From assembly GCA_025056865.1 (NCBI GenBank), contig JANWVO010000058.1, forward strand, positions 62,001 to 126,000: a DNA stretch of 64,000 nucleotides, in the 5' to 3' direction. This DNA comes from Bryobacteraceae bacterium (lineage in GTDB: Bacteria; Acidobacteriota; Terriglobia; Bryobacterales; Bryobacteraceae). The notes under the pieces were generated by a model. The model saw nothing but the letters and a program-made list of their open reading frames with translations, was not told the DNA's origin and did not search any database. This document shows, piece after piece, positions 1-64,000 of this stretch. Made by a program: the position numbers and the translations under genes. Numbering within the stretch: the first letter of the stretch is position 1; each line of letters opens with the position of its first letter.

Positions 1-1203
1 GACGATTCCGAGTGGACTCTGCTGAAGGAGGTGTGGCAGACGCGGAGTCCGTTCCGGTTCTGGAATTTCGAGAATCGGTTGCCTGACAAAACCGCCACGC
101 TCGAACGCGAATTTGCGGCGAAGATGGGCGTGAAATACGCGCTGGCCGTCAATTCCGGCACCTCTGCGCTCGAGGCAGCGCTGGCCGCGCTCGAGGTCGG
201 CCCCGGCGACGAGGTGGTGATCCCGGCCTGGACGTGGCACTCCTGCTTCCATGCCGTCATCCGCCACGGCGCGCTGCCGGTGTGCGCGGAGATCGACGAG
301 AGCTTCAATCTCGATCCTGCGCGCGTCGAAGAAGCCATCAGCCCGCGCACGAAGGTCCTCATGATCGTCCATCTTCAGGGCAATCCGGCCGACATGGACC
401 GTCTGCTGCCCATTGCGAGGAAGCGCGGCCTCCGCGTGCTCGAGGACGTCTCGCAGGCCGTGGGCGCATCGTACAAGGGCCGGCGGCTCGGCTCGATGGG
501 CGACATCGCCGCGGCGAGCCTCCAGGTGAACAAGACGATCAGCGCCGGCGAGGGCGGCATGGTGTACACGAACGACCCCCTGCTGTTCGAGCGCGCCGTG
601 CGCTTCCACGACGTCGGCACGCTGCGCAACGTGCATCAGGAATGGCTGGGCGCGGCCAGGCTCGAACCGGTGCCAGGTTCGAACTTCCGCATGACGGAGT
701 TTACGGCGGCGGTGCTGCTGTCCCAGGTGAGGAAGCTGGACCGCATTGTGGCTGACATCCGAGCCGTGGCGCGGCGCGTCTACGAGGGCATCGCCGATCT
801 GCCGGGGCTGAAGACGCGCCTGCTGCCAGATCCGGCGGGCGAGCTGGGCGTGGGCGTGTATCTGGACCTCGGCTCCCGGCAGGCGCGCGACGTGTTCCTG
901 AAGGCGATGCGCGCGGAGAACGTTCCGGCGTCGGCGCCTTCCGGCTCCGTCATCCTGCCCATTCAGAACTACGCCGAGAAGAAGCTCGCCGTGCACCCGG
1001 AATGGCCGAGCTTCCGCGCCGGGCGCGGCCCCGAAATCCGTTACGGCGCGGCCTCCTGCCCGCGCACGATCGCAATCCTGGACCGCTTTGGCGGCGTGCT
1101 GCTCGACCCGAAACTCAGCGAGCGCGACACGCAGGACATCGTCGCCGCCATCCGCAAGGTGTATCCGCAGGTCCGGGAGACCGCGCAAAGCGCGCGGGCC
1201 TGA
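1..1203 (+). CDS. DegT/DnrJ/EryC1/StrS-family PLP aminotransferase (5' end cut by window)
   Basis: The reading frame is open from base 1, so the true start lies upstream; a GTG at 31 is an internal codon. The visible 400 residues show the family signature: SGTSALEAAL for cofactor binding, an IPAWTWHS segment, EDVSQAVGA, and the Schiff-base lysine in LQVNKTISAGEGG (codon near 532). Family members transfer an amino group to keto-sugars or act in related sugar and secondary metabolism, using pyridoxal phosphate in the cytoplasm. It ends 19 bases before the convergent glycosidase-like gene. Its true substrate cannot be read from sequence. An alternative is a member of the family used for non-sugar substrates. 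Confidence 0.88.
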   Translation, partial: DDSEWTLLKEVWQTRSPFRFWNFENRLPDKTATLEREFAAKMGVKYALAVNSGTSALEAALAALEVGPGDEVVIPAWTWHSCFHAVIRHGALPVCAEIDESFNLDPARVEEAISPRTKVLMIVHLQGNPADMDRLLPIARKRGLRVLEDVSQAVGASYKGRRLGSMGDIAAASLQVNKTISAGEGGMVYTNDPLLFERAVRFHDVGTLRNVHQEWLGAARLEPVPGSNFRMTEFTAAVLLSQVRKLDRIVADIRAVARRVYEGIADLPGLKTRLLPDPAGELGVGVYLDLGSRQARDVFLKAMRAENVPASAPSGSVILPIQNYAEKKLAVHPEWPSFRAGRGPEIRYGAASCPRTIAILDRFGGVLLDPKLSERDTQDIVAAIRKVYPQVRETAQSARA

Positions 1204-1222
1204 CGCGCCGCCCTGCCGGCGG

Positions 1223-2149
1223 TCATTCGAGCGCACGCAGCCGCGCCGCGTCCCGCGGGCGGATCCGCACGACAGTGCCGTGGCGGTGGCCCGGCGGGAA
1301 GCGCAATTCCGCGGTGACGTCTTCGAAGCGCTTCCAGTCCCGGGTGCGGTAGGCGCCGTAGTGCTGCGGCTTGCCGTAGTGGTCGAAATAGACGAACCAG
1401 TCGCGCCCGATGCGGATCACGGAAGGCCCTTCGATCCAGGATTTCGTGAACGTCTCCGGCTCGGCGCGCCACGGTCCTGCCGGATCTTCAGCCCAGGCCA
1501 GCCGCAGGTTTTTCTTCAGCGGCTCGCGGCGCTCGTCCTTGAAGACCATCAGCCAGCGGCGGCCGGTGCGCACGATGGTCGAGTCGATCACATTGAAGCC
1601 GGGGTCGAAGAACAGCTCCGGCGCGGTGAATGTCTGGAAATCCCGCGTGCGCATGGCCCAGATGCGGTGGTTGTAGCCCTGGTCGCCGCTGGCTTCCCCT
1701 TCGGGAAAGCGGCCCGGAATGGTGCTGGCCCAGAACACGATCCACACTTTCTGTTTCGGGTGCCAGACCGCCTCCGGGGCCCACGCGTTGCGCGCGCCGT
1801 CGAGAGGGATCGGGATCAGGCGCTGCGGGGACCACTGCACGAGGTCCGGCGAGGAGGCATGGCCGATGGTCAGCGATCCGTCCTGCTTCGAGCGCGTCCA
1901 GCCGGTGGTCCACAGCATGTGCCAGCGGCCGTCGGGTCCGCGCGCGAGGAAGGGATCGCGCATCAGCATCCCGCTGATTTCGGGCCGGAGCACCGGCTGG
2001 CCGTTTCGCACGGGAGTCCAGTGGCGGCCGTCTTCGGAAAGGGCGAGATATACGCCGGTCTCGCCGTTGCCGCGAAAGGAGGTGAACAGCAGCGGGTCGG
2101 CGGCGAAGGCGGCAGAGAGGAAGGCGAAAAGGATTGCGGCGGGCTTCAC
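1223..2149 (-). CDS. secreted GH43-like (five-bladed beta-propeller) glycosidase
   Basis: This 308-residue protein starts with a GTG and has a short Sec signal peptide (residues 1-16, ending AFA). Repeats such as SEDGRHW, GPDGRWHMLW, HPKQKVWIVFW and GRDWFVYFD are blades of the GH32/43 superfamily propeller. MRDPFL supplies the aspartate that tunes the catalytic acid, and the glutamate of EGPSV is the likely acid. The usual N-terminal catalytic-base aspartate is not obvious. It may therefore be an arabinosidase-like enzyme or a non-catalytic binding relative. It is divergent from the acyl-CoA ligase, with only nine bases between the two predicted starts. Family is likely; substrate is unknown. 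Confidence 0.72.
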   Translation of the reverse strand: MKPAAILFAFLSAAFAADPLLFTSFRGNGETGVYLALSEDGRHWTPVRNGQPVLRPEISGMLMRDPFLARGPDGRWHMLWTTGWTRSKQDGSLTIGHASSPDLVQWSPQRLIPIPLDGARNAWAPEAVWHPKQKVWIVFWASTIPGRFPEGEASGDQGYNHRIWAMRTRDFQTFTAPELFFDPGFNVIDSTIVRTGRRWLMVFKDERREPLKKNLRLAWAEDPAGPWRAEPETFTKSWIEGPSVIRIGRDWFVYFDHYGKPQHYGAYRTRDWKRFEDVTAELRFPPGHRHGTVVRIRPRDAARLRALE

Positions 2150-2158
2150 TGTTTATGG

Positions 2159-3793
2159 ATGATATCGGAGATGAACGTACTGGCCTGCACGTGGGACGAT
2201 TTCCAGGCGCGCTTCGCCGGGCGGCAGCTTCTGCACGCAGCCGTGGATGAATGGGCGGCGCGCCAGCCGGAGGCGCCGGCGGTTCTGAACGCGACGCGCG
2301 GCACTTCCATGACCTGGGCCGGGCTGCGGGACCGTTCGTTGGCCGCGGCGCAGGCGCTGGCGCGGCTCGGACTGCGCAAGGGCGACTTCTTCGCCACTTC
2401 CCTGCCCCTCACCGACGACCACATTGTGCTCGAATACGCCTGCTTCCGCGCGGGCATCGTTCATGTGCCGCTCGACCTGCGGCTCTCGCGCGACGAACTG
2501 CTGCGGAGCCTGCGGCTGGTGAACGCGCGCGCCTATGCCACGGCGCTGCCGCACAGCGTCGCTGGCGAAGTTCCGTCGCTTGAGCACGTCTTCGACGCAG
2601 GCGCGCTGCGCGAGTGGCTGGAGAAGGCCTATGCGGACAGGCCCGCCGCGGAGCCGCCGGACATCGGCCCGGACGACGGCGCGCAGGTGATTTTCACCAC
2701 CGGTTCGACGGGCGCCCCGAAGGCGGCGCTGCTGACGCACCGCGGCATCACGGCGCAGAACTATGCGCTCGGCACGGCGTTCGAGTTCGAGGCGTCGCGC
2801 GTGATGGTGCATCTGCCGCCGTCCCATGTCGGCTGCCAGGCGGAGCTGCTGATGACCACCCTGTTCTGGGGCGGCACGGCGGTGACGCTGGAGATCTTCG
2901 ATCCCGGCAGAACGCTCGAGGCGATCGAGAAGTACCGCGTTCGGCTGCTCGGCCAGATTCCGGCGATGTTTCACATGGAATGGCGGCACTCCGAGTACGG
3001 CCAGCGCGACCTCAGCTCGCTGGACATCGCCGTCTATGGCGGCCAGAGCGTGCCCCGGCCATTCCTGGAGAAGCTCCGCACGATGGCGCCGCGAATCGGC
3101 ACGGGGCTTGGATTGACCGAGGCTTCAGGCTTCTGCACCTACACGCCTGTCACCGGCGAGGTCGCCGCCGTAGCTGCCAGCCTCGGCCATGCCGCGCCCA
3201 TCTATCCGATGAGCATCCGTGAGCCGATGCGGGAGGACGGTAGCGCCGGCGCGGAGCTGCCCGCAGGCGAAATCGGCCACGTCTGCTTTCGCGGACCGCA
3301 GACCTTCGCCGGCTATGTAGGCGATGAAGAGGCCACGCGCCGGACGATCTCGGCGGATGGCTGGCTCTATACCGGCGACATGGGATACGTCGATGCGCAG
3401 GGGCTGCATTTCTACGGCCGCGCCAAATGGGTGATCAAGCCTGCCGGCTACCAGGTGTTCCCCGGCGAAGTGGAAGAACACATCTGCGCGCTCTCTGACA
3501 AGGTCGCCTCCTGCGGCGTGGTGGGCGTGCCGCATCCGATCTGGGTAGAGGCGATCATGGCGTTCGTGGAGAAGAAGCCCGGCACCGAACTCACCGAAGC
3601 CGAGCTGCGGCGCCACGCCCGCGCGCTGACATCGTACAAGCGGCCGCTGCACTACGTGATCGTGGAACCCGGCCAGATGCCGCTGAACCGCGTCGCCAAG
3701 GTGGACACGCTGCGGCTGAAGGAACTGGCCGAGGCCGAAGTGCGCCGCCTTCAGGAGCGCGGCCGCTGGGCCGAAGAAGTGCTGGAGGATTGA
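2159..3793 (+). CDS. AMP-forming acyl-CoA synthetase/ligase
   Basis: Class I adenylate-forming enzyme, about 544 residues, joining a carboxylic acid to CoA through an acyl-AMP. Seen motifs: TTGSTGAPKAALLTH (P-loop, A3), GLTEASGFCTYTP, WLYTGDMGYVD (A7), GRAKWVIKPAGYQVFPGEVEE (A8 hinge) and the C-terminal lysine in PLNRVAKVD (A10). Length fits medium- or long-chain fatty acid or aryl acid ligases. The frame is open far upstream, but that part lies antisense to the glycosidase, so I start at the first ATG after it. An ATG at 2171 is the alternative; neither has a well-placed ribosome site. Substrate class is not determinable. Confidence 0.88.
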   Translation: MISEMNVLACTWDDFQARFAGRQLLHAAVDEWAARQPEAPAVLNATRGTSMTWAGLRDRSLAAAQALARLGLRKGDFFATSLPLTDDHIVLEYACFRAGIVHVPLDLRLSRDELLRSLRLVNARAYATALPHSVAGEVPSLEHVFDAGALREWLEKAYADRPAAEPPDIGPDDGAQVIFTTGSTGAPKAALLTHRGITAQNYALGTAFEFEASRVMVHLPPSHVGCQAELLMTTLFWGGTAVTLEIFDPGRTLEAIEKYRVRLLGQIPAMFHMEWRHSEYGQRDLSSLDIAVYGGQSVPRPFLEKLRTMAPRIGTGLGLTEASGFCTYTPVTGEVAAVAASLGHAAPIYPMSIREPMREDGSAGAELPAGEIGHVCFRGPQTFAGYVGDEEATRRTISADGWLYTGDMGYVDAQGLHFYGRAKWVIKPAGYQVFPGEVEEHICALSDKVASCGVVGVPHPIWVEAIMAFVEKKPGTELTEAELRRHARALTSYKRPLHYVIVEPGQMPLNRVAKVDTLRLKELAEAEVRRLQERGRWAEEVLED

Positions 3794-3799
3794 GAAGCG

Positions 3800-3832
3800 G
3801 CCGGGCGGGACCGTGAGGCAATCCCGCCCGGC
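3800..3832. terminator. GC-rich hairpin between convergent genes
   Basis: A perfect 11-bp stem (GCCGGGCGGGA with TCCCGCCCGGC) and 11-base loop lie six bases after the ligase stop codon. There is no U tract, so it may mark transcript ends or protect 3' ends rather than act as a classical intrinsic terminator. Confidence 0.5.
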
Positions 3833-3849
3833 GCGTCCGCCCAGGGAGC

Positions 3850-3868
3850 GGCGTCCGCCAGGGACGCC
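3850..3868. terminator. second hairpin just past the TonB receptor stop
   Basis: A 7-bp perfect stem (GGCGTCC/GGACGCC) with a 5-base loop sits ten bases beyond the receptor's stop on the minus strand. It has no U tract. Together with the stem at 3800 it separates two convergent genes. Confidence 0.35.
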
Positions 3869-3877
3869 TGCGGCGCA

Positions 3878-6800
3878 TCAGTAATACAGCTTGAGTGCAA
3901 ACTGGATCTGCCGCGCCGGGAAGGCCGCCGTCACCCTGCCAAAGCCGGTGGAGCTGGCGTTGCTGTCAGGCGAACCCAGATTGGTGACGTTCAGCAGGTT
4001 GAAGAACTCGCCGCGGAATTCGACGCGCGAGCCTTCGCGCGGAAGATCGAAGGACTTGTAGAGTCCGAAGTCGCTCTGATAGAAGGGCTCCATCCGGCCG
4101 ATGTTGCGGCCGGCGGTGCCGAATGGCCGCGTGACATCCGTGGGAATCACGATGTTGGAGCGGAGGAACCAGTTGTTGGGATCGTGGCTGCCATCCTGCA
4201 CCGGGCCGAGCACGTCCGGCCGGTAGCTGCAACTGGAGCAGACCTGCTGGGCCGAGACAGGGCTGTAAGTGAGGTTGATGGGGAAGCCGCTGCGGGCCGT
4301 GTTGATCAGCGTGGTGCGCCAGCCGCCGAGCAGCCCGTTCAGCAGCGCGTTCCACGAGGAGCCCCAGCGCCGGCCGCGTCCGAACGGCAGCTCGTAAATG
4401 AGGGATGTGACGTTGTTGAACGTGACGTCGTAGCTCGACAGCGCCCGCTCCTGCTTCAGCCCGTAGAAATTCACGCGGGAATTGTCGCCGTTGTAGGTTT
4501 CCAGGTGGCCGGGCGCATTGTCGATGGTTTTCGACCAGGTGAACGAATTCAGCAGGTAGAAACCGGAGGAGAACTTCTTTTCGATCTTCGCCTGAAGGCC
4601 GTGGTAGAAAGTGTTGCCGCCGGCGAACGCGATCTGGATGAAGCTGAAGTCGCGGTAGGGGCGGCGCAGATCGAGCGGCAGGTTCTGCCCGGGCTGGTTC
4701 GGCTGCGCCTGGTTGAAATCGGCGAGGATGAGCTGCTTGGCTCCGCGGTTTCCGACATAGCCGACGTCGACGAGCAGGTCGCGGGCAAGCTCGCGCTGAA
4801 TGGTGAGGTGCCAGGTCTGCACGTAGGGCGCCGGCGTGTCGGAGGGGATGTAGTTCACGCGCGTGGTCCGCGTGTTGTAGAGGCGCGGATCGACGAAGCC
4901 GTCCGGAAAGCCGTCCTGCGTGCGCTGGAAGCAGGTGAGGAAGTCGCGTCCGGGGGCGCAGAGGGGCAGCGGGCTGGAGCCGCCCGCCGCGGGCGCCACC
5001 TGGTCGCGCACGACGGCGAAAACGAACGGCCCGGTGAAGCCGAGGATGTTCTCGCCGCCCATGCGGTTGAAATGGACGAAGCTGACGCCGTAGGCCGAGC
5101 GGACGACGGTCTTCGGCGTGATCGTGTAGGCGAGGCCGATGCGCGGCCCCCAGTTGTTGCGGTCTGGCCGGATGGTCGAGCGGTCCTGGATGGAGCCGGG
5201 CTTGGCGAAGAACAGCTTCGCATTCACGGGGTCAAAGTTGCCCAGGCGGTAGTTCGCCTCCCATTGGGGCGTGGAGAATTCATAGCGCACGCCAAGGTTG
5301 AAGGTGAGGCGGCGCGTGGCCTTCCAGTCGTCCTGAATATAGAAGAAGTGCATCCGCTGCCGGTAATCGAGCACGGCGAAGTTGCTCATCGCGTACTGGC
5401 TCTGCGCGCCCACGAGGAAATCCGCGAGATTGGCCAGCGGATTGAATGTTGAGGAAAGCCCGGGCATAGCGCTGAATCGGCCGTTGTAAGTGGACTGTCC
5501 GTAGACAGGAGCGAGATCGTTGATCTGGGTGTTGATGCGCTGGTACTCGTAGCCCGCCTTGATGGCGTGAGCCCCGGCCAGGCGCGAGTAGTTGGCGCGC
5601 GGATTCCAGACGGTCGGCCACTGGAACTGCGGGTTGCTGGACTGCCGCCCGAAGCCGGTAAAACCTGTCACGCTTTGCGTGTTCAGGCCGCCGCCCACGC
5701 GCGGATCCTTGCTGATGCCGCGGATGCCGTATGCGTCTTCCATGTGCGGCTCGCGGTAATTGACGGGCTTCTTGCCCGCTTCGGTCTTCGTCCAGCCGAA
5801 GCGGATCTCCAGCAGGCTGGCCGAGTCGAGCGTCCAGGTGCCGCCGGCGGCCACCGAGTAGTTGCGGACATAGACCCAGCCGTTGGAGTTGCCGCCCGAG
5901 GGGCCGGGAATCGCCGGCGGCTCGAAGGCATTCAGCTCGCGCCAACTGTAGCGGCCGAACGTCGTGAAGCGGGAATTCCAGAACTGATCCAGCTTGACAT
6001 TCCATTTGTTGTCCGGCGTGTCGTAGACGCCGAGCCGCTCGAAGTTGTTGCCGACGCCGAGGGGTCCCGAGCCGGCACGGTTGGGCGCGGGCAGATCATT
6101 GAGCACCTTCCGGGCGAAGCTGCTTTGCAGCGACGCAGGCACGCGGCCGTCCGGGTACGGCGTGCCGTCGTAGGGGTTGCGCAGCGCAAGGCCGGAGAAA
6201 TCGCCCTGCCGCATGGCGGCGTTAGGCAGGCTGGCGTAGAACAGCTCGCCGAGCTTCCGGCGCAGCCCTTCGTAGTCGGCGAAATAGAACAGCCGGTTCT
6301 TCAGGATCGGCCCGCCGCCGGAAATGCCAAACTGGTTCTGCTTCATGTCGGGCTTTTCGCCGGTAACCGGCTTGAAGAATCCGGTGGCGTTCAGCGCCTT
6401 GTTGCGGAGGAACTCCCACGCCGTGAAATGAAGCTCGTTGGTGCCGCTGCGGTAGGCAGCGATGATGGCCGCGCCGCCGGCGCGCCCGTATTCGGCGGAG
6501 AAGTTGTTGGTCACCACGCGGAACTCGCCGACGGCGTCCGGCGAAAGCTGCACCACCTGGTTGGAGAAACCCTGATTGGACGTGCCGTAGGAGTTGTTGT
6601 CCACGCCGTCGAGCATGAAGTTGTTGTACGAGCTGCGCAGCCCGTTGACATGGTAACTGGCGTCGCGCGCGCCGCCGATGCTGGTGCCACGCAGCGCCTG
6701 CACCGTGCCCGGGGTGAGCAGCGTGAGGTCTGCGTAGGCGCGTCCATTCAGCGGCAGATCCACCGCCTGCCGGCTGCCGATGACCGTGCCCCGCGACGAC

Positions 6801-7186
6801 GTGTCGGTTTCTACGACGGAGACGGTGTCGCTGACCGTCACGACTTCCTCCACGTTGCCCAGATCGAGCCGCAGGTCCGCGCGCTGCCGCGTGCCCACCG
6901 TCACCGTGAACGGCTCGGAGACGGCCTTCTTGAACCCCGCCGCCGAGGCGCTGATCGTGTAACGCCCGGGACGGACATTGAAGAACTCGAAGGCCCCGGC
7001 GGCGTTTGTGACCGCTGACGTGACCACTCCCGTCTCTTCCGACTTCAGCTCCACCCGCGCGCCGGCAACGACCGAGCCGGAAGGATCCGTGATCGTCCCG
7101 AGCACCGCGGAAGTTTCAAACTGGGCCCGCAGGCCAATGGCCGCCCATGCCAGCAGGCACAGGGACGCAGAGATCGCTCTTCGCAT
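3878..7186 (-). CDS. Oar-like TonB-dependent receptor with carboxypeptidase-regulatory domain
   Basis: A 1102-residue outer-membrane protein. Residues 1-20 form a Sec signal (ends RAQ), about 25-105 a CnaB-like carboxypeptidase-regulatory domain (ITDPSGSVVAGARVEL), then the plug (GLRSSYNNFMLDGVDNN) and a long beta-barrel ending LKLYY. This size and order are typical of the expanded receptor family of Acidobacteria, thought to import large nutrients such as oligosaccharides or peptides. The frame continues upstream to 7744, but the start at 7186 has GGAGG nine to ten bases before it and begins the signal peptide. It is divergent from the OYE-type flavoenzyme. Confidence 0.9.
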   Translation of the reverse strand: MRRAISASLCLLAWAAIGLRAQFETSAVLGTITDPSGSVVAGARVELKSEETGVVTSAVTNAAGAFEFFNVRPGRYTISASAAGFKKAVSEPFTVTVGTRQRADLRLDLGNVEEVVTVSDTVSVVETDTSSRGTVIGSRQAVDLPLNGRAYADLTLLTPGTVQALRGTSIGGARDASYHVNGLRSSYNNFMLDGVDNNSYGTSNQGFSNQVVQLSPDAVGEFRVVTNNFSAEYGRAGGAAIIAAYRSGTNELHFTAWEFLRNKALNATGFFKPVTGEKPDMKQNQFGISGGGPILKNRLFYFADYEGLRRKLGELFYASLPNAAMRQGDFSGLALRNPYDGTPYPDGRVPASLQSSFARKVLNDLPAPNRAGSGPLGVGNNFERLGVYDTPDNKWNVKLDQFWNSRFTTFGRYSWRELNAFEPPAIPGPSGGNSNGWVYVRNYSVAAGGTWTLDSASLLEIRFGWTKTEAGKKPVNYREPHMEDAYGIRGISKDPRVGGGLNTQSVTGFTGFGRQSSNPQFQWPTVWNPRANYSRLAGAHAIKAGYEYQRINTQINDLAPVYGQSTYNGRFSAMPGLSSTFNPLANLADFLVGAQSQYAMSNFAVLDYRQRMHFFYIQDDWKATRRLTFNLGVRYEFSTPQWEANYRLGNFDPVNAKLFFAKPGSIQDRSTIRPDRNNWGPRIGLAYTITPKTVVRSAYGVSFVHFNRMGGENILGFTGPFVFAVVRDQVAPAAGGSSPLPLCAPGRDFLTCFQRTQDGFPDGFVDPRLYNTRTTRVNYIPSDTPAPYVQTWHLTIQRELARDLLVDVGYVGNRGAKQLILADFNQAQPNQPGQNLPLDLRRPYRDFSFIQIAFAGGNTFYHGLQAKIEKKFSSGFYLLNSFTWSKTIDNAPGHLETYNGDNSRVNFYGLKQERALSSYDVTFNNVTSLIYELPFGRGRRWGSSWNALLNGLLGGWRTTLINTARSGFPINLTYSPVSAQQVCSSCSYRPDVLGPVQDGSHDPNNWFLRSNIVIPTDVTRPFGTAGRNIGRMEPFYQSDFGLYKSFDLPREGSRVEFRGEFFNLLNVTNLGSPDSNASSTGFGRVTAAFPARQIQFALKLYY

Positions 7187-7367
7187 GCAGTGACTCCCTC
7201 CCAGCAAATCCGGCCCCGGCCCTCCGCCGGCACCGGCTTCCTGAGTGTACTCCGCGGCCCGTGAATGCAGTGGCTCAGTTGCGTGACAGTCCGGTAAATC
7301 CGGAGCGAGCCGGACGGCAACGCAGCGGCGCGCGCCGCCATGCAGCAAAGAGGACTTTCGTGTCTGA

Positions 7368-7373
7368 TATTCT
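7368..7373 (+). promoter_or_regulatory. -10-like TATTCT before the flavoenzyme
   Basis: TATTCT ends ten bases before the ATG at 7384, which would start transcription about four bases before the codon. No convincing -35 box is seen. It favours the ATG at 7384 over the upstream GTG at 7360, although the GTG has a GAGGA ribosome site. Confidence 0.3.
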
Positions 7374-7383
7374 AGTAGCGGCC

Positions 7384-10011
7384 ATGCTTTCGCACCAGCC
7401 GTTCCACTACCAGTCGCTCGAAGAGCTCGTTGGCGAAATCGAAAGGCTCGGGCTCGACATTCCGGCCACCGGGGACCTGTCGCCGCTGGCCGCGCCGCTC
7501 GACTGCGGCCCGTTCCGGCTCGCGAACCGCTTCGTGGTGCTGCCAATGGAGGGCTGCGACGGCACCGCCAATGGCGCCCCGGACGAGCTGACCTTCCGCC
7601 GCTACCGGCGCTTCGCCGCCGGCGGCGCCGGGCTGCTCTGGGTGGAAGCCTGCGCCGTCGTCCACGAAGGGCGCGCCAATCCGCGCCAGCTCTGGATCCA
7701 CCGCGGCAACACCGCGGCCTTCGCCAGGATGCTCGACGACGCACGCCGCGCCGCTGCGGAGACCATGGGGCCAGCCCACCGGCCCTTGTTCATCCTTCAG
7801 CTCACGCATTCCGGGCGCTATTCGAAGCCGGGCCGCAAGCCGGCGCCCGTCATTGCGCATCATTCGAAGTACCTCGACCCGGTAATGGGCCTGCCGCCTG
7901 ACTATCCGCTGATTACCGACGAGGAGCTGGAACGGCTGGAAGACCTCTATGTGGAGGCTGCGCTCTGCGCCCGGGAGGCGGGCTTCGACGGCGTCGACGT
8001 CAAGGCCTGCCACCGCTATCTGGTGAGCGAGCTCCACGCTTCATTCACACGGGAGAACTCCCGTTACGGCGGACCGGAGTTCGACAACCGCACGCGCTTT
8101 TTCCGCAACGTGGTGGAGAAGATCCGCGCCAACGTCCCCGGCATCGCCGTCACCACGCGGATGAATGCCTATGACGCCATGCCATACCCGTACGGCTGGG
8201 GCATGGCTGCCGATGGCAGCGACTGTCCCGATCTGACCGAGCCGCTGCGGCTGGCGCGCTGGCTGGCCGAACGGCAGGCACCGCTCGTGAACATCACGAT
8301 CGGCAATCCTTATTTCAATCCGCACGTCAACCGGCCCTTCGACCTGCCCATCGCCGGCGCGCCGCTGCCGCCGGAACATCCACTGGAAGGAGTGGCCCGC
8401 TTCCTCCACATCGTGCGGCAGATCCAGCAGGCGCTGCCGGGCCTGCCCGTGGTTGGCGGCGGATACTCCTGGCTCCGGCAGTTCTTTCCATATGTGGCCG
8501 CGGCGGCGGTGCAGCGGGGCTGGGTGTCGCTGGTGGGCGGCGGGCGCATGGCCTTCGCTTACCCGGATTTCCCCCGCGAGCTGCTCGAGGGCCGAAGGCT
8601 CGACCCTGCCCGTGTGTGCGTGGCGTGCTCCGCCTGCACCCAGATCATGCGCGACGGCGGCCGCAGCGGCTGCGTGCCGCGCGACGCCGCCATCTATGAG
8701 CCGATCTACAAGGCCGGGCGCGCCGAAGCGATGGACACCATCCGCCGGGAAGCCGCCGCCTGCCGCCAGTGCAATGACCCGACGTGCGTCCCGAAGTGCC
8801 CGGCCGGCGTGAATGTTCCGAAATTCATTCAGGCAATCGTGGAAGGAAGATACCGCGACGCATACGAAACAATTCGCGAAGCGAATGTTCTGGCCGCCGT
8901 CTGCGGCTACGTCTGCCCTTCGGAGACGCTGTGCGAATCCGCCTGCATCAACGAGCACTACGCCGAGCCTGTCCGCATCCGCCATCTGCAACGCTGGGTG
9001 TCGCGCATGGCGCTCGAGGAGGGCTGGAGCCGCGAGCCGCGGCGGCGTGCGGCGCCCACCGGCTGCCGCGTCGCGGTTGTGGGGGCTGGCGCCGCCGGCG
9101 TGGCGGCGGCAGTGACGCTGGCGTCTCATGGCCATCACGTCGTGCTGCTCGACCGGGAGCCCGAACCGGGCGGGGTGGCTCGCGAGACCATTCCGCCGGA
9201 CCGGCTGCCGGAAGAGATCCTGCGCCGGGAGCTCGAAGATGCGCTGCTCGCCTCGGGCGGCGTGGAGCGCCGGCGCTTCGAGCTCAGCCCAGGGAATTCG
9301 CTGGATTCGCTTCTCGCAGAAGGCTTTGACGCCGTGCTGCTGGCCACCGGCCTTACCCGCTCCGTCGCACTGGAGGCCAGCGTCCGCCCGCAGGGCGTCT
9401 TCGGCGCGCTCGACTTCCTGCGCCGCGTGAAGCACGGGGGCGAGCGGGTCAGCGGCACCGTGGCGGTGCTGGGCGGCGGCAACACGGCCATCGACGCGGC
9501 TCTCAGCGCCCTGCGCGCCGGAGCCCGCGACGTGTCCATCGTGTATCGCCGGTCGTTCGCGGAGATGCCTGCCTGGCCGGAGGAGCGGGATGCCGCCGTG
9601 CGCGCGGGCGTCCATTTCCTTGTCCTGACACAACCGCTGGATTATGTTTCGGACGACAAGGGCCGCCTTGCGGGCGTCCGCGTCGTCCGCACGCGGCTGG
9701 GCGAGCCGGACTCGAGCGGGCGGCGGCGGCCTGTTGCCATCGCCGGCACGGAACATGTGCTGCCCTGTGACACCGTGGTGGAAGCCATCGGGCAGACCGC
9801 GGATCCAGCGCTCCGCGAGGCGCTTGCCGGCGTGGAGTTCACGCAGCACGGCATGGTGTGGACGCGGCCCGGCACGCTGATGACCTCGCGCGAACGGGTG
9901 TGGGCCGCGGGCGACATCGTCAACGGCGGCGCCACCGTGGTGCAGGCGGTGGCCGAAGGCATGCGTGCGGCGCGCGAGATCCACGCGGCGCTGGCAGGCG
10001 CGGCCGTGTGA
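7384..10011 (+). CDS. OYE-family oxidoreductase fused to Fe-S/FAD/NAD (GltD-like) module
   Basis: An 875-residue multidomain flavoenzyme. Residues 1 to about 400 form an Old-Yellow-Enzyme TIM barrel (NRFVVLPMEGCDG; HSGRYSKPG; HRYLVSELHASFTRENSRYGG). Near 414-430 is the cysteine cluster CVACSACTQIM. From about 460 a GltD-type dicluster domain carries CRQCNDPTCVPKCPAG and CGYVCPSETLCESAC. The FAD motif VAVVGAGAAG is near 562 and the NAD(P) motif VAVLGGGNTAID near 693. The usual 2,4-dienoyl-CoA reductase order is OYE, one 4Fe-4S cluster, then FAD/NAD; here an extra ferredoxin-like domain is inserted. It probably reduces an activated C=C bond using NAD(P)H. The substrate is unknown. Confidence 0.87.
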   Translation: MLSHQPFHYQSLEELVGEIERLGLDIPATGDLSPLAAPLDCGPFRLANRFVVLPMEGCDGTANGAPDELTFRRYRRFAAGGAGLLWVEACAVVHEGRANPRQLWIHRGNTAAFARMLDDARRAAAETMGPAHRPLFILQLTHSGRYSKPGRKPAPVIAHHSKYLDPVMGLPPDYPLITDEELERLEDLYVEAALCAREAGFDGVDVKACHRYLVSELHASFTRENSRYGGPEFDNRTRFFRNVVEKIRANVPGIAVTTRMNAYDAMPYPYGWGMAADGSDCPDLTEPLRLARWLAERQAPLVNITIGNPYFNPHVNRPFDLPIAGAPLPPEHPLEGVARFLHIVRQIQQALPGLPVVGGGYSWLRQFFPYVAAAAVQRGWVSLVGGGRMAFAYPDFPRELLEGRRLDPARVCVACSACTQIMRDGGRSGCVPRDAAIYEPIYKAGRAEAMDTIRREAAACRQCNDPTCVPKCPAGVNVPKFIQAIVEGRYRDAYETIREANVLAAVCGYVCPSETLCESACINEHYAEPVRIRHLQRWVSRMALEEGWSREPRRRAAPTGCRVAVVGAGAAGVAAAVTLASHGHHVVLLDREPEPGGVARETIPPDRLPEEILRRELEDALLASGGVERRRFELSPGNSLDSLLAEGFDAVLLATGLTRSVALEASVRPQGVFGALDFLRRVKHGGERVSGTVAVLGGGNTAIDAALSALRAGARDVSIVYRRSFAEMPAWPEERDAAVRAGVHFLVLTQPLDYVSDDKGRLAGVRVVRTRLGEPDSSGRRRPVAIAGTEHVLPCDTVVEAIGQTADPALREALAGVEFTQHGMVWTRPGTLMTSRERVWAAGDIVNGGATVVQAVAEGMRAAREIHAALAGAAV

Positions 10012-10013
10012 CC

Positions 10014-11414
10014 TTACCCGGCGCTGCGCGCGCCCGCGGCGTCCCGCGTCTCCCGCCGCAGGTTGTATTTCTCCATGCGGTAGATCAGCGTCTTGCGGCT
10101 GATATCGAGGAAGCGCGCGGCGCGGGACTGGTTCCAGTCGCACCGTTTCAGCGCTTCGAGGATCAGGCTCCTCTCCACCGCTTCCAGGCTGACACCCTGC
10201 GGCGGAATCTCGATGTTCAGGGTATTGGCTGGCCCCGGCTGGCGCCGCAGGTTTTCGGGCAGGTCGTTCCGGGAGATCTCGTCGCCTGGCGCAAGCACCA
10301 CGAGCCGTTCGATCACGTTTTCCAGTTCGCGCACATTGCCCGGCCAATGCCAGGCCGTGAAGCAGGAAACGAGCGCCGGGGGCAGCCTGAGCTCCGGACG
10401 GCCATGCCTTTCCCTGCTCTTCAGGAAGAAATGCTCCACCAGCGCTGGAATATCGTCCGGGCGTTCGCGCAGCGGTGGCAGCTCCAGCGGAATCACCGAC
10501 AGGCGGTAGTACAGATCCTCACGGAACTGCCCGTCCTCGACGCGCGCCTCCAGGTTGCGGTGCGTGGCGGCGATGATGCGGACATCCACCCGCAGCGGCG
10601 CCGGGCTGCCGACCTTCTCGATCTCCCCTTCCTGGACCAGCCGCAGCAGCTTCACCTGGAGCTCAGGGGGCATCTCGGCGATTTCATCCAGGAACAGCGT
10701 GCCGCCGTCAGCCGCCTCGACGCGCCCCATCTTGTGCGCCACCGCCCCCGTGAAGGCACCCCGCACATGGCCGAAGAGCTCGCTTTCCAGCAGCGCTGAA
10801 GGAATGGCGCCGCAATTGATGGTGACAAACGGCTTGTGGCGGCGGGGGCTGTTGGCATGGATGGCGCGCGCCAGCAGTTCTTTGCCGGTTCCGGTTTCGC
10901 CGCGGATGAGCACGGTCGCCCGGCTTTGGGCGGCGCGGGCCGCTTGGTCGAGAACATGAAGAAGCGCCTTCGAGCGCCCGATGATGGCGTCGAAGCCGTA
11001 CTTGCGGTCGAGCATCGAGCGCAGCGCCTGGACTTCTTCCACCAGCGCATGATGCTCGAGGGCGCGGCGGACAACGATGGCGAGCTGCTCGAAGTCGATC
11101 GGCTTGGTGATGTAGTCGAATGCGCCCGCCTTGATGGCCTCGACCGCGTTTCCGATGGAGCCGAATGCGGTGATCATGACCACCGGGATCAGCGGATGCT
11201 CCGAGCGGATGCGTCCGAGCAGCTCGAGTCCGTCCATGCCGGGCATGCGGTAATCGGTGAGGACCAGCGACAGCGGCTCAGCAGACAGCAGCGCCAGCGC
11301 CTCATGACCCGACGAGGCATCCAGCACCCCGTAGCCCATCTCCTCGAGCTGCATGCGCGTGATCCGGCGCAGGCTTTCGTCATCATCGACCACGAGTACG
11401 CGAAGAAGGCTCAT
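10014..11414 (-). CDS. sigma-54-dependent response regulator (NtrC/ZraR type)
   Basis: A 466-residue regulator. The receiver domain (1-120) has phospho-acceptor D54 (LTDYRMPGMDG) and the conserved K in ITKPI. The AAA+ domain has Walker A GETGTGKE (172-179), the sigma-54-contacting GAFTGA loop (219-224) and LFLDEIAEMP. The C-terminus is a Fis-type helix-turn-helix (LEALKRCDWNQSRAARFLDISRKTLIYRMEKY region). It overlaps the upstream kinase gene by four bases (ATGA), so the two are co-translated and very likely a cognate pair. The intact GAFTGA loop means it should activate sigma-54 promoters. A candidate one lies upstream of this same operon at 15937-15952. Confidence 0.95.
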   Translation of the reverse strand: MSLLRVLVVDDDESLRRITRMQLEEMGYGVLDASSGHEALALLSAEPLSLVLTDYRMPGMDGLELLGRIRSEHPLIPVVMITAFGSIGNAVEAIKAGAFDYITKPIDFEQLAIVVRRALEHHALVEEVQALRSMLDRKYGFDAIIGRSKALLHVLDQAARAAQSRATVLIRGETGTGKELLARAIHANSPRRHKPFVTINCGAIPSALLESELFGHVRGAFTGAVAHKMGRVEAADGGTLFLDEIAEMPPELQVKLLRLVQEGEIEKVGSPAPLRVDVRIIAATHRNLEARVEDGQFREDLYYRLSVIPLELPPLRERPDDIPALVEHFFLKSRERHGRPELRLPPALVSCFTAWHWPGNVRELENVIERLVVLAPGDEISRNDLPENLRRQPGPANTLNIEIPPQGVSLEAVERSLILEALKRCDWNQSRAARFLDISRKTLIYRMEKYNLRRETRDAAGARSAG

Positions 11415-12532
11415 GCGCTGTTCTCCCTTTTCAGCGGCAGCTCGAAGGAGAAGGTCATGCCCGCATCCGGATTCGGTTCGGCCCAGATGCGCCCTCCATG
11501 CTGCTGGATGATCCGTTGCGCCACGGGCAGGCCGAGGCCCGTGCCCGCCTCCTTCGTGGTGAAGAAAGGGTCGAACAGGCGGGCCTGCTGCCCGGGTGTC
11601 ATGCCGCAGCCCTGGTCCTGCACCCGGACGACGGCGCCGCCGGGAGCCCGCCGCACGGAGACGAAGACCGCCGCGCCATCGGGCGATGCCTGAATGGCGT
11701 TGATCAGCAGGTTCAGCAGCACCTGCTTGATCTGCTCGCTGTCGCATTCCACCTCGGGCAGCGAAGGCTCGTAGTCGCGGTGAAATACGATGGAGCGCCG
11801 GCCGGCGGCGTGCACCGCCAACTCGATGACGGACTCCACAACAGGCTCCAGCCGGGTTTTCTGGAAGCTGGGCGGACGCGGGCGGGCAAAGTCAAGGAAG
11901 TTTGTCAGCAGGCGGTTGAGCCGCGCGCATTCTTTGGTGATGATCTCCAGGCAGACCTTGCGCCGCGGCTCGTCGGAAGGATGGCGCTCGAGGATGCCGG
12001 CGGCGCCGGCGATGCTGGCGATGGGGTTGCGGATCTCGTGCGCCAGCCCCGCTGCAAGCTGGCCCACGGCATAGAGCCGTTCGGAGCGCTTCATCCTTTC
12101 GATGCTGCCTTCCAGCTCGTAGTTGACACGCGCCAGGTCGCGGCTGGCGCGTTCCAGCTCTTCGCGCTGCCGCCTGTCTTTCTCAGCCAGCACGCCGACG
12201 ACGGCAGCCGCCGCAAAGTACTCGACCAGGCTCAGGATGCGGCTGAGCATGTAGCCCGGGTAAGGCTGCACGATCCTCCCGCTGGCCAGATGCGGCAGAT
12301 AGGAGGCCGCCGCCGCCGCGGTGGTGATCAGTCCGCCGCGCCAGCCGTAGCGCAGCGCTGCATACATGATGGGTACGAGATAGAGATGTTGCAGGGCCCC
12401 CTGCCACAGGACCTGCTCCTCGGGGACCAGCACGTGGAGGACGCTGATGACGGCGAGGCCCGCCGCGATCAGGGCAGGCCGCAGCCAGCCCTGGTCCTGC
12501 CAGCGCCGCTGCGTCCTTTCGGCCACGGTCAT
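11411..12532 (-). CDS. membrane-bound sensor histidine kinase
   Basis: A 373-residue kinase. Residues about 17-115 hold several hydrophobic membrane segments with short loops and little periplasmic domain. They are followed by a coiled-coil-like linker (120-150), the H box with H165 (GLAHEIRNP), an N box (LLNLLINAIQAS) and glycine-rich G boxes (QDQGCGMT, GTGLGLPVAQ). It phosphorylates the downstream NtrC-type regulator, with which it shares a 4-base overlap. It also overlaps the upstream ATPase gene by four bases. The lack of a large sensor domain suggests that it senses within or near the membrane; the signal is unknown. Confidence 0.93.
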   Translation of the reverse strand: MTVAERTQRRWQDQGWLRPALIAAGLAVISVLHVLVPEEQVLWQGALQHLYLVPIMYAALRYGWRGGLITTAAAAASYLPHLASGRIVQPYPGYMLSRILSLVEYFAAAAVVGVLAEKDRRQREELERASRDLARVNYELEGSIERMKRSERLYAVGQLAAGLAHEIRNPIASIAGAAGILERHPSDEPRRKVCLEIITKECARLNRLLTNFLDFARPRPPSFQKTRLEPVVESVIELAVHAAGRRSIVFHRDYEPSLPEVECDSEQIKQVLLNLLINAIQASPDGAAVFVSVRRAPGGAVVRVQDQGCGMTPGQQARLFDPFFTTKEAGTGLGLPVAQRIIQQHGGRIWAEPNPDAGMTFSFELPLKRENSA

Positions 12533-15249
12533 CCCTCAGTCTCCTGCGGCGCGAAGCGCCGCCGCAGCCATTTCTCTGCCTTCACCACAAGGTAGATGGC
12601 CATCGAACACCCCAGGATCCAGGCCCATTCCGGCGTCCCGATCGGCGCGCTGTGGAAAGCCGCGTTCATCCAAGGAGCATACGTGAACAGGAGCTGGAAG
12701 ACAGCCATTGCCGCCACGCCGGCCAGCAGCCACGGGTTGGAGAACATGCCGAGCTGGAACATCGAGACGGTGAGCGAGCGGCAATTGAACAGATAGAACA
12801 TCTCGCCGAAGACGAAGACGTTCACGGCCACGGTGCGCGCCTGCTCGACAGGCGCGCCGCGCATCTGCATCCACTCGAACAGCCCGAAGGCTCCCGCCAG
12901 CAGGAGCAGAGACACGAGGGCGATGCGCACCTGGAGCACCCGCGTGAGGATCGGCGCCCTGGGGTCCCGCGGGGGGCGCTGCATCAGGCCCGGCTCCTTG
13001 GCCTCCATCGCCAGCGTCAGGCCCAGCAGGATGGCGGTGGTCATGTTGATCCAGAGAAGCTGCACGGGCAGGATCGGCAGGGTCGCGCCGGTGAAGACGG
13101 CGGCCATGATCACCAGACCCTCGCCGACGTTGGTGGGGATGGTCCACGCGATGAACTTCACGAGGTTGTCGTAAACACCGCGCCCCTCTTCCACGGCCGC
13201 TTCGATGGAGGCGAAGTTGTCGTCGGTGAGCACCATGTCCGCCGCCTCTTTGGCCACTTCGGTGCCGGCGATGCCCATGGCGACGCCGATGTCGGCGCGC
13301 CGCAGCGCGGGGGCGTCATTCACTCCGTCGCCGGTCATCGCCACCACGTGGCCGCGGCTTTGCAGAGCGGTGACGAGCTTCAGCTTCTGCTCGGGGCTGA
13401 CCCGTGCGTAGACGTTCACATCGACAGCCACGGCGGCCAGCTCTTCGTCACTCAGACGCGCCAGCTCGGCGCCGGTCAGCACCCGTTCGGCGGGAATGCC
13501 GATCATTGCCGCCACCGCCGCGGCCGTTTTCGCGTGGTCGCCGGTGATCATCTTCACCTGGATGCCCGCCTGTTGGCAGGCCCGCACGGCGGGCAGCGAC
13601 TCCGGCCGGGGCGGGTCGATCATGCCTTGCAGGCCGAGCAGGACGAGGCCGGAGGCGACATCGGCATGTTCGACGAAATTCATGCCGGCAGGAAACTCCC
13701 GGCGCGCCAACAGCAGCACGCGCAGCCCTTCGGCGGCAAGCGACTCGACCTGCTCCATCACGGCGGCCCGATCCAGCCCGCCCGGCGCGCCGTCCGGGCC
13801 GAGCGCCGCGTCGCAGCGCGGCAGCAGGGCCTCGGCCGCGCCCTTCACAAAGGCCACGGTGCGCTCCCCGGCCTGGTGCAGAGTGGCCATGTATTGGTGT
13901 TCGCTCTCGAAGGGGATCGCGTCGATCCGCGGGAAGCGCTGTTCTTCCTGCTGGCGTTCCAGGCCGAACTTCGCCGCCGCAACAAGCAGCGCCGCCTCGG
14001 TGGGGTCGCCTTCCGCCTCCCATGCCCCGTTTTGCCGCCGCAGTGCCGCGTCGTTGCACAGCAGGCCCGCGCGCAGGCACTCCAGCAAAGCGGCATTCTG
14101 CGTGGGCGGGGACCCGGAAACGGGCTGGACCCCTCCCGCCGGCTCGTACCCTTCGCCGAGGAAGCGATAGCGTGCGCCGCCAGCCCAGACTGCTTTCACG
14201 TTCATCTTGTTCTGCGTGAGCGTGCCGGTCTTGTCCGAGCAGATGACGGTGGTGGAGCCGAGCGTCTCTACCGCAGGGAGCTTGCGGATGATGGCGTGCC
14301 GGCGCGCCATGCGCGCGACGCCGATGGCCAGCGTGATGGTGAGCGCCGCGGGCAGCCCCTCGGGAATCGCGCCGACGGCGAGAGCGACGGCCGCCATGAA
14401 CATGTCCAGCCACGCCTGGCCCTGGAGGACGCCTGCGGCGAACGTGACTGCTGCCAGCGCGAGAATGACCCACAACAGGAAATGGGAGAAATGTGCGATC
14501 TTGCGCGTCAGCGGCGTGGCCAGCGCTTCGGTGGTCTGGATCAGCTCGGAGATGCGCCCGATCTCGGTGCGGTCTCCCGTGGCCACCACGACGCCGCGGG
14601 CGGCGCCGGAAGTGACGAGCGTCGAGGAGTAAGCCATGCAGAGGCGGTCGCCGACGCCGGCGTCCTCGGGCGCCGGATCCACGTTCTTCGAAACCGGCAC
14701 GCTTTCTCCGGTCAGCGCGGACTCGTCCACCTGAAGGCCGCGCACGCTGATGAGGCGCACATCGGCTGGCACTTTGTCGCCCGCCTCAAGGAGAACGATG
14801 TCGCCAGGCACAAGCTCTGCCGCCTCCACGCGGCGCTTCTGGCCGCCGCGCAGCACCACAGCCTCGGTCGTCATGGAACGCGCCAGCGCGTCGATCGCTT
14901 TCAGCGCCCTGGACTCCTGGAGGAACCCCACGAACGCATTCACGAGCACCACGCCGAAGATCACGGCGCTGTCGACGTACTCGCGCAGCGCCAGCGTCAC
15001 TGCGGCCGCCGCCAGCAGGATGTAGACCAGCGGCGCGTGAAACTGCAACAGGAAGCGCACCAGCGGCCCGTGCGCCTTCGGCGGCGTGAGCAGGTTGGGG
15101 CCGTGCACGGCGCGGCGCGCCGCGGCTTCTGCTTCGCTGAGGCCGCGGGCCGCGTCCACGCCAAGCTGCTCGACCACGGCAGCCGCTTCCAGCCGCCACG
15201 GCGGCAGCCCGGAAAACGGCGCCTGAACGGCGGTGCCTTGTTCTTTCAT
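12529..15249 (-). CDS. P2-type cation-transporting ATPase (Ca2+-ATPase-like)
   Basis: A 906-residue P-type pump. Seen: N-terminal cation-ATPase domain (1-60), actuator loop with LTGES (180-184), the transport-site PEGLP in the fourth membrane segment (296-300), the phosphorylated D339 in [10 protein letters not shown], and the hinge [10 protein letters not shown]. The length, PEGLP motif and C-terminal six-helix region match bacterial Ca2+ or Mn2+ pumps related to SERCA; a Na+/K+-type cargo cannot be excluded. A GGAGG ribosome site precedes the ATG. It is followed with overlap by the kinase and regulator genes and preceded 60 bases upstream by a CBS-domain gene, so all four probably form one operon. 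Confidence 0.93.
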
Positions 15250-15308
15250 CGGGTCGCGTTCCTCCCTGTTCTGTGCGGGCTTTCTGTCAAGGTTGCGGGA
15301 GCGGGCTC

Positions 15309-15818
15309 CTAGGAGGGCGATGGCGGCGTATCTTCTCCGGCGCGGCCCGGCGAAGCTGCATCCCAGGGCTCGCATGGCCGCGCCAGAGCGCGCAGCAGAT
15401 CATGCCGGGCGAGGATGCCCACAAGCCGGCCGCCTTCGACCACCGGCAGATGATTCGTCTCGAAGCGGACCATCAGCAGCGCCGCCTCGTACATGGGCGT
15501 CTCCGGGGAGATGGTGACGAAATCCCGCCGCATGATCTCCGAGACCCGGATGCCTCGCAGCCGGCCGTAGCATTCCTCCAGATGTTCCGGATCCACCCAT
15601 GCGCCCATCAACGAGTGCGCCACCACTGTAGAAAACGGCACGCGCCGTTCGCGCAGGAACAGGTCGCGCTCCGTCACAAGCCCGATCACGCCGCCCTCGG
15701 CTCCGACCACAGGCACGCAGCCAATGCGATGGCGAAGGAATAGGCGGGCGGTTTCTTCCACCGTCGCCTCCGGAGGCACAGTAATGGGATTCGCCGTCAT
15801 GAAGTCTCTTGCTGTCAT
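15309..15818 (-). CDS. two-CBS-domain protein
   Basis: A 169-residue protein made of a tandem pair of CBS motifs: one from the start (FMTANPITVPPEATVEE, IGCVPVV, GLVTERDL) and one from about 80 (EIMRRDFVTISPETPMYEAA, NHLPVVEGGRLVGILARHDLLRAL). CBS pairs bind adenine nucleotides and act as energy or ionic-strength sensors. The frame is open to 15941, but the ATG at 15818 starts directly with the conserved TARDFMT CBS opening. It is the first gene of the leftward ATPase operon and may report nucleotide state to the pump or kinase; that role is inference. Confidence 0.85.
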   Translation of the reverse strand: MTARDFMTANPITVPPEATVEETARLFLRHRIGCVPVVGAEGGVIGLVTERDLFLRERRVPFSTVVAHSLMGAWVDPEHLEECYGRLRGIRVSEIMRRDFVTISPETPMYEAALLMVRFETNHLPVVEGGRLVGILARHDLLRALARPCEPWDAASPGRAGEDTPPSPS

Positions 15819-16178
15819 CGGATTCGCCGCTTCCGGTCCAGCAGTCCCGCCGCCTTGCCAGGACAGCGGCGCTCCGGCATCATGCCGGCCGGACACGCTG
15901 CCGCAGCGCAGGCTGGCGGCGCTCGGGAGAGCAATCTGCAATTCGTCGGCCAGAATCCCGGCGGGAGAGCCACGCGAAAGTCTCCCTTTCTCAACGCGGA
16001 GCGGGCAAGCCCGGCGGGCGGGTTCCCTCCGCGGTGCCTCATTTCAGGCAGCGGCGTGCGCCCGCTGCCCCTCTGCGTCCTGCGTGTCCGGTGCGGACCG
16101 GCACAAACGGGGGAACAACCGCCCCGCGGCATGCGTATGCTGAAAGAGCCCATCGCAACCGGGCGAAAGGAGTTTGGC
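15819..16178. other. divergent control region between the CBS operon and the S9 peptidase
   Basis: About 360 bases without a convincing gene. Leftward it holds the candidate sigma-54 promoter (15937-15952). An inverted repeat GTCCG-GTG-CGGAC lies at 16086-16098, some 134 bases upstream of the -24 element, a normal distance for an NtrC-type enhancer site. Rightward, TATGCT at 16136-16141 could be a -10 element for the peptidase gene. Confidence 0.4.
15937..15952 (-). promoter_or_regulatory. candidate sigma-54 (-24/-12) promoter
   Basis: On the minus strand the sequence reads TGGCCGACGAATTGCA. It has the invariant GG and GC with exactly ten bases between them and a perfect TTGCA -12 half, matching nine of twelve consensus positions. 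It lies 119 bases before the CBS-domain start codon of an operon that itself encodes a sigma-54 activator. One such match in G+C-rich DNA can arise by chance, so this is suggestive only. Confidence 0.45.
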
Positions 16179-18842
16179 GTGTTTCAGCGCACGATCCTGC
16201 CTGCTGTCCTGGCGACCCTCGCGTTGATTCCGCTGCGGGCGGAGCTGCCGCCGCTGCTCGACCGCGACCTGTTTTTCGGCGAGGTCGAAATCTCCGGCGC
16301 CCAGATCTCGCCCGACGGCCAATATGTGTCCTTCCTGAAGCCCTTTCAGGGTGCGCGCAACATCTGGGTGAAAAAGGCGGGCGAGCCCTTTTCCGCGGCG
16401 CGCCCCGTGACGGCTGAAACCAGGCGCCCCATTCCGGGCTATTTCTGGTCCCGCGACTCGAAGTACATCCTTTATGTGAAAGACCAGGACGGGGACGAGA
16501 ACTTCAACGTCTACGCCGTCAGTCCTTCCGACCCGGCGCCGGCCGGAGCCGCCGTGCCGCCCTCGCGCAACCTTTCCAATGCGAAAGGCGCGCGGACGAT
16601 CATTTACGAAGTGCCCCGCTCCGATCCCGCGCACATTTACATCGGCCTGAATGACCGCGACCCCGCCTGGCACGATCTTTACCGCCTGAATCTCGCCACC
16701 GGCGAAAAGAGCCTTCTGCGCCGCAACACGGACCGCATCACCGGCTGGGTCTTCGACCACAAGGCGCAGCCGCGCATCGCCACACGCTCGGCGGAAAACG
16801 GCGACACCGAATTCCTCCGCGTTGACGAAAAAGGCTTCACGAAAATCTATTCCTGCTCGGTGCTGGAGACCTGCCAGCCCGTGCGCTTCGATGAAACGAA
16901 TGCGAAGGTCTATTTCCTGACCAATGCCGGCGAACTCGACCTGGTGCAGCTCATGCTGATGGACCCCGCCACGGGCGCAGCCACGTTGGTCGAGAAGGAC
17001 CCGCTTGGCCGGGTGGACCTTGCCGGAACGCTATTCTCCGAGGTATCGAACCGCCTCATCGCCACCATCTACGAGGACGACCGCGAGCGGCTCTACTGGA
17101 AGGACAAGGCCTTCGAGGCCGACTACCAGTGGCTTCAGAAGCAGCTTCCCGGCTTCCGCATCAGCTTCGGCTCCCGCACCGCCGACGAATCACGGTGGAT
17201 CCTCACCGCGGCGCGCGACACGGAGCCCGGCGAAACGTATGTGTTCGACCGCAAGACCCGCCGCATCGCGCTTCAGTACCGGATCCGCGAGAAGCTGCCG
17301 CGCGAAGCGCTGGCGCCGATGAAGGTGATCCGTTACAGGTCCTCCGACGGGCTGGAAATCCCGGCGTTTCTCACTCTTCCCAAAGGCGTCGAGCCCAAAG
17401 GGCTTCCGCTCGTCGTGTTCCCGCATGGCGGGCCGTGGGCGCGCGACATCTGGGGCTACAACACGTTCCATCAGTTCCTGGCCAACCGCGGCTATGCGGT
17501 GCTGTCGCCGAATTTCCGCGGCTCCACCGGCTATGGCAAGCGCTTCCTGAACGCGGGCAACCGCCAGTGGGGCGACAGGATGCAGGACGACATCACTTGG
17601 GGCGTCCGCCATCTGGCCGGGCAGGGCATCGTGGATCCGAAACGCGTCGGCATCATGGGCGCCAGTTACGGCGGCTACGCCACCCTGGCCGGCGTCGCCT
17701 TCACGCCGGATCTCTACGCGGCCGCCGTCGCCATCGTCGCCCCATCGAACCTGATCACGCTGCTCGACTCGATCCCACCCTACTGGGAGCCGATCCGGAA
17801 GATGTTTTATGAGCGGATGGGAGATCCCAACACGCCCGAAGGCAGGCAGCAGCTCGTCCGCCAATCCCCGCTGTTTTCCGCCGGCAGGATCCGCACGCCG
17901 TTGATGGTAGTGCAGGGCGCCAACGACCCGCGCGTCAAGAAGCGCGAATCCGACCAGATCGTCATCGCGCTGCGCGACCGGAAATTCCCGGTCGAATATC
18001 TGGTGGCCGACGACGAGGGCCACGGCTTCGCCCGCCCCGTCAACAACCTGGCCATGATTGCGGCGGTGGAAAAATTCCTGGCGAAATACCTCGGCGGCCG
18101 CTATCAGGAGTCGATGCCTCCCGAAGTGGAAAAGCGCCTGAAAGAGCTGACCGTGGATCCGGCCACGGTGAAGCTGCCCGACATGCCCGCTCCCACGGCT
18201 TCCCTGCCCTCGCCCGCTGCGCCGCCCTCGGCCCGGCCTCACGTTTTTCAGGCGAAGATCGAGGCCGGCGGGCAGTCTTTTGCGGTGGAGATGCGCTCTG
18301 TGATCGAGGAAACGCCGGAGGGTTGGCGCGCCACGGACACAATGAAGACGCCGATGGGCGAGGCCACGGATACGGCGCTGCTCGAACGGGGCTCCTATAC
18401 GCTGAAGAAGCGTTCCGTCCGGCAGGGACCGGTGGAAATCGAGTTCATGGTCGACAACGGCAGGGCGCGCGGCTCGATGAAAATGGGCGGCCAGGAGCGT
18501 CCCATCGACGCAGCGCTGGATGGCCCGCTGTTTGCTGACGGCGCCGGCAGCCTCATTCTGCTGGCGTCGCTCCCGCTGGCAGAAGGCTACTCGGCCGCCT
18601 ACCGCACGCTGGACCTGCAAACGCAGAAGACGAAGCTCTTCACGCTGAAGGTGGCCGGCTCGGAAACCGTCGCCGTGCCCGCAGGAACCTTCGACTGCTG
18701 GCGCGTGGAACTGGAGCCCGCCGACGGCTCGCCCGGCAGGCAGACGCTGTACGTGGCGAAGAAGGAACGCCGCCCGGTGAAGCTGGAAGCGTCGCTGCCG
18801 CAGATGGGCGGCGCGAAGATGACGGCCGAACTCGCCCAATAA
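16179..18842 (+). CDS. S9-family prolyl-oligopeptidase-like serine peptidase with C-terminal extension
   Basis: An 887-residue exported peptidase. I start at the GTG at 16179 because AAAGGAG lies six bases before it and it begins a clean signal peptide (MFQRTILPAVLATLALIPLRA); upstream codons in frame look non-coding. An N-terminal beta-propeller (ISPDGQYVSF, WSRDSKYILYV) precedes the alpha/beta-hydrolase domain with S496 (GASYGGY), D583 (GANDPR) and H615 (EGHGF). After about residue 660 a further 220 residues resemble DUF3108-type domains (VPAGTFDCWRVEL). It likely cleaves short peptides in the periplasm. The extension is longer than in ordinary S9C enzymes. Confidence 0.9.
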   Translation: MFQRTILPAVLATLALIPLRAELPPLLDRDLFFGEVEISGAQISPDGQYVSFLKPFQGARNIWVKKAGEPFSAARPVTAETRRPIPGYFWSRDSKYILYVKDQDGDENFNVYAVSPSDPAPAGAAVPPSRNLSNAKGARTIIYEVPRSDPAHIYIGLNDRDPAWHDLYRLNLATGEKSLLRRNTDRITGWVFDHKAQPRIATRSAENGDTEFLRVDEKGFTKIYSCSVLETCQPVRFDETNAKVYFLTNAGELDLVQLMLMDPATGAATLVEKDPLGRVDLAGTLFSEVSNRLIATIYEDDRERLYWKDKAFEADYQWLQKQLPGFRISFGSRTADESRWILTAARDTEPGETYVFDRKTRRIALQYRIREKLPREALAPMKVIRYRSSDGLEIPAFLTLPKGVEPKGLPLVVFPHGGPWARDIWGYNTFHQFLANRGYAVLSPNFRGSTGYGKRFLNAGNRQWGDRMQDDITWGVRHLAGQGIVDPKRVGIMGASYGGYATLAGVAFTPDLYAAAVAIVAPSNLITLLDSIPPYWEPIRKMFYERMGDPNTPEGRQQLVRQSPLFSAGRIRTPLMVVQGANDPRVKKRESDQIVIALRDRKFPVEYLVADDEGHGFARPVNNLAMIAAVEKFLAKYLGGRYQESMPPEVEKRLKELTVDPATVKLPDMPAPTASLPSPAAPPSARPHVFQAKIEAGGQSFAVEMRSVIEETPEGWRATDTMKTPMGEATDTALLERGSYTLKKRSVRQGPVEIEFMVDNGRARGSMKMGGQERPIDAALDGPLFADGAGSLILLASLPLAEGYSAAYRTLDLQTQKTKLFTLKVAGSETVAVPAGTFDCWRVELEPADGSPGRQTLYVAKKERRPVKLEASLPQMGGAKMTAELAQ

Positions 18843-18917
18843 GCGGCGGCCGCGCCCGGAGCCGGCGCCAGAGGCTTGAATCGCGGGCCGGGCCGTGATG
18901 AGATTGTGCGCAGACCG

Positions 18918-19439
18918 ATGCGAGCCAGCCGCGCACGCGCCGGCCGCACCTATCACGCCCGCATCCTCTGTTGCGGCCGCATGGACTGGGGCGACGATGC
19001 AGTAGGGCCGCTCTGCGCCGCCGCGCTCGAGGAGCGGAAGATCCCGGCCGTGGTTCTTTCCGGCAATGCCAGCGAGCTGCTGGAAGCATGGCGCGAGGCC
19101 CGTCACGTCATTGTCGTGGATGCTCTGGTCACCGGCGCCGCGCCCGGCACGCTGCACCGCTTCGCGTGGGGAGAGGCCGCCTTCCGGCCCGAAGCGGCCC
19201 GCTGCTCGCAGCGCGGGCCGGGACTCGCGCAGGCGCTGCGCCTCGGCCTCTCGCTCCGCTGCCTGCCCGATTCGCTGGTGTTGATCGGGCTGGAAGGAGG
19301 CGACTTTGAGTGGGCCTCGACGCCTTCCCGGGAAGTGGCCGCGGCCATGCCGGCGCTGGTCGACGCCGTCGCGCGGGAGTGGCAGGCGCTGCTTCCGGCC
19401 ACTCCGGGTCCGCAAAAGGCTGCGGCGCGGCGGCCCTGA
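18918..19439 (+). CDS. hydrogenase-maturation-type peptidase (HyaD/HycI family)
   Basis: A 173-residue protein with the family pattern: ILCCGRMDWGDDAVGP, which supplies the nickel-sensing acidic residue, then VIVVDALV and a late VLIGLEGGDFEW. Family members clip the C-terminus of nickel-containing hydrogenase large subunits after metal insertion. It is at the short end and lacks the usual LGIGN opening, having CCGRMDWG instead, so it may be a diverged relative. No hydrogenase structural gene is in the window. The start is uncertain: GTG 18906 and TTG 18876 are alternatives. It is convergent with the Mrr-like gene. Confidence 0.65.
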   Translation: MRASRARAGRTYHARILCCGRMDWGDDAVGPLCAAALEERKIPAVVLSGNASELLEAWREARHVIVVDALVTGAAPGTLHRFAWGEAAFRPEAARCSQRGPGLAQALRLGLSLRCLPDSLVLIGLEGGDFEWASTPSREVAAAMPALVDAVAREWQALLPATPGPQKAAARRP

Positions 19440-19449
19440 GCGGCCGCTC

Positions 19450-20379
19450 TTACTCGGATTCGAAATAGTCCGAATCGACGCGCTTGAGCCGGTATGTCTG
19501 CACGGTCGTCACGCCGATGTCGTGATCGATCATCAGCTCGGCCAGTTGGCGGCCGACGATGAGGACGATTTTCTTCTCGATTCTCTGGACGTATTCACGG
19601 GCTTCCTGGGAGAAGCGTGAAGTGGTGATGAAGACACCTTTACGGGCGCGCGCTGCGTCAAGCGCCCCTGAGAAGTCCCGCACATCGCTGACCGACACAA
19701 CCCGGTCGCCCCAGCGCTTGGCCTGCACATAAACGATGTCAAGGCCAAGCTTGTCCTCCTTGATCATCCCATCAATGCCGCCATCGCCCGTGCGCCCTAC
19801 TGTCCTGCCAGCCTCATCAACGGAACCGCCGTAGCCCATGGCCAGGAGAAGGTCCACCACAATCTGCTCGAATTGCGCCGGACCGACGGCTCTGAGCCTC
19901 TCCAGGAGTTCTTCGAGGAGAGAATTCCTGAGCTCTGCATACGCCGATGTCAGGCGCTCCATCGGGGTCGCTTGCTCCTGCGGTTCCAGGCCAGTGCCTG
20001 TTGTGTCTGAATGAGCCTCGCTGGGGACTTGCGGCCCTGGTCTCGCGAATGCCACGAACTCGCGGAACTTCATCAGGTCCTGCTGGGTAATCCCGTCTGG
20101 ATGCTCGCGGATCAACTGCCTGCCGCGGCTGGTTATCCTGTAAAGACCCCTTTCCGTGCGCTCCAATGCACCGGCCCTGTGCAAAAAAGTCCTCGCCCAA
20201 GCCGTGCGGCTCTTGTAAACTGGCGTTCGTCCATCTGCAAGCAAAACAGCCTTGTCCTCGTCTGACAGACCGAGTTCGACTGCTACGGCATCCTGCGCCT
20301 CCTTGAGAGAATGGGGGCTGCCATCGGCAAACGCGCGCAGCGTCGGCAGAAGAAACGAAGCGAAATTAGGTAAGGCCAC
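19450..20379 (-). CDS. Mrr-like restriction endonuclease
   Basis: A 309-residue protein with a winged-helix-like N-terminal Mrr domain (about 5-95: SLKEAQDAVAVELGLSDEDK, RGLYRITSRGRQLI) and a C-terminal PD-(D/E)XK nuclease domain (about 165-290). Catalytic residues are visible in GDGGIDGMI and VYVQAKRW. Mrr-type enzymes cut modified, usually methylated, foreign DNA and need no partner methyltransferase. The start is a GTG. A near-palindrome, CCACAG-2-CTGTGG, covers the start codon (20376-20389) and may be an autoregulatory site. A solitary defence gene in an otherwise housekeeping stretch. Confidence 0.85.
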   Translation of the reverse strand: MALPNFASFLLPTLRAFADGSPHSLKEAQDAVAVELGLSDEDKAVLLADGRTPVYKSRTAWARTFLHRAGALERTERGLYRITSRGRQLIREHPDGITQQDLMKFREFVAFARPGPQVPSEAHSDTTGTGLEPQEQATPMERLTSAYAELRNSLLEELLERLRAVGPAQFEQIVVDLLLAMGYGGSVDEAGRTVGRTGDGGIDGMIKEDKLGLDIVYVQAKRWGDRVVSVSDVRDFSGALDAARARKGVFITTSRFSQEAREYVQRIEKKIVLIVGRQLAELMIDHDIGVTTVQTYRLKRVDSDYFESE

Positions 20380-20471
20380 AGCTCTGTGGACATGAGACTA
20401 CCAAATTCCCCGGCCAAGAACCATGGCGTCCGTCGCTGTGAGGGCCACCGGGGGAGAATCGCACGGAAGAT

Positions 20472-20792
20472 TCACCCCGCCGGCTCGAGAATCGCCGTCA
20501 TCGAGCCCTTCGAGCGCGGCAGGCGCGGGTCGGCGCCGTAGGCGTGAATCTGGTCGCGGGCGAATTCGGCGGCGCTGCGCTCGCAGGTCATCACGATCGT
20601 CCGGCCCGTCGTGTCCACCTCGATCGCATGCCGGAGGGCTTCGTCGACGGTCTTGAAGAAAAGCCGGCAAAGCATCTCGATGACGTAGTCGTAAGTGTGG
20701 TCGTCGTCATCGAGCAGCACCACGTGCCACAGCGGCTCGTGGGTCTCATGGCTCTTCTGTTCAACGTCAGTGCCAGGCGTGGGAAGCGCCAT
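20472..20792 (-). CDS. clpS: ClpS, ATP-dependent Clp protease adaptor
   Basis: A 106-residue protein with the ClpS core: WHVVLLDDDDHTYDYVIEML, a helix ending RHAIEVDTTGRTIVMTCE, and ERSAAEFARDQIHAYGAD. ClpS binds N-degron substrates with Leu, Phe, Trp or Tyr at the N-terminus and delivers them to ClpA or ClpC. The N-terminal tail of about 20 residues, needed for the adaptor switch, is present. It is divergent from the RidA-like gene, and both have -10-like hexamers very near the start codon. No clpA lies next to it. Confidence 0.92.
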   Translation of the reverse strand: MALPTPGTDVEQKSHETHEPLWHVVLLDDDDHTYDYVIEMLCRLFFKTVDEALRHAIEVDTTGRTIVMTCERSAAEFARDQIHAYGADPRLPRSKGSMTAILEPAG

Positions 20793-20801
20793 TGCAGGTT
20801 C

Positions 20802-20807
20802 GATATA
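20802..20807 (-). promoter_or_regulatory. -10-like TATATC close to clpS start
   Basis: Read on the minus strand, TATATC ends nine bases before the clpS ATG, so transcription would begin about three bases before it. No ribosome site would fit in such a transcript. Confidence 0.35.
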
Positions 20808-20855
20808 CCAGTGTAATCATGCGGAGAGCCGGGGGGAGGTACGGCCGACCGGCGG

Positions 20856-20861
20856 TATGAT
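20856..20861 (+). promoter_or_regulatory. -10-like TATGAT close to the RidA-like start
   Basis: TATGAT ends seven bases before the ATG at 20869, giving a predicted transcript start one base before the codon. The in-frame ATG at 20857 lies inside this hexamer and is therefore an unlikely start. Confidence 0.4.
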
Positions 20862-20868
20862 CGGGGAC

Positions 20869-21297
20869 ATGCGGAGATTTGTTGCGGTGTTTGCTCTTGC
20901 TCTGGCCCCTGCCGCCCTGATGGCGCAGAAGAAGGCTGTGGTTCCCGAAGGCGCCAAAGTCGCCGGCCCCTACACGCCCGGCATTGTCGCAGGAAACTTC
21001 CTGTTCGTCGCCGGCCAGGTCGGACGCGACAAGGACGGCAAGTATCCGGAGTCCTTCGAAGACGAAGTCCGGCAGACGCTCGAAAACGTCAAGGCCGTGC
21101 TCGACAAGGCCGGCTACACGTTCGCCGATGCCGTCTCCGTGCAGGTCCACCTGACCGATATCGCGCTGTTCGACCGCATGAACAAGGTGTACATGACCTA
21201 CTTCCCCGAGCCGCGGCCCGCGCGCACCACCGTCGGCGGCGTGCAACTGGTGGGCCCGGCGCGCGTCGAGATCACCGTCACCTGCTGGAAGAAGTAG
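20869..21297 (+). CDS. exported RidA/YjgF-family protein
   Basis: A 142-residue RidA-fold protein (GPYTPGIVAGNFLFVAGQVG, DEVRQTLENVKAVLDKAG, ARTTVGGVQLVGPARVEI) preceded by a Sec signal peptide, residues 1-20 (RRFVAVFALALAPAALMAQ). The conserved arginine of the active-site pocket is in PRPARTTV. Cytoplasmic RidA hydrolyses reactive enamines or imines from PLP enzymes; this one should act in the periplasm, where the substrate is unknown. A second in-frame ATG at 20857 would add four residues before the signal and is disfavoured by the promoter position. Confidence 0.88.
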   Translation: MRRFVAVFALALAPAALMAQKKAVVPEGAKVAGPYTPGIVAGNFLFVAGQVGRDKDGKYPESFEDEVRQTLENVKAVLDKAGYTFADAVSVQVHLTDIALFDRMNKVYMTYFPEPRPARTTVGGVQLVGPARVEITVTCWKK

Positions 21298-21306
21298 GGC
21301 GGAGGC

Positions 21307-22731
21307 TCAGCCTTCCTCGACGAACTTCCAGCCGAGCAGCGCGGCGGCGTGCTGCACGCGCGTCTTCCAGTCGCCATAAACGCTGACGCGGTGCCAGCCG
21401 AAATCCCAGCCCTCCATCAGCCGGCGCGCGTCGCGCGGCTCGGCGACAAGCTTCGTGCGGCAGGCGCGGTCTTCCTCGAGATTGTCGACGGCGCGGCTGA
21501 GGTGGAAGACGACAGTTTTTGCAGGAGCGACAAACTCCAGCGTCGAAAGCGTTTCGTTCAGCGGCAGCAGCGATCGCACGGCCGCGCCCTTGCGGTCCTC
21601 GCTATGGTCGCGGATCTCGTAGGCGCACTCCGGCCCTTCCGGTCCGTAGGGCCTCGACGGCGCCACGCAATGGGCATAGATGATCTGGTTTTTCGCCGTG
21701 TCGATGACCGGATCCGAGATGTAGCCCGGCCTGCCGGTCAGGTACGTCATCAGCAGCATGGTGGAAGCGCTGGTGAGGTCCGCCTCGCACGCGCCCACGA
21801 GCCCGTCGTTGTTCATCTGGAAGAAGCCGAGGCACGGATAGGCGAACATCTTCTGCTTGTAAAAAAGCTCGAGGCAATCGACCGCAATCGCCTGCGCGCC
21901 GTACTTTTCGAGCAGCGCCGACATGGCCAGGTACATGGCGGCGCTGTTGCGGATCTCGGCCGGCTTCGGCTCCACCACGCGGTCGGCGCGGCGGATCCAT
22001 GCCTGCGCCTGCTGCCCGGCGGCCTGTGGATCAGACCCTTTCCACAGGGCGTTCAGCTCCTCGGGAGGCACGTTGACGATGGCGCAGCCGAGGCCTGTCT
22101 GGATCGCGTCGATTGTCTTCTGCATGTCCCGCAGGGTGACCAGCAGGATCTTGGAGGCGCGCATCCGGCGAAGCGCGGCGAACGTGTTGACGGCCTCGCA
22201 GACGTCTTCGATGCGTGTGGATGAAACGCCGGTCACCGGCTTGCCGGCCCGCCGGGCGGCCGGATAGTGTCCGAGGAACGAACCCGTGCCGCCGTACAGG
22301 TCGTCGATAAGCACCGTGGGCCTGCCGCTCATCGCGATGGCGCGCGAAGCGTTGGAGGGGATCCCGAGAATGTAGACCGCATATCCGTCGAATCCCCTTC
22401 CCTCATCCGCCGCCAGCATCCTCTCGGCTTCTTCCACCCAGGCCATCGAGACGGGCTCGAACTCCACGTCCGGACAGCCGCGCTCGAGGCGGCCGAGGAT
22501 CATCCGCTTGCGCGACTCGTAATCATAGCCCTGATAAGGCCAGCCTTCCAGCTTCGGGTCGGGATGCACGAAGACGAGCCGGACCCGCGCCTTCTCCCTT
22601 GGCAGCAGGCTCCGCGCCGTGGCCCCTGCCGCACGGGCGCAGCCGCCTGCCAGCCACGCCGCGCATCCTGCGCAGGCGCCCAGAAACGATCTCCGCGATG
22701 GTTCGCCGATCCGTACAAGTCCTGTCGACAT
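21307..22731 (-). CDS. Tat-exported L-fucose/arabinose isomerase-like protein
   Basis: A 474-residue protein. The start at 22731 has GGAGGA five bases before it and opens a twin-arginine signal (PSRRSFLGACAG). The rest resembles the C-terminal half of FucI/AraA-type sugar isomerases: LVFVHPDPKLEGWPYQG, LLVTLRDMQ, FFQMNNDGLVGACEADLTSA and late MEGWDFGWHR. Known family members isomerise aldoses to ketoses with a divalent metal in the cytoplasm, so Tat export of a folded metalloprotein is unusual but common among Acidobacteria and Planctomycetes relatives. The true reaction is not determinable. Confidence 0.75.
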   Translation of the reverse strand: MSTGLVRIGEPSRRSFLGACAGCAAWLAGGCARAAGATARSLLPREKARVRLVFVHPDPKLEGWPYQGYDYESRKRMILGRLERGCPDVEFEPVSMAWVEEAERMLAADEGRGFDGYAVYILGIPSNASRAIAMSGRPTVLIDDLYGGTGSFLGHYPAARRAGKPVTGVSSTRIEDVCEAVNTFAALRRMRASKILLVTLRDMQKTIDAIQTGLGCAIVNVPPEELNALWKGSDPQAAGQQAQAWIRRADRVVEPKPAEIRNSAAMYLAMSALLEKYGAQAIAVDCLELFYKQKMFAYPCLGFFQMNNDGLVGACEADLTSASTMLLMTYLTGRPGYISDPVIDTAKNQIIYAHCVAPSRPYGPEGPECAYEIRDHSEDRKGAAVRSLLPLNETLSTLEFVAPAKTVVFHLSRAVDNLEEDRACRTKLVAEPRDARRLMEGWDFGWHRVSVYGDWKTRVQHAAALLGWKFVEEG

Positions 22732-22779
22732 GGAATCCTCCCTGGCTGAAATCCGATCCCCGAGTCTGTTTATCAGATT

Positions 22780-22812
22780 CCCGTTGCGGCGGGAAGGGGA
22801 ATCCGCAACGGG
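22780..22812. repeat. 10-bp perfect inverted repeat upstream of the isomerase-like gene
   Basis: CCCGTTGCGG and CCGCAACGGG are separated by 13 bases. It lies 49 bases upstream of the leftward start codon, just beyond an AT-rich stretch, and so could be an operator. On the plus strand it is followed by CGCTTTTCC and could also act as a weak terminator. Confidence 0.45.
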
Positions 22813-22985
22813 CGCTTTTCCGTATTCCGGCCGGGCGGCGGGCCCGGCCGCAGGGCAATGCACCCGCGCCGCGCTTCCGGGGCTCGGCCTTCACAACGGG
22901 AAGCCAGCAGAATAGGGAAATGCACATTGGGTAGTCCCGAATTCGGGCGCCTTTTTCGGCAAATTGGACACATCGGAGGTTCATC

Positions 22986-23625
22986 ATTCCCCTCATTTCG
23001 AGCAGAAACTCTGCGTGTGTCGCGCGTGCGGTGTGTCTTTCGATGCTGGCCGTGCTGGTCCCTCTTTCCGCCGCCGATCTGAAGCCCGGAACCACGGAAA
23101 TGCGAAGCTTTGGAGGAGGGCGCGTGCCTGCGCTGCTGCGGCACCGGCACGACCAAGGCTCTGGGCGGGAGCGGGAGCGGGCGTGACCGTTGCCCTGCGC
23201 CGCCGCGCGTGGCTCGCTGCGGATTTCGCTGTTGTGCCTCTGGGCCTGGACTCGGCGCCGCTCATGGATCCGCCGGAGCCGCTGGTCGGCTGGTCAGCCC
23301 GTGACAGGGTGCTGTTGTTCGACAGCAGCGTGCAGTGGGAGCCCGGCTCTCGGTCCGGGCAAGCGGTGCCGTATCTGACGGGCAGCATCGGATTCGGCCA
23401 TGCTTCCAGCGAGGGGGACGTTCTGGTGAAGCAGGGCGCGCAGGTGGGGCAGATTCGCGAGGGGGCGCGGCGCAGTTTTGTGCGGGAGGCGGCTTTGGGA
23501 TGCGCGTTTCTGTGGGCAAACAGTGGGGTCTGCGGTCGGAGGTGGCCTGATCCTCTTCTGTTGCGGCGGGCAGGACGTGACCGCGTTCCGCTTCACGGTG
23601 GGCCTGTTCTTCCAGATCCTTCGGA
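22986..23625 (+). pseudogene. decayed outer-membrane beta-barrel gene (copy 1 of 3)
   Basis: Pieces in three frames match the intact neighbours: a signal peptide (CLSMLAVLVPLSAADLKPG), then WLAADFAVVPLGL and VPYLTGSIGFGHASSEGDV in a second frame, FCAGGGFGMRVSVGKQWGLRSEV in a third, and DVTAFRFTVGLFF in the first again. Compared with copy 3 there is a one-base deletion near 23550. The initiation site is also lost. Copy 2 reads CGGAGGGTCATCATG, whereas copy 1 reads CGGAGGTTCATCATT, so the start codon has become ATT at 22986. With at least four frame changes and no start codon this cannot make the original protein. Confidence 0.75.
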
Positions 23626-23832
23626 AGCAGTCCGCGCGGGCGCGGGCCGCGTCCCACAGCCGCGGTTGCGGCCGCTGGGCCGCGGGGTGAGGACGGGGAA
23701 AGGGCTGCCCTGGCCGGCGGAAGGGATCGGCGGGGAGGACTTCTCCGGGGCGCTGGGAGGGGCGGCCGGCGCGGCGCCCGGCACCCGGAGACGGAGGAGC
23801 CAATGGCAGAGGGAGGCGGAGCCGGCCGGGGC

Positions 23833-23850
23833 TTGACAAACGGGTGTCAA
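23833..23850 (+). promoter_or_regulatory. TTGACA/TGTCAA palindrome overlapping a -35 box
   Basis: TTGACA-AACGGG-TGTCAA is a perfect inverted repeat whose left arm is also an ideal -35 hexamer. TACATA lies 18 bases downstream as a possible -10. It stands 83 bases before the ATG of the intact barrel gene and probably drives and regulates it. Confidence 0.5.
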
Positions 23851-23933
23851 CGAATTTACATACAACCGGATTCGGTTATCTAACTTTCAGACGGAGGCTG
23901 AGTCCTAAGTAATCCCCTGTTCGGAGGGTCATC

Positions 23934-24581
23934 ATGGGCAGTTCTTCAGAGTTTTGCGGCTGGCAGCGGGCGCTGTGCACGGGCCTCCTGGCGCTAGCGT
24001 CAGGATGGGGACCGCTGGGCGCGGCGGAGGTGAAACCGAAGACCGTGGAGATCTCCGGCTTTGGCGGGGGGCTGTTCTGCATGGGCTGCGACGAGGTGGG
24101 GCCGTGGGCGCTTGGGGGAGGCGGCGCAGCGGTGGCACTGAGCCAGCGCGCCTGGTTTTCAAGCGAATTTGCCTATGTGCCACTCGGCAGGTCTGAAAGA
24201 ATTGTGATCGAGCCTTCGGGAGCCGTGTCGAGGAGAACGACCCGCACGAGCGCGTTTTCGTTCGACAACGGCATCGAGCTGAATCTGGGCTCGATGCGGG
24301 GCCGCGCAGTGCCCTTTGTCCTGGCGCATTGTGTGATTGTAGGCACGTCCGTGCACAGTGACGTGACCACAAGCGGGACGCCGGGGCCTTCGCGGGACGT
24401 GGTCGATGTGGTGGGTACGAACTTTGGATTGGGCGGTGGATTTGGAGTGCGGATTTTTGCGGGTAATCGCTGGGGTCTGAAGCCGGAGTTCCGGGCCGTC
24501 TACTACCCGTTCGTGCCGCAACTGGTTGTCACGGGGCGCTTCAGTCTGGGTGTGTTTTTCCTGGTGGGTGGCCGCGAGTAG
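23934..24581 (+). CDS. outer-membrane beta-barrel protein (copy 2, intact)
   Basis: A 215-residue protein with an N-terminal signal (LCTGLLALASGWGPLGAAE) and glycine- and aromatic-rich amphipathic strands (AWFSSEFAYVPLG, GIELNLGSMRGRAVPFV, FGLGGGFGVRIFAGNRWGLKPEFRAVYYP) ending RFSLGVFFL, typical of small eight-stranded barrels. It is the only one of three neighbouring paralogues with an intact start (GGAGG six bases before the ATG) and frame. Its base composition is unusually G-rich on the coding strand compared with other plus-strand genes here. No specific function can be assigned; porin or surface-adhesion roles are possible. Confidence 0.72.
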   Translation: MGSSSEFCGWQRALCTGLLALASGWGPLGAAEVKPKTVEISGFGGGLFCMGCDEVGPWALGGGGAAVALSQRAWFSSEFAYVPLGRSERIVIEPSGAVSRRTTRTSAFSFDNGIELNLGSMRGRAVPFVLAHCVIVGTSVHSDVTTSGTPGPSRDVVDVVGTNFGLGGGFGVRIFAGNRWGLKPEFRAVYYPFVPQLVVTGRFSLGVFFLVGGRE

Positions 24582-25375
24582 GCTGAAAGGAAGCGAGTCG
24601 TGGGGCGGGCTTGGGGGGCGGGGGTCGGGCGCCGGGGCCAGTTTTGCCTTTGCAGGCGAAGGGGAGCGCGTGCGGGGAGTGCGTCCGTTGGGGCGGCGGG
24701 CGCGATGCCTGCCTCCGATGAGAAGCGCGTGCGGGAGGCGACCGGAGTCTCAGCCGGTTGCGTGTCCTTGTCAGGGCGGGCTGGTTGGGGAGGCTGCGGC
24801 GGCCAGGGAGGATGGGTGGTTGGCGGATGGTTGCGAGCGGGACGGCTGGAGGGCACTGCACAGCGCATTGGATGGTGCAGGCGGACGCGATAGGGGTTGC
24901 CGCGGCGGCATGCGGCGCGTCCCAGGGTGCTCCGGGTAAATGGGCGCGAGGCCGGTGGGAGGGGCCGGGCGAGCGCGGCCTGCGGTGGCCGGGCCTTGCT
25001 GATTCCGGGCAGGCCGGAGCAGGCGCGCGGTTGCCTGTGGACAGCGGGCGGGCCAGTTGCGGGATGGGGGCCCCGAGGTTGGCACGGCGGGGGAGACGGC
25101 GGGCGGGCGCCGGAGGAGCAGAGGTAGTAAAACCCCCGTGGAGAGGTGGCAAAGAAAGCGGAGCCTGGCGGGCAGGCCAATGGTCCGTGGGCTGATCCGG
25201 CTTGGCCGCGGGGCGGGTGTTGGAGCGCGGGGCGACAGATGGGCGCACAGGGGGGGCGAAAAGGGGCGCCTGGCCGGAACGGTTGCGCGAGACATGGGCT
25301 GCGGGGGAATGGATGCGAGTCAATGCCCGGGGGACGGGTCGCAGGAACGGGCAGGCCCTGCCCGGGGGCGAATTC
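24582..25375 (+). other. G-rich gene-free spacer with a G-quadruplex motif
   Basis: About 800 bases with strong G-over-C bias on the plus strand and no reading frame that resembles a protein. The first sixty bases have roughly 2.5 G per C. At 24602-24629 four or more G runs (GGGG, GGG, GGGGGG, GGGGG, GGG) separated by one to three bases form a textbook G-quadruplex motif 21 bases after the copy 2 stop codon. The complementary long frame is proline/arginine-rich and looks like an artefact of composition. Confidence 0.55.
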
Positions 25376-25909
25376 ATGCGGGCCTGGGGCCGGAGGCGGG
25401 GGCACGGGCCTGCGGGGTTGGCTCGCTGGCGAGTGGCGGCCGTGGGCGGAGCCGGCGTGGCCGTCGCATTGCATAGCCGCGCATGGCTTGGCGCTGATTT
25501 CGCCTATTTCCCCTTCGACAGTTGCTCGGCTACCCGTACAGACATCCCTGGGAGCGTGATTGGTGGGTCCGCAAGCGGCAGGCTGCTGGCATTCGATGGC
25601 GGCGTGCAGTTCAATCTGGGTCCGCTGCAATCGAGGGCGGTGCCTTATATTTCCGGCAATTTCGGATTTGGCCATGCGTCTGCCGAGGGAAATGTAAGGG
25701 TGCAGCAGGGTGCGCAGGTCATGCAGATGTCCTACGACGCAAGCTCGACGGATTTTTCCGCCGGCGGCGGCTTCGGCGTGCGTCATTATGCCGGCGGCCG
25801 TTGGGGCCTGAGGCCGGAGATCCGGCTGGCCCGCCACGTCTCCGAAGGCCAGGACCTGACGGCGGTCCGCTTCACCCTCGGCCTCTTCTTCCCGTCCGGG
25901 AAGAAATAG
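25376..25909 (+). CDS. outer-membrane beta-barrel protein (copy 3, 5' end degenerate)
   Basis: Clear homology to the other copies begins near 25436 (VGGAGVAVALHSRAWLGADFAYFP) and runs to the stop: VPYISGNFGFGHASAEGNV, FSAGGGFGVRHYAGGRWGLRPEI and DLTAVRFTLGLFFPSG. The frame is open upstream to 25202 with several possible starts (25313, 25376). None has a signal peptide or the conserved SGFGGG opening. Either the 5' third has been replaced by the G-rich spacer, or the gene is dead. It is closest to decayed copy 1. I would treat it as a probable pseudogene unless expression shows otherwise. Confidence 0.45.
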   Translation: MRAWGRRRGHGPAGLARWRVAAVGGAGVAVALHSRAWLGADFAYFPFDSCSATRTDIPGSVIGGSASGRLLAFDGGVQFNLGPLQSRAVPYISGNFGFGHASAEGNVRVQQGAQVMQMSYDASSTDFSAGGGFGVRHYAGGRWGLRPEIRLARHVSEGQDLTAVRFTLGLFFPSGKK

Positions 25910-25992
25910 CCACTCCCCGCCACGCATCCCTCCCGGACAGGTTATCCTGAAATTTCGGGCGCAGCCGCGCCGGAGAGGAGGTGATTCGAGCC

Positions 25993-26190
25993 ATGGCGGA
26001 AGTGATCGTCCAGGAGGGTGAAACCCTCGAGAGCGCCTTGCGCCGCTTCAAGCGCAAGGTGCAGCAGGAGGACATCATCAAGGAGATCAAGAAACACTCC
26101 TACTACATGAAGCCCGGTGAGAAGCGCCGCCTCAAGCAGGCGCTGGCGCGCAAGCGCAACCGCAAGAAGCGGGCCAAGGAGATGGACTGA
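25993..26190 (+). CDS. rpsU: 30S ribosomal protein S21
   Basis: A 65-residue basic protein matching bS21: a conserved N-terminus (EVIVQEGETLESALRRFKRKV), then SYYMKPGEKRR and a lysine/arginine-rich tail. S21 sits by the anti-Shine-Dalgarno end of 16S rRNA and helps initiation. GGAGGT lies nine to ten bases before the ATG; a GTG at 25981 would add four residues. A strong terminator follows 22 bases after the stop. Confidence 0.96.
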   Translation: MAEVIVQEGETLESALRRFKRKVQQEDIIKEIKKHSYYMKPGEKRRLKQALARKRNRKKRAKEMD

Positions 26191-26211
26191 GGCCTCCCTC
26201 TGGCTCCTCTC

Positions 26212-26244
26212 AAGGGCGCCCTGCCGGGGCGCCCTTTTGCTTTT
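26212..26244 (+). terminator. intrinsic terminator after rpsU
   Basis: A 10-bp perfect stem (AAGGGCGCCC/GGGCGCCCTT) with a 5-base loop, followed by TTTTGCTTTT on the coding strand. Confidence 0.88.
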
Positions 26245-26285
26245 CCTGCGCCCTGCTTGCGGGCGGGCTCCGGAGCCGCGCCCGC

Positions 26286-26291
26286 TAGAAT
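26286..26291 (+). promoter_or_regulatory. -10-like TAGAAT exactly six bases before an ATG
   Basis: TAGAAT ends at 26291 and the ATG starts at 26298, so the predicted transcription start is the A of the start codon. No Shine-Dalgarno sequence precedes the codon. This suggests a leaderless mRNA. Confidence 0.45.
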
Positions 26292-26297
26292 GGAAGA

Positions 26298-27203
26298 ATG
26301 AGACGGACGATCGGCGCAGCCCTGTGGGCGGCCCTGCTGGGCGCGGGCCTCGCCGCGCAGCCGGCGGCTCTGAAACTGGACTCCGCACGGCTGGAACAGT
26401 TTATCCGCCATCTCTTCCTCTGGGGTCCGCAGATCCAGGTGAAGCTGTCCGAACCCTCTCCATCTCCCATCCCCGGCCTGTATGAGCTTCGCGTCACCGG
26501 GAGCTTCCAGCAGGCCAGCCAGGAAGAGGTTTTCTACGTCACCGCGGACGGCTCGCACCTGGTGCGCGGATCGGTGTTCCGGACGGATCGGGCACCCTTC
26601 GCCGCCGAGCAGGCGAAGCTGCGCACCGAGGGACATCCATCGCTGGGGGCGAAAGACGCAAAGCTCCAGCTCGTGGTCTTCAGCGATTTCCAGTGCGGCT
26701 TCTGCCGCGAGGAGGCGCGCTCCCTCAGGGAAAATCTGCCGAAGGCCTACGCGGGCCAGTACCGCCTCGTCTTCCGCGACCTGCCGCTTGAGCAGATCCA
26801 CCCGTGGGCGAAGCCGGCGGCCATCGCCGGACGCTGCCTTTTCCGCCAGGGCGACGAGCTTTTCTGGAAATACCACGACTGGGTTTTCGAGAAACAGCAG
26901 GAATTCAAGCCGGACAATTTCCGTCCGAAATTGCTCGAATGGGTGAAGTCCTCGGGCGCCGACGAAGCGGCCTTTTCAGCCTGCCTCGACAGCCCCGCGC
27001 CCGCCGCCGAAGTGGCCGCGAGCGTTGCGGAAGCGCGTGCGCTCCAGATCCAGTCGACACCCACGCTGTTCGTCAACGGACGCCCGCTTACCGGCAATCT
27101 CCCCTGGGTTCAACTCAAGGCCATTCTGGATCTCGAGCTGGAATTCGCCAGAAAATCCGAAGCCGATTGTTGCACCCTGACTGTCCCGTCCCCCGTGAAA
27201 TAA
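26298..27203 (+). CDS. exported DsbA-like thioredoxin-fold protein
   Basis: A 301-residue protein with a signal peptide (1-20, ending LAAQ), an N-terminal domain of about 100 residues, then a DsbA/Thioredoxin_4 fold. VVFSDFQCGFCREEA holds the CGFC active site and QIQSTPTLFVNG the conserved cis-proline loop (TPT). Proteins of this design oxidise or isomerise disulphides in the periplasm; single-domain relatives also act in copper or cytochrome maturation. A CC pair near the C-terminus is unusual. The next gene begins three bases after the stop, so the two are probably co-transcribed. Confidence 0.88.
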   Translation: MRRTIGAALWAALLGAGLAAQPAALKLDSARLEQFIRHLFLWGPQIQVKLSEPSPSPIPGLYELRVTGSFQQASQEEVFYVTADGSHLVRGSVFRTDRAPFAAEQAKLRTEGHPSLGAKDAKLQLVVFSDFQCGFCREEARSLRENLPKAYAGQYRLVFRDLPLEQIHPWAKPAAIAGRCLFRQGDELFWKYHDWVFEKQQEFKPDNFRPKLLEWVKSSGADEAAFSACLDSPAPAAEVAASVAEARALQIQSTPTLFVNGRPLTGNLPWVQLKAILDLELEFARKSEADCCTLTVPSPVK

Positions 27204-27206
27204 ACC

Positions 27207-29039
27207 ATGAAAAAGAGATTTCTCACTGCCGTTTCCGTTCTTGTGTTTGCGGCCGCGCTGGCTGCCGCCGCGCTCCGGCCGGGCGCCATTTCCCCGGAAA
27301 GCTACCGCGAAAGCGTCCGCTTCCTCGCTTCGGAGAAGATGCGCGGACGCCTCACCGGCACTCCGGAGCTCGACCGGGCGGCCCGCTGGATCGCCTCCGA
27401 ATTCCGCCGGCTCGGGCTGAAGCCCGTCCCAGGACAGCGCGACTACTTCCAGCGCTTCGAGGTGACCGTCGGCGCCAGGATGGGAAAAGACAACCGCCTG
27501 ACGGAAGCGGAGGGCGGCGCGAAGCCCCGCAGCCTGGCTTTCGGGCAGGATTTCCAGCCGATGAATTTTTCCGCTTCCGGCAGAGCCGCAGGAGAGGTCG
27601 TCTTCGCCGGCTACGGGATCACGGCGCCTGAATACGGCTATGACGATTACGCGGGCATCGACGTGAAGGGCAGGCTGGTGCTGCTGCTGCGCCACGAACC
27701 GCAGGAATTCGACGAGAAGAGCCCCTTTGCCGGCCGCGCCTTCACCTCCCACGCACAGGTGCAGAACAAGGCCGTGAATGCGAAGTTCCACGGGGCGGCG
27801 GCGGTGCTGTTCGTCAACGATCTGCCCAACCACTCCGGCGACGAGGACCGGCTGGACCGCTTTTCGGCGCGCGTCGGCCCTACGGCGGCGGGCATCCCGT
27901 TCGTGCAGGTGCGCGCCGCTGTAGCGGAGCGGTGGCTCCGGATGGCCGGCATCAGCCTGAAGCAGTGGATCGAAGAGACCGACCGGACGCTGAAGCCCAA
28001 GCCGGTGGCAATCCCCGGCCTCCGCGTGGAACTGGCCGCGGAAGTCGTCCGCCAGCAGCGTTTCACGCCGAACGTGGCCGCCTATCTGCCGGGTGAGACG
28101 GACGAGTACGTCATCCTCGGCGCCCATTTCGACCACCTTGGCCTCGGCGAGCAGAGCTCGCTCGCCCCGGATCTGGCCGGCAAGGCCATCCATCACGGCG
28201 CTGACGACAACGCTTCGGGCACGGCCGGCCTGCTCGAGCTCGCAGCGTACTTCGCGGGACGTCCAAAACAGAAACGCGGCATCCTGTTTCTGGCATTCTC
28301 GGGCGAGGAGCTCGGCCTGCTGGGCTCGAACTACTACGTCAACCACCCGCTGCTCCCGTTGGAAAAGGCCGTCGCCATGATCAATATGGACATGATCGGC
28401 CGCATCCAGGACAACCGTGTCTACATCGGCGGCAGCGGCACGGGCGACTCGCTGAAAAGGATCCTCGAAGAGGCCATGGCGGGCTCGCCGCTCCAGTTCG
28501 ATTTCTCCGACCAGGGCGGCTACGGCTCCAGCGACCATTTCTCGTTCGTCAACCGGGGCGTGCCGGTGCTGTTCTTCTTCTCCGGGCTCCATGCCGACTA
28601 CCACAAGCCCTCGGACACCTGGGAAAAGATCAACGCCATCGCAGCCGCGCAGATGCTGGAGGTGGTAGCGCGCGCGGCGGAGAAGCTGGCCAACGACGAC
28701 AAGCGCCCGCAGTATGTCAAGGTGCAGATGCCGCAGCAGCCCGCGATGGCATCCAGCTCCGGCTCGGGAGCATGGTTCGGCTCGGTGCCGGACATGGGCG
28801 AGTCGAAGGACGGCTTCCGGCTGTCGGACGTGATGAAGGGCTCGCCAGCCGAAGAAGCGGGGCTGAAGGGCGGCGACGTGATCATCGAATTCGACGGCAA
28901 ACCGATTACGAACCTGTATGACTTCACCTACGTCCTGCGCACGAAGAAGCCTGGAGACACGGTGACGGTGAAGTACCGGCGGGGCGGCGAGGTCCGCGAG
29001 ACCCAGGCCACGCTGCGCAGCCGGAGCCAGATGCGGTAG
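27207..29039 (+). CDS. exported M28 zinc aminopeptidase with PA and PDZ domains
   Basis: A 610-residue peptidase. Signal peptide 1-21, a PA-type insert around 100-250 (YDDYAGIDVKGRLVLLLRHEP), then M28 zinc ligands: HFDHLGLG, HHGADDNASG, FSGEELGLLGS (catalytic glutamates), MINMDMIGR and the late YHKPSDTW histidine. A PDZ domain occupies about 515-600 (DVMKGSPAEEAGLKGGDVIIEFDGKPI). It should release N-terminal amino acids from peptides in the periplasm or outside. It follows the DsbA-like gene by three bases. Confidence 0.92.
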   Translation: MKKRFLTAVSVLVFAAALAAAALRPGAISPESYRESVRFLASEKMRGRLTGTPELDRAARWIASEFRRLGLKPVPGQRDYFQRFEVTVGARMGKDNRLTEAEGGAKPRSLAFGQDFQPMNFSASGRAAGEVVFAGYGITAPEYGYDDYAGIDVKGRLVLLLRHEPQEFDEKSPFAGRAFTSHAQVQNKAVNAKFHGAAAVLFVNDLPNHSGDEDRLDRFSARVGPTAAGIPFVQVRAAVAERWLRMAGISLKQWIEETDRTLKPKPVAIPGLRVELAAEVVRQQRFTPNVAAYLPGETDEYVILGAHFDHLGLGEQSSLAPDLAGKAIHHGADDNASGTAGLLELAAYFAGRPKQKRGILFLAFSGEELGLLGSNYYVNHPLLPLEKAVAMINMDMIGRIQDNRVYIGGSGTGDSLKRILEEAMAGSPLQFDFSDQGGYGSSDHFSFVNRGVPVLFFFSGLHADYHKPSDTWEKINAIAAAQMLEVVARAAEKLANDDKRPQYVKVQMPQQPAMASSSGSGAWFGSVPDMGESKDGFRLSDVMKGSPAEEAGLKGGDVIIEFDGKPITNLYDFTYVLRTKKPGDTVTVKYRRGGEVRETQATLRSRSQMR

Positions 29040-29041
29040 CG

Positions 29042-29064
29042 CGGCCCGGCTAACGTCCGGGCCG
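29042..29064. terminator. hairpin after the M28 peptidase gene
   Basis: An 8-bp perfect stem (CGGCCCGG/CCGGGCCG) with a 7-base loop three bases after the stop codon. There is no U tract, so it is a weak or protein-assisted terminator at best. Confidence 0.4.
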
Positions 29065-29089
29065 TGTGCTGCCGATGAGTAGGATGAGC

Positions 29090-29707
29090 ATGGCACACGC
29101 GAAACTGCCAGCGGGCCGGGTGTGGGAACTGCCGCCAGTAATCCTGCATCCGTTTTCCGATCCCTCCGGGCCTGACCAGCTTGTCGAAAGCAGCCGCGCC
29201 CATCTGATGCTGGAAGGCATCCTGCCCATGGGCGAATACACCGAGGACGAACTGCTGCGGCGCCTGCTGTCAGGTCGGCTCACCGAGGTCAAAATGCTGT
29301 TCTACGTGGGGAGGGATCTGGAGCGCTGGCTCGGCCAGTGCATGGAAACCGCGTCGCGCGATCCGGATCTGAGCGCCGCCGGCCTCGCGCAGGCCAGCTT
29401 CGCCCATCTGCTGGTCGAACACCCGCCGGAAAAAGTCCGCGCCAAGCTGGCCCGCTGGGGAGTGTCGGACTACCGTTCCATCTTCTCCCGCGCTCTCGGC
29501 CTGAATGCCGTGTTCGCCGAGCCACCGGAGTTCGACATGGTCACGCCCGGCTTCATCCGCCATTACTATCGCTACGCGGACCAGATGTGGGTGGCGCGGC
29601 AGGGCGCCGCCGCGTTTCCCACGCTCCCGCCCGATCAGTTCCGCTTCGAGCTCTACGCTTCGGCCGAATACACGAAGATGCTCGAAGAGCAGTGGGAAGA
29701 CTCCTGA
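29090..29707 (+). CDS. unknown conserved-looking soluble protein
   Basis: About 205 residues, no signal peptide or membrane segment, acidic and helical with an even hydrophobic pattern (MLEGILPMGEYTEDELLRRL, FSRALGLNAVFAEPPEF, FIRHYYRYADQMWVARQG). I recognise no family. In-frame starts at 29066, 29075, 29084 and 29090 are possible; the last has AGG seven bases before it. It lies after a hairpin, so it is probably transcribed alone. About 250 bases with no recognisable gene follow, ending in a -10-like TATGAT at 29932. Confidence 0.6.
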   Translation: MAHAKLPAGRVWELPPVILHPFSDPSGPDQLVESSRAHLMLEGILPMGEYTEDELLRRLLSGRLTEVKMLFYVGRDLERWLGQCMETASRDPDLSAAGLAQASFAHLLVEHPPEKVRAKLARWGVSDYRSIFSRALGLNAVFAEPPEFDMVTPGFIRHYYRYADQMWVARQGAAAFPTLPPDQFRFELYASAEYTKMLEEQWEDS

Positions 29708-29960
29708 CCTCGCCGCGCCCCCCGGGCGCCGCCACGACGGGCCGCGATCCGCGCCGCCCAGGCAGCGGTGATCGCCCGCCACGCGGCGCAGAACCATCCG
29801 TCGACCGTGCACTCAGGCCGCTGCCGGGGACCTTTTTCCCCGGCCCGGTCCTGCATGGCTGAGGAAAGAAGCGGCCCGCAGGCCGGTAAACCGATTCAAC
29901 GCCCTCCTTCCCCGCCGCGCCCGCCTGGCGATATGATGTCTCAGAAGCCGGGAGACAACC

Positions 29961-31145
29961 ATGCCTGCCACTCGCCGAACTTTTCTGATGACTACCGCCG
30001 CCGGCGCGCTCGCACAGCCCGGCGCCAATGACCGCATCCGCCTCGCTCTCATCGGTTGCGGCGGACGCGGACGCGATCTGCTGAAGATGGTTGCATCGTC
30101 GGGAGAGAACGCCGCCGTCACCGCCGTTTGCGACGTCTGGCGCGTCAACCGCGAGGCGATGGCCGCAGAGGTGGAAAAGACCTTCGGCGCCGCGCCGTTC
30201 CAGACAACCCGCTACCAGGAGGTCCTCGCCCGCAAGGACATCGACGCGGTCCTGATCGCGACGCCCGATTTCACCCACCCGAAGATCCTCGCCGACGCCG
30301 TCGAGGCCGGCAAGGACGCTTACGTCGAAAAACCGTTCGCCACGACGTTCGAGGAAGCGCGCATGGCCTACGACGCCGTCAAGCGCACGGGCCGCGTGGT
30401 GCAGGTGGGCACGCAGCGGCGCAGCGAGGCGAAGTTCATGGCCGCCGCGGCCGCCATCCAGAAGGGCGCCATCGGCAAGGTGACGCGCGTGTCGATGGAA
30501 TACCACTTCTACGAGCCGCGCTGGCGCCGCGACTACCACATGATCCGGGCCGAAGACGTCGACTGGGACGCCTTCCGTTTCGGCGGACGCATCCAGGGTC
30601 CGTTCGACCCGCGCAAGCTCCGCGAATGGCAGCTCTTCAAAGACACGACCAACGGCATCCCCGGACTCTGGATGACGCACCTGATCGACCTCGCCGCCTG
30701 GTATCTGAACGACCCCTTCCCCAAGGGCGCCATGGCCATGGGCGGCGTGTATCTGTGGAAGGACGGCCGCCAGACGAGCGACGTCTTCCAGGCGATGCTC
30801 GAATACAGCGACTGCCTCGTCACCTTCGCCATGAGCCTGACCAATTCGGCCGGCGGCCGCAACCTGTGGTTCGGCACCAAAGGCATGCTCGATGCCGAGG
30901 CCAACCGCGTCACTGGTGACGGAAGCCGCGATCCTGACCGCGTCATGCAGCCCTACACGCTGCCGCTGCCGCCGGACGTGGAATCGCACATGGCCAATTT
31001 CCTGCGCTGCATGCGGACGCGTTCGACGCCGCGTGCCAGCGTCGAAGCGGGCTATTCGCACGCCGTCGCCACCTGCATGGCGGCCGTGTCGCTGGAAACG
31101 GGCCGCCGCGTCGGCTATGACCCGGTGAAACGCGAGCTGGTATGA
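29961..31145 (+). CDS. Gfo/Idh/MocA-family dehydrogenase with Tat-type leader
   Basis: A 394-residue NAD(P)-dependent sugar or inositol oxidoreductase. A twin-arginine leader (TRRTFLMTTAAGA) precedes the Rossmann fold (IRLALIGCGGRGRDLL; VLIATPDFTHP). The catalytic lysine is in DAYVEKPF, and the C-terminal barrel holds GLWMTHLIDLAAWYL. GGGAGA precedes the ATG, and TATGAT at 29932-29937 may be the -10. The enolase-superfamily gene overlaps its stop by four bases (ATGA), so the two enzymes are co-translated and probably act on one sugar or sugar acid. Confidence 0.9.
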   Translation: MPATRRTFLMTTAAGALAQPGANDRIRLALIGCGGRGRDLLKMVASSGENAAVTAVCDVWRVNREAMAAEVEKTFGAAPFQTTRYQEVLARKDIDAVLIATPDFTHPKILADAVEAGKDAYVEKPFATTFEEARMAYDAVKRTGRVVQVGTQRRSEAKFMAAAAAIQKGAIGKVTRVSMEYHFYEPRWRRDYHMIRAEDVDWDAFRFGGRIQGPFDPRKLREWQLFKDTTNGIPGLWMTHLIDLAAWYLNDPFPKGAMAMGGVYLWKDGRQTSDVFQAMLEYSDCLVTFAMSLTNSAGGRNLWFGTKGMLDAEANRVTGDGSRDPDRVMQPYTLPLPPDVESHMANFLRCMRTRSTPRASVEAGYSHAVATCMAAVSLETGRRVGYDPVKRELV

Positions 31146-32299
31146 CCCGGCGTGAATTTCTCGGGGCGGCATCTCTCATGGTTCTCAAAGACGCGCCGCC
31201 CGTCCGGTCCATTGAAGCGCTGCCTGTGCGCTATCCGGTGACCGGCTACTTCCGGTTCTTCCCCAAGCCGGAGAGGCCCGCCGTCTTCGTCAAGGTCACC
31301 TGCGAAGACGGAACCACGGGCTGGGGACAGAGCGTGCCGATCCCCACGTGGAGCTATGAGACGCTCGAGTCCGTCACTGGCACGATCCGGCAGTATCTGG
31401 CGCCGGCCCTCCTTGGCCTGAATCCGACCGACATTGCCGAAGCGCACCGCCGCATGAACCGGGCCATCGCGCCGTCGTTTTCGACGGGCATGCCCATTGC
31501 GAAATCGGGCATCGACATGGCGCTGCACGACATCGCCGGGAAGCTCGCAGGGAAGAATGTCGCGGCGCTGTGGAACCGCAGGCCCGTGGAGAAGATCACG
31601 CTGAGCTGGACGGTCAACGTGCGCACGCTCGACGAAGCCGATGAGTTGCTGGAGGCGGGGCGGCGGCTGGGCTACCGCCACTTCAACATCAAGGTCGCGC
31701 CCGAACCGAAGTTCGATGTCGAGCTGGCCCGCCGCGTGAGGAAGTTCGCGCCCGATGGCTGGCTGTGGGCGGACGCCAACGGCGGCTACGATCTGGACAC
31801 GGCCCTGGCCGCGCTGCCGAAGCTGCGCGATGCGGGCGTCGACGTGATGGAACAGCCGCTGCCGCCCAACCGCCTGAGCGGCCTGCGGGAGCTGAAAAAG
31901 CAGGGCGCGCTGCCGATTCTGCTGGATGAAGGCGTCGTCAGCGTCGTGGATCTCGAGGAGTTCCACAAGCTGGGCCTGATGGATGGCGTGGCGATGAAGC
32001 CCGCCCGCACGGCAGGGCTGTGGGACGCCCGGCAACAGGTGGAGTATCTGGAAAAGCACGGGCTGATGTTTCTCGGCAGCGGGCTGACGGATCCCGATGT
32101 CTCGCTGGCGGCATCTCTGGTGCTCTACGGCGCTTATGGATTGAAGCATCCGGCGGCGCTGAACGGGCTTCAGTTTCTGGCCGGATCCTGGCTGAAGCGG
32201 CCCTTCCGTCTGGAGGATGGCGGTCTGCGCGTGCCGTCGGGTCCGGGACTGGGCGTGGAAGTCGACGAGGAGAAATTGCGCCGTGATTCGCAAGGCTGA
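31142..32299 (+). CDS. enolase-superfamily (mandelate racemase/muconate lactonizing) enzyme
   Basis: A 385-residue enzyme with a Tat-like start (TRREFLGAAS). The barrel shows the three metal ligands in WLWADANGG, DVMEQPL and PILLDEGVV. A lysine is present in FNIKVAP; in many relatives this motif is K-x-K, but here the first position is asparagine. A second catalytic lysine may be in GVAMKPARTAG. Superfamily enzymes abstract a proton next to a carboxylate to racemise, epimerise or dehydrate sugar acids. The dehydrogenase upstream overlaps by four bases and the DUF6807 gene downstream by seventeen. Confidence 0.85.
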   Translation: MTRREFLGAASLMVLKDAPPVRSIEALPVRYPVTGYFRFFPKPERPAVFVKVTCEDGTTGWGQSVPIPTWSYETLESVTGTIRQYLAPALLGLNPTDIAEAHRRMNRAIAPSFSTGMPIAKSGIDMALHDIAGKLAGKNVAALWNRRPVEKITLSWTVNVRTLDEADELLEAGRRLGYRHFNIKVAPEPKFDVELARRVRKFAPDGWLWADANGGYDLDTALAALPKLRDAGVDVMEQPLPPNRLSGLRELKKQGALPILLDEGVVSVVDLEEFHKLGLMDGVAMKPARTAGLWDARQQVEYLEKHGLMFLGSGLTDPDVSLAASLVLYGAYGLKHPAALNGLQFLAGSWLKRPFRLEDGGLRVPSGPGLGVEVDEEKLRRDSQG

Positions 32300-33167
32300 A
32301 ACAGGATTTCTTCTTTTTGTTCTTGCGGCCCTGCCCGCTTCCGCCCAGATGCGGCTGGAGTGGCGCGAGCTGGAAGGCCAGCGCATCGAGGTGCTCGAGG
32401 ACGGCCGGCCCGCGCTCGTTTACAACTACGGGCCTCAGCTTCCGCCCGGAGTGCCGGAAGACCGGCGCCGCTGCTGCTACGTCTATCCGCTCTTTACGCC
32501 GGGCGGCGTTTCGATGCTGGACGACTTCCCGAAAGATCATTACCACCACCACGGCCTGTTCTGGGGCTGGCCGGTGGTGGAGACGGCTGGCCGCCGCTAC
32601 GATCTCTGGATGTACCGCGGCATCGAGCACCGCTTCGAGGGCTGGATCCGCCGCGATCCCGTGGAAGGCCGGCTCCGTCTGATGGCAGAGAACGGATGGC
32701 ACGCCGGCGGGCAGCGCCTTGTGCGCGAGATCGTCGAAATCCAGGTGCACCCGTCGGCGGGATCCACCCGGCGCGTGGATTTCGCCTTCGAGTGGGAGGC
32801 CCTGCGGGAGCCGGTGACGCTGCGGGGCTCGCAGGAGGAAGGCAAGAGCTACGGCGGCTTCAGCGCGCGGTTCGCTCCGCGGGAAGGCACGGTGATCCGC
32901 ACCAGCGAGGGCGTGGCCAGCAAGGACGAGGACCTCAACCCGCACCGCTGGGCCGAGCTCGAGGCATCCTATCAGGGCCGCAGGGCGGTCCTGCGCATCA
33001 CGCCCGCCGACTCCAATCCCGGGGTTCCCTACCAGTGGTGCCTGCGGCACTACGGTTTTGTCGGCGCCTCGTTCCCCGGAAAGACGGCCTCCTCCAACGG
33101 ATTCACGCTCGAACCGGGGCGCCCGCTCCGCCTGCGCTTCACCGTCGAAGCCTCCGACGTGCGCTGA
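32283..33167 (+). CDS. exported DUF6807 (PmoA-like) protein
   Basis: A 294-residue protein with a signal peptide (ends PASAQ). It shows the DUF6807 pattern: YNYGPQLPPGVPEDRRRCCYVYPLFTP, DFPKDHYHHHGLFWGWP and late RHYGFVGASFPG. Function is not established; the family is common in Planctomycetes and Acidobacteria near sugar dehydrogenases and transporters. The GTG start is chosen because GAGGAGAA precedes it by about nine bases and it begins the signal peptide. The reading frame overlaps the enolase-like gene by 17 bases. The HHH cluster might bind metal. Confidence 0.8.
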   Translation: MIRKAETGFLLFVLAALPASAQMRLEWRELEGQRIEVLEDGRPALVYNYGPQLPPGVPEDRRRCCYVYPLFTPGGVSMLDDFPKDHYHHHGLFWGWPVVETAGRRYDLWMYRGIEHRFEGWIRRDPVEGRLRLMAENGWHAGGQRLVREIVEIQVHPSAGSTRRVDFAFEWEALREPVTLRGSQEEGKSYGGFSARFAPREGTVIRTSEGVASKDEDLNPHRWAELEASYQGRRAVLRITPADSNPGVPYQWCLRHYGFVGASFPGKTASSNGFTLEPGRPLRLRFTVEASDVR

Positions 33168-33294
33168 GCCGCACGCCCAAGGCCTGGCTCCGGATAGACT
33201 GGGAGAAACGCCGCGCAGCGACCGCGCGTCCCGATGGAGGAGATTCCGTCCGAAACAGAACGGCGGATTTCCGTTTTTCTCGCCGGAGCCTGCG

Positions 33295-34371
33295 ATGAAA
33301 ACATTCCGCTCTCTTCCTGTTCTGCTGCTCGCCCTCGCCTCCGCCCGCGCCGACGTCGTGCTGCTGGCCAACGGCGACCGCATCAGCGGCCAGCTCGTCT
33401 CCGCCGACGCGAAGGCCGTTGTCATCCGGACGCCGTACGCCGGAGAAGTGAAGATCGACCGTTCCGCCGTCGCCGAGGTCCGCGCCGAGAACCCGCTGTA
33501 CGTGACGCTGGCCGAGGGCGCCGTAATCGTTTCCCGCGTGGAAACCACCGGGAGGTCCGTCCGTCTGGTGCAGCCGGACGGGCTGGTGAAAACAGTCTCG
33601 CCGGGCGAGATCGCCGCCATGCGCAACGAGGCCGCCCAACGCGCCTTCGAGCGCGAAGAAGAACGCTGGAAGCACCCGCGCTTCAATGATTTCTGGCGTG
33701 GCTCGGTCACCTTCTCCGTGGCCAACACAGCCGGCAACGCGCGCACCGCCACGCTGTCGACTGCCGCCAACGCCGTGCGCGAGGCCGGGAAGAACATTCT
33801 CGCGCTGAACTTCACGCAGATTTACGCCACGCAAAGCACCACCGAGCCGTTCGGCCCCACCGCCAACCGCATCAGCGGCTCCATCCGCGCCGACCGCCGC
33901 GCCAACGGCCGGCTCTTTCTTTACGGGATCAACGCCTACGACTACGACCGCTTCCTCTCGCTGGACCTGCGCAGCGTCTTTGGCGGCGGCCTTGGCATCA
34001 AGCCGTGGATGAGCCGGCGCGGCTCGCTGGAGCTGAGCGGAGGCGGCAACTGGAACCGTGAGAAATTCAGCCGCGAAGAAGGGCCCCTGGTGCGCAACTC
34101 GGGCGAGGCAGCCGCAGGACAGGAGCTGACGCTTCAGCTCACGTCGCGGCTGAAGCTGTTCGAGCGCGCCGGCTTCTTCCCGAACCTGACCAACCGCGGC
34201 GAGTACCGCATCAACTTCGACGCCAATGCCGCCGTGCCGGTGATGCGGTGGCTGGAGTGGACCGTGGGCGTCAACGACCGCTATCTGTCCAACCCGCTGC
34301 CGGGAAAGAAGAAGAACGACGTTGCCGTCACCATGGGCGTGCGGCTGAGCTTCGACCAGACGCGGCGTTGA
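33295..34371 (+). CDS. DUF481-type outer-membrane/periplasmic protein
   Basis: A 358-residue protein with a signal peptide (ends SARA), an N-terminal small beta domain (LLANGDRISGQLVSADAKAVVI, YAGEVKIDRSAVAEV) and a DUF481 beta-barrel-like region from about 140 (GSVTFSVANTAGNARTATLS, LFLYGINAYDYDRF, WLEWTVGVNDRYLSNPLPGKKKND) ending VRLSFDQT. Such proteins (YdiY type) are predicted outer-membrane barrels of unknown role, often salt-induced. GGAG precedes the ATG by seven bases. It ends 18 bases before the convergent permease gene. Confidence 0.8.
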   Translation: MKTFRSLPVLLLALASARADVVLLANGDRISGQLVSADAKAVVIRTPYAGEVKIDRSAVAEVRAENPLYVTLAEGAVIVSRVETTGRSVRLVQPDGLVKTVSPGEIAAMRNEAAQRAFEREEERWKHPRFNDFWRGSVTFSVANTAGNARTATLSTAANAVREAGKNILALNFTQIYATQSTTEPFGPTANRISGSIRADRRANGRLFLYGINAYDYDRFLSLDLRSVFGGGLGIKPWMSRRGSLELSGGGNWNREKFSREEGPLVRNSGEAAAGQELTLQLTSRLKLFERAGFFPNLTNRGEYRINFDANAAVPVMRWLEWTVGVNDRYLSNPLPGKKKNDVAVTMGVRLSFDQTRR

Positions 34372-34389
34372 CCCGCGGCGCGCCCGCCC

Positions 34390-35814
34390 TCAGTGGCCCT
34401 TCATCGATGGCGCTGCGGTCAACGATTCGGCCTTGCTGAACCGCGGCCACTGGAACCCGTAGTAGGCCACGAAGAGGAAGCAGAACATCGGCACGATGAA
34501 GCCGCGCGACATGTTGGAGATGTCGGCCACGTATCCCATCAGCTTCGGCAGCAGCGCGCCGCCCATGATCGCCATGACGATGAAGGATGACGCCTTTTTG
34601 GCCCGCGCGCCCAGGCCGTGGATGCCGAGCGCGAAGATCGTCGGGAACATGATCGACATGAAGAAGTAGCTCAGGAACACACAGGCGACAGAGAACCAGC
34701 CGAGCTTCAAAAACACAAGAAACGTCGCCAGCACGTTCATCGTGCCGTAGAACCCGAGCACCCGGTGCGCGGTGAACCGGCGCAGGATGGCCGCGCCGGA
34801 AAACCGCCCCGCGAGGAAGAACAGGAACGCCACCGATGCCAGGTTGGACGCGCCCTTCTCGGTGAGCCGGCAGAACGCGCCGCCCTCCACCGGAACCAGC
34901 CACCCGCGCAGCCATTCGCCGAGGATGCCGGCATTGGCGGCGAGCCGCTCCATCGCCGGATACCAGGACGCCGGCATGTTTGGCGGCTCCTCCACCATGT
35001 AGTTGATGAAGAAGCTGAAGATGCCGGCCTGCGCCGCCACATAGAGGAACTGCGCCAGCACTGCCAGCGTGAAGTGCGGATGCGACCAGATGGAGTGCGA
35101 CACGCCCGGCGTGCCGTTGTCCATGTGGTACTCGTCGGCGGTGGGGATGTCCGGCATCTTCACCAGATAGAACATGAACGCGAGCACCAGCACGCCTACG
35201 GCGCTGGTCACGTAGGGGATGTAGAGCGTCTCGCTGCCTGTGCTCCGCCCCGCGGCGTCCTTCGAGTAAAAATACACGCTGCCAACCATCGGCCCGAAGA
35301 TCCAGCCGAAGCCGTTCATCGATTGCGCCAGGTTGATTCGCGTGGCGGCGAACCTGCGGTGGCCGAGGACGGTCGTGTAGGGGTTGGCCACGGTTTCCAG
35401 AAATGTCAGCCCGCCAGCGATGGTGCAGACGCCGATGAGAAAGGCGACGAACGCCACGTTCGGGCCCACCTTGCCCGCCTTCGCCATGAAATGCACTTCC
35501 GTCGCAGGCAGGAACCAGAATCCGCCGATGGCCACCAGCACCAGCCCGGCGATGATGCCCGCCTTGTAGCCGTGCTTCGACGCCACGATGCCCGCCGGCA
35601 GCGCCATCAGGAAGTACCCGAGATAGTGGGCGAACTGCACCCACGCAGACTGCGCTTTCGTCAGGCCCAGCTCGTCCTGGAAATGCTTGTCCATCACGTC
35701 GATCATCCCGTTGAGGAATCCCCACAACAGGAAAAGCGAGCTGACCAGCGCGAAGATGAAGGCCACGTTGCGGCCGTCTTCGGTGACAAAGAGGCGTTCG
35801 CGGTTTCCGCTCAT
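34390..35814 (-). CDS. FucP-like MFS sugar:H+ symporter
   Basis: A 474-residue membrane protein with about twelve hydrophobic segments. It resembles the FHS fucose/glucose-galactose permeases: FLLWGFLNGMIDVMDKHFQ near the N-terminus, FAHYLGYFLMALPAG, FLETVANPYTTVLG and SIMFPTIFALGIHGLG. It should import a hexose or deoxyhexose with protons. GGGAG precedes the ATG. It lies beside sugar-modifying genes and within 13 kb of the isomerase-like gene, so L-fucose or a similar sugar is a reasonable but unproven substrate. It is divergent from the TPR gene by 169 bases. Confidence 0.88.
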   Translation of the reverse strand: MSGNRERLFVTEDGRNVAFIFALVSSLFLLWGFLNGMIDVMDKHFQDELGLTKAQSAWVQFAHYLGYFLMALPAGIVASKHGYKAGIIAGLVLVAIGGFWFLPATEVHFMAKAGKVGPNVAFVAFLIGVCTIAGGLTFLETVANPYTTVLGHRRFAATRINLAQSMNGFGWIFGPMVGSVYFYSKDAAGRSTGSETLYIPYVTSAVGVLVLAFMFYLVKMPDIPTADEYHMDNGTPGVSHSIWSHPHFTLAVLAQFLYVAAQAGIFSFFINYMVEEPPNMPASWYPAMERLAANAGILGEWLRGWLVPVEGGAFCRLTEKGASNLASVAFLFFLAGRFSGAAILRRFTAHRVLGFYGTMNVLATFLVFLKLGWFSVACVFLSYFFMSIMFPTIFALGIHGLGARAKKASSFIVMAIMGGALLPKLMGYVADISNMSRGFIVPMFCFLFVAYYGFQWPRFSKAESLTAAPSMKGH

Positions 35815-35983
35815 CCCTGATCTCCCGGAGGGTGCGTCTGTTCCGCCCTGCGTGCGTTGCGCCTGCGGGTCCGGAAGTCATTCAGGTTATCGCGGCGACG
35901 GGGCCGGGCACCACTGCCCCCGGCCGGCCACGCCTGGTCCGGGCACGGCGGTTCGATATGATTGGAGCAAAGACGGGGCTTCG

Positions 35984-38410
35984 ATGAGACTCGCGATTGC
36001 GCTCTGGCTTGTTCTGATTCCCGCCGTAGCGCAGCCGGCCGCGCGCATTACGGTCGACTATCCGCTCGAAGGCTCGGTCTTTCCGCCCGACTTCGCGCCG
36101 CCCACCTTCCTTTTCCGCGACTCTGTCCCGTCGAACACCGCCTGGCGCGTCGTGGTGCGCTTCAGCGATGGAGGCGAGCCGCTGCGCATCGAGGCCAGCG
36201 TGCGGTGGCTTGAACCGGGCGAAATCGATTACCGCGCTGTGGCCGACACCAACGAAATGCCAAAGATCCCGCCCGAGAAGGCCGCCACACGCACCTGGCG
36301 TCCGGAACGCGCCGTTTGGGAAGAGATCAAACGCCGGTCGCTGGAAAAGCCTGCCACCGTCATCCTCGAAGGCTACAGTCCGCTGGAACCCGGAAAGACC
36401 GTGTCCGCTGGCAGCGTCACCATCCAAACATCGAGGGATCCCGTGGGCGCGCCCATTTTCTTCCGCGATGTGCCGCTGATGCCGGCGCAGCTCGAGCGCG
36501 GCGTGATCAAGCCGCTGCCGCCGGCCGCCATTCCCCTGGTGGCCTGGCGCCTGCGCTATGTCCATGAAGACTCCAGCCGCCTGCTGGTGGATGACCTGCC
36601 CGTCTGCATGAATTGCCATTCCTTCTCCCGCGACGGCCGGACGCTCGGCCTCGACGTCGACGGGCCGCAGAACGACAAGGGCCTGTACGCGCTGGTCCCC
36701 ATCCGCAGGGAAACGGTCATCCAGAACAGCGATGTCATCGCGTGGAGCAATTTCCGCGGCAAGCTGGGCGGCCGCATCCGCGTCGGCTTCATGTCGCAGG
36801 TCTCGCCGGACGGCCAGACCGTCATCACGATGGTCAACGGCTCGGAATTCCAGCCAGACCCACCAGGAAAATCTGCCGCCAATGCGCCGGAATTGCCGCC
36901 CGATGTCCAGGGCAATTTTTACGTCGCCAATTTCAAAGACTACCGGTTTCTCCAGGTGTTTTATCCGACGCGCGGCATCCTGGCCTGGTACGACCGGGAA
37001 AGCCGGCAACTGAAACCGCTGCCCGGCGCCGATGATCCTGCCTATGTCCACACCAACGCCACGTGGAGCCCGGATGGCCGATGGATCGTCTTCGCAAGGG
37101 CCCGTGCGCGCGATGCCTACCCGCCGGGTACGGAGATGGCCGAGCGGGCCAACGACCCCAGGGAAACGCAGATCCAGTACGACCTCTACCGCATCCCGTT
37201 CAACAACGGACGCGGCGGGACACCGGAGCCCATCCGCGGAGCCTCTGCCAACGGCATGAGCAATTCGTTCCCGAAGGTCTCGCCCGACGGGAAATGGATC
37301 GTCTTCGTCCAGGCCCGCAACGGGCTGCTGATGCGGCCGGACAGCCAGCTCTACATCGTGCCCTTCGAGGGCGGCACGCCGCGGCGCATGAACTGCAACA
37401 CGCCGCTGATGAACTCCTGGCACAGCTTCTCGCCGAACGGGCGATGGCTCGTCTTCTCCTCGAAGAGCCGCTCCCCCTACACGCAGATGTTCCTCACGCA
37501 CATCGATGAGAACGGCAACGACACGCCGCCCATCCTGATCGAGAACGCCACCGCCGCCAACCGCGCCGTCAACATCCCCGAGTTTGTCAACATTGGTCCC
37601 GACGAATGGCTGAAGCTCGACGTGCCGGCCGCCGAGTTCTACCGCATCTCCGACCGTGCGCTCGCCTTCTACCGCGCGGGCAAGTTCGACGAGGCGGTCG
37701 CCGAATGGAGGCGCGCCCTGGAGCTCGATCCGCGGGACGCAGCCGCCATCAGCAACCTGGGCGCGGCCCTGCATGGGGCCGGGAGAATCGAGGAAGCGGC
37801 GCGGGAATTCGCCCGGGCGCTGGAAATCGACCCCGACAATGTCCGCGCGCACACCAATATCGGCATTGCGCTGGCGCGCTCGCGCCGTTACGCAGAGGCG
37901 GCACGCCATTTCGAACGCGCGCTGGCTCTCCGCCCGGGCGACCCTCAGGCGCGCAGCGCCTATGGCGGGATGCTGGTGGAAACGGGCGACACGGAGAAGG
38001 CGCTGGTCCACCTGCGCGTTGCGCTCGAACTGACGCCCGACAGCCCGGACGCGCTGAACAACTATGCCGGGGCGCTCGCACGCGCGGGACGGTATCAAGA
38101 TTCACTCCCGTTCTTCCGCAAGGCGCTCGAATTCGAGCCGAATTCTCCGGTCCTGCTCTTCAATTACGGCCGCGCGCTTGCGGCGGCCGGCGATCTGACC
38201 GCAGGCCTCGAACACGTGGAAAAGGCCGCCCGCCTCAGCGGCGGACGGGAGCCGTTGATTCTGGAACGCCTGGCCGAGCTTTATGAAACAGCCGGGCGCC
38301 GCCCCGACGCCCTCGCCGCCGCCCGGCGGGCGCTCGACGCAGCGCAGGCGGCAGGGGACGCGCCGACGGCGCAGCGCCTCTCTGGACTGGTGCAGCGGCT
38401 CGCCCAGTGA
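35984..38410 (+). CDS. exported beta-propeller/TPR protein with a heme-c motif
   Basis: An 808-residue protein. Signal peptide 1-17 (ends VAQP), a domain with CMNCH (C208, C211, H212) that fits covalent heme-c attachment, TolB/PD40-like propeller repeats (ATWSPDGRWIVFARA, KVSPDGKWIVFVQA, FSPNGRWLVFSSK), and from about 545 five or more tetratricopeptide repeats (GKFDEAVAEWRRALELDP, GRIEEAAREFARALEIDP). It is probably a periplasmic scaffold. Relatives often read SCHTFS around the heme motif. TATGAT at 35957-35962 may be its -10. Its partner proteins are unknown. Confidence 0.82.
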   Translation: MRLAIALWLVLIPAVAQPAARITVDYPLEGSVFPPDFAPPTFLFRDSVPSNTAWRVVVRFSDGGEPLRIEASVRWLEPGEIDYRAVADTNEMPKIPPEKAATRTWRPERAVWEEIKRRSLEKPATVILEGYSPLEPGKTVSAGSVTIQTSRDPVGAPIFFRDVPLMPAQLERGVIKPLPPAAIPLVAWRLRYVHEDSSRLLVDDLPVCMNCHSFSRDGRTLGLDVDGPQNDKGLYALVPIRRETVIQNSDVIAWSNFRGKLGGRIRVGFMSQVSPDGQTVITMVNGSEFQPDPPGKSAANAPELPPDVQGNFYVANFKDYRFLQVFYPTRGILAWYDRESRQLKPLPGADDPAYVHTNATWSPDGRWIVFARARARDAYPPGTEMAERANDPRETQIQYDLYRIPFNNGRGGTPEPIRGASANGMSNSFPKVSPDGKWIVFVQARNGLLMRPDSQLYIVPFEGGTPRRMNCNTPLMNSWHSFSPNGRWLVFSSKSRSPYTQMFLTHIDENGNDTPPILIENATAANRAVNIPEFVNIGPDEWLKLDVPAAEFYRISDRALAFYRAGKFDEAVAEWRRALELDPRDAAAISNLGAALHGAGRIEEAAREFARALEIDPDNVRAHTNIGIALARSRRYAEAARHFERALALRPGDPQARSAYGGMLVETGDTEKALVHLRVALELTPDSPDALNNYAGALARAGRYQDSLPFFRKALEFEPNSPVLLFNYGRALAAAGDLTAGLEHVEKAARLSGGREPLILERLAELYETAGRRPDALAAARRALDAAQAAGDAPTAQRLSGLVQRLAQ

Positions 38411-38447
38411 ACGCGGCAGGCCATCCGCGGCATCACACTCAGCAGCG

Positions 38448-40316
38448 TCACTTCCCGGCTGGCAGCGGCTTTTCCCGGTCGAACAGCCGCTCGTAGTCCT
38501 CCCAGTATTTCGCCATGATCTGCACGCGCCGCCGTAATTGCTGGGCCAGATCTGGCCCGAGCACGCGGATATTTTCCTCCTCCTTCGTTTTCGCCAGATC
38601 CAGCAGAACGTCTTTGGTCGACTCCAGCAGCCCGGCCAGCACGATGCTGTTGTCCATTTCGCGGCGGGCGATGTCCTTGATCTGCCGCCATTCGGGGATG
38701 TCGGTCAGGTGCTCCTGGAACTCGATGGGCCGCCGCAGACGGCCGCCCTTCATGAAGTCGAGCAGGTACTGATATTCGAGGCCGTCGCGGCAGTTGTCGA
38801 TCAGGATGTCGAAGACGCGCAGCCGCCGGTCCAGCAGCTCGAGCTCCGCCTTCCGCTGCGGCGCCGCCGCCGCCACGGAGGCGAGCAGGCGCCGAGCCTC
38901 GGCGACGTCGGCTTTCATCCGCACCAGGATTTGCCCGCTCACCGCCGCGCCGCCCAATCCCTGATACTGGCGCGTGCCCTGGATGTCGCCGAGATCCATG
39001 GCCCGGTCCTCGCCGCGGGCCTGGAACTGGAATTTGCGGTAATATTCCCGTTCTTCAGGCAGCAATTCTTCCGGAAAAGGAACAAAAGGCCGCGTGATCC
39101 AGCGCTGGTGGACGCCGCCGATGTAGAAAAGCGTTCCGCCGAAGTTCAGGATGTCCACGTCGCGCCCGGCCCGGTGGATGGCGGACCAGGCCGTCACCAG
39201 AGGGCCTGCGGCCGTCTCGCCGACGCGCGCCGCGGCGATCGAGCGAAGCAACTGGACGCGGGAAACCTCGTCCGTTGTCGGCCTTTTCCAGAACTGGTCA
39301 TAGATATCGAAATATAGGTCAGTGTTGTAGCGGTCGCCGATGAGGTAGAACAGCCGCGGCGCATCGGTCTGCGCCGCCCGTTCCAGCTCCTCGACGTAGC
39401 GCACCGGGAGCGGAATGCCCAGCGCAGGGTAGAAGGGGTAGAAGTAGTCCAGCAGGAATCCGACCACGGCCTTGTAGCGCGTCGCTTTTGGCCCTTCGAA
39501 ATTGGCCACCGCCATCCCGGGTTCGAGCCGGGTCGCAACCAGCTCGGGCGTGGCCTCGCGCACCCACTCGGCATCAATCTCGAGCGGCCCGGGGCGCGCC
39601 TCCTGCGCCCCCTGCCGCAGCGCGCCGAAGAAGTCGCGGTAACGCTCGTACATCCTCTTTTCCCGTGTCAGCGCGCTGCCGTTGGGCCCCTGGTAGAGAC
39701 CGGGGCTCCAGCTCATGCCGCTGCCTGAATCATTCGTGTGCAGCGAGACGACCTCCACCTCCGGGCACTGCGTGCAGAACTTCCGCATGGATTCGCGGTA
39801 CAGTGCCAGCACCTCCGGGTTGTCGATGTTGGGCGCGAAGCGCGGCACGCGCGAGCGCAGCGGATGGTCGACCTGCGGCCCGCGCCAGAGCGGGTGGTCG
39901 CGGTAGACGGCCTCGGGCAGGATCTGCGGCTCGAAGGTCGTGTAGGCCGCCTTGAGACCGAGTTTCCGCAGGACCTCGCACCGCTGCCGCAGGATGCCCA
40001 TGACGCGCGCGGCGTAGTCCTGCGGAAGGTATGGCCGGAGCGCCTCGGGCGTCGCCACCTTGAAGATGCCGAGGTTCGACATTGCCCAAGCCGGGTAGGG
40101 ATCGCCGGGCGTGTCCAGCATCCACAGCGCCCACGGCAGGTCTTCGGCGGTGATGACAATGTGCGTGGCGCCGGACTGTTTCGCGCGGCGCGCGAACGCC
40201 TCGAAGCTCTCTAGTGAATCGGAGTAGCGGCCAAAGATCACGGTGCGGAACGGCGGGGCCGCTTCCATGACGGGCGCGGCCAGCAACAGGCCGATCGTCA
40301 GCAGGCACAGACGCAT
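38448..40316 (-). CDS. secreted protein of unknown function, glycosidase-barrel-like
   Basis: A 622-residue protein with a signal peptide (ends MEAA). The first 350 residues show alternating strand/helix spacing and acidic active-site-like segments (HIVITAEDLPWAL, VEVVSLHTNDSGSGMSW, EIDAEWVREATPEL), suggesting a TIM-barrel hydrolase. The rest is helical and highly charged. I cannot name the family; a glycoside hydrolase with a helical C-terminal domain is the best guess. GAGGAGGAA lies about eleven bases before the ATG. It is convergent with the TPR gene. Confidence 0.6.
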   Translation of the reverse strand: MRLCLLTIGLLLAAPVMEAAPPFRTVIFGRYSDSLESFEAFARRAKQSGATHIVITAEDLPWALWMLDTPGDPYPAWAMSNLGIFKVATPEALRPYLPQDYAARVMGILRQRCEVLRKLGLKAAYTTFEPQILPEAVYRDHPLWRGPQVDHPLRSRVPRFAPNIDNPEVLALYRESMRKFCTQCPEVEVVSLHTNDSGSGMSWSPGLYQGPNGSALTREKRMYERYRDFFGALRQGAQEARPGPLEIDAEWVREATPELVATRLEPGMAVANFEGPKATRYKAVVGFLLDYFYPFYPALGIPLPVRYVEELERAAQTDAPRLFYLIGDRYNTDLYFDIYDQFWKRPTTDEVSRVQLLRSIAAARVGETAAGPLVTAWSAIHRAGRDVDILNFGGTLFYIGGVHQRWITRPFVPFPEELLPEEREYYRKFQFQARGEDRAMDLGDIQGTRQYQGLGGAAVSGQILVRMKADVAEARRLLASVAAAAPQRKAELELLDRRLRVFDILIDNCRDGLEYQYLLDFMKGGRLRRPIEFQEHLTDIPEWRQIKDIARREMDNSIVLAGLLESTKDVLLDLAKTKEEENIRVLGPDLAQQLRRRVQIMAKYWEDYERLFDREKPLPAGK

Positions 40317-40421
40317 GGTTCCGGGCTTCCTCCTCTCGATAAGTCGTCCGCCTTCGCAGCGGCGGAAGTGAAGAAAGCCTATCGCAGCAGGGGCCGCGCG
40401 GGAAAGGGGAGCCGTGCGCGC

Positions 40422-40760
40422 TCAGCCCGCTTCCTTGACCGTGTATCCGGCCAGCGCGGCCTCCAGCACGCGCACGGTGAGCCTGCGGTCCGGCTCGCGC
40501 CCGAACTGCCCGCTCTCGCCCCAGATCACCACGCTCCGCAGGGCCGGATCCACGGCAAGCCAGCCGCCGCCAAGGACGCGGAGGCGATGGCGCTCTCCGA
40601 TCAGCGAATGCAGCACCTGCGACGGATCGAAGACAACGGCCAGGCGGCCGCCATCTTCGCGCAGGCCCACCACGAACTTGCCCTCGGCCGCCGCGAGCGG
40701 ATGGGGCAGGACACAATCGACGGCGCGGCCGTCCACTTCAATGCGCCTTGTCAGATGCAT
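40422..40760 (-). CDS. small protein of unknown function at the end of the heme operon
   Basis: A 112-residue protein of short beta strands (RRIEVDGRAVDCVLP, KFVVGLREDGGRLAVVFD, LRSVVIWGESGQF). The start overlaps the last 23 bases of hemCD, implying coupled translation. No signal peptide or recognised motif. A role linked to tetrapyrrole synthesis is suggested only by position. Confidence 0.55.
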   Translation of the reverse strand: MHLTRRIEVDGRAVDCVLPHPLAAAEGKFVVGLREDGGRLAVVFDPSQVLHSLIGERHRLRVLGGGWLAVDPALRSVVIWGESGQFGREPDRRLTVRVLEAALAGYTVKEAG

Positions 40761-42387
40761 GCGCCCGCGCCCAATCCGCCATCGCCTCCGCAAGCCCTTC
40801 CACGGTGTAGCGCTCCGCTTCGACGGCAATGCCGAGCCCGGCTTCGCGCGCCGTGCGCGAGGTCACCGGCCCGATGGAGGCCAGCCGCACCCCCTCCAGC
40901 AGCTCCCGCGGAACGACGGCGAGCAGGTGGCGCACGGTGGAGGAGCTAGTCAGGGTGACCCAGTCCGGCTGGAGCAGCGAGAACATTTCCCGGGCCTTCT
41001 GTTCCAGGCCTTCCGGCACCACCGTCCGGTAAACCGGCACGACGTCGACAGTGGCGCCGAGCCTCCGCAGCTCCCCGGGGATCACGTCCCGCGCTTCAGC
41101 GGCGCGCGGCAGCAGCACGCGCCGGCCGGCGATGCCGAGCTGCGCAAAAGCCTGCACGACGCTTTCGGCGACATACTCCCCGGGCACGAGCTCCGGCTCG
41201 AGGCCGAAGCGGCGCAGCGCCGCCGCCGTTGCCGGACCGATGGCGCAAAGCCGCGGCCCGGGCTTCGGCTCCACGCGCCGGAAGAAGAACTCCACGCCGT
41301 TGGCAGAGGTGAAGACCGCCCAGTCGTACGAGATCCAGTCCGGCGGCGGGAAATCGAGCGGTTCGAAATCGATCAGCGGCAGCTCGATGACCTCCGCGCC
41401 CAGCGCCCGCAGCCGGGCAGAAAGCCCGCCGGCTTGCCGGGGCGCGCGCGTCACCACCACTTTGTGTCCTGCCAGGGGCAGCGCATGCGGGTTGACCGCC
41501 ACGATGATGCGCCGCGCCCCAGCCTCGAGCAACGCGAGCGCCGTCTCGCGGCCCAGCTCCTGCGGCGCTTCGGCGCTGCCCTCGCGCACTGTTTCGAATA
41601 CTTCGCCATTGGATGGATCCGCGACGACGGCCCGCAACCGGAGCCGTCCTTCGGCCAGCTCCGCATAGGCGCCCAGCGGCACCTGGCATCCGCCGCCCAA
41701 AGCCTGAAGCAGCGCGCGCTCGGCTTCCACGGCGCAGCGCGCCGCCGCGTCGTCCAGTTGCGCGCACACCGAAAGCGCGGCATCCGGCTCGGCGCGCGTC
41801 TCCACGGCCAGGGCTCCCTGCCCCACGGCCGGGCACATCTTTTCCGGCGGCAACACCTCCGCGATCCGTTCCTTCCAGCCGAGGCGCGTCAGCCCCGCCG
41901 AGGCCAGCAGGATGGCGTCATAGCGGCCTTCGTCGAGCTTGCGCAGCCGCGTATCGAGATTTCCGCGGATGTCCTCGATCACGAGGTCCGGCCGCAACCG
42001 CCGCAGTTGGGCGGCGCGCCGCAGGCTCGATGTGCCGACGCGCGCCCCGGCGGGCAGCTCCTCCAGCCGGCGCCCGACCACGGCATCGAAGGGCGATTCG
42101 CGCTCCGGCACCGCCGCCAGCGCCAGCCCAGCAGGCAGCTCGACGGGCAGGTCCTTGAGCGAGTGCACCGCAAGGTCGATCCGCCCTTCCAGCAGCGCCT
42201 CTTCGATCTCCTTGGTGAAGAGACCTTTCGATCCGACCCGCGCCAGCGGCACGTCAGTGATGCGGTCCCCGGTGGTGCGGATGATCTCGATCTCCGTCTC
42301 CACGCCCAGCCGTGCCAGCCGCCCGGCGATGTGCCGCGCCTGCCACAGCGCCAGTTGCGAGCCGCGCGTGCCAATCCGCAGTTTCAT
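40738..42387 (-). CDS. hemCD: fused porphobilinogen deaminase / uroporphyrinogen-III synthase
   Basis: A 549-residue fusion. Residues 1 to about 300 are HemC: RIGTRGSQLALWQ, the catalytic D79 in HSLKDLP, arginine-rich SSLRRAAQLRR, and the dipyrromethane cofactor cysteine C234 in LGGGCQVPLG. From about 305 it is HemD (HKVVVTRAPRQAGGLSARL, FTSANGVEFFF, TLTSSSTVRHLL). Together these convert porphobilinogen to hydroxymethylbilane and then to uroporphyrinogen III, possibly channelling the unstable intermediate. It overlaps hemA by four bases and the next small gene by 23. Most bacteria encode the two enzymes separately. Confidence 0.95.
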   Translation of the reverse strand: MKLRIGTRGSQLALWQARHIAGRLARLGVETEIEIIRTTGDRITDVPLARVGSKGLFTKEIEEALLEGRIDLAVHSLKDLPVELPAGLALAAVPERESPFDAVVGRRLEELPAGARVGTSSLRRAAQLRRLRPDLVIEDIRGNLDTRLRKLDEGRYDAILLASAGLTRLGWKERIAEVLPPEKMCPAVGQGALAVETRAEPDAALSVCAQLDDAAARCAVEAERALLQALGGGCQVPLGAYAELAEGRLRLRAVVADPSNGEVFETVREGSAEAPQELGRETALALLEAGARRIIVAVNPHALPLAGHKVVVTRAPRQAGGLSARLRALGAEVIELPLIDFEPLDFPPPDWISYDWAVFTSANGVEFFFRRVEPKPGPRLCAIGPATAAALRRFGLEPELVPGEYVAESVVQAFAQLGIAGRRVLLPRAAEARDVIPGELRRLGATVDVVPVYRTVVPEGLEQKAREMFSLLQPDWVTLTSSSTVRHLLAVVPRELLEGVRLASIGPVTSRTAREAGLGIAVEAERYTVEGLAEAMADWARAHASDKAH

Positions 42388-43658
42388 TGGCCCTCCAGCC
42401 GGAACATGCGGCGGATCACGCCGAGGATGCGGTCGCCTTCAGGAGCGCTGGCGGCGCGGCGGATCTCGACGATCGGCCCGTGCGCCAGCTTGTTCAGCAG
42501 CGAGCGCGCGAAAGCCTCCAGTTGCGCGGCGCGCGCCGGATCGTCGGCGCCCAGCCGGCCGCGCCAGCGGTCCAGCTCTTCGCGGGCGACCTCCTCGAGC
42601 CGCTGTTGGAGGCTCACGATCAGAGGAGCCACTTCGCGCGTCCGCATCCGTTCGAGCAGCCTCCGCAGCTCCTCCTCGATGATCTCCTCGGCCTCCAGCG
42701 CCTCCCGCTCCCGTGCGCGGCGGTTGGCCTCGACCTCGCGTCCCAGGTCGTCGATGTCGTACAGATAGGCGCTTTCCAGCTCGTCGACCGCCGGGTCGAT
42801 GTTGCGCGGCACGGCGATGTCGATCAGCAGCACCGGCCGGTTCTGCCGCCGGCGCAGCACGGCCTTCATGTCCTCTTTCGTGATCAGGTAATCCGTGGCC
42901 CCGGAGCTGGCCAGCACGATGTCCATCTCGTGGAGCCGCGCCCGGTAGGTGTCGTAGTCGAGCACCTCGCCCGAAACGAGCGCAGCCATCTGTTCGGCGC
43001 GCGCCCGCGTGCGGTTGGTGACGTAGATGCGGCCGCAGCCGGCGCGGTGCAGGTGGCGCGCCGCCAGTTCCGCCATCTTGCCCGCGCCGATCAGCAGCGC
43101 GTGCTTGGTGCGCAGGTCGCCGAAGATCTGCCGCGCCAGGTCGATGGCCGCATAGGACACGCTGACGGCGCTGCGGCCGATGGCCGTCTCGCTGCGCACG
43201 CGCTTGGCCACGGCGTAGGCCCGCGAGAGGATCGATTCCAGCGCTGCCTGCACGGCCCCGCACTGCCTCGCGGCCGCATGCGCTTCCTTGAGCTGGCCGA
43301 GGATCTGCGGCTCGCCCAGCACCATCGAATCGAGGCTCGACGCGACGCGGAACAGGTGCCGCAGCGCGGCCTCGCCTGTGTAGGTGTAGAAATGCGGCCG
43401 GACGGCCTCCGCTTCCAGCCCGCGCATGCGGGCAAGCGTCTCGATCAGCGGCCCGGCCTCCAGGCTTCCGCTGTCGGCCCCGTGCGCAAGCACCTCCACG
43501 CGGTTGCACGTCGACAGCAGCATGACCTCATCCACACCCGGACACGCGCGCAGCCGGCCGAGCGCCTCGGGCAGCTCCTGCGCGCTCACGGCCAGCCGCT
43601 CGCGCACCTCCACCGGCGCCGTCTTGTAGTTGAGTCCGGTCAGCAGCAGATGGGACAT
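42384..43658 (-). CDS. hemA: glutamyl-tRNA reductase
   Basis: A 424-residue HemA. It starts LTGLNYKTAPVEVRE, has the catalytic cysteine C51 in LLSTCNRVEV, the QILGQLKEA tRNA/substrate segment and the NADPH-binding GAGKMAELAARHL. It reduces glutamyl-tRNA to glutamate-1-semialdehyde, the committed step of C5-pathway tetrapyrrole synthesis. It overlaps hemCD by four bases and starts seven bases after the ccsA stop, so the three are one operon. Confidence 0.96.
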   Translation of the reverse strand: MSHLLLTGLNYKTAPVEVRERLAVSAQELPEALGRLRACPGVDEVMLLSTCNRVEVLAHGADSGSLEAGPLIETLARMRGLEAEAVRPHFYTYTGEAALRHLFRVASSLDSMVLGEPQILGQLKEAHAAARQCGAVQAALESILSRAYAVAKRVRSETAIGRSAVSVSYAAIDLARQIFGDLRTKHALLIGAGKMAELAARHLHRAGCGRIYVTNRTRARAEQMAALVSGEVLDYDTYRARLHEMDIVLASSGATDYLITKEDMKAVLRRRQNRPVLLIDIAVPRNIDPAVDELESAYLYDIDDLGREVEANRRAREREALEAEEIIEEELRRLLERMRTREVAPLIVSLQQRLEEVAREELDRWRGRLGADDPARAAQLEAFARSLLNKLAHGPIVEIRRAASAPEGDRILGVIRRMFRLEGQ

Positions 43659-43665
43659 CGGCCTC

Positions 43666-44502
43666 TCATTGCTCGAGCAGCGGCCGCAGCCCGACGTGCG
43701 CCGCCCAGGTCATCGCTGCGAATCCGAGCACGGCCAGCGACAGCATGGCCGCGCGCCGCCCGCGCCACCCGGCCCACGTCCGCAGAACCACCATCAGCAG
43801 GTAGAACGTCCACGTGACGAGCGAGATCAGGATGGCGGGCTTGCCGATCCAGCGCGCCCCGTATTCGATGGATGCCCACACCGAAGCCACCGCCACGGCG
43901 AGGGTCAGCGCCACAAAGCCGGCGTTCATCGCGCGCGTGATCAGGTTGTCGAGCGTCTCCAGCGGCGGCAGTCTCTCCGGCGCGATGCGCGCCAGCCAGC
44001 CGCCGGCGGCGTGCCGCCTCTTCAGCCTCCGCTCCTGGAGCAGGTAGAACACGGCTCCAGTGGCCGACACCAGCAGCCCGCTGATGCCGACCAGCACAAG
44101 AAAGATGTGCGCCGCCAGCAGCGCCCCGCGCAGGTTCTGCTGCTCCCAGGCCGAAGCCGGCGCCCCGGCGGCGCCGATCCATGCGAGCACTGTCACCAAC
44201 GGAAAGAAGAACACGCACAGGCCGTCGAAGCGGTAGCGCCAGTCGATGAAGAGATAAACGAGGGCGAGGATCAGCGCGCACAGCGAAGCGGTTTCGAAAA
44301 AGTTGTTTGCCGCCAGTTGCCGCAGAGCGGCGCTGCGCTCGACGATCGCGACAAAATGCAGCACGGCTGCGGTCTGGAAGGCCGGCCGCGCCAGCGCGAA
44401 CTGCCGTTCGCCGCGCCGCAGCAGCACCAGCACGGCATGGAAGAACGCCACCGTGTAGAGGAGCGCGGCGGCGCGCAGCCAGAGCAGGCTCAGATCAGGC
44501 AT
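43666..44502 (-). CDS. ccsA: CcsA/HemX-type cytochrome c assembly membrane protein
   Basis: A 278-residue membrane protein with about eight hydrophobic helices. It has the CcsA-like core: FFETASLCALILA, HIFLVLVGISGLLVSATGAVFYLL, and ASIEYGARWIGKPAILISLVTW near the C-terminus. CcsA handles heme for cytochrome c biogenesis; the HemX relative regulates HemA level. Position directly before hemA is the classic HemX context, while the sequence pattern fits both. Function is therefore heme-related, exact role uncertain. Confidence 0.85.
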   Translation of the reverse strand: MPDLSLLWLRAAALLYTVAFFHAVLVLLRRGERQFALARPAFQTAAVLHFVAIVERSAALRQLAANNFFETASLCALILALVYLFIDWRYRFDGLCVFFFPLVTVLAWIGAAGAPASAWEQQNLRGALLAAHIFLVLVGISGLLVSATGAVFYLLQERRLKRRHAAGGWLARIAPERLPPLETLDNLITRAMNAGFVALTLAVAVASVWASIEYGARWIGKPAILISLVTWTFYLLMVVLRTWAGWRGRRAAMLSLAVLGFAAMTWAAHVGLRPLLEQ

Positions 44503-44662
44503 GGGTGGCTCGGGACGGGCTGCCGGAAATGGGCCGGCACGCTTTGAGTATAGCGTCCGCGGCCGGAGCGCTTCAGCTTCGGACCCGTGCCCGCCCCGGC
44601 GGCCGGCGTCCGCAGAGGACAGCGGCGCCCTTCAGCCTGCCTTCGGGTGGCAAGATGGCAGC

Positions 44663-45388
44663 ATGAACCTGGATCTGCACGGAAAAACGGCTTTGGTGAC
44701 GGGCGGGTCGCGCGGCATCGGCCGCGCCATCGTGGAGCGGCTGCTCGAGGCTGGCGCGGGCGTCGCCTTCTGCGGCCGCGACGGGGAGAGCCTGAGCCGC
44801 ACCCTCGATGAATTGCGGCGGCGATTTGCGGAAGAAACCCTAAAAATCCTCGCCCGTGCCGCCGATGTTCGGAGTGAGGCTTCCGTTCGGGAGTTGTTCG
44901 AATGGATCGACCTCGAACTGGGAGGGCCGGACATTCTGGTGAACAACGCCGGCGTCGGCGTGTTCCGGGATGTGGCCGCGCTCAGTCCCGAAGAGTGGAG
45001 TGACGTGATCGAGACGAACCTCGGCGGCGTTTACCGCTGCTCGCATCACGCGATTCCCCGGATGAGGGCGCGGGGCGGAGGCTGGATCATCAACATCGGC
45101 AGCCTCGCCGGCCGCAACGCCTTCGCCGGGGGCGCCGCGTACAACGCCTCCAAGTTCGGACTCGTCGGCATGAGCGAAGCAATGATGCTCGACCACCGCC
45201 ACGAAGGCATCCGGGTGGCCTGCATCCTGCCCGGCAGCGTCAATACCGGGTTCGGACACGGCCAGCAGGCGGACTGGAAAATGGCGCCCGAGGATGTTGC
45301 TGAGGCGGTGGCGGCCGTGCTCGCCATGCCCGAGAGGACTCTGGTCAGTCTCGTGGAAATGCGCCCGTCGCGCCCGCCCCGCAGGTAG
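44663..45388 (+). CDS. short-chain dehydrogenase/reductase
   Basis: A 241-residue classical SDR: cofactor-binding TGGSRGIG (14-21), NNAGVGVF, the catalytic serine in NIGSLAG and the YNASK active-site pair. The arginine in CGRDG after the second strand suggests NADPH. The substrate cannot be predicted. No good ribosome site precedes the ATG. It is divergent from ccsA; the next gene starts 30 bases after its stop and may be co-transcribed. Confidence 0.93.
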   Translation: MNLDLHGKTALVTGGSRGIGRAIVERLLEAGAGVAFCGRDGESLSRTLDELRRRFAEETLKILARAADVRSEASVRELFEWIDLELGGPDILVNNAGVGVFRDVAALSPEEWSDVIETNLGGVYRCSHHAIPRMRARGGGWIINIGSLAGRNAFAGGAAYNASKFGLVGMSEAMMLDHRHEGIRVACILPGSVNTGFGHGQQADWKMAPEDVAEAVAAVLAMPERTLVSLVEMRPSRPPRR

Positions 45389-45418
45389 GGCGTCCCGGGC
45401 GCTGGAAAGGATGCGGCT

Positions 45419-46687
45419 TTGGCAGAAACGATGAGAGTTCTGGACACGGCGGCCCCGGTGGCGCCCGGCTCCGGCGAAGGACGGCGTTTTCCGTTCCCGC
45501 GCAGATCGAACGGCAAGTCCCTGCCCGCCAGTCAGCTCGCAGTGCTGGACCCCGGACGTACCGGCCGTGATGCCGCGGAACTCGAGGCCGGACTGCGGCA
45601 GCGCGTCGTCGGCCAGGACGAGGCGATCGCGCAGATCGTCAACGTTTATCAGATGTATCTGACCGGCCTGTGCCCGCCGCAGCGGCCCGTCGCCAACCTG
45701 CTGTTCCTGGGGCCCACCGGCACCGGCAAGACCCGCATCGTCGAGGCCACCGCCGAGACGCTGGTCGGCACCTCGCGCGCCGTCATCAAGATCGACTGCG
45801 CCGAGTTCCAGCACAGCCACGAGATTGCCAAGCTGATCGGTTCGCCTCCCGGCTACCTCGGCCACCGCGAAACCCATCCGCTGCTGAGCCAGGAGACGCT
45901 CAATCAGTACCATACGGACCGCGTCAAGCTGAGCTTCGTCCTGTTCGACGAAATCGAGAAGGCGTCCGACGCGCTGTGGAACCTCCTGCTCGGCATCCTC
46001 GACAAAGCCACGCTCACGCTCGGCGACAACCGCAAGGTCGACTTCTCGCGCGCCATCATTTTCCTGACGTCCAATCTGGGCGCCGCCGAAATGCAGTCCC
46101 TGGTCAGCCCGCGGCTCGGCTTCCGCGCCCTCGAAGGCATCGCCTGCCCTGACAGCCGCACGGAGCGCCGCATCGAGCGCAGCGGCATTGAAGCCGCGCG
46201 GAAGAAGTTCACGCCGGAATTCATGAACCGGCTGGACAAGATCGTCGTCTTCCGCCCGCTGGGCGAAGAAGAGCTGCGCCGCATTCTGGAGATCGAGCTG
46301 GGCCTGGTTCAGCAGCGCGTGCTGCTCGCCTCGCCCGAGCGGGCCTTCCTCTTCCGCCTCTCCGACGATGCCAAGGATGCGCTCCTCGAAGAAGGCGTCG
46401 ATCCCCGCTACGGGGCGCGCCACCTGAAACGGGCCATCGAGCGGATGCTTGTGCAGCCGCTGTCGAACCTCATCGCCACCGAGCAGGTCCGCGGCGGCGA
46501 CCTGATCCGCGTGGAGTGGGACTCCGGGAACCGTTGCCTGCGCTTCCTTCGCGAAGAGGAAGGCATTCCGATGCAGGTGCTGGCCGATATGCTCGAGCCG
46601 CCTGTGCGGCATTGGATGCGCGCGGCAGCCGCCGTTCCGCCGCCGGCGCAGAAGGCGCCCCTGGCCCGCGGCACGCGCCGCCCCTGA
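45419..46687 (+). CDS. stand-alone ClpB-like AAA+ ATPase
   Basis: A 422-residue protein equal to one ClpA/ClpB second AAA+ module with no N-terminal domain, first ATPase or middle coil. Seen: VVGQDEAIAQIV, Walker A GPTGTGKT, PPGYLGH pore loop, Walker B LFDEIEKA, sensor FLTSNLGA, arginine region FMNRLD, and the D2-small domain (YGARHLKRAIERM). The last 60 residues are variable and basic. It may be a remodelling factor or helper of unknown partners. The start is a TTG with AAAGG about eight bases before it; the ATG at 45431 is possible. Confidence 0.85.
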   Translation: MAETMRVLDTAAPVAPGSGEGRRFPFPRRSNGKSLPASQLAVLDPGRTGRDAAELEAGLRQRVVGQDEAIAQIVNVYQMYLTGLCPPQRPVANLLFLGPTGTGKTRIVEATAETLVGTSRAVIKIDCAEFQHSHEIAKLIGSPPGYLGHRETHPLLSQETLNQYHTDRVKLSFVLFDEIEKASDALWNLLLGILDKATLTLGDNRKVDFSRAIIFLTSNLGAAEMQSLVSPRLGFRALEGIACPDSRTERRIERSGIEAARKKFTPEFMNRLDKIVVFRPLGEEELRRILEIELGLVQQRVLLASPERAFLFRLSDDAKDALLEEGVDPRYGARHLKRAIERMLVQPLSNLIATEQVRGGDLIRVEWDSGNRCLRFLREEEGIPMQVLADMLEPPVRHWMRAAAAVPPPAQKAPLARGTRRP

Positions 46688-46916
46688 GCCGCGTGTCGTC
46701 CTCCTCTGCGCGCACCGCCCGGTTGCCGGAAATGCGGTTCGCCGACCAGCGAGCGGCCCATGCCGCATGCACTGAGGACAGAAACTGCCTCCGGACACGG
46801 AAGCCGGGAAACCGCAGGCGTGCGACGGACTTTTCACGGCGGTGCCAGCTTCTGCGGGCAAGGCCGCTGCACACGTACGGCACACCTTCTGGCTGCATGC
46901 CGCCGCGTGCGTCCCG

Positions 46917-47327
46917 TCAGGCGCCCGCCGAGGTCAGCGTGAGCCGCCCATGCTGCACGCCCCGGGCGGCGATCAGCCGGTCGGCGATCCGCCGCACGCT
47001 GGCGCTCCGGCCGCGCAGCACCAGCACCTCCAGGCAGTGGTCGTGGTCGAGGTGCACATGCAGCGTCGAGATGATCTCGTGGTAATGGTCGTGCTGCATC
47101 TGCGTCAGCCGCTCCTGCAACATGCGCACGTGGTGGTCATAGACCAGGGTCAGCGTGCCGACCACCTCCGCGTCCGGCTCCTCGGCCCGCTCCTGAATCA
47201 GTGCGTCCCGGATCAGGTCCCGGAACGCCTCGCTGCGGTTCGTGTAGCCGCGGCGCTGGTTGCGCTCGTCGAACTTCCTGAGCAGATCCTCGTCGATGGC
47301 GACGCCAATGCGGGCCAACTCTCCCAT
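46917..47327 (-). CDS. nikR: nickel-responsive regulator NikR
   Basis: A 136-residue NikR. The N-terminal ribbon-helix-helix (RIGVAIDEDLLRKFDE, YTNRSEAFRDLIRD) is followed by the ACT-like metal domain. The four high-affinity nickel ligands are present: H79, H90, H92 and C98, each shifted by three from E. coli positions 76, 87, 89 and 95. With nickel bound it represses uptake genes or activates urease and hydrogenase genes, depending on species. Its target is not visible nearby; the 230-base gap downstream holds no gene. It is divergent from carA. Confidence 0.95.
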   Translation of the reverse strand: MGELARIGVAIDEDLLRKFDERNQRRGYTNRSEAFRDLIRDALIQERAEEPDAEVVGTLTLVYDHHVRMLQERLTQMQHDHYHEIISTLHVHLDHDHCLEVLVLRGRSASVRRIADRLIAARGVQHGRLTLTSAGA

Positions 47328-47617
47328 GCGCCCTCCCTGCGCGGCCGCCCGCGAAAGGGCGGCTGGCGCGCTGTTTCCATCCTAACCGGAACCCGCAGAC
47401 GGACCCGGCGCGCGCTTTGCTTCTGCCGCGCTCGCACGGCCGGAACCGCAGCCTTCTGCGGAACGGCTGCCTGCGCGGCAGGAAGCAGGCGCTGCCGGCG
47501 AGGCTTCGCCTCTGGCTCGCACCCGCGCCGCCGCCCTCGGCTTGAAGCTCCGCCTGCGGCGTGAAACAATAGGGTTTGTCCCCCACAATCCAGCCTTCCG
47601 GCACGCGAGGAGTCAGC
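47328..47617. other. divergent intergenic region, nikR/carA
   Basis: About 290 bases, C/G-rich and without a coding frame. I see the carA ribosome site (GAGGAG at 47607-47612) and a leftward GGGAGGG before nikR, but no recognisable NikR operator (GTATGA-16-TCATAC), PyrR site or riboswitch. Confidence 0.5.
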
Positions 47618-48751
47618 TTGTCCAGACCGGCGATTCTCGCCCTGGAAGACGGTACCGTTTTCCATGGCGTTGCCTTCGGTGCAGAGGCGGTGCGCACCGG
47701 CGAAGTCGTCTTCAACACCGCCATTACCGGCTATCAGGAGGTCTTCACGGATCCCTCCTACACCGGCCAGATCGTCGTCCTCACCTATCCGCACATCGGC
47801 AACTACGGCGCCAATGAGAGCGACAGCGAGGCGGAGCGCCCCTACATCGAAGGGCTGGTCGTGCGCGATTTCAACGTCACGCCCTCCAACTGGCGCGCCC
47901 GGATGACCGCCGATGAGTTCCTGCGGCGCGACGGGATCCCGGTCATTTCAGGCGTCGACGCCCGCGCCCTCGTCCGGAAGATCCGCACCCAGGGCGCGAT
48001 GCGCGGCGCCCTGTCTACCGCGGGCCACAGTGCCGAAGAGCTGATCGAAATGGCGCGGCGGACGCCGCCGATGGCGGGGCTCGACCTCGCCTCGCGCGTG
48101 ACCACCGCCCAGCGCTACGAGTGGACGCAGCCGCTCGAGCCCTGCTCTCCTTCCGAGCACGTCAGCCTCCAGCCGCTCGGCTCGTTCCGCGTGGTCGCCT
48201 ATGACTTCGGCATCAAGCGCAACATCCTCCGCTGCCTTGCCTCCATCGGCGCCCGCGTCACCGTCGTGCCGGCATCGACGCCCGCTGAGGACGTGCTGGC
48301 GCTGAAGCCCGATGGCGTCTTCCTTTCCAACGGCCCGGGCGACCCCGAACCTCTGACCGGCCCGGTGGCGGAAATCCGCAAGCTCATTGGCCGCGTGCCG
48401 ATCTTCGGCATCTGCCTCGGCCACCAGCTTCTCGGCCTCGCGCTCGGCGGGCGCACGTTCAAGCTGAAGTTCGGCCATCACGGCATCAACCACCCGGTGC
48501 TCAACTACCGCACCAACCGCGTCGAGATCACCGTCCAGAACCACGGCTTCGCCGTCGATCCGGACAGCCTGAACGCCCGCGAAGTCGAACTGACGCACGT
48601 CAACCTCAACGACCAGACGCTCGAAGGGCTCCGGCACCGCTCGCTGCCGCTGTTCTGCGTGCAGTACCATCCGGAGGCCGCCGCCGGCCCGCACGACTCG
48701 CGCTACCTGTTCGAAGACTTCGCCGCCCTGATGAAGGAGTTCCACCAGTAA
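47618..48751 (+). CDS. carA: carbamoyl-phosphate synthase small (glutaminase) subunit
   Basis: A 377-residue CarA. The N-terminal domain ([36 protein letters not shown]) is followed by the class I glutaminase with C266 in [10 protein letters not shown] and the late YHPEA histidine/glutamate. It supplies ammonia from glutamine to CarB for arginine and pyrimidine synthesis. The TTG start is supported by GAGGAG five bases before it; the in-frame TTG at 47576 lacks a site. CarB begins three bases after its stop. Confidence 0.97.
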
Positions 48752-48754
48752 CGA

Positions 48755-51967
<3,213 letters not shown>

Positions 51968-51991
51968 GGGCGTGGCGCCCGTGCGCCGCGC

Positions 51992-53221
51992 CTACTGCAC
52001 GAGGCCGCCGCCCGCCAGCCGGCACAGCAGCGCGGCCGTGTCGGCGCAGCCGCGGCGGCCGAGGAAATCCTGCCGGAATTCCGCCAGCTCCGGTAGCGGG
52101 ATTTCCGAATTGTGAATGCGCCTCAGGGCATCGAGATACCAGCACCAGCCTTCGGCTGTTCTGAGCTTCGGCGTGGCGGAAACCCGCAGCAGATAGCCCT
52201 CGAAATGGATTTCAAACTGCATGCCGAGCACGCGGACCGTGTCCAGATAGTGGCCTAGCCGCTCCGGTTCGAATGAGGACACATGCTCGAGCAGCCGGCA
52301 TTCCAGCAGCGCCAACGCAGCCGCCTGAGCATAGTCCTGGGGCTGCCCCAGCCGCAGCACCGTCGCCGCCAGTTCCATCGGCTCCGGCCAGTGGAGGAAG
52401 GGGTAACAATACCAGCGCGCCACACGGCCCATCACAAGCCGGTTGAACTGTTCCATGAAGCGCGGCGCCCACCGGCGCGGGTCCGGCGGCGTCCAGTATT
52501 CCAGCAGGGCCTGGGCCAGATCCTCCGGCTGGGCCAGATGCGAGGCGATCTCCATCAGCCCCGCCTCGGCAGCCCGCCTTTCGAGCGACTGCATTTCGGA
52601 AGCCACGGTTTCCGCCGAGGGAGCGGGTCCAAAGGCCGGATACAGGCTGCCATGCACCAGCGCGTGCACCGCATCAGGCGAGGGCTCGCCCGCGCTGAGC
52701 TGGTCGAGAACCCAAACCTGACGGAGCCGCGTCTCCAGGCGGCTCTGAAGCCGATGGGCGAGGGCGCAGAAAGCGCCTGCTTCCTCCCGCTGCGCCGCCA
52801 TCAGCAGCGCGCGTCCTGTCTCCACGTCGAACGTTTCCAGATGACCTCGCCGGAGCTGGGGCGGGCCGGAATCCGACTGGAACGCGGCAAGCTGCGCCTC
52901 CACCCAAGGGAGCGCCGCCAGCATCTGTGGCAGACGTTGGAAGCCAGGCTCGCTGCTCAGGCGGAACTGGCGCAGCCCCTCGGCCAGATCGACATACTGC
53001 GAGGCTCTGCGCCACAGCCTCGCCCAGGGCTCGCCGCGCAGCGTGAAACGGCACTCGTTGAGCACGATCAGCGTCCAGAACAGCACGGACGACATGGTCT
53101 CGGGCGACGGACGGGCGGCCAGCTCCCCGGCTGCCGCGCAGAGCTGTTCTGCCAGAAGCTCGGGCGTTTGCCGATGCGGGGTTGCGAGCACATCCAGCAG
53201 CTCGCGTGCGCAGTACTCCAC
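51992..53221 (-). CDS. helical protein of unknown function downstream of larE
   Basis: A 409-residue largely alpha-helical protein without a signal peptide or membrane segment (RELLDVLATPHRQTPELLAEQ, GWCWYLDALRRIHNSEIPLPEL). No family recognised; many leucine/alanine-rich helices suggest a repeat scaffold. The only standard start is the GTG at 53221. About thirty more residues upstream, back to an ATC at the larE stop, also read as coherent protein (LTRIFSELADCLRLDEEELP), so the real start may be non-standard. It would then overlap larE's end. Confidence 0.62.
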   Translation of the reverse strand: MEYCARELLDVLATPHRQTPELLAEQLCAAAGELAARPSPETMSSVLFWTLIVLNECRFTLRGEPWARLWRRASQYVDLAEGLRQFRLSSEPGFQRLPQMLAALPWVEAQLAAFQSDSGPPQLRRGHLETFDVETGRALLMAAQREEAGAFCALAHRLQSRLETRLRQVWVLDQLSAGEPSPDAVHALVHGSLYPAFGPAPSAETVASEMQSLERRAAEAGLMEIASHLAQPEDLAQALLEYWTPPDPRRWAPRFMEQFNRLVMGRVARWYCYPFLHWPEPMELAATVLRLGQPQDYAQAAALALLECRLLEHVSSFEPERLGHYLDTVRVLGMQFEIHFEGYLLRVSATPKLRTAEGWCWYLDALRRIHNSEIPLPELAEFRQDFLGRRGCADTAALLCRLAGGGLVQ

Positions 53222-53307
53222 CCCGTCGTCGAACGTCTCCGGTAGCTCTTCCTCGTCCAGCCGGAGGCAGTCGGCGAGCTCGCTGAAGATCCGGGTGAGG
53301 GGCGCAA

Positions 53308-54198
53308 CTACGATGGTCTGTTCTCCGGGTCGGCGGGCGCAGTGCGCGCGCCCAGCGCCTCGTTGAGCGCGCCCTGCCGGTAGCCGCGCAGATCGAGCGC
53401 CGAATAAAGGAATCCGAGCCCGCGGAAGATCTCCTCGAACCGGTCGAACATTTCGAGCGAAAGGGCGCGCTCCATTTCACTCCGGTCGATTTCCAGCCGC
53501 GCCACTTCATTGTGGTAGCGGACGCGGAACTGCCGGAAGCCCAGGGCACGGATCTGCTCTTCGGCCAGCTCGATCCGCTTCAGCACCTCGGGAGTCACCG
53601 GAGTGCCATAGGGCACGCGCGAACTCAGGCAGGCGGCTGCGGGCCGGTCCCATGTGGGCAGCCCCGCCATCCGCGAAAGCTCGCGGATCTCCGCCTTCGA
53701 CAGGCCGGCCTCTACCAGCGGAGCCTTCACCCCGTGCAGCTTCGCCGCGTTCTGCCCGGGCCGGTAGTCGCCCAGGTCGTCGGTGTTCACCCCGTAGACG
53801 AGCACGGCTCCACCGTAGCGGGGCGCGATCTGCTCCATGCGGCGGAACAGCTCGTCTTTGCAGTGGTAGCAGCGGTCCGGGTTGTTGGCCACATAGGCCG
53901 GGTTGTCGAACTCGTGCGAGGGAATGAACTCGTGCCGGATGCCGTAACGGCGGGCGAAATCCGCCGCTTCCCGCTTGTGCGACTCGGGAATCGAGGGCGA
54001 GTCCGCCGTGACGGCGATGGCGTTGTCGCCCAGCACTTCCCGCGCCGCCCAGGCCAGATACGCCGAGTCCGTGCCGCCGGAATAGGCCACCAGAACGCGG
54101 CCCAGGCTCCGCAGGATGCGGAACAGCCGGTCCTGCTTCTCCCGCAGCACCCGAACGTCCTGCGCCGCGTTCCTTCCCAGTGACACGAGGCCCGTCAT
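53308..54198 (-). CDS. larE: LarE, ATP-dependent sacrificial sulfur transferase
   Basis: A 296-residue PP-loop enzyme. AYSGGTDSAYLAW (38-50) is the ATP pyrophosphatase loop; NNPDRCYHCKDELF holds a family CxxC, and C189 in PAAACLSSRVPYG aligns with the cysteine that donates sulfur. LarE supplies sulfur to the nickel-pincer nucleotide cofactor used by lactate racemase and other LarA enzymes. No larA, larB or larC is in the window. A perfect TATAAT sits six bases before the ATG, suggesting a leaderless mRNA. Confidence 0.92.
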   Translation of the reverse strand: MTGLVSLGRNAAQDVRVLREKQDRLFRILRSLGRVLVAYSGGTDSAYLAWAAREVLGDNAIAVTADSPSIPESHKREAADFARRYGIRHEFIPSHEFDNPAYVANNPDRCYHCKDELFRRMEQIAPRYGGAVLVYGVNTDDLGDYRPGQNAAKLHGVKAPLVEAGLSKAEIRELSRMAGLPTWDRPAAACLSSRVPYGTPVTPEVLKRIELAEEQIRALGFRQFRVRYHNEVARLEIDRSEMERALSLEMFDRFEEIFRGLGFLYSALDLRGYRQGALNEALGARTAPADPENRPS

Positions 54199-54204
54199 GC
54201 CTGC

Positions 54205-54210
54205 ATTATA
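54205..54210 (-). promoter_or_regulatory. larE: consensus TATAAT six bases before larE
   Basis: Read on the minus strand: TATAAT-GCAGGC-ATG. The predicted transcription start is the A of the start codon, with no room for a ribosome site. No convincing -35 is seen. Confidence 0.55.
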
Positions 54211-54350
54211 CCCGCCGGCGGAGGCACGGCCGCACGTCAGGCCCAGCCCCCTTTCCTGATGCAAACCGGATGCAGTGAACTCCCGCAGGGTCCCCGGCAG
54301 GGGATGCCTCCGGAAGGCTGGCGAACTGCGGATGTCGGTTCACTTTGTTC

Positions 54351-54379
54351 TTGACCAAAACGGTCCCAATTGGTAGACT
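54351..54379 (+). promoter_or_regulatory. sigma-70-type promoter of the TonB/ApbE operon
   Basis: TTGACC (54351-54356), a 17-base spacer and TAGACT (54374-54379). The spacing is ideal. A GACC-5-GGTC inverted repeat overlaps the -35. Transcription would start near 54386 and make a leader of about 155 bases. Confidence 0.65.
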
Positions 54380-54388
54380 GGCGATGAG

Positions 54389-54400
54389 CAGTTGCAACTG
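54389..54400. promoter_or_regulatory. 12-bp palindrome at the transcription start
   Basis: CAGTTGCAACTG is a perfect palindrome covering bases +4 to +15 of the predicted transcript. A repressor bound here would block the promoter. It does not resemble the standard Fur or NikR box, so the regulator is unknown. Confidence 0.45.
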
Positions 54401-54429
54401 TTTTGCAATAACAAACATGATCAGCGAAA

Positions 54430-54519
54430 GGCGGGCCGGGGTGCCCCTTCTGCAAGCGCCCGGCCCGCCCCAGCCACCGGTCGCGGCGGCTCTTCTGATT
54501 CTAGCCTGCCGCGGGCCGG
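54430..54519 (+). promoter_or_regulatory. structured 5' leader: two hairpins before the TonB receptor
   Basis: Hairpin 1: an 11-bp perfect GC stem (54430-54440 with 54459-54469) and an 18-base loop. Hairpin 2: CCGG and CGCGGC (54477-54487) pair with GCCGCG and CCGG (54508-54519) across a small internal loop. Neither is followed by a U tract. They end seven bases before the ribosome site GAGGAGG (54526-54532). I recognise no known riboswitch; the cobalamin and nickel/cobalt consensus blocks are not seen. Confidence 0.5.
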
Positions 54520-54540
54520 AGCAACGAGGAGGCATTCAAA

Positions 54541-57060
54541 ATGGCACTCATAGGAAAAACCTCATCATGGCTTCGCGTGGCGGTGGCCGCCTTGCCTGCG
54601 GCCTTCTGCGCATGGGCGGGAGCGGGGGAAGGCCCCGTGCCGGATCCGGCGGCGGGCGGCCGGCCCGCCCATTGTCCTTTTGAAATCGTAGTGCAGGATC
54701 CGACGGGAGCCCGGCTTCCGGGAGCGCTCGTGCAGGTTGCCGGGCCCGTGGACCAGCGGGGCGCCACGGACGGCGAGGGCCGCTTCTGCCTGGACTCCGG
54801 CCGCAGAGGGCGCTATGTGGCGGTGGTGGAAAGGACCGGTTTTGGCAAGAGATCTGCCGAGTTCGTCCCCGGCGAGACGGCCCAGCCGCTCGTCATCGAA
54901 CTTGAACCCGCACCGGTCCGGCAATCCATCGACGTGATCGCGGCCCCGGAGCTCGCGGCGGAAGCGGTGGAGAAGATCGCTGGCAGCCTGCTTGAGACAC
55001 CGCGCTCGATTACGGTCGTCGATGCAAACCAGTTGCGGGAAAGAAACTTCCGGGACCTGCACCAGCTTCTGGCCTTCATCCCCGGCATGGGCCCCAACAG
55101 CTTCCGGACCGGCGGCTACCACTTTTACGCGCGCGGGTTCCGCATGGGGGCTGAGGACGTGAGGGTGGACGGCGCGACGGGAGCGGCGCAGGGCGGCAGC
55201 TACAGTGTCTCCACCTTCGGGGTGGAACAGGTTGTGGCCCTGAAGGGGCCCGCCAGCCTCCAGTACGGCCCGGCGGGATCTCCGGGCGGCTTCATCAACC
55301 TGATCACCAAGAAGCCGCAGCCGCAGCGGGCAACGCAACTCGATTTCCGGACCGCTGCCGTAGCGGGCCAGGGGCTCGGACTTGCCGACCGCCCTTCGGC
55401 GATGTTCGATCTGGATTCCACGGGATCGGTAACAGCGGACAAGCGGTTGCAGTACCGCGCGCTGTTCACGGCCGAGAACCAGCGCTACTTCACGAACAAT
55501 GTGCTGGACCGCAACCGCTACATGCGCGGATCGCTGCTGTACCGACTGGACCGGAACGGGCTTTACACGGTGATGCCGCTGTTCCAGTACGGCTCCATGC
55601 TGCGCCCGGCGGGCGGCGGCCTGGTGATCAGCCCGTCTACCTCCCTTTCCACGAACGACGGGCTCGTCGGCCCAATTCAGACCGCCGATCTGACGCCCCA
55701 CACGGTCAACCATTCGGCCGGGCAGCAGCGCTACTACACCTCCCAGGCGGGGTTCGACTTCCGCGCCGTTCCCTCCTCCGCCTGGACCACAAACCTGAGC
55801 TACAGGTGGATGCGCAACGACCGTCACATCAACCAGTGGACGCCGGTTGTCAGCACGGCACCGCAGATCGCCATGCTGGTCAACCAGAGCGAAGTCCTGC
55901 GGCAGCAGTCGAAGAGCGACAACCGCAACCGCCACCATGTCGTCGACTTCAACACCGGCTACGAGCATCAGGGCAGCGGCTGGCGGATGCTCAACCAGAT
56001 TGGCGCCTACACGCGCGTCGTCGGCCTGGCGGCCACGTCGCTGGCCGGACCGCAGCCTGCCGCCGGGTGGCCCATTCACATCTACACGGGCGCGCAGCGG
56101 CTGGGAGCGCCGCAGGACACGTATCCGGCAATCATTCTTGGAGCCCCGCAGTTCACAACGTCCTGGAACAGTTACTGGCAGAACCGCACATGGCTGTTCG
56201 ACGGCCGTCTGGTGCTGACCCTCGGGCTCGGCTACGGGCAGATGCACCCTGGCGGCCAGCCGGTGCGCAAGGGCGAAGTGTTTCCCAACTACGCCGCGCT
56301 CTTCCGGCTGCGCGACAACGTGGCTGTGTACTACAGCTACTCGCGGAGCTTCAATCCGGTGGATCCGACGCTCGAGGATTTCCAGGGCCGCCGCAACGTG
56401 TTCGATCCCATCCGAGGCTACAACCACGAGGCGGGCATGAAATACGACCTGCCGGCGCGCCGCGCCTCGGCCACGGTGAGCTACTTCGACACGGGCATCG
56501 ACAACGCGCTGGTCCAGAGCGGAATCAACGACTTCAACGTCAACGGCGTGCGTTATTACGTGGCCGCCGGGACAAGGCGCGGGCGCGGCGTGGAGTCGAG
56601 CGTGGAAACGCGGCTGCTGCACGACCTGTTCCTGCGGGGCGGCGCCGCGTGGACCGAGGCCTGGTACACGGGCACCGGCCCGGCCAGCGCCGCTTCGACA
56701 CTGGCGATCCCCGGCTCGCGCGCCGAGAAAACGCCCCGCTGGAGCTGGAACGCGCAACTGCTGTATGAGCGCACCGAGGGGCGGCTGGCAGGCTGGAGCG
56801 CCTCGCTGGCGCTGCTGAATCAGGGCCGCCGCTTCGGCAGCAACGGCGCCCGCACGTTCAGCGCTCCGGATCCGCTGCTGCTGCCCGCCTACACGCGCGT
56901 GGACGCCAGCCTCGGCTATCGCCTGAACCGCCACTGGGACTGGGCGCTTTCGGTGGAGAACCTGACGGACCGCCGGATCTGGATCAACGCCACGACCGGG
57001 GCTTCGATGGAGCAGGCGCCGCCGCGGTCGGCCACGCTGCGGCTCAGCTACCGCTTCTGA
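54541..57060 (+). CDS. TonB-dependent (siderophore-type) outer-membrane receptor
   Basis: An 839-residue receptor. Signal peptide (ends CAWAGAG), a carboxypeptidase-regulatory domain at about 45-125 (VVQDPTGARLPGALVQVAG), plug about 135-270 (TPRSITVVDANQLRERNFRD; GFRMGAEDVRVDG; ALKGPASLQYGPAGSPGGFINLITKKP), and a barrel ending LSYRF. The plug motifs fit ferric-siderophore receptors. Genes downstream (PepSY, DUF2271, DUF4198, ApbE) suggest reductive handling of the imported metal; iron is most likely, nickel or cobalt possible. GAGGAGG lies eight bases before the ATG. First gene of a five-gene operon. Confidence 0.92.
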   Translation: MALIGKTSSWLRVAVAALPAAFCAWAGAGEGPVPDPAAGGRPAHCPFEIVVQDPTGARLPGALVQVAGPVDQRGATDGEGRFCLDSGRRGRYVAVVERTGFGKRSAEFVPGETAQPLVIELEPAPVRQSIDVIAAPELAAEAVEKIAGSLLETPRSITVVDANQLRERNFRDLHQLLAFIPGMGPNSFRTGGYHFYARGFRMGAEDVRVDGATGAAQGGSYSVSTFGVEQVVALKGPASLQYGPAGSPGGFINLITKKPQPQRATQLDFRTAAVAGQGLGLADRPSAMFDLDSTGSVTADKRLQYRALFTAENQRYFTNNVLDRNRYMRGSLLYRLDRNGLYTVMPLFQYGSMLRPAGGGLVISPSTSLSTNDGLVGPIQTADLTPHTVNHSAGQQRYYTSQAGFDFRAVPSSAWTTNLSYRWMRNDRHINQWTPVVSTAPQIAMLVNQSEVLRQQSKSDNRNRHHVVDFNTGYEHQGSGWRMLNQIGAYTRVVGLAATSLAGPQPAAGWPIHIYTGAQRLGAPQDTYPAIILGAPQFTTSWNSYWQNRTWLFDGRLVLTLGLGYGQMHPGGQPVRKGEVFPNYAALFRLRDNVAVYYSYSRSFNPVDPTLEDFQGRRNVFDPIRGYNHEAGMKYDLPARRASATVSYFDTGIDNALVQSGINDFNVNGVRYYVAAGTRRGRGVESSVETRLLHDLFLRGGAAWTEAWYTGTGPASAASTLAIPGSRAEKTPRWSWNAQLLYERTEGRLAGWSASLALLNQGRRFGSNGARTFSAPDPLLLPAYTRVDASLGYRLNRHWDWALSVENLTDRRIWINATTGASMEQAPPRSATLRLSYRF

Positions 57061-57075
57061 AGGTGGCGCTGCGGC

Positions 57076-57732
57076 ATGAATCCGGCATTCCGTCGCTCCC
57101 CTGCGCCGTCCAGCCGGCCGGCGCCGGCCCGGCCCGGCTGGAAGGCCCGCCTCTGGCAGCAGCTTCGGCTCTGGCATTGGGTCAGCTCGGCGCTCTCCTT
57201 GGCGGGCATGCTCCTGTTCGCCTTCACCGGCGTCACGCTGAACCATGCCGGCAGCATCACGGCGCGGCCGCGGGTGCAGGTGCGGGAGGCGGTGGCGCCC
57301 CAGGCCGTGCGCCAGGCGTTGCTCGAAGACTCTCCCGCCTCGCGGGAGCTGGCCGCGGCGTGGTTCCGCCAGTCGCTGGGCTTCCGGCTGGAACGCGCCC
57401 AGCTAGAGCGGCAGGGGAGCGAGCTGATGGCCAGCCTGCCGAGCCCCGGCGGGGATACCTGGCTGACCGTCGATCTGGACAGCGGCGCCGTTCACATGGA
57501 AAGAACGGACCGCGGCTGGATCGCCTACCTCAACGACCTGCACAAGGGGCGGCACACCGGCCGCGCCTGGTCGGTATTCCTCGATGTCTTCGCCGCCGCC
57601 TGCGCCGTGTTCTGCCTGACCGGGCTGGGCCTTCTCGCCCTGCACGCGCCGCGCCGGCCGATGACGTGGCCGGCGGCTGTGGCCGGGCTGCTGCTGCCTG
57701 CGCTGGTGGCGTTGTGGTTCATTCACCGATAG
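57076..57732 (+). CDS. PepSY-associated membrane protein
   Basis: A 218-residue inner-membrane protein with helices near 34-56 (HWVSSALSLAGMLLFAFTGVTLNH) and in the last 60 residues (two helices), a periplasmic PepSY-like middle, and the family motif DLHKGRHTGRAWSVFLD. Conserved histidines in the first helix and this motif could bind heme. Relatives are linked to ferric-siderophore reduction. It lies 15 bases after the receptor gene. Confidence 0.85.
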   Translation: MNPAFRRSPAPSSRPAPARPGWKARLWQQLRLWHWVSSALSLAGMLLFAFTGVTLNHAGSITARPRVQVREAVAPQAVRQALLEDSPASRELAAAWFRQSLGFRLERAQLERQGSELMASLPSPGGDTWLTVDLDSGAVHMERTDRGWIAYLNDLHKGRHTGRAWSVFLDVFAAACAVFCLTGLGLLALHAPRRPMTWPAAVAGLLLPALVALWFIHR

Positions 57733-57761
57733 GAAACATTTCCGTGGGAGGTTGTTTGAAG

Positions 57762-58274
57762 ATGAGGAAACGCTGGGCGGCGCTGGCCGCCGCCGGAATG
57801 ATGCAGCCTGCGGGCCCTGCCCGATGGCAGGCCGCCGTGGAAATCCCGCGAATCGAAGTGGCCGAATACCACCGCCCGTACGTCGCCCTCTGGCTCGAGA
57901 AGCCGGATGGTTCTTTCGTCGCCAATCTGGCCGTGTGGTACGACACCCGGCCGAAACGGGGCCAGGGCGAGGAGGGGACGGCTTGGCTGAAGGACCTCCG
58001 CGCCTGGTGGCGCAAAGTGGGCCGGGAGCTGACTTTGCCGGTCGACGGCGTCACGGGCCCGACGCGCGCGCCTGGCCGCCACGTGGCCCCGGTCAGCCCG
58101 GGCGCGCTGCCCCCGGGCGAGTACGTGCTCGTGGCCGAGGCGGCCCGCGAGCTGGGCGGCCGCGAGGTTCTTCGCGGACCTTTGCGGTGGGACGGGCGCC
58201 GCATCGAAGGCGGCCGACTCCAGGGCAGGGCGGAGCTCGGGGTGGTGGAGATTGCCGTTTCCGGGGAGAGGTAA
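57762..58274 (+). CDS. exported DUF2271 protein with flavinylation-like motif
   Basis: A 170-residue protein with a short hydrophobic N-terminus and a single Ig-like beta domain (VALWLEKPDGSFVANLAVWY). VDGVTGPTRAPGRHV contains D95-G-V-T-G-P-T101, close to the D-x-x-(S/T)-G-A-T site to which ApbE enzymes attach FMN; T101 would be the acceptor. Alanine is replaced by proline in the core. GGGAGG precedes the ATG by about ten bases. The ApbE gene is two genes downstream. I infer that this is an FMN-carrying periplasmic electron-transfer protein. Confidence 0.8.
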   Translation: MRKRWAALAAAGMMQPAGPARWQAAVEIPRIEVAEYHRPYVALWLEKPDGSFVANLAVWYDTRPKRGQGEEGTAWLKDLRAWWRKVGRELTLPVDGVTGPTRAPGRHVAPVSPGALPPGEYVLVAEAARELGGREVLRGPLRWDGRRIEGGRLQGRAELGVVEIAVSGER

Positions 58275-58278
58275 TGCC

Positions 58279-59082
58279 ATGCTGCGGGAAAAAACATTTC
58301 TTATGATTCTTGTTGCGGCGGTGCTGCTGGCTCCGGCGGCCGAGGCGCACCGGATGTGGCTGCTTCCGTCTTCCACGGTTCTCAGCGGCACAGAGGCCTG
58401 GGTCACCATCGATGCTGCTGTCTCCAACACGCTGTTCGTGTTCGAGCACCGGCCGCTGCGGCTGGACGGGATCGTCATCGAAGGGCCGGGCGGCCGCAGG
58501 CTCGCGCCGTCCAATCTGCACACCGGCCAGTTCCGCTCCAGCTTCGACCTGAAGCTGGATGCAGCCGGCACCTACCGCATCTCCGTTGTCAACCGCAGCG
58601 TGATGGCGAGCTGGAAGGAGAACGGCGAAATCCGGCGCTGGCGGGGCTCGCCTGAACAGATGAGCGGAAGTGTGCCATCGCAGGCCGAAGGTCTTCAGGT
58701 GTCGCGGATGGAGATGCGTGTGGAGACCTACGTGACGCTCGGCAAGCCCAGCCGGGACGTGCTCAGGACCGCCGGCGCCGGGCTGGAGATCCTGCCCGAA
58801 ACGCATCCCAATGATCTCGTGGCTGGCGAGGAGGCAGTATTTGTGCTGGTCCGGGATGGCGCGCCCGCGCCCGGAACCGAACTCACGGTCGCGTTGGGAG
58901 CTGGCCGGCATGCCGAGAAGCCATTCGAACAGAAGCTGGTCAGCGGACCGGACGGCCGCGTCCGGATCCGCTTCCCTGCCCCGGGATACTACTGGCTTCA
59001 GGCCACGGCGGGCGAAGGGAATCCCCAGAGCGGAGGCAGCCGCGCCACGTGCGTCGTCACTCTGGAAGTCCTGCCCCAATAG
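58279..59082 (+). CDS. periplasmic DUF4198 protein
   Basis: A 267-residue exported protein (signal ends AAEAH, leaving the mature N-terminal histidine after cleavage). The pattern HRMWLLPSSTVLSGTE with several beta strands (VFVLVRDGAPAPGTELTVAL, YYWLQATAGE) fits DUF4198, a family often named after periplasmic cobalt/nickel transport components. An exposed N-terminal histidine could bind metal like a histidine brace. Its start lies four bases after the preceding stop. Confidence 0.82.
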   Translation: MLREKTFLMILVAAVLLAPAAEAHRMWLLPSSTVLSGTEAWVTIDAAVSNTLFVFEHRPLRLDGIVIEGPGGRRLAPSNLHTGQFRSSFDLKLDAAGTYRISVVNRSVMASWKENGEIRRWRGSPEQMSGSVPSQAEGLQVSRMEMRVETYVTLGKPSRDVLRTAGAGLEILPETHPNDLVAGEEAVFVLVRDGAPAPGTELTVALGAGRHAEKPFEQKLVSGPDGRVRIRFPAPGYYWLQATAGEGNPQSGGSRATCVVTLEVLPQ

Positions 59083-60089
59083 CCAGGCGGCGAGTCCTCA
59101 TTCCGCAAGGCCCGCCGCCGCGGCCTCATCCCGAAGCGCGCATCGAGTTGCGGTGGCAGGGGCGGACAATGGGAACCACCTGGCAGGCGACCGCCTACGC
59201 GACGCCTGCCTGCGCGGCCAGGCACGAGGCGATCGGGCAGGGCATCCTCGAGCGGCTCGATTCGGTCGTCCGGCAGATGAGTCACTACGATCCGGACAGC
59301 GACCTGAGCCGCTATAACCGCGCAGCGCCGCACACCTGGGTGGCGGTGCCGGATGATCTGTTCCGGGTGCTGCGCGTCAGTCTCGAGATGGCGGCCGCCA
59401 CCTGCGGCTGGTTCGACCCCACCCTCGGCCGCCTCATCGATCTCTGGGGCCACGGCCCGGAACCTGCCCCCGGCCTTCCGGACGAGGCGGCCTTGTCGGC
59501 GGCAGTGGACCGCTGCGGTTGGCAGAAGCTGCGGCTGGATGCAGCGCGGAAGGCAGCCTGGCAGCCCGGCGGCCTGGAGTTGAATCTGGGCGGCATCGCC
59601 AAGGGTTTTGCCGTCGATGCAGTGGCTGCATGGCTGCGGCGCTGCGGCGTGGCCGCGGCGCTAGTCGAGATCGGCGGGGAACTGTCGGGTTTCGGCGTCA
59701 AGCCGGATGGCCTCCCCTGGTGGGTGGCGCTGGAAGCTCCGTTGCACGCGTCCGGCAGCACGGCGGAAACGGTTCTTGCTCTGCACGAATGTGCGGTGGC
59801 GACCTCGGGCGATTGGGTGCAGCGCCGCTGGCTGGGTTCCCGCTCCGTCAGCCATCTGATCGACCCGACCCGGGGCGCCCCCATCGACGGGCCTGTGGCC
59901 GGTGCCACCGTGATTCACGAAAGCGCCATGGCGGCCGACGCGTGGGCCACCGCTCTCTGCGTGGCGCCGCTGCGAACGGCGAAGCGGCTGGCCGACGCGC
60001 ACGGCCTCGCCGCCCGGCTGCTGTTTCAGGGAGAAACCGGCAAGTTGCAGGAATGGCTCAGCCCCGCCATGCGGGCCATGGCGGACTGA
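59049..60089 (+). CDS. apbE: FAD:protein FMN transferase (ApbE)
   Basis: About 346 residues if started at the GTG at 59049, which overlaps the previous gene by 34 bases; the ATG at 59169 begins the core motif RTMGTTW itself and is probably too late. Family marks: MGTTW, a VVRQMSHYDPDSDLSRYN segment, ELNLGGIAKGFAVD (FAD and Mg2+ binding), SHLIDPTRGAPI and the conserved TSGDW. It transfers FMN from FAD onto a threonine of a periplasmic partner. No classical FMN-binding (NqrC-like) partner is in the operon; the DUF2271 protein is the candidate. Confidence 0.92.
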   Translation: MRRHSGSPAPIARRRVLIPQGPPPRPHPEARIELRWQGRTMGTTWQATAYATPACAARHEAIGQGILERLDSVVRQMSHYDPDSDLSRYNRAAPHTWVAVPDDLFRVLRVSLEMAAATCGWFDPTLGRLIDLWGHGPEPAPGLPDEAALSAAVDRCGWQKLRLDAARKAAWQPGGLELNLGGIAKGFAVDAVAAWLRRCGVAAALVEIGGELSGFGVKPDGLPWWVALEAPLHASGSTAETVLALHECAVATSGDWVQRRWLGSRSVSHLIDPTRGAPIDGPVAGATVIHESAMAADAWATALCVAPLRTAKRLADAHGLAARLLFQGETGKLQEWLSPAMRAMAD

Positions 60090-60093
60090 CGAC

Positions 60094-60492
60094 TCAGAGG
60101 CTCCAGACGCGTTGCGTCAGGCACATGCGGCAGCAGCAGCCCGGCCGCAGGCGGCCGAGGAGCGCGCACCACCACCGGCGCAGCCGCGGCAGCGGCGATT
60201 CGCGCACCAGTTGCGGCCGCCGCGCCACTGCGGCCGCTACCGGCTCGATCTGCGCGTCGCCCAGAAGGAACACCGGCTCCGGCGCCGAAGCCGCAGCCAG
60301 CATGGCAGGCGCTTCCTCATCCATCGCCTCCACGCGGCGGAGATCGATGACCAGCGGACGCCCGTTGCGCATCGAGGCCGCCGTCGCCGCCGACGCCAGG
60401 ATCTCCGCGGCTGCACGGCGGTCCAGACGGCCCCGCACCTCGAATCGCAGCGCGTCCGGCTCATCGTGCAGATAAACGGAAGGTTCGCCCAC
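60094..60492 (-). CDS. STAS-domain protein with cysteine-rich tail
   Basis: A 132-residue protein. Residues 5-95 look like a STAS/anti-sigma-antagonist fold (RFEVRGRLDRRAAAEIL, PLVIDLRRVEAMDEEAPAMLAAA). The usual phosphorylatable serine after the DLRRV strand is absent. The last 25 residues contain four cysteines in GCCCRMC, unusual for this family and suggestive of metal or redox binding. It is convergent with apbE (four bases between stops) and divergent from the SQR gene. Confidence 0.62.
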   Translation of the reverse strand: MGEPSVYLHDEPDALRFEVRGRLDRRAAAEILASAATAASMRNGRPLVIDLRRVEAMDEEAPAMLAAASAPEPVFLLGDAQIEPVAAAVARRPQLVRESPLPRLRRWWCALLGRLRPGCCCRMCLTQRVWSL

Positions 60493-60532
60493 GCTACATC
60501 AGACGCGGCGGCAGTGCCAGGCGTGACAAAAT

Positions 60533-60552
60533 CCTCTGTCACGGAATCCCGG
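60533..60552. promoter_or_regulatory. GTGACA-8-TGTCAC inverted repeat
   Basis: Perfect 6-bp arms with an 8-base spacer between the divergent STAS and SQR genes, 36 bases before the SQR ATG. It shares TGACA/TGTCA arms with the palindrome at 23833 but with a different spacer, so the same regulator is uncertain. Confidence 0.42.
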
Positions 60553-60588
60553 CGCACGCATCTACCGGGCGCAGAGAGGTGCGCAAGG

Positions 60589-62043
60589 ATGGCTCGCGTC
60601 GTGGTGCTGGGTGCTGGCGTGGCTGGCCATACGGCGGCCGCGTTCCTCCGCCGCTGGCTGCCAAAGCGGGATGACGTGGTCGTCGTCTCGCCGATGGCCG
60701 AATACAACTGGATTCCCTCCAACATCTGGGTGGGCGTCGGCCTGCTGAAGAAGCAGCAGGTGGTCTTTCCCCTGGCGCCCGTCTATCAGCGGGCCGGCGT
60801 GGATTTCCGCCAGGCCAGGGCGGTCGCCCTGTGGCCGGAAGGCGATGCCGAAAGCCCCACGCCTGCGGTGGAAGTGGAATGGACGCGTCCGGACCGGCGC
60901 GGGCAGCGCGAGAAAATCCGGTACGATTTTCTGATCAACGCCACCGGGCCGAAGCTGAATTTCGAGGCTACGCCCGGCCTCGGACCAGGCAAGAACAGCC
61001 TCTCGGTCTGCACCGCCGACCACGCAGAGGAGACGGCGCGCGCGTTCCTCGAAGAGGTCGAACGGATGAAGCGCGGCGAACGGCGGAAGTTCGTCGTCGG
61101 CGTCGGCCACGGCTCCTGCACCTGCGAGGGCGCGGCATTCGAATACATCGTCAATCTGGAATTCGAGCTGCGAGCCCGCGGCGTGCGCGACCGCGCCGAA
61201 ATCCTGTATCTGACCAATGAGTACGAGCTGGGTGATTTCGGTATCGACGGCCTGCACATCCGCCGCGGCGGCTACATCACTCCCAGCAAGATCTTCCACG
61301 AGTCGCTGTTCGCCGAGCGCCGGATCGACTGGCTGACGCGCGCCCACGTGCGGCAGGTGGAGCCCGGACGCGCCGACGTGCTCACGCTGGACGGCGAGGA
61401 GCGCGAAGTCCGCTTCGATTTCGCCATGCTGCTGCCGCCTTTCCGGGGCGTCGACATGAAGGCCCTCGCCCGCGACGGCAGCGACATCACGGACCGCGTC
61501 TTCGCGCCGAGCGGCTTCATGAAGGTCGATGCGGACTATACGCCCAAGCCGTATGAGCAGTGGAAGGCCCGCGACTGGCCGCGCTACTACCAGAGCCCGG
61601 CCTATGAAAACCTCTTCGCCGCCGGCATCGCCTTCGCCCCGCCGCACCCGATCTCGCGGCTCCGCACCAACCGCGACGGGCTGATGATTTCGCCCGCCCC
61701 GCCCCGCACCGGCATGCCTTCCGCGATGATCGGCAAGGCGGTGGCCTCGAGCATCGCCGACATGCTCCGTGGCGCGCCCGGGCCGACGCACACGGCTTCC
61801 ATGGCCGAGATGGGCGCAGCCTGCGTTGCCAGCGCCGGCGCGAACCCGTTCACCGGTACCGCCGCTTCGATCACCGTGTTCCCCATCGTGCCCGACTACG
61901 AGCGGTACCCCGAGTACGGCCGCGACCTGAACTACACCTTCGGCGAAATCGGCCTCGCCGGCCACTGGATCAAGATCATCCTCCACCACATGTTCCTTTA
62001 CAAGGCCAGGCTGCGGCCCGGCTGGTGGATGATTCCGGAGTAA
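60589..62043 (+). CDS. SQR-type FAD-dependent oxidoreductase
   Basis: A 484-residue flavoprotein resembling sulfide:quinone oxidoreductase. VVVLGAGVAGHTAAAF binds FAD. Cysteines C141 (LSVCTADHAEE) and the C177/C179 pair (GSCTCEGAA) are candidates for the redox site. The late segment with PHPISRLRTNRDGLMISPAPPRTGMP and the C-terminal aromatic stretch fit membrane attachment. It would oxidise sulfide and pass electrons to quinone. AAGG precedes the ATG directly. A 58-residue membrane protein follows four bases after the stop. Confidence 0.82.
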   Translation: MARVVVLGAGVAGHTAAAFLRRWLPKRDDVVVVSPMAEYNWIPSNIWVGVGLLKKQQVVFPLAPVYQRAGVDFRQARAVALWPEGDAESPTPAVEVEWTRPDRRGQREKIRYDFLINATGPKLNFEATPGLGPGKNSLSVCTADHAEETARAFLEEVERMKRGERRKFVVGVGHGSCTCEGAAFEYIVNLEFELRARGVRDRAEILYLTNEYELGDFGIDGLHIRRGGYITPSKIFHESLFAERRIDWLTRAHVRQVEPGRADVLTLDGEEREVRFDFAMLLPPFRGVDMKALARDGSDITDRVFAPSGFMKVDADYTPKPYEQWKARDWPRYYQSPAYENLFAAGIAFAPPHPISRLRTNRDGLMISPAPPRTGMPSAMIGKAVASSIADMLRGAPGPTHTASMAEMGAACVASAGANPFTGTAASITVFPIVPDYERYPEYGRDLNYTFGEIGLAGHWIKIILHHMFLYKARLRPGWWMIPE

Positions 62044-62047
62044 CGCC

Positions 62048-62224
62048 ATGAGCACGAACGAGACTCTGCCGCCCCATCTGCGGCCCTGGTTCTACGCCAC
62101 CAGGCCCACCTGGTGGACCCGCTTCCTGCGCACCTTCCTCCCCTGGCAGATCGTGCGCTTCCTCGTGATCAACCTGAAGATGCTCGTGCTGATCCGCCGC
62201 AGCCACAGGGGGCTGTCGCACTAG
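62048..62224 (+). CDS. small membrane protein coupled to the SQR-type gene
   Basis: A 58-residue frame starting STNETLPPHLRPWFYATRP, with one hydrophobic segment (WQIVRFLVINLKMLVLI) flanked by tryptophans before and arginines after, so it is probably anchored with the C-terminus in the cytoplasm. It starts four bases after the SQR stop and ends overlapping the stop of the convergent small gene by four bases. It may anchor the flavoprotein to the membrane; no family recognised. Confidence 0.6.
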   Translation: MSTNETLPPHLRPWFYATRPTWWTRFLRTFLPWQIVRFLVINLKMLVLIRRSHRGLSH

Positions 62225-62448
62225 CGCGGCGGCTGCCTCTTCCTCAGCCGTTGCGCGCGCCACCATGGCAGCAGGAACAGGGCAGCCAGCAGCAGAAAGC
62301 CGGCGCTCACAATCCAGCGGAACACCGTCAGCCGCCGGCGGTGGCCCCGCAGCATGCCCCGCACGGCCAGCAGGGCGAAGCCGGCGCTGATCAGCAGATA
62401 CCAGGCGGCGTAGAAGCCGGGTTGCCGCGAAGGGTCAGGGAATGCCAT
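62221..62448 (-). CDS. small two-helix membrane protein
   Basis: A 75-residue protein with two hydrophobic helices (YAAWYLLISAGFALLAV, WIVSAGFLLLAALFLLPWW) joined by a basic loop (RGHRRRLTV), ending RLRKRQPPR. GGAG lies about ten bases before the ATG at 62448; the frame extends to 62499. Unknown function. It is convergent with the SQR-linked protein. Confidence 0.6.
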   Translation of the reverse strand: MAFPDPSRQPGFYAAWYLLISAGFALLAVRGMLRGHRRRLTVFRWIVSAGFLLLAALFLLPWWRAQRLRKRQPPR

Positions 62449-62535
62449 CCGCACGGCGGCTCCATCTCCGTTCCTTCCTGCATAACGCCCCCGCCACACG
62501 TCTGCAACCGTGCACGCCCGCCGGAACAGGCCGCC

Positions 62536-63048
62536 TCACCGCAGCGCCACGCCTGCTGTCCATTCCGCATGGGCGATCTTCCAGTAAGCCATATAAGACC
62601 GGAATTCGAACCGAAGGCCCGCGCGGCGCCGAACCCAGTAATGCGCCCCGGCGCTGAAACTCACGACTCCCTGTCCGTACACGGCCTCTGCATTCCGGTT
62701 CGAAGTGTTCCATCCCATCAGAAGAAAGGGCGCCCATTTTCCACCGCTTTCCCGCGGCACGAAATGCCATCCCAGCAGAATATCCATCCGGATTCCCGTT
62801 GGAATCCGCGGAAATCCGGCCGCTGAGAAATAGCGCTCTACGCCAACGTCCGCGCCGACCGTGAGCCGCCGCATGACGAACGCCTCGACTCCCGCCTGGC
62901 ACACGAGTGTCCCTGCGATCGCCTTTTCGATGTGCGGCCCGCCGCCGCAGGCCACGAAACCGTGGGCGGGATAAGGCCTCCCGCCGGCACTTTCCCCGGC
63001 GGCGGCAGGCAGGAGCGCCCACAGAAGGATCAGAGGATGCGCCTTCAT
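62536..63048 (-). CDS. small outer-membrane beta-barrel protein
   Basis: A 170-residue protein with a signal peptide (1-18, ILLWALLPAAAGES) and barrel-like strands (LTVGADVGVERYFSA, RMDILLGWHFVP, GVVSFSAGAHYWVRRRAGLRFEFRSYM). GGAGGA lies six bases before the ATG. The strand pattern resembles the barrel genes at 23-26 kb, but I cannot show direct homology. Function unknown. Confidence 0.7.
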   Translation of the reverse strand: MKAHPLILLWALLPAAAGESAGGRPYPAHGFVACGGGPHIEKAIAGTLVCQAGVEAFVMRRLTVGADVGVERYFSAAGFPRIPTGIRMDILLGWHFVPRESGGKWAPFLLMGWNTSNRNAEAVYGQGVVSFSAGAHYWVRRRAGLRFEFRSYMAYWKIAHAEWTAGVALR

Positions 63049-63739
63049 GATGTTCCTCCGGATTGCGGCTCCGTCCGGAAGCCGCCAGAGAGAGCGTATT
63101 CGAAAATGCGGCGCGGAACAATCCCAAATGGCGGCAGGATTTTTCCGCAAGGAGTCAATTTTTCACGAGTTGTGGCGCTCTGCGATGTTCCCGTTGGCCG
63201 CCAGGGGAGACACTGGCAGGGGCGGAAGAACCTCCCCATCCACTACACCGAAAACCTCTGAACCCGGCGGCGGCTTGCCGCTGCGTCCGCCGCCGGCCCG
63301 GGGGCCATGCAGCCCCGGCGCCAGCCGCCGACCTTCGCCGCCCTCGCCCGCGCCCGCTTGCCTGAGAACCTCGCACTCGACGGCTTGGACCCCGGCGCCT
63401 CGCTCCGGCACGGAGCTCCCTCGCCGCAGCGCGGGTGTTTCCATTGCCTCGAGCAGCGCTTCGAGGCCGTCCGCCGGGGTCCGTGGAGATGCCGCCATGC
63501 CTCGGGCAGCGCCCCGCAACTGTTCCACCTCGAAAGAGACCCCCGGAGGAACACGACGCGCCGGCCCGCGAGCCGGAAACGGCCGCGCGCCCTGCCGCCC
63601 GCCTGCGCGAGTTCGCGCGTGAAACCGGCGCGGAGACTGCCGCGTGAACGGAGCTGCGCATCGCGGCAGGATCAGGCAAATATTCCGCACAATCCGGTTC
63701 ACGTCCTGCCGGGCGCGCCCGCTACCTTGGATAGCAGTG
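63049..63739. other. 690-base intergenic region without a supported gene
   Basis: Frames here are low-complexity, proline/alanine/arginine-rich and differ on each strand, as expected of G+C-rich non-coding DNA. The long leftward frame 63163-63990 runs antisense to the right-edge gene. Near 63150-63180 there is a short AT-rich stretch (TTTTTCCGCAAGGAG and TTTTTCACG) that may be the leftward promoter of the barrel gene. TACCTT at 63723-63728 may be the -10 for the next gene. Confidence 0.45.
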
Positions 63740-64000
63740 ATGCCTGCAAGGATCTCCCGCACTGCTGCCCAGGCTGCGCTCTGTGCCGCCATGCTTCTCG
63801 GCGCCGCCGCCCAGACGCCGGGCGGCGACGGCCGCGCCGCGGCCAGCTTCGAGCACCTGAACCTCGTCGGCGCCGCCATCCGCATGCCGGGGTTCGACGA
63901 CACGATTCTGGGCGCAGGCACGCAGTTCCGCCAGGCGCTGGCCTCGCAGGGACTGGCGTTCCGCATGAACTCCATTCCGCGCGCCAGCATGAATTTGCTG
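63740..64000 (+). CDS. exported protein, 3' end cut by window
   Basis: Eighty-seven codons remain in frame at base 64000. A signal peptide (TAAQAALCAAMLLGAAAQ) is clear, followed by ASFEHLNLVGAAIRMPGFDD and FRQALASQGLAFRMNSI. The last part resembles the start of some carbohydrate-selective porins, but the fragment is too short for a call. A GTG lies directly before the ATG (63737). Confidence 0.5.
   Translation, partial: MPARISRTAAQAALCAAMLLGAAAQTPGGDGRAAASFEHLNLVGAAIRMPGFDDTILGAGTQFRQALASQGLAFRMNSIPRASMNLL

Follow-up and report, generated by a model that had tools for sequence, protein, structure and literature searches.

A PepSY-like flavinylation operon, probably for iron assimilation, in a Bryobacteraceae bacterium

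A five-gene operon on the + strand, at 54541-60089 of the window (the whole 64,000-nucleotide stretch of DNA analysed), very likely encodes a flavinylation system of the PepSY-like type that serves iron assimilation and in which a DUF2271 protein carrying FMN would free iron from an imported ferric chelate. The preliminary description had proposed a flavin-based metal-reduction system. This interpretation is supported as a whole by a threonine, T101, that is present in all 91 aligned DUF2271 sequences, and by published flavinylation of the family; the attachment of FMN to T101, the way the electrons flow and the choice of metal are what we infer. The whole operon arrangement is already published (PMC8238504). 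Such systems have been in the literature since 2021, and the window provides a further example with a few unusual details, and adds a member from the Bryobacteraceae to the published class of envelope iron reductases.

Organisation of the operon

The features of the operon and its upstream region are as follows.

54351..54379, + strand: sigma-70-like promoter TTGACC-N17-TAGACT, the only promoter-like site in 54200-60300 (shuffled sequences, mean 0.2)
54392..54408, no strand: dyad TTGCAACTGTTTTGCAA (TTGCAA-N5-TTGCAA), putative Fur-family operator, 12 bases past the -10 hexamer
54541..57060, + strand: siderophore-receptor-like TonB-dependent receptor of the outer membrane; N-terminal domain CarboxypepD_reg (Pfam barrel 102 bits, Plug 58 bits)
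57076..57732, + strand: inner-membrane protein of the PepSY_TM_like_2 family, probable haem electron carrier (PF16357, 211 bits)
57762..58274, + strand: DUF2271 protein, probable FMN carrier (PF10029, 131 bits)
58044..58064, + strand: flavinylation-type motif D95-G-V-T-G-P-T101 in the DUF2271 protein (T101 codon 58062-58064)
58279..59082, + strand: DUF4198 protein, secreted, probable periplasmic metal-binding protein (PF10670, 158 bits; His24 codon 58348-58350)
59049..60089, + strand: ApbE, FAD:protein FMN transferase; start codon GTG, no signal peptide (PF02424, 248 bits)

The five genes are separated by 15, 29 and 4 bases, followed by a 34-base overlap between the DUF4198 and ApbE genes, in agreement with the five rightward genes, gaps of 29 bases or less and single overlap noted before. 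All five family assignments, which had been made from the letters and translations, exceed the Pfam cut-offs. Of the 80 related loci named, which are the best of at least 576 confirmed and hence biased towards close relatives, 78 have the PepSY, DUF2271 and DUF4198 genes together; one of the three is missing in each of the remaining two (L092 and L136). At one relative (L052), the same operon is preceded by genes for a receptor of siderophore type and for a PKHD-type hydroxylase.

Comparison with known systems

PepSY-like flavinylation clusters were described by Meheust et al. (2021), who proposed a role in iron reduction; a TonB receptor is present in 231 of 3220 such clusters (PMC8238504, text available in part). 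They are defined by a PF03929/PF16357 protein within five genes of an ApbE, FMN_bind, DUF2271 or DUF3570 protein, an arrangement that the window contains. The window resembles them in combining PepSY, DUF2271, DUF4198 and ApbE proteins in one cluster and differs in having proline for alanine in the flavinylation motif, the only difference found against the available text of that paper. In Caulobacter crescentus, the operon CC3059-3063 (CCNA_03155-03159) has the same order of membrane transporter/PepSY, DUF2271, DUF4198 and ApbE genes; the available descriptions list a sulfite-reductase-type flavoprotein and no TonB receptor there; in the window it is the receptor that is present and the reductase that is missing (PMC3751524, PMC12004947). 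FoxA/FoxB and HiuABC likewise pair a PepSY membrane protein and a TonB receptor, and FoxB is reported to reduce ferric siderophores; the portions available of these accounts do not mention DUF2271, DUF4198 or ApbE with hiuABC (PMC12424826, PMC11334425).

A sequence of steps can be proposed. The TonB receptor, judging by its family, would import a ferric chelate into the periplasm. ApbE would transfer FMN from FAD to T101 of the DUF2271 protein, as published for a homologue, and the PepSY protein would supply this flavin with electrons drawn either from the quinol pool or from the cytosol. The flavin would then reduce Fe(III) and release Fe(II) from the chelate; the histidine at the N-terminus of the DUF4198 protein may bind the ion once it is free, and FeoB, which is encoded in the genome, may take it up.

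The membrane protein, the receptor and the DUF4198 protein

The PepSY protein is probably a haem protein. It also matches PF03929 above the cut-off (31.8 bits), its structure model has three long helices (pLDDT 89.3), and five histidines are conserved among 90 rows (His34 in 86, His57 in 88, His156 in 88, His190 in 80 and His217 in 87); the haem reductases of FoxB type are marked by paired histidine ligands of haem in their membrane part. A profile search against solved structures gave no match, and the best fold matches were to unrelated proteins by Foldseek (E 0.014) and at Z 6.0 by VIA; FoxB was matched neither by profile nor by fold, a result that does not speak against a FoxB-like protein.

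The best solved relatives of the receptor are CntO and FoxA. The model TIGR01783 spans its full length at 187.6 bits, below the model cut-off of 223.5.

Signal peptides were judged here by the highest 11-residue mean hydropathy rather than by SignalP. On this scale the DUF4198 protein has a clear signal-like N-terminus (3.31), with His24 as the N-terminal residue after cleavage; of 89 rows, the 82 that have no gap at this position all show the histidine, and two others, His57 and His176, are conserved as well. Among solved structures the protein matched only two entries of one other protein (E 2e-5 to 4e-5), and the structure of IsDUF4198 gave no sequence match at E up to 0.1. IsDUF4198, from another bacterium, is likewise secreted with a histidine at its mature N-terminus and binds nickel with a Kd of 18 nM (PMC12537917).

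Promoter, operator and the metal

The promoter and the dyad are both conserved at the loci L050 and L051, and at least 10 of the 12 dyad bases are found upstream of the operon in 8 of 10 acidobacterial relatives. From its position and conservation, the dyad is probably the site of action of a Fur-family repressor, just past the promoter; three Fur-family proteins are encoded in the genome. Iron is the likeliest metal. The same machinery might instead serve nickel or cobalt, with import of a Ni/Co chelate, binding by the DUF4198 protein, a Nur-type sensor at the dyad and redox release of the ion, and several observations point that way. The dyad is identical to the nickel Nur consensus and agrees at each of the 12 fixed positions with its published form, tTGCaa-N5-ttGCAA (PMC3919588). 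One dyad in the genome precedes genes for a receptor and a CobN-type chelatase, and CntO, the best solved relative of the window's receptor, is a receptor for metal-pseudopaline. The divergent neighbour of the operon is LarE, which serves a nickel cofactor; members of the genus (L050) also have it next to the operon, but it was looked for and not found in L051, which counts against nickel. The nickel affinity of IsDUF4198 fits the same picture, but its second ligand, His18, corresponds to Trp41 in the window (mature position 18) if the published residue numbers refer to the mature protein, and the window has the conserved His57 and His176 instead (PMC12537917).

The dyad grades into the Fur boxes of orthologous operons: classical boxes occur at 19 of 87 orthologous loci scored, and alphaproteobacterial forms are intermediate. 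Nickel uptake is not known to need reduction, which also counts against this metal. The Caulobacter operon belongs to the Fur regulon: Fur with iron represses it, and a shortage of iron induces it strongly (PMC3751524); a loss of fitness in EDTA is reported for it (PMC12004947). A zur mutant also shows changes in two of its genes (PMC4176598). A literature search on Mur and Fur boxes found no papers. Taken with the apparent absence of the second nickel ligand, the Fur boxes and the iron response make nickel or cobalt an improbable choice.

The DUF2271 protein and its flavinylation motif

The window's DUF2271 protein, the only one in the genome, is the probable carrier of FMN in the iron-reducing system, by analogy with a family member that is flavinylated by its own ApbE and loses the flavin when the threonine is changed to alanine (PMC8238504). 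The motif D95-G-V-T-G-P-T101, noted before at this site, was found as given. It begins with aspartate and ends with threonine, as flavinylation motifs of the Asp-initial type ending in Thr/Ser do. Conservation of T101 next to apbE had been set as a check, and it held: the alignment of 91 rows (89 different sequences; L055 and L062 are one genome from two collections) has threonine in every row, G96 in 91 and D95 in 90, and a chance motif is ruled out by this conservation. An apbE gene on the same strand was found at 57 of 90 loci, the window excluded, and the threonine is kept also at the 33 where none was found.

The window's TGPT does not match the exact published [S/T]GA[S/T], a logo that expresses a trend over 282 proteins and not a rule of the family (PMC8238504). 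Position 100 is alanine in 70 rows and proline in 21, so that the proline is not unique to the window. It might nevertheless mean that this clade has lost flavinylation, the proline blocking ApbE, the threonine being structural and ApbE serving some other protein; the clade sits on a long branch, and ApbE-DUF2271 fusions, in which the ApbE half was judged by eye, keep the aligned threonine and lack the motif's D and G. We consider this highly improbable. Loss of function sits poorly with the retention of D95 and G96, and the distribution of proline requires at least eight changes on the tree, two of them forced by well-supported branches. DUF2271 and the operon-type ApbE are, furthermore, present or absent jointly in five close relatives (both in G439 and G442, neither in G438, G440 and G441). 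As had been stated before, no NqrC-like FMN-binding domain is found: the 4.18-Mb genome has no FMN_bind (PF04205) match in a search that was positive in 4 of 14 control genomes and had DUF3570 and NqrB/RnfD outside its scope, and an NqrC-type carrier as the substrate of ApbE is thereby ruled out. In another flavinylation target, changing the glycine of the motif to alanine, or the alanine to valine, reduced flavinylation to about half; proline is not mentioned in the available part of that study (PMC12052999). The recurrent natural change from alanine to proline is directly testable.

A decayed DUF2271 gene beside the empty site in G438 was suggested by phmmer (E 4e-6), was absent from the tblastn matches (E 1e-3) and is not claimed.

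The structure model of the protein (pLDDT 78.7) is poor in the region of the motif (block means 53-69 over residues 61-100). Its fold matches are weak and of beta-sandwich type (best Foldseek E 0.023, best VIA Z 7.7). A profile search of solved chains turned up a designed protein at E 0.0036 and, at E 0.0062, FlgD; none of these matches is informative on the fold.

ApbE and the place of flavinylation

ApbE was identified by its family score and its conserved active-site residues: it has H269, D272, D297 and T301, none of which occurs in fewer than 56 of the 58 operon ApbE rows, and it matches solved FMN transferases (E down to 7.9e-43). A second ApbE in the genome, next to probable infB and hemE genes, shows E and K at the two positions that are D297 and T301 in 57 of the 58 operon proteins.

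The operon ApbE has no hydrophobic segment of a signal or lipoprotein signal at its N-terminus (hydropathy 0.35), nor is there one in the in-frame stretch upstream. Such a segment is likewise absent from 51 of 52 relatives that could be scored, although the carrier seems to be exported (57 frames were sampled, of which four had no motif match and one no start codon; in a control set of other ApbEs, 6 of 11 loci could be scored, with no start-codon limit applied). A short R-V-L-[I/V]-P tail often precedes the ApbE domain in operons of this type. No other N-terminus scored is as weakly signal-like as that of the window's DUF2271 protein (1.07); the remaining 86 start from 1.21. Because ApbE lacks a signal peptide and that of DUF2271 is so weak, the location and the contact of enzyme and carrier are uncertain.

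The place of flavinylation is the point of wider interest here, as the operon transferases have no recognisable signal peptide. We tentatively suggest, as a minority possibility, that the signal-less ApbE flavinylates the unfolded DUF2271 precursor in the cytosol, and that export follows with FMN covalently attached. If so, no supply of FAD would be needed outside the cytosol, in departure from the accepted view that carriers are modified once exported, by an ApbE that is itself secreted.

The ApbE motif of the ApbE-DUF2271 fusions differs from that of the operon proteins, and 18 of 31 fusions reach a hydropathy of 1.9 within the 110-residue N-terminal stretch taken. Some of the remaining fusions show a twin-arginine pattern by eye.

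Operon organisation and known systems

Coordinates within the window confirm the operon and motif of the preliminary description, which had reported five rightward genes separated by 29 bases or less with one overlap; the gaps are 15, 29 and 4 bases, followed by an overlap of 34.

Features of the operon and its flanks; the five operon genes score over their Pfam cut-offs
53308-54264, opposite strand to the operon, LarE (TIGR00268, 306 bits)
54351-54379, promoter-like site TTGACC-N17-TAGACT, the sole such site in 54200-60300
54392-54408, dyad TTGCAACTGTTTTGCAA, 12 bases past the promoter-like site
54541-57060, + strand, TonB-dependent receptor
57076-57732, + strand, PepSY_TM_like_2 protein
57762-58274, + strand, DUF2271 protein
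58279-59082, + strand, DUF4198 protein
59049-60089, + strand, ApbE
60094-60492, − strand, STAS-domain protein, downstream flank
Downstream of the operon, + strand, flavin oxidoreductase

The siderophore-receptor model TIGR01783 covers the receptor's full length with a score below that model's cut-off, and CntO and FoxA are its best solved relatives. Systems of this type are already known, and the window holds a new member of low novelty. In the portions of the literature covered here, DUF2271 was recognised as an ApbE substrate (Meheust et al., 2021, PMC8238504), and the A. ursilacus DUF2271 protein is flavinylated, a modification lost upon Thr-to-Ala substitution. The same source describes 3220 PepSY-like clusters, with DUF2271 in 2833, DUF4198 in 1500 and a TonB receptor in 231, and suggests iron reduction as their role. 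A flavin-based metal-reduction system is supported here, in which T101 would carry FMN and the PepSY protein would pass electrons to it.

Conservation of the DUF2271 motif

Scanning named genomes yielded 80 loci (the best 80 of 576 confirmed), which with 10 more from relatives and the window formed an alignment of 91 rows, 89 of them different. Conservation of T101 had been set beforehand as a check: threonine occupies this position in 91 of 91 rows, with D95 kept in 90 and G96 in all 91. The intervening residues vary more (position 98: S 70, T 21; position 99: G 67, S 15, A 8, Q 1; position 100: A 70, P 21). Proline at position 100 is therefore a recurrent variant; A/P switches number at least eight on the tree, two of them forced by well-supported branches. 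The window clusters with L050, from the same genus, and L051, both GPT, and the remaining seven acidobacterial relatives that were aligned have GAT.

Of the 42 loci that match DUF2271 well, 31 are fusions to an ApbE-like part, a half judged by eye (acidobacterial loci L004-L015, L029-L032 and L035-L049). Many have signal-like N-termini, and some a twin-arginine pattern. The aligned fusions have lost the motif's Asp and Gly and kept the threonine, mostly as VSSAT; threonine alone therefore proves nothing, and the complete motif carries more weight. In a more distant DUF2271 group (L016-L018) D/E-A-V-[T/S]-x-P-T-P takes the place of the motif, and in genomes G300 and G464 a gene of this group lies close to an apbE.

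Linkage of ApbE and DUF2271

Among the 90 homologous loci (best 80 of 576 plus 10), apbE is present in 57, always on the same strand; 25 of the 33 in which none was found are pseudomonads by title or tree position. One operon without apbE, from Stutzerimonas (L068:8471-10030), has a flavodoxin/NAD-reductase protein after DUF4198, a possible electron donor.

As the preliminary description held, an NqrC-like FMN-binding domain is missing: FMN_bind has no match in the window's whole genome (4.18 Mb), which encodes one DUF2271 and two ApbEs. The second ApbE (L060:5624-6640) lies apart from the operon, between genes that we take to be infB and hemE, and its N-terminus is signal-like (2.39). It has E and K in place of the operon ApbE's D297 and T301, each kept in 57 of 58 ApbE rows, and on these two active-site positions is perhaps not a transferase.

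Two of five close relatives (G439, G442) have DUF2271 and two ApbEs; the other three (G438, G440, G441) lack DUF2271, and their single ApbE belongs, by profile span, to the other type. At the G441 site the receptor, with 76% identity across 817 residues, is flanked by larE on one side and by the window's downstream genes on the other, and the genes from PepSY to ApbE, four in all, are absent; at the G438 site all five genes are absent between the same neighbours, with the dyad and a promoter-like remnant staying beside larE. The PepSY-to-ApbE quartet is gained or lost as one block. LarE is divergent from the operon across a common intergenic region in four genus members (the window, L050 and the G441 and G438 sites).

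ApbE without an apparent signal peptide

Operon ApbEs appear signal-less although DUF2271 and DUF4198 look secreted. By hydropathy only (a hydrophobic N-terminal stretch of 1.9 or more, as the highest mean of 11 residues), 51 of the 52 scorable ApbEs, from 57 found outside the window (best 80 of 576 plus 10 loci), lack a signal peptide, the one exception being L127 of Luteibacter. Judged in this way, DUF4198 passes in 67/68 and DUF2271 in 47/86 (median 1.95), the window's DUF2271 being the weakest scored (1.07); five of six scorable other acidobacterial ApbEs pass. The window's ApbE reaches 0.35, and the in-frame stretch upstream of its start contains no hydrophobic segment. An R-V-L-[I/V]-P tail, R-V-L-I-P in the window, stands just ahead of the ApbE domain in 28 of the 57 loci.

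Against it stands the weak N-terminus of the window's own DUF2271, and the rule is not general, since the A. ursilacus ApbE is called signal-peptide-truncated by its authors (PMC8238504). Cytosolic ApbEs are named, in the text portions covered, solely for a soluble or fused fumarate reductase in a review (PMC12052999), and no statement of ApbE location was found for these operons in the text portions of the literature covered.

PepSY and DUF4198 proteins

The PepSY structure model has three long helices (mean pLDDT 89.3), and His34, 57, 156, 190 and 217 are kept in 86, 88, 88, 80 and 87 of 90 rows (best 80 of 576 and others). Modelled helices and conserved histidines would fit haem binding, as described for PepSY proteins (PMC11334425).

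In DUF4198 (89 rows, best 80 of 576 and others), conservation of Ala23 (80/80 ungapped rows), His24 (82/82 ungapped; codon 58348-58350), His57 (88/89) and His176 (86/89) indicates that the mature protein probably starts with a metal-binding histidine.

Regulation and the metal

The promoter-like site and dyad are both kept in L050 and L051, and eight of ten acidobacterial operon relatives have at least 10/12 dyad bases upstream, L052 (9/12) and L056 (8/12) falling below that mark. Inside the window the dyad is not enriched (three matches at up to one mismatch, equalled in 9 of 100 shuffles). Its core, TGCAA-N5-TTGCA, occurs at five places in the window's genome and 11 in the five relatives, against 0 and 1 for the reversed control.

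A classical Fur box (called at ≥13/19 bases and ≤1/30 shuffles) was found in 19 of 87 loci scored (from the best 80 of 576 and relatives), all Proteobacteria. Some alphaproteobacterial loci have forms between dyad and Fur box (TTGCGAATTATTCGCAA in L101, TTGCAACTGACTCGCAA in L139). The window's genome encodes three Fur-family proteins and FeoB. In the partial texts covered, the Caulobacter Fur regulon includes CC3059-3063, for which a table of genes responding to iron and Fur lists 12- to 51-fold changes (PMC3751524), insertions in these genes reduce EDTA fitness (PMC12004947), and Alteromonas DUF4198/DUF2271 pairs adjoin iron-responsive receptors (PMC7190382). With the Caulobacter data, the likeliest regulator is an iron-sensing Fur-family protein, which would repress the operon, and iron would be the metal reduced.

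Nickel is a rival: the dyad is identical to the nickel Nur consensus as printed in the part of PMC3919588 covered, and IsDUF4198, a DUF4198 protein with a mature N-terminal histidine, binds nickel according to portions of PMC12537917. Both proteins would share that histidine, but the second ligand of IsDUF4198 is not among the histidines conserved here, and the putative site formed by His24, His57 and His176 is probably distinct from its nickel site.

Of the 16 places with the dyad core, seven are no more than about 470 bases upstream of either a TonB receptor or a PepSY/receptor pair: the window, contig 52 of its genome, G439, two in G441, and one each in G438 and G440. For the G438 and G440 places the downstream protein matches are weak. 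On contig 52 (L160:2340-9013) the dyad precedes a TonB receptor and a CobN-type chelatase, a possible second regulon member.
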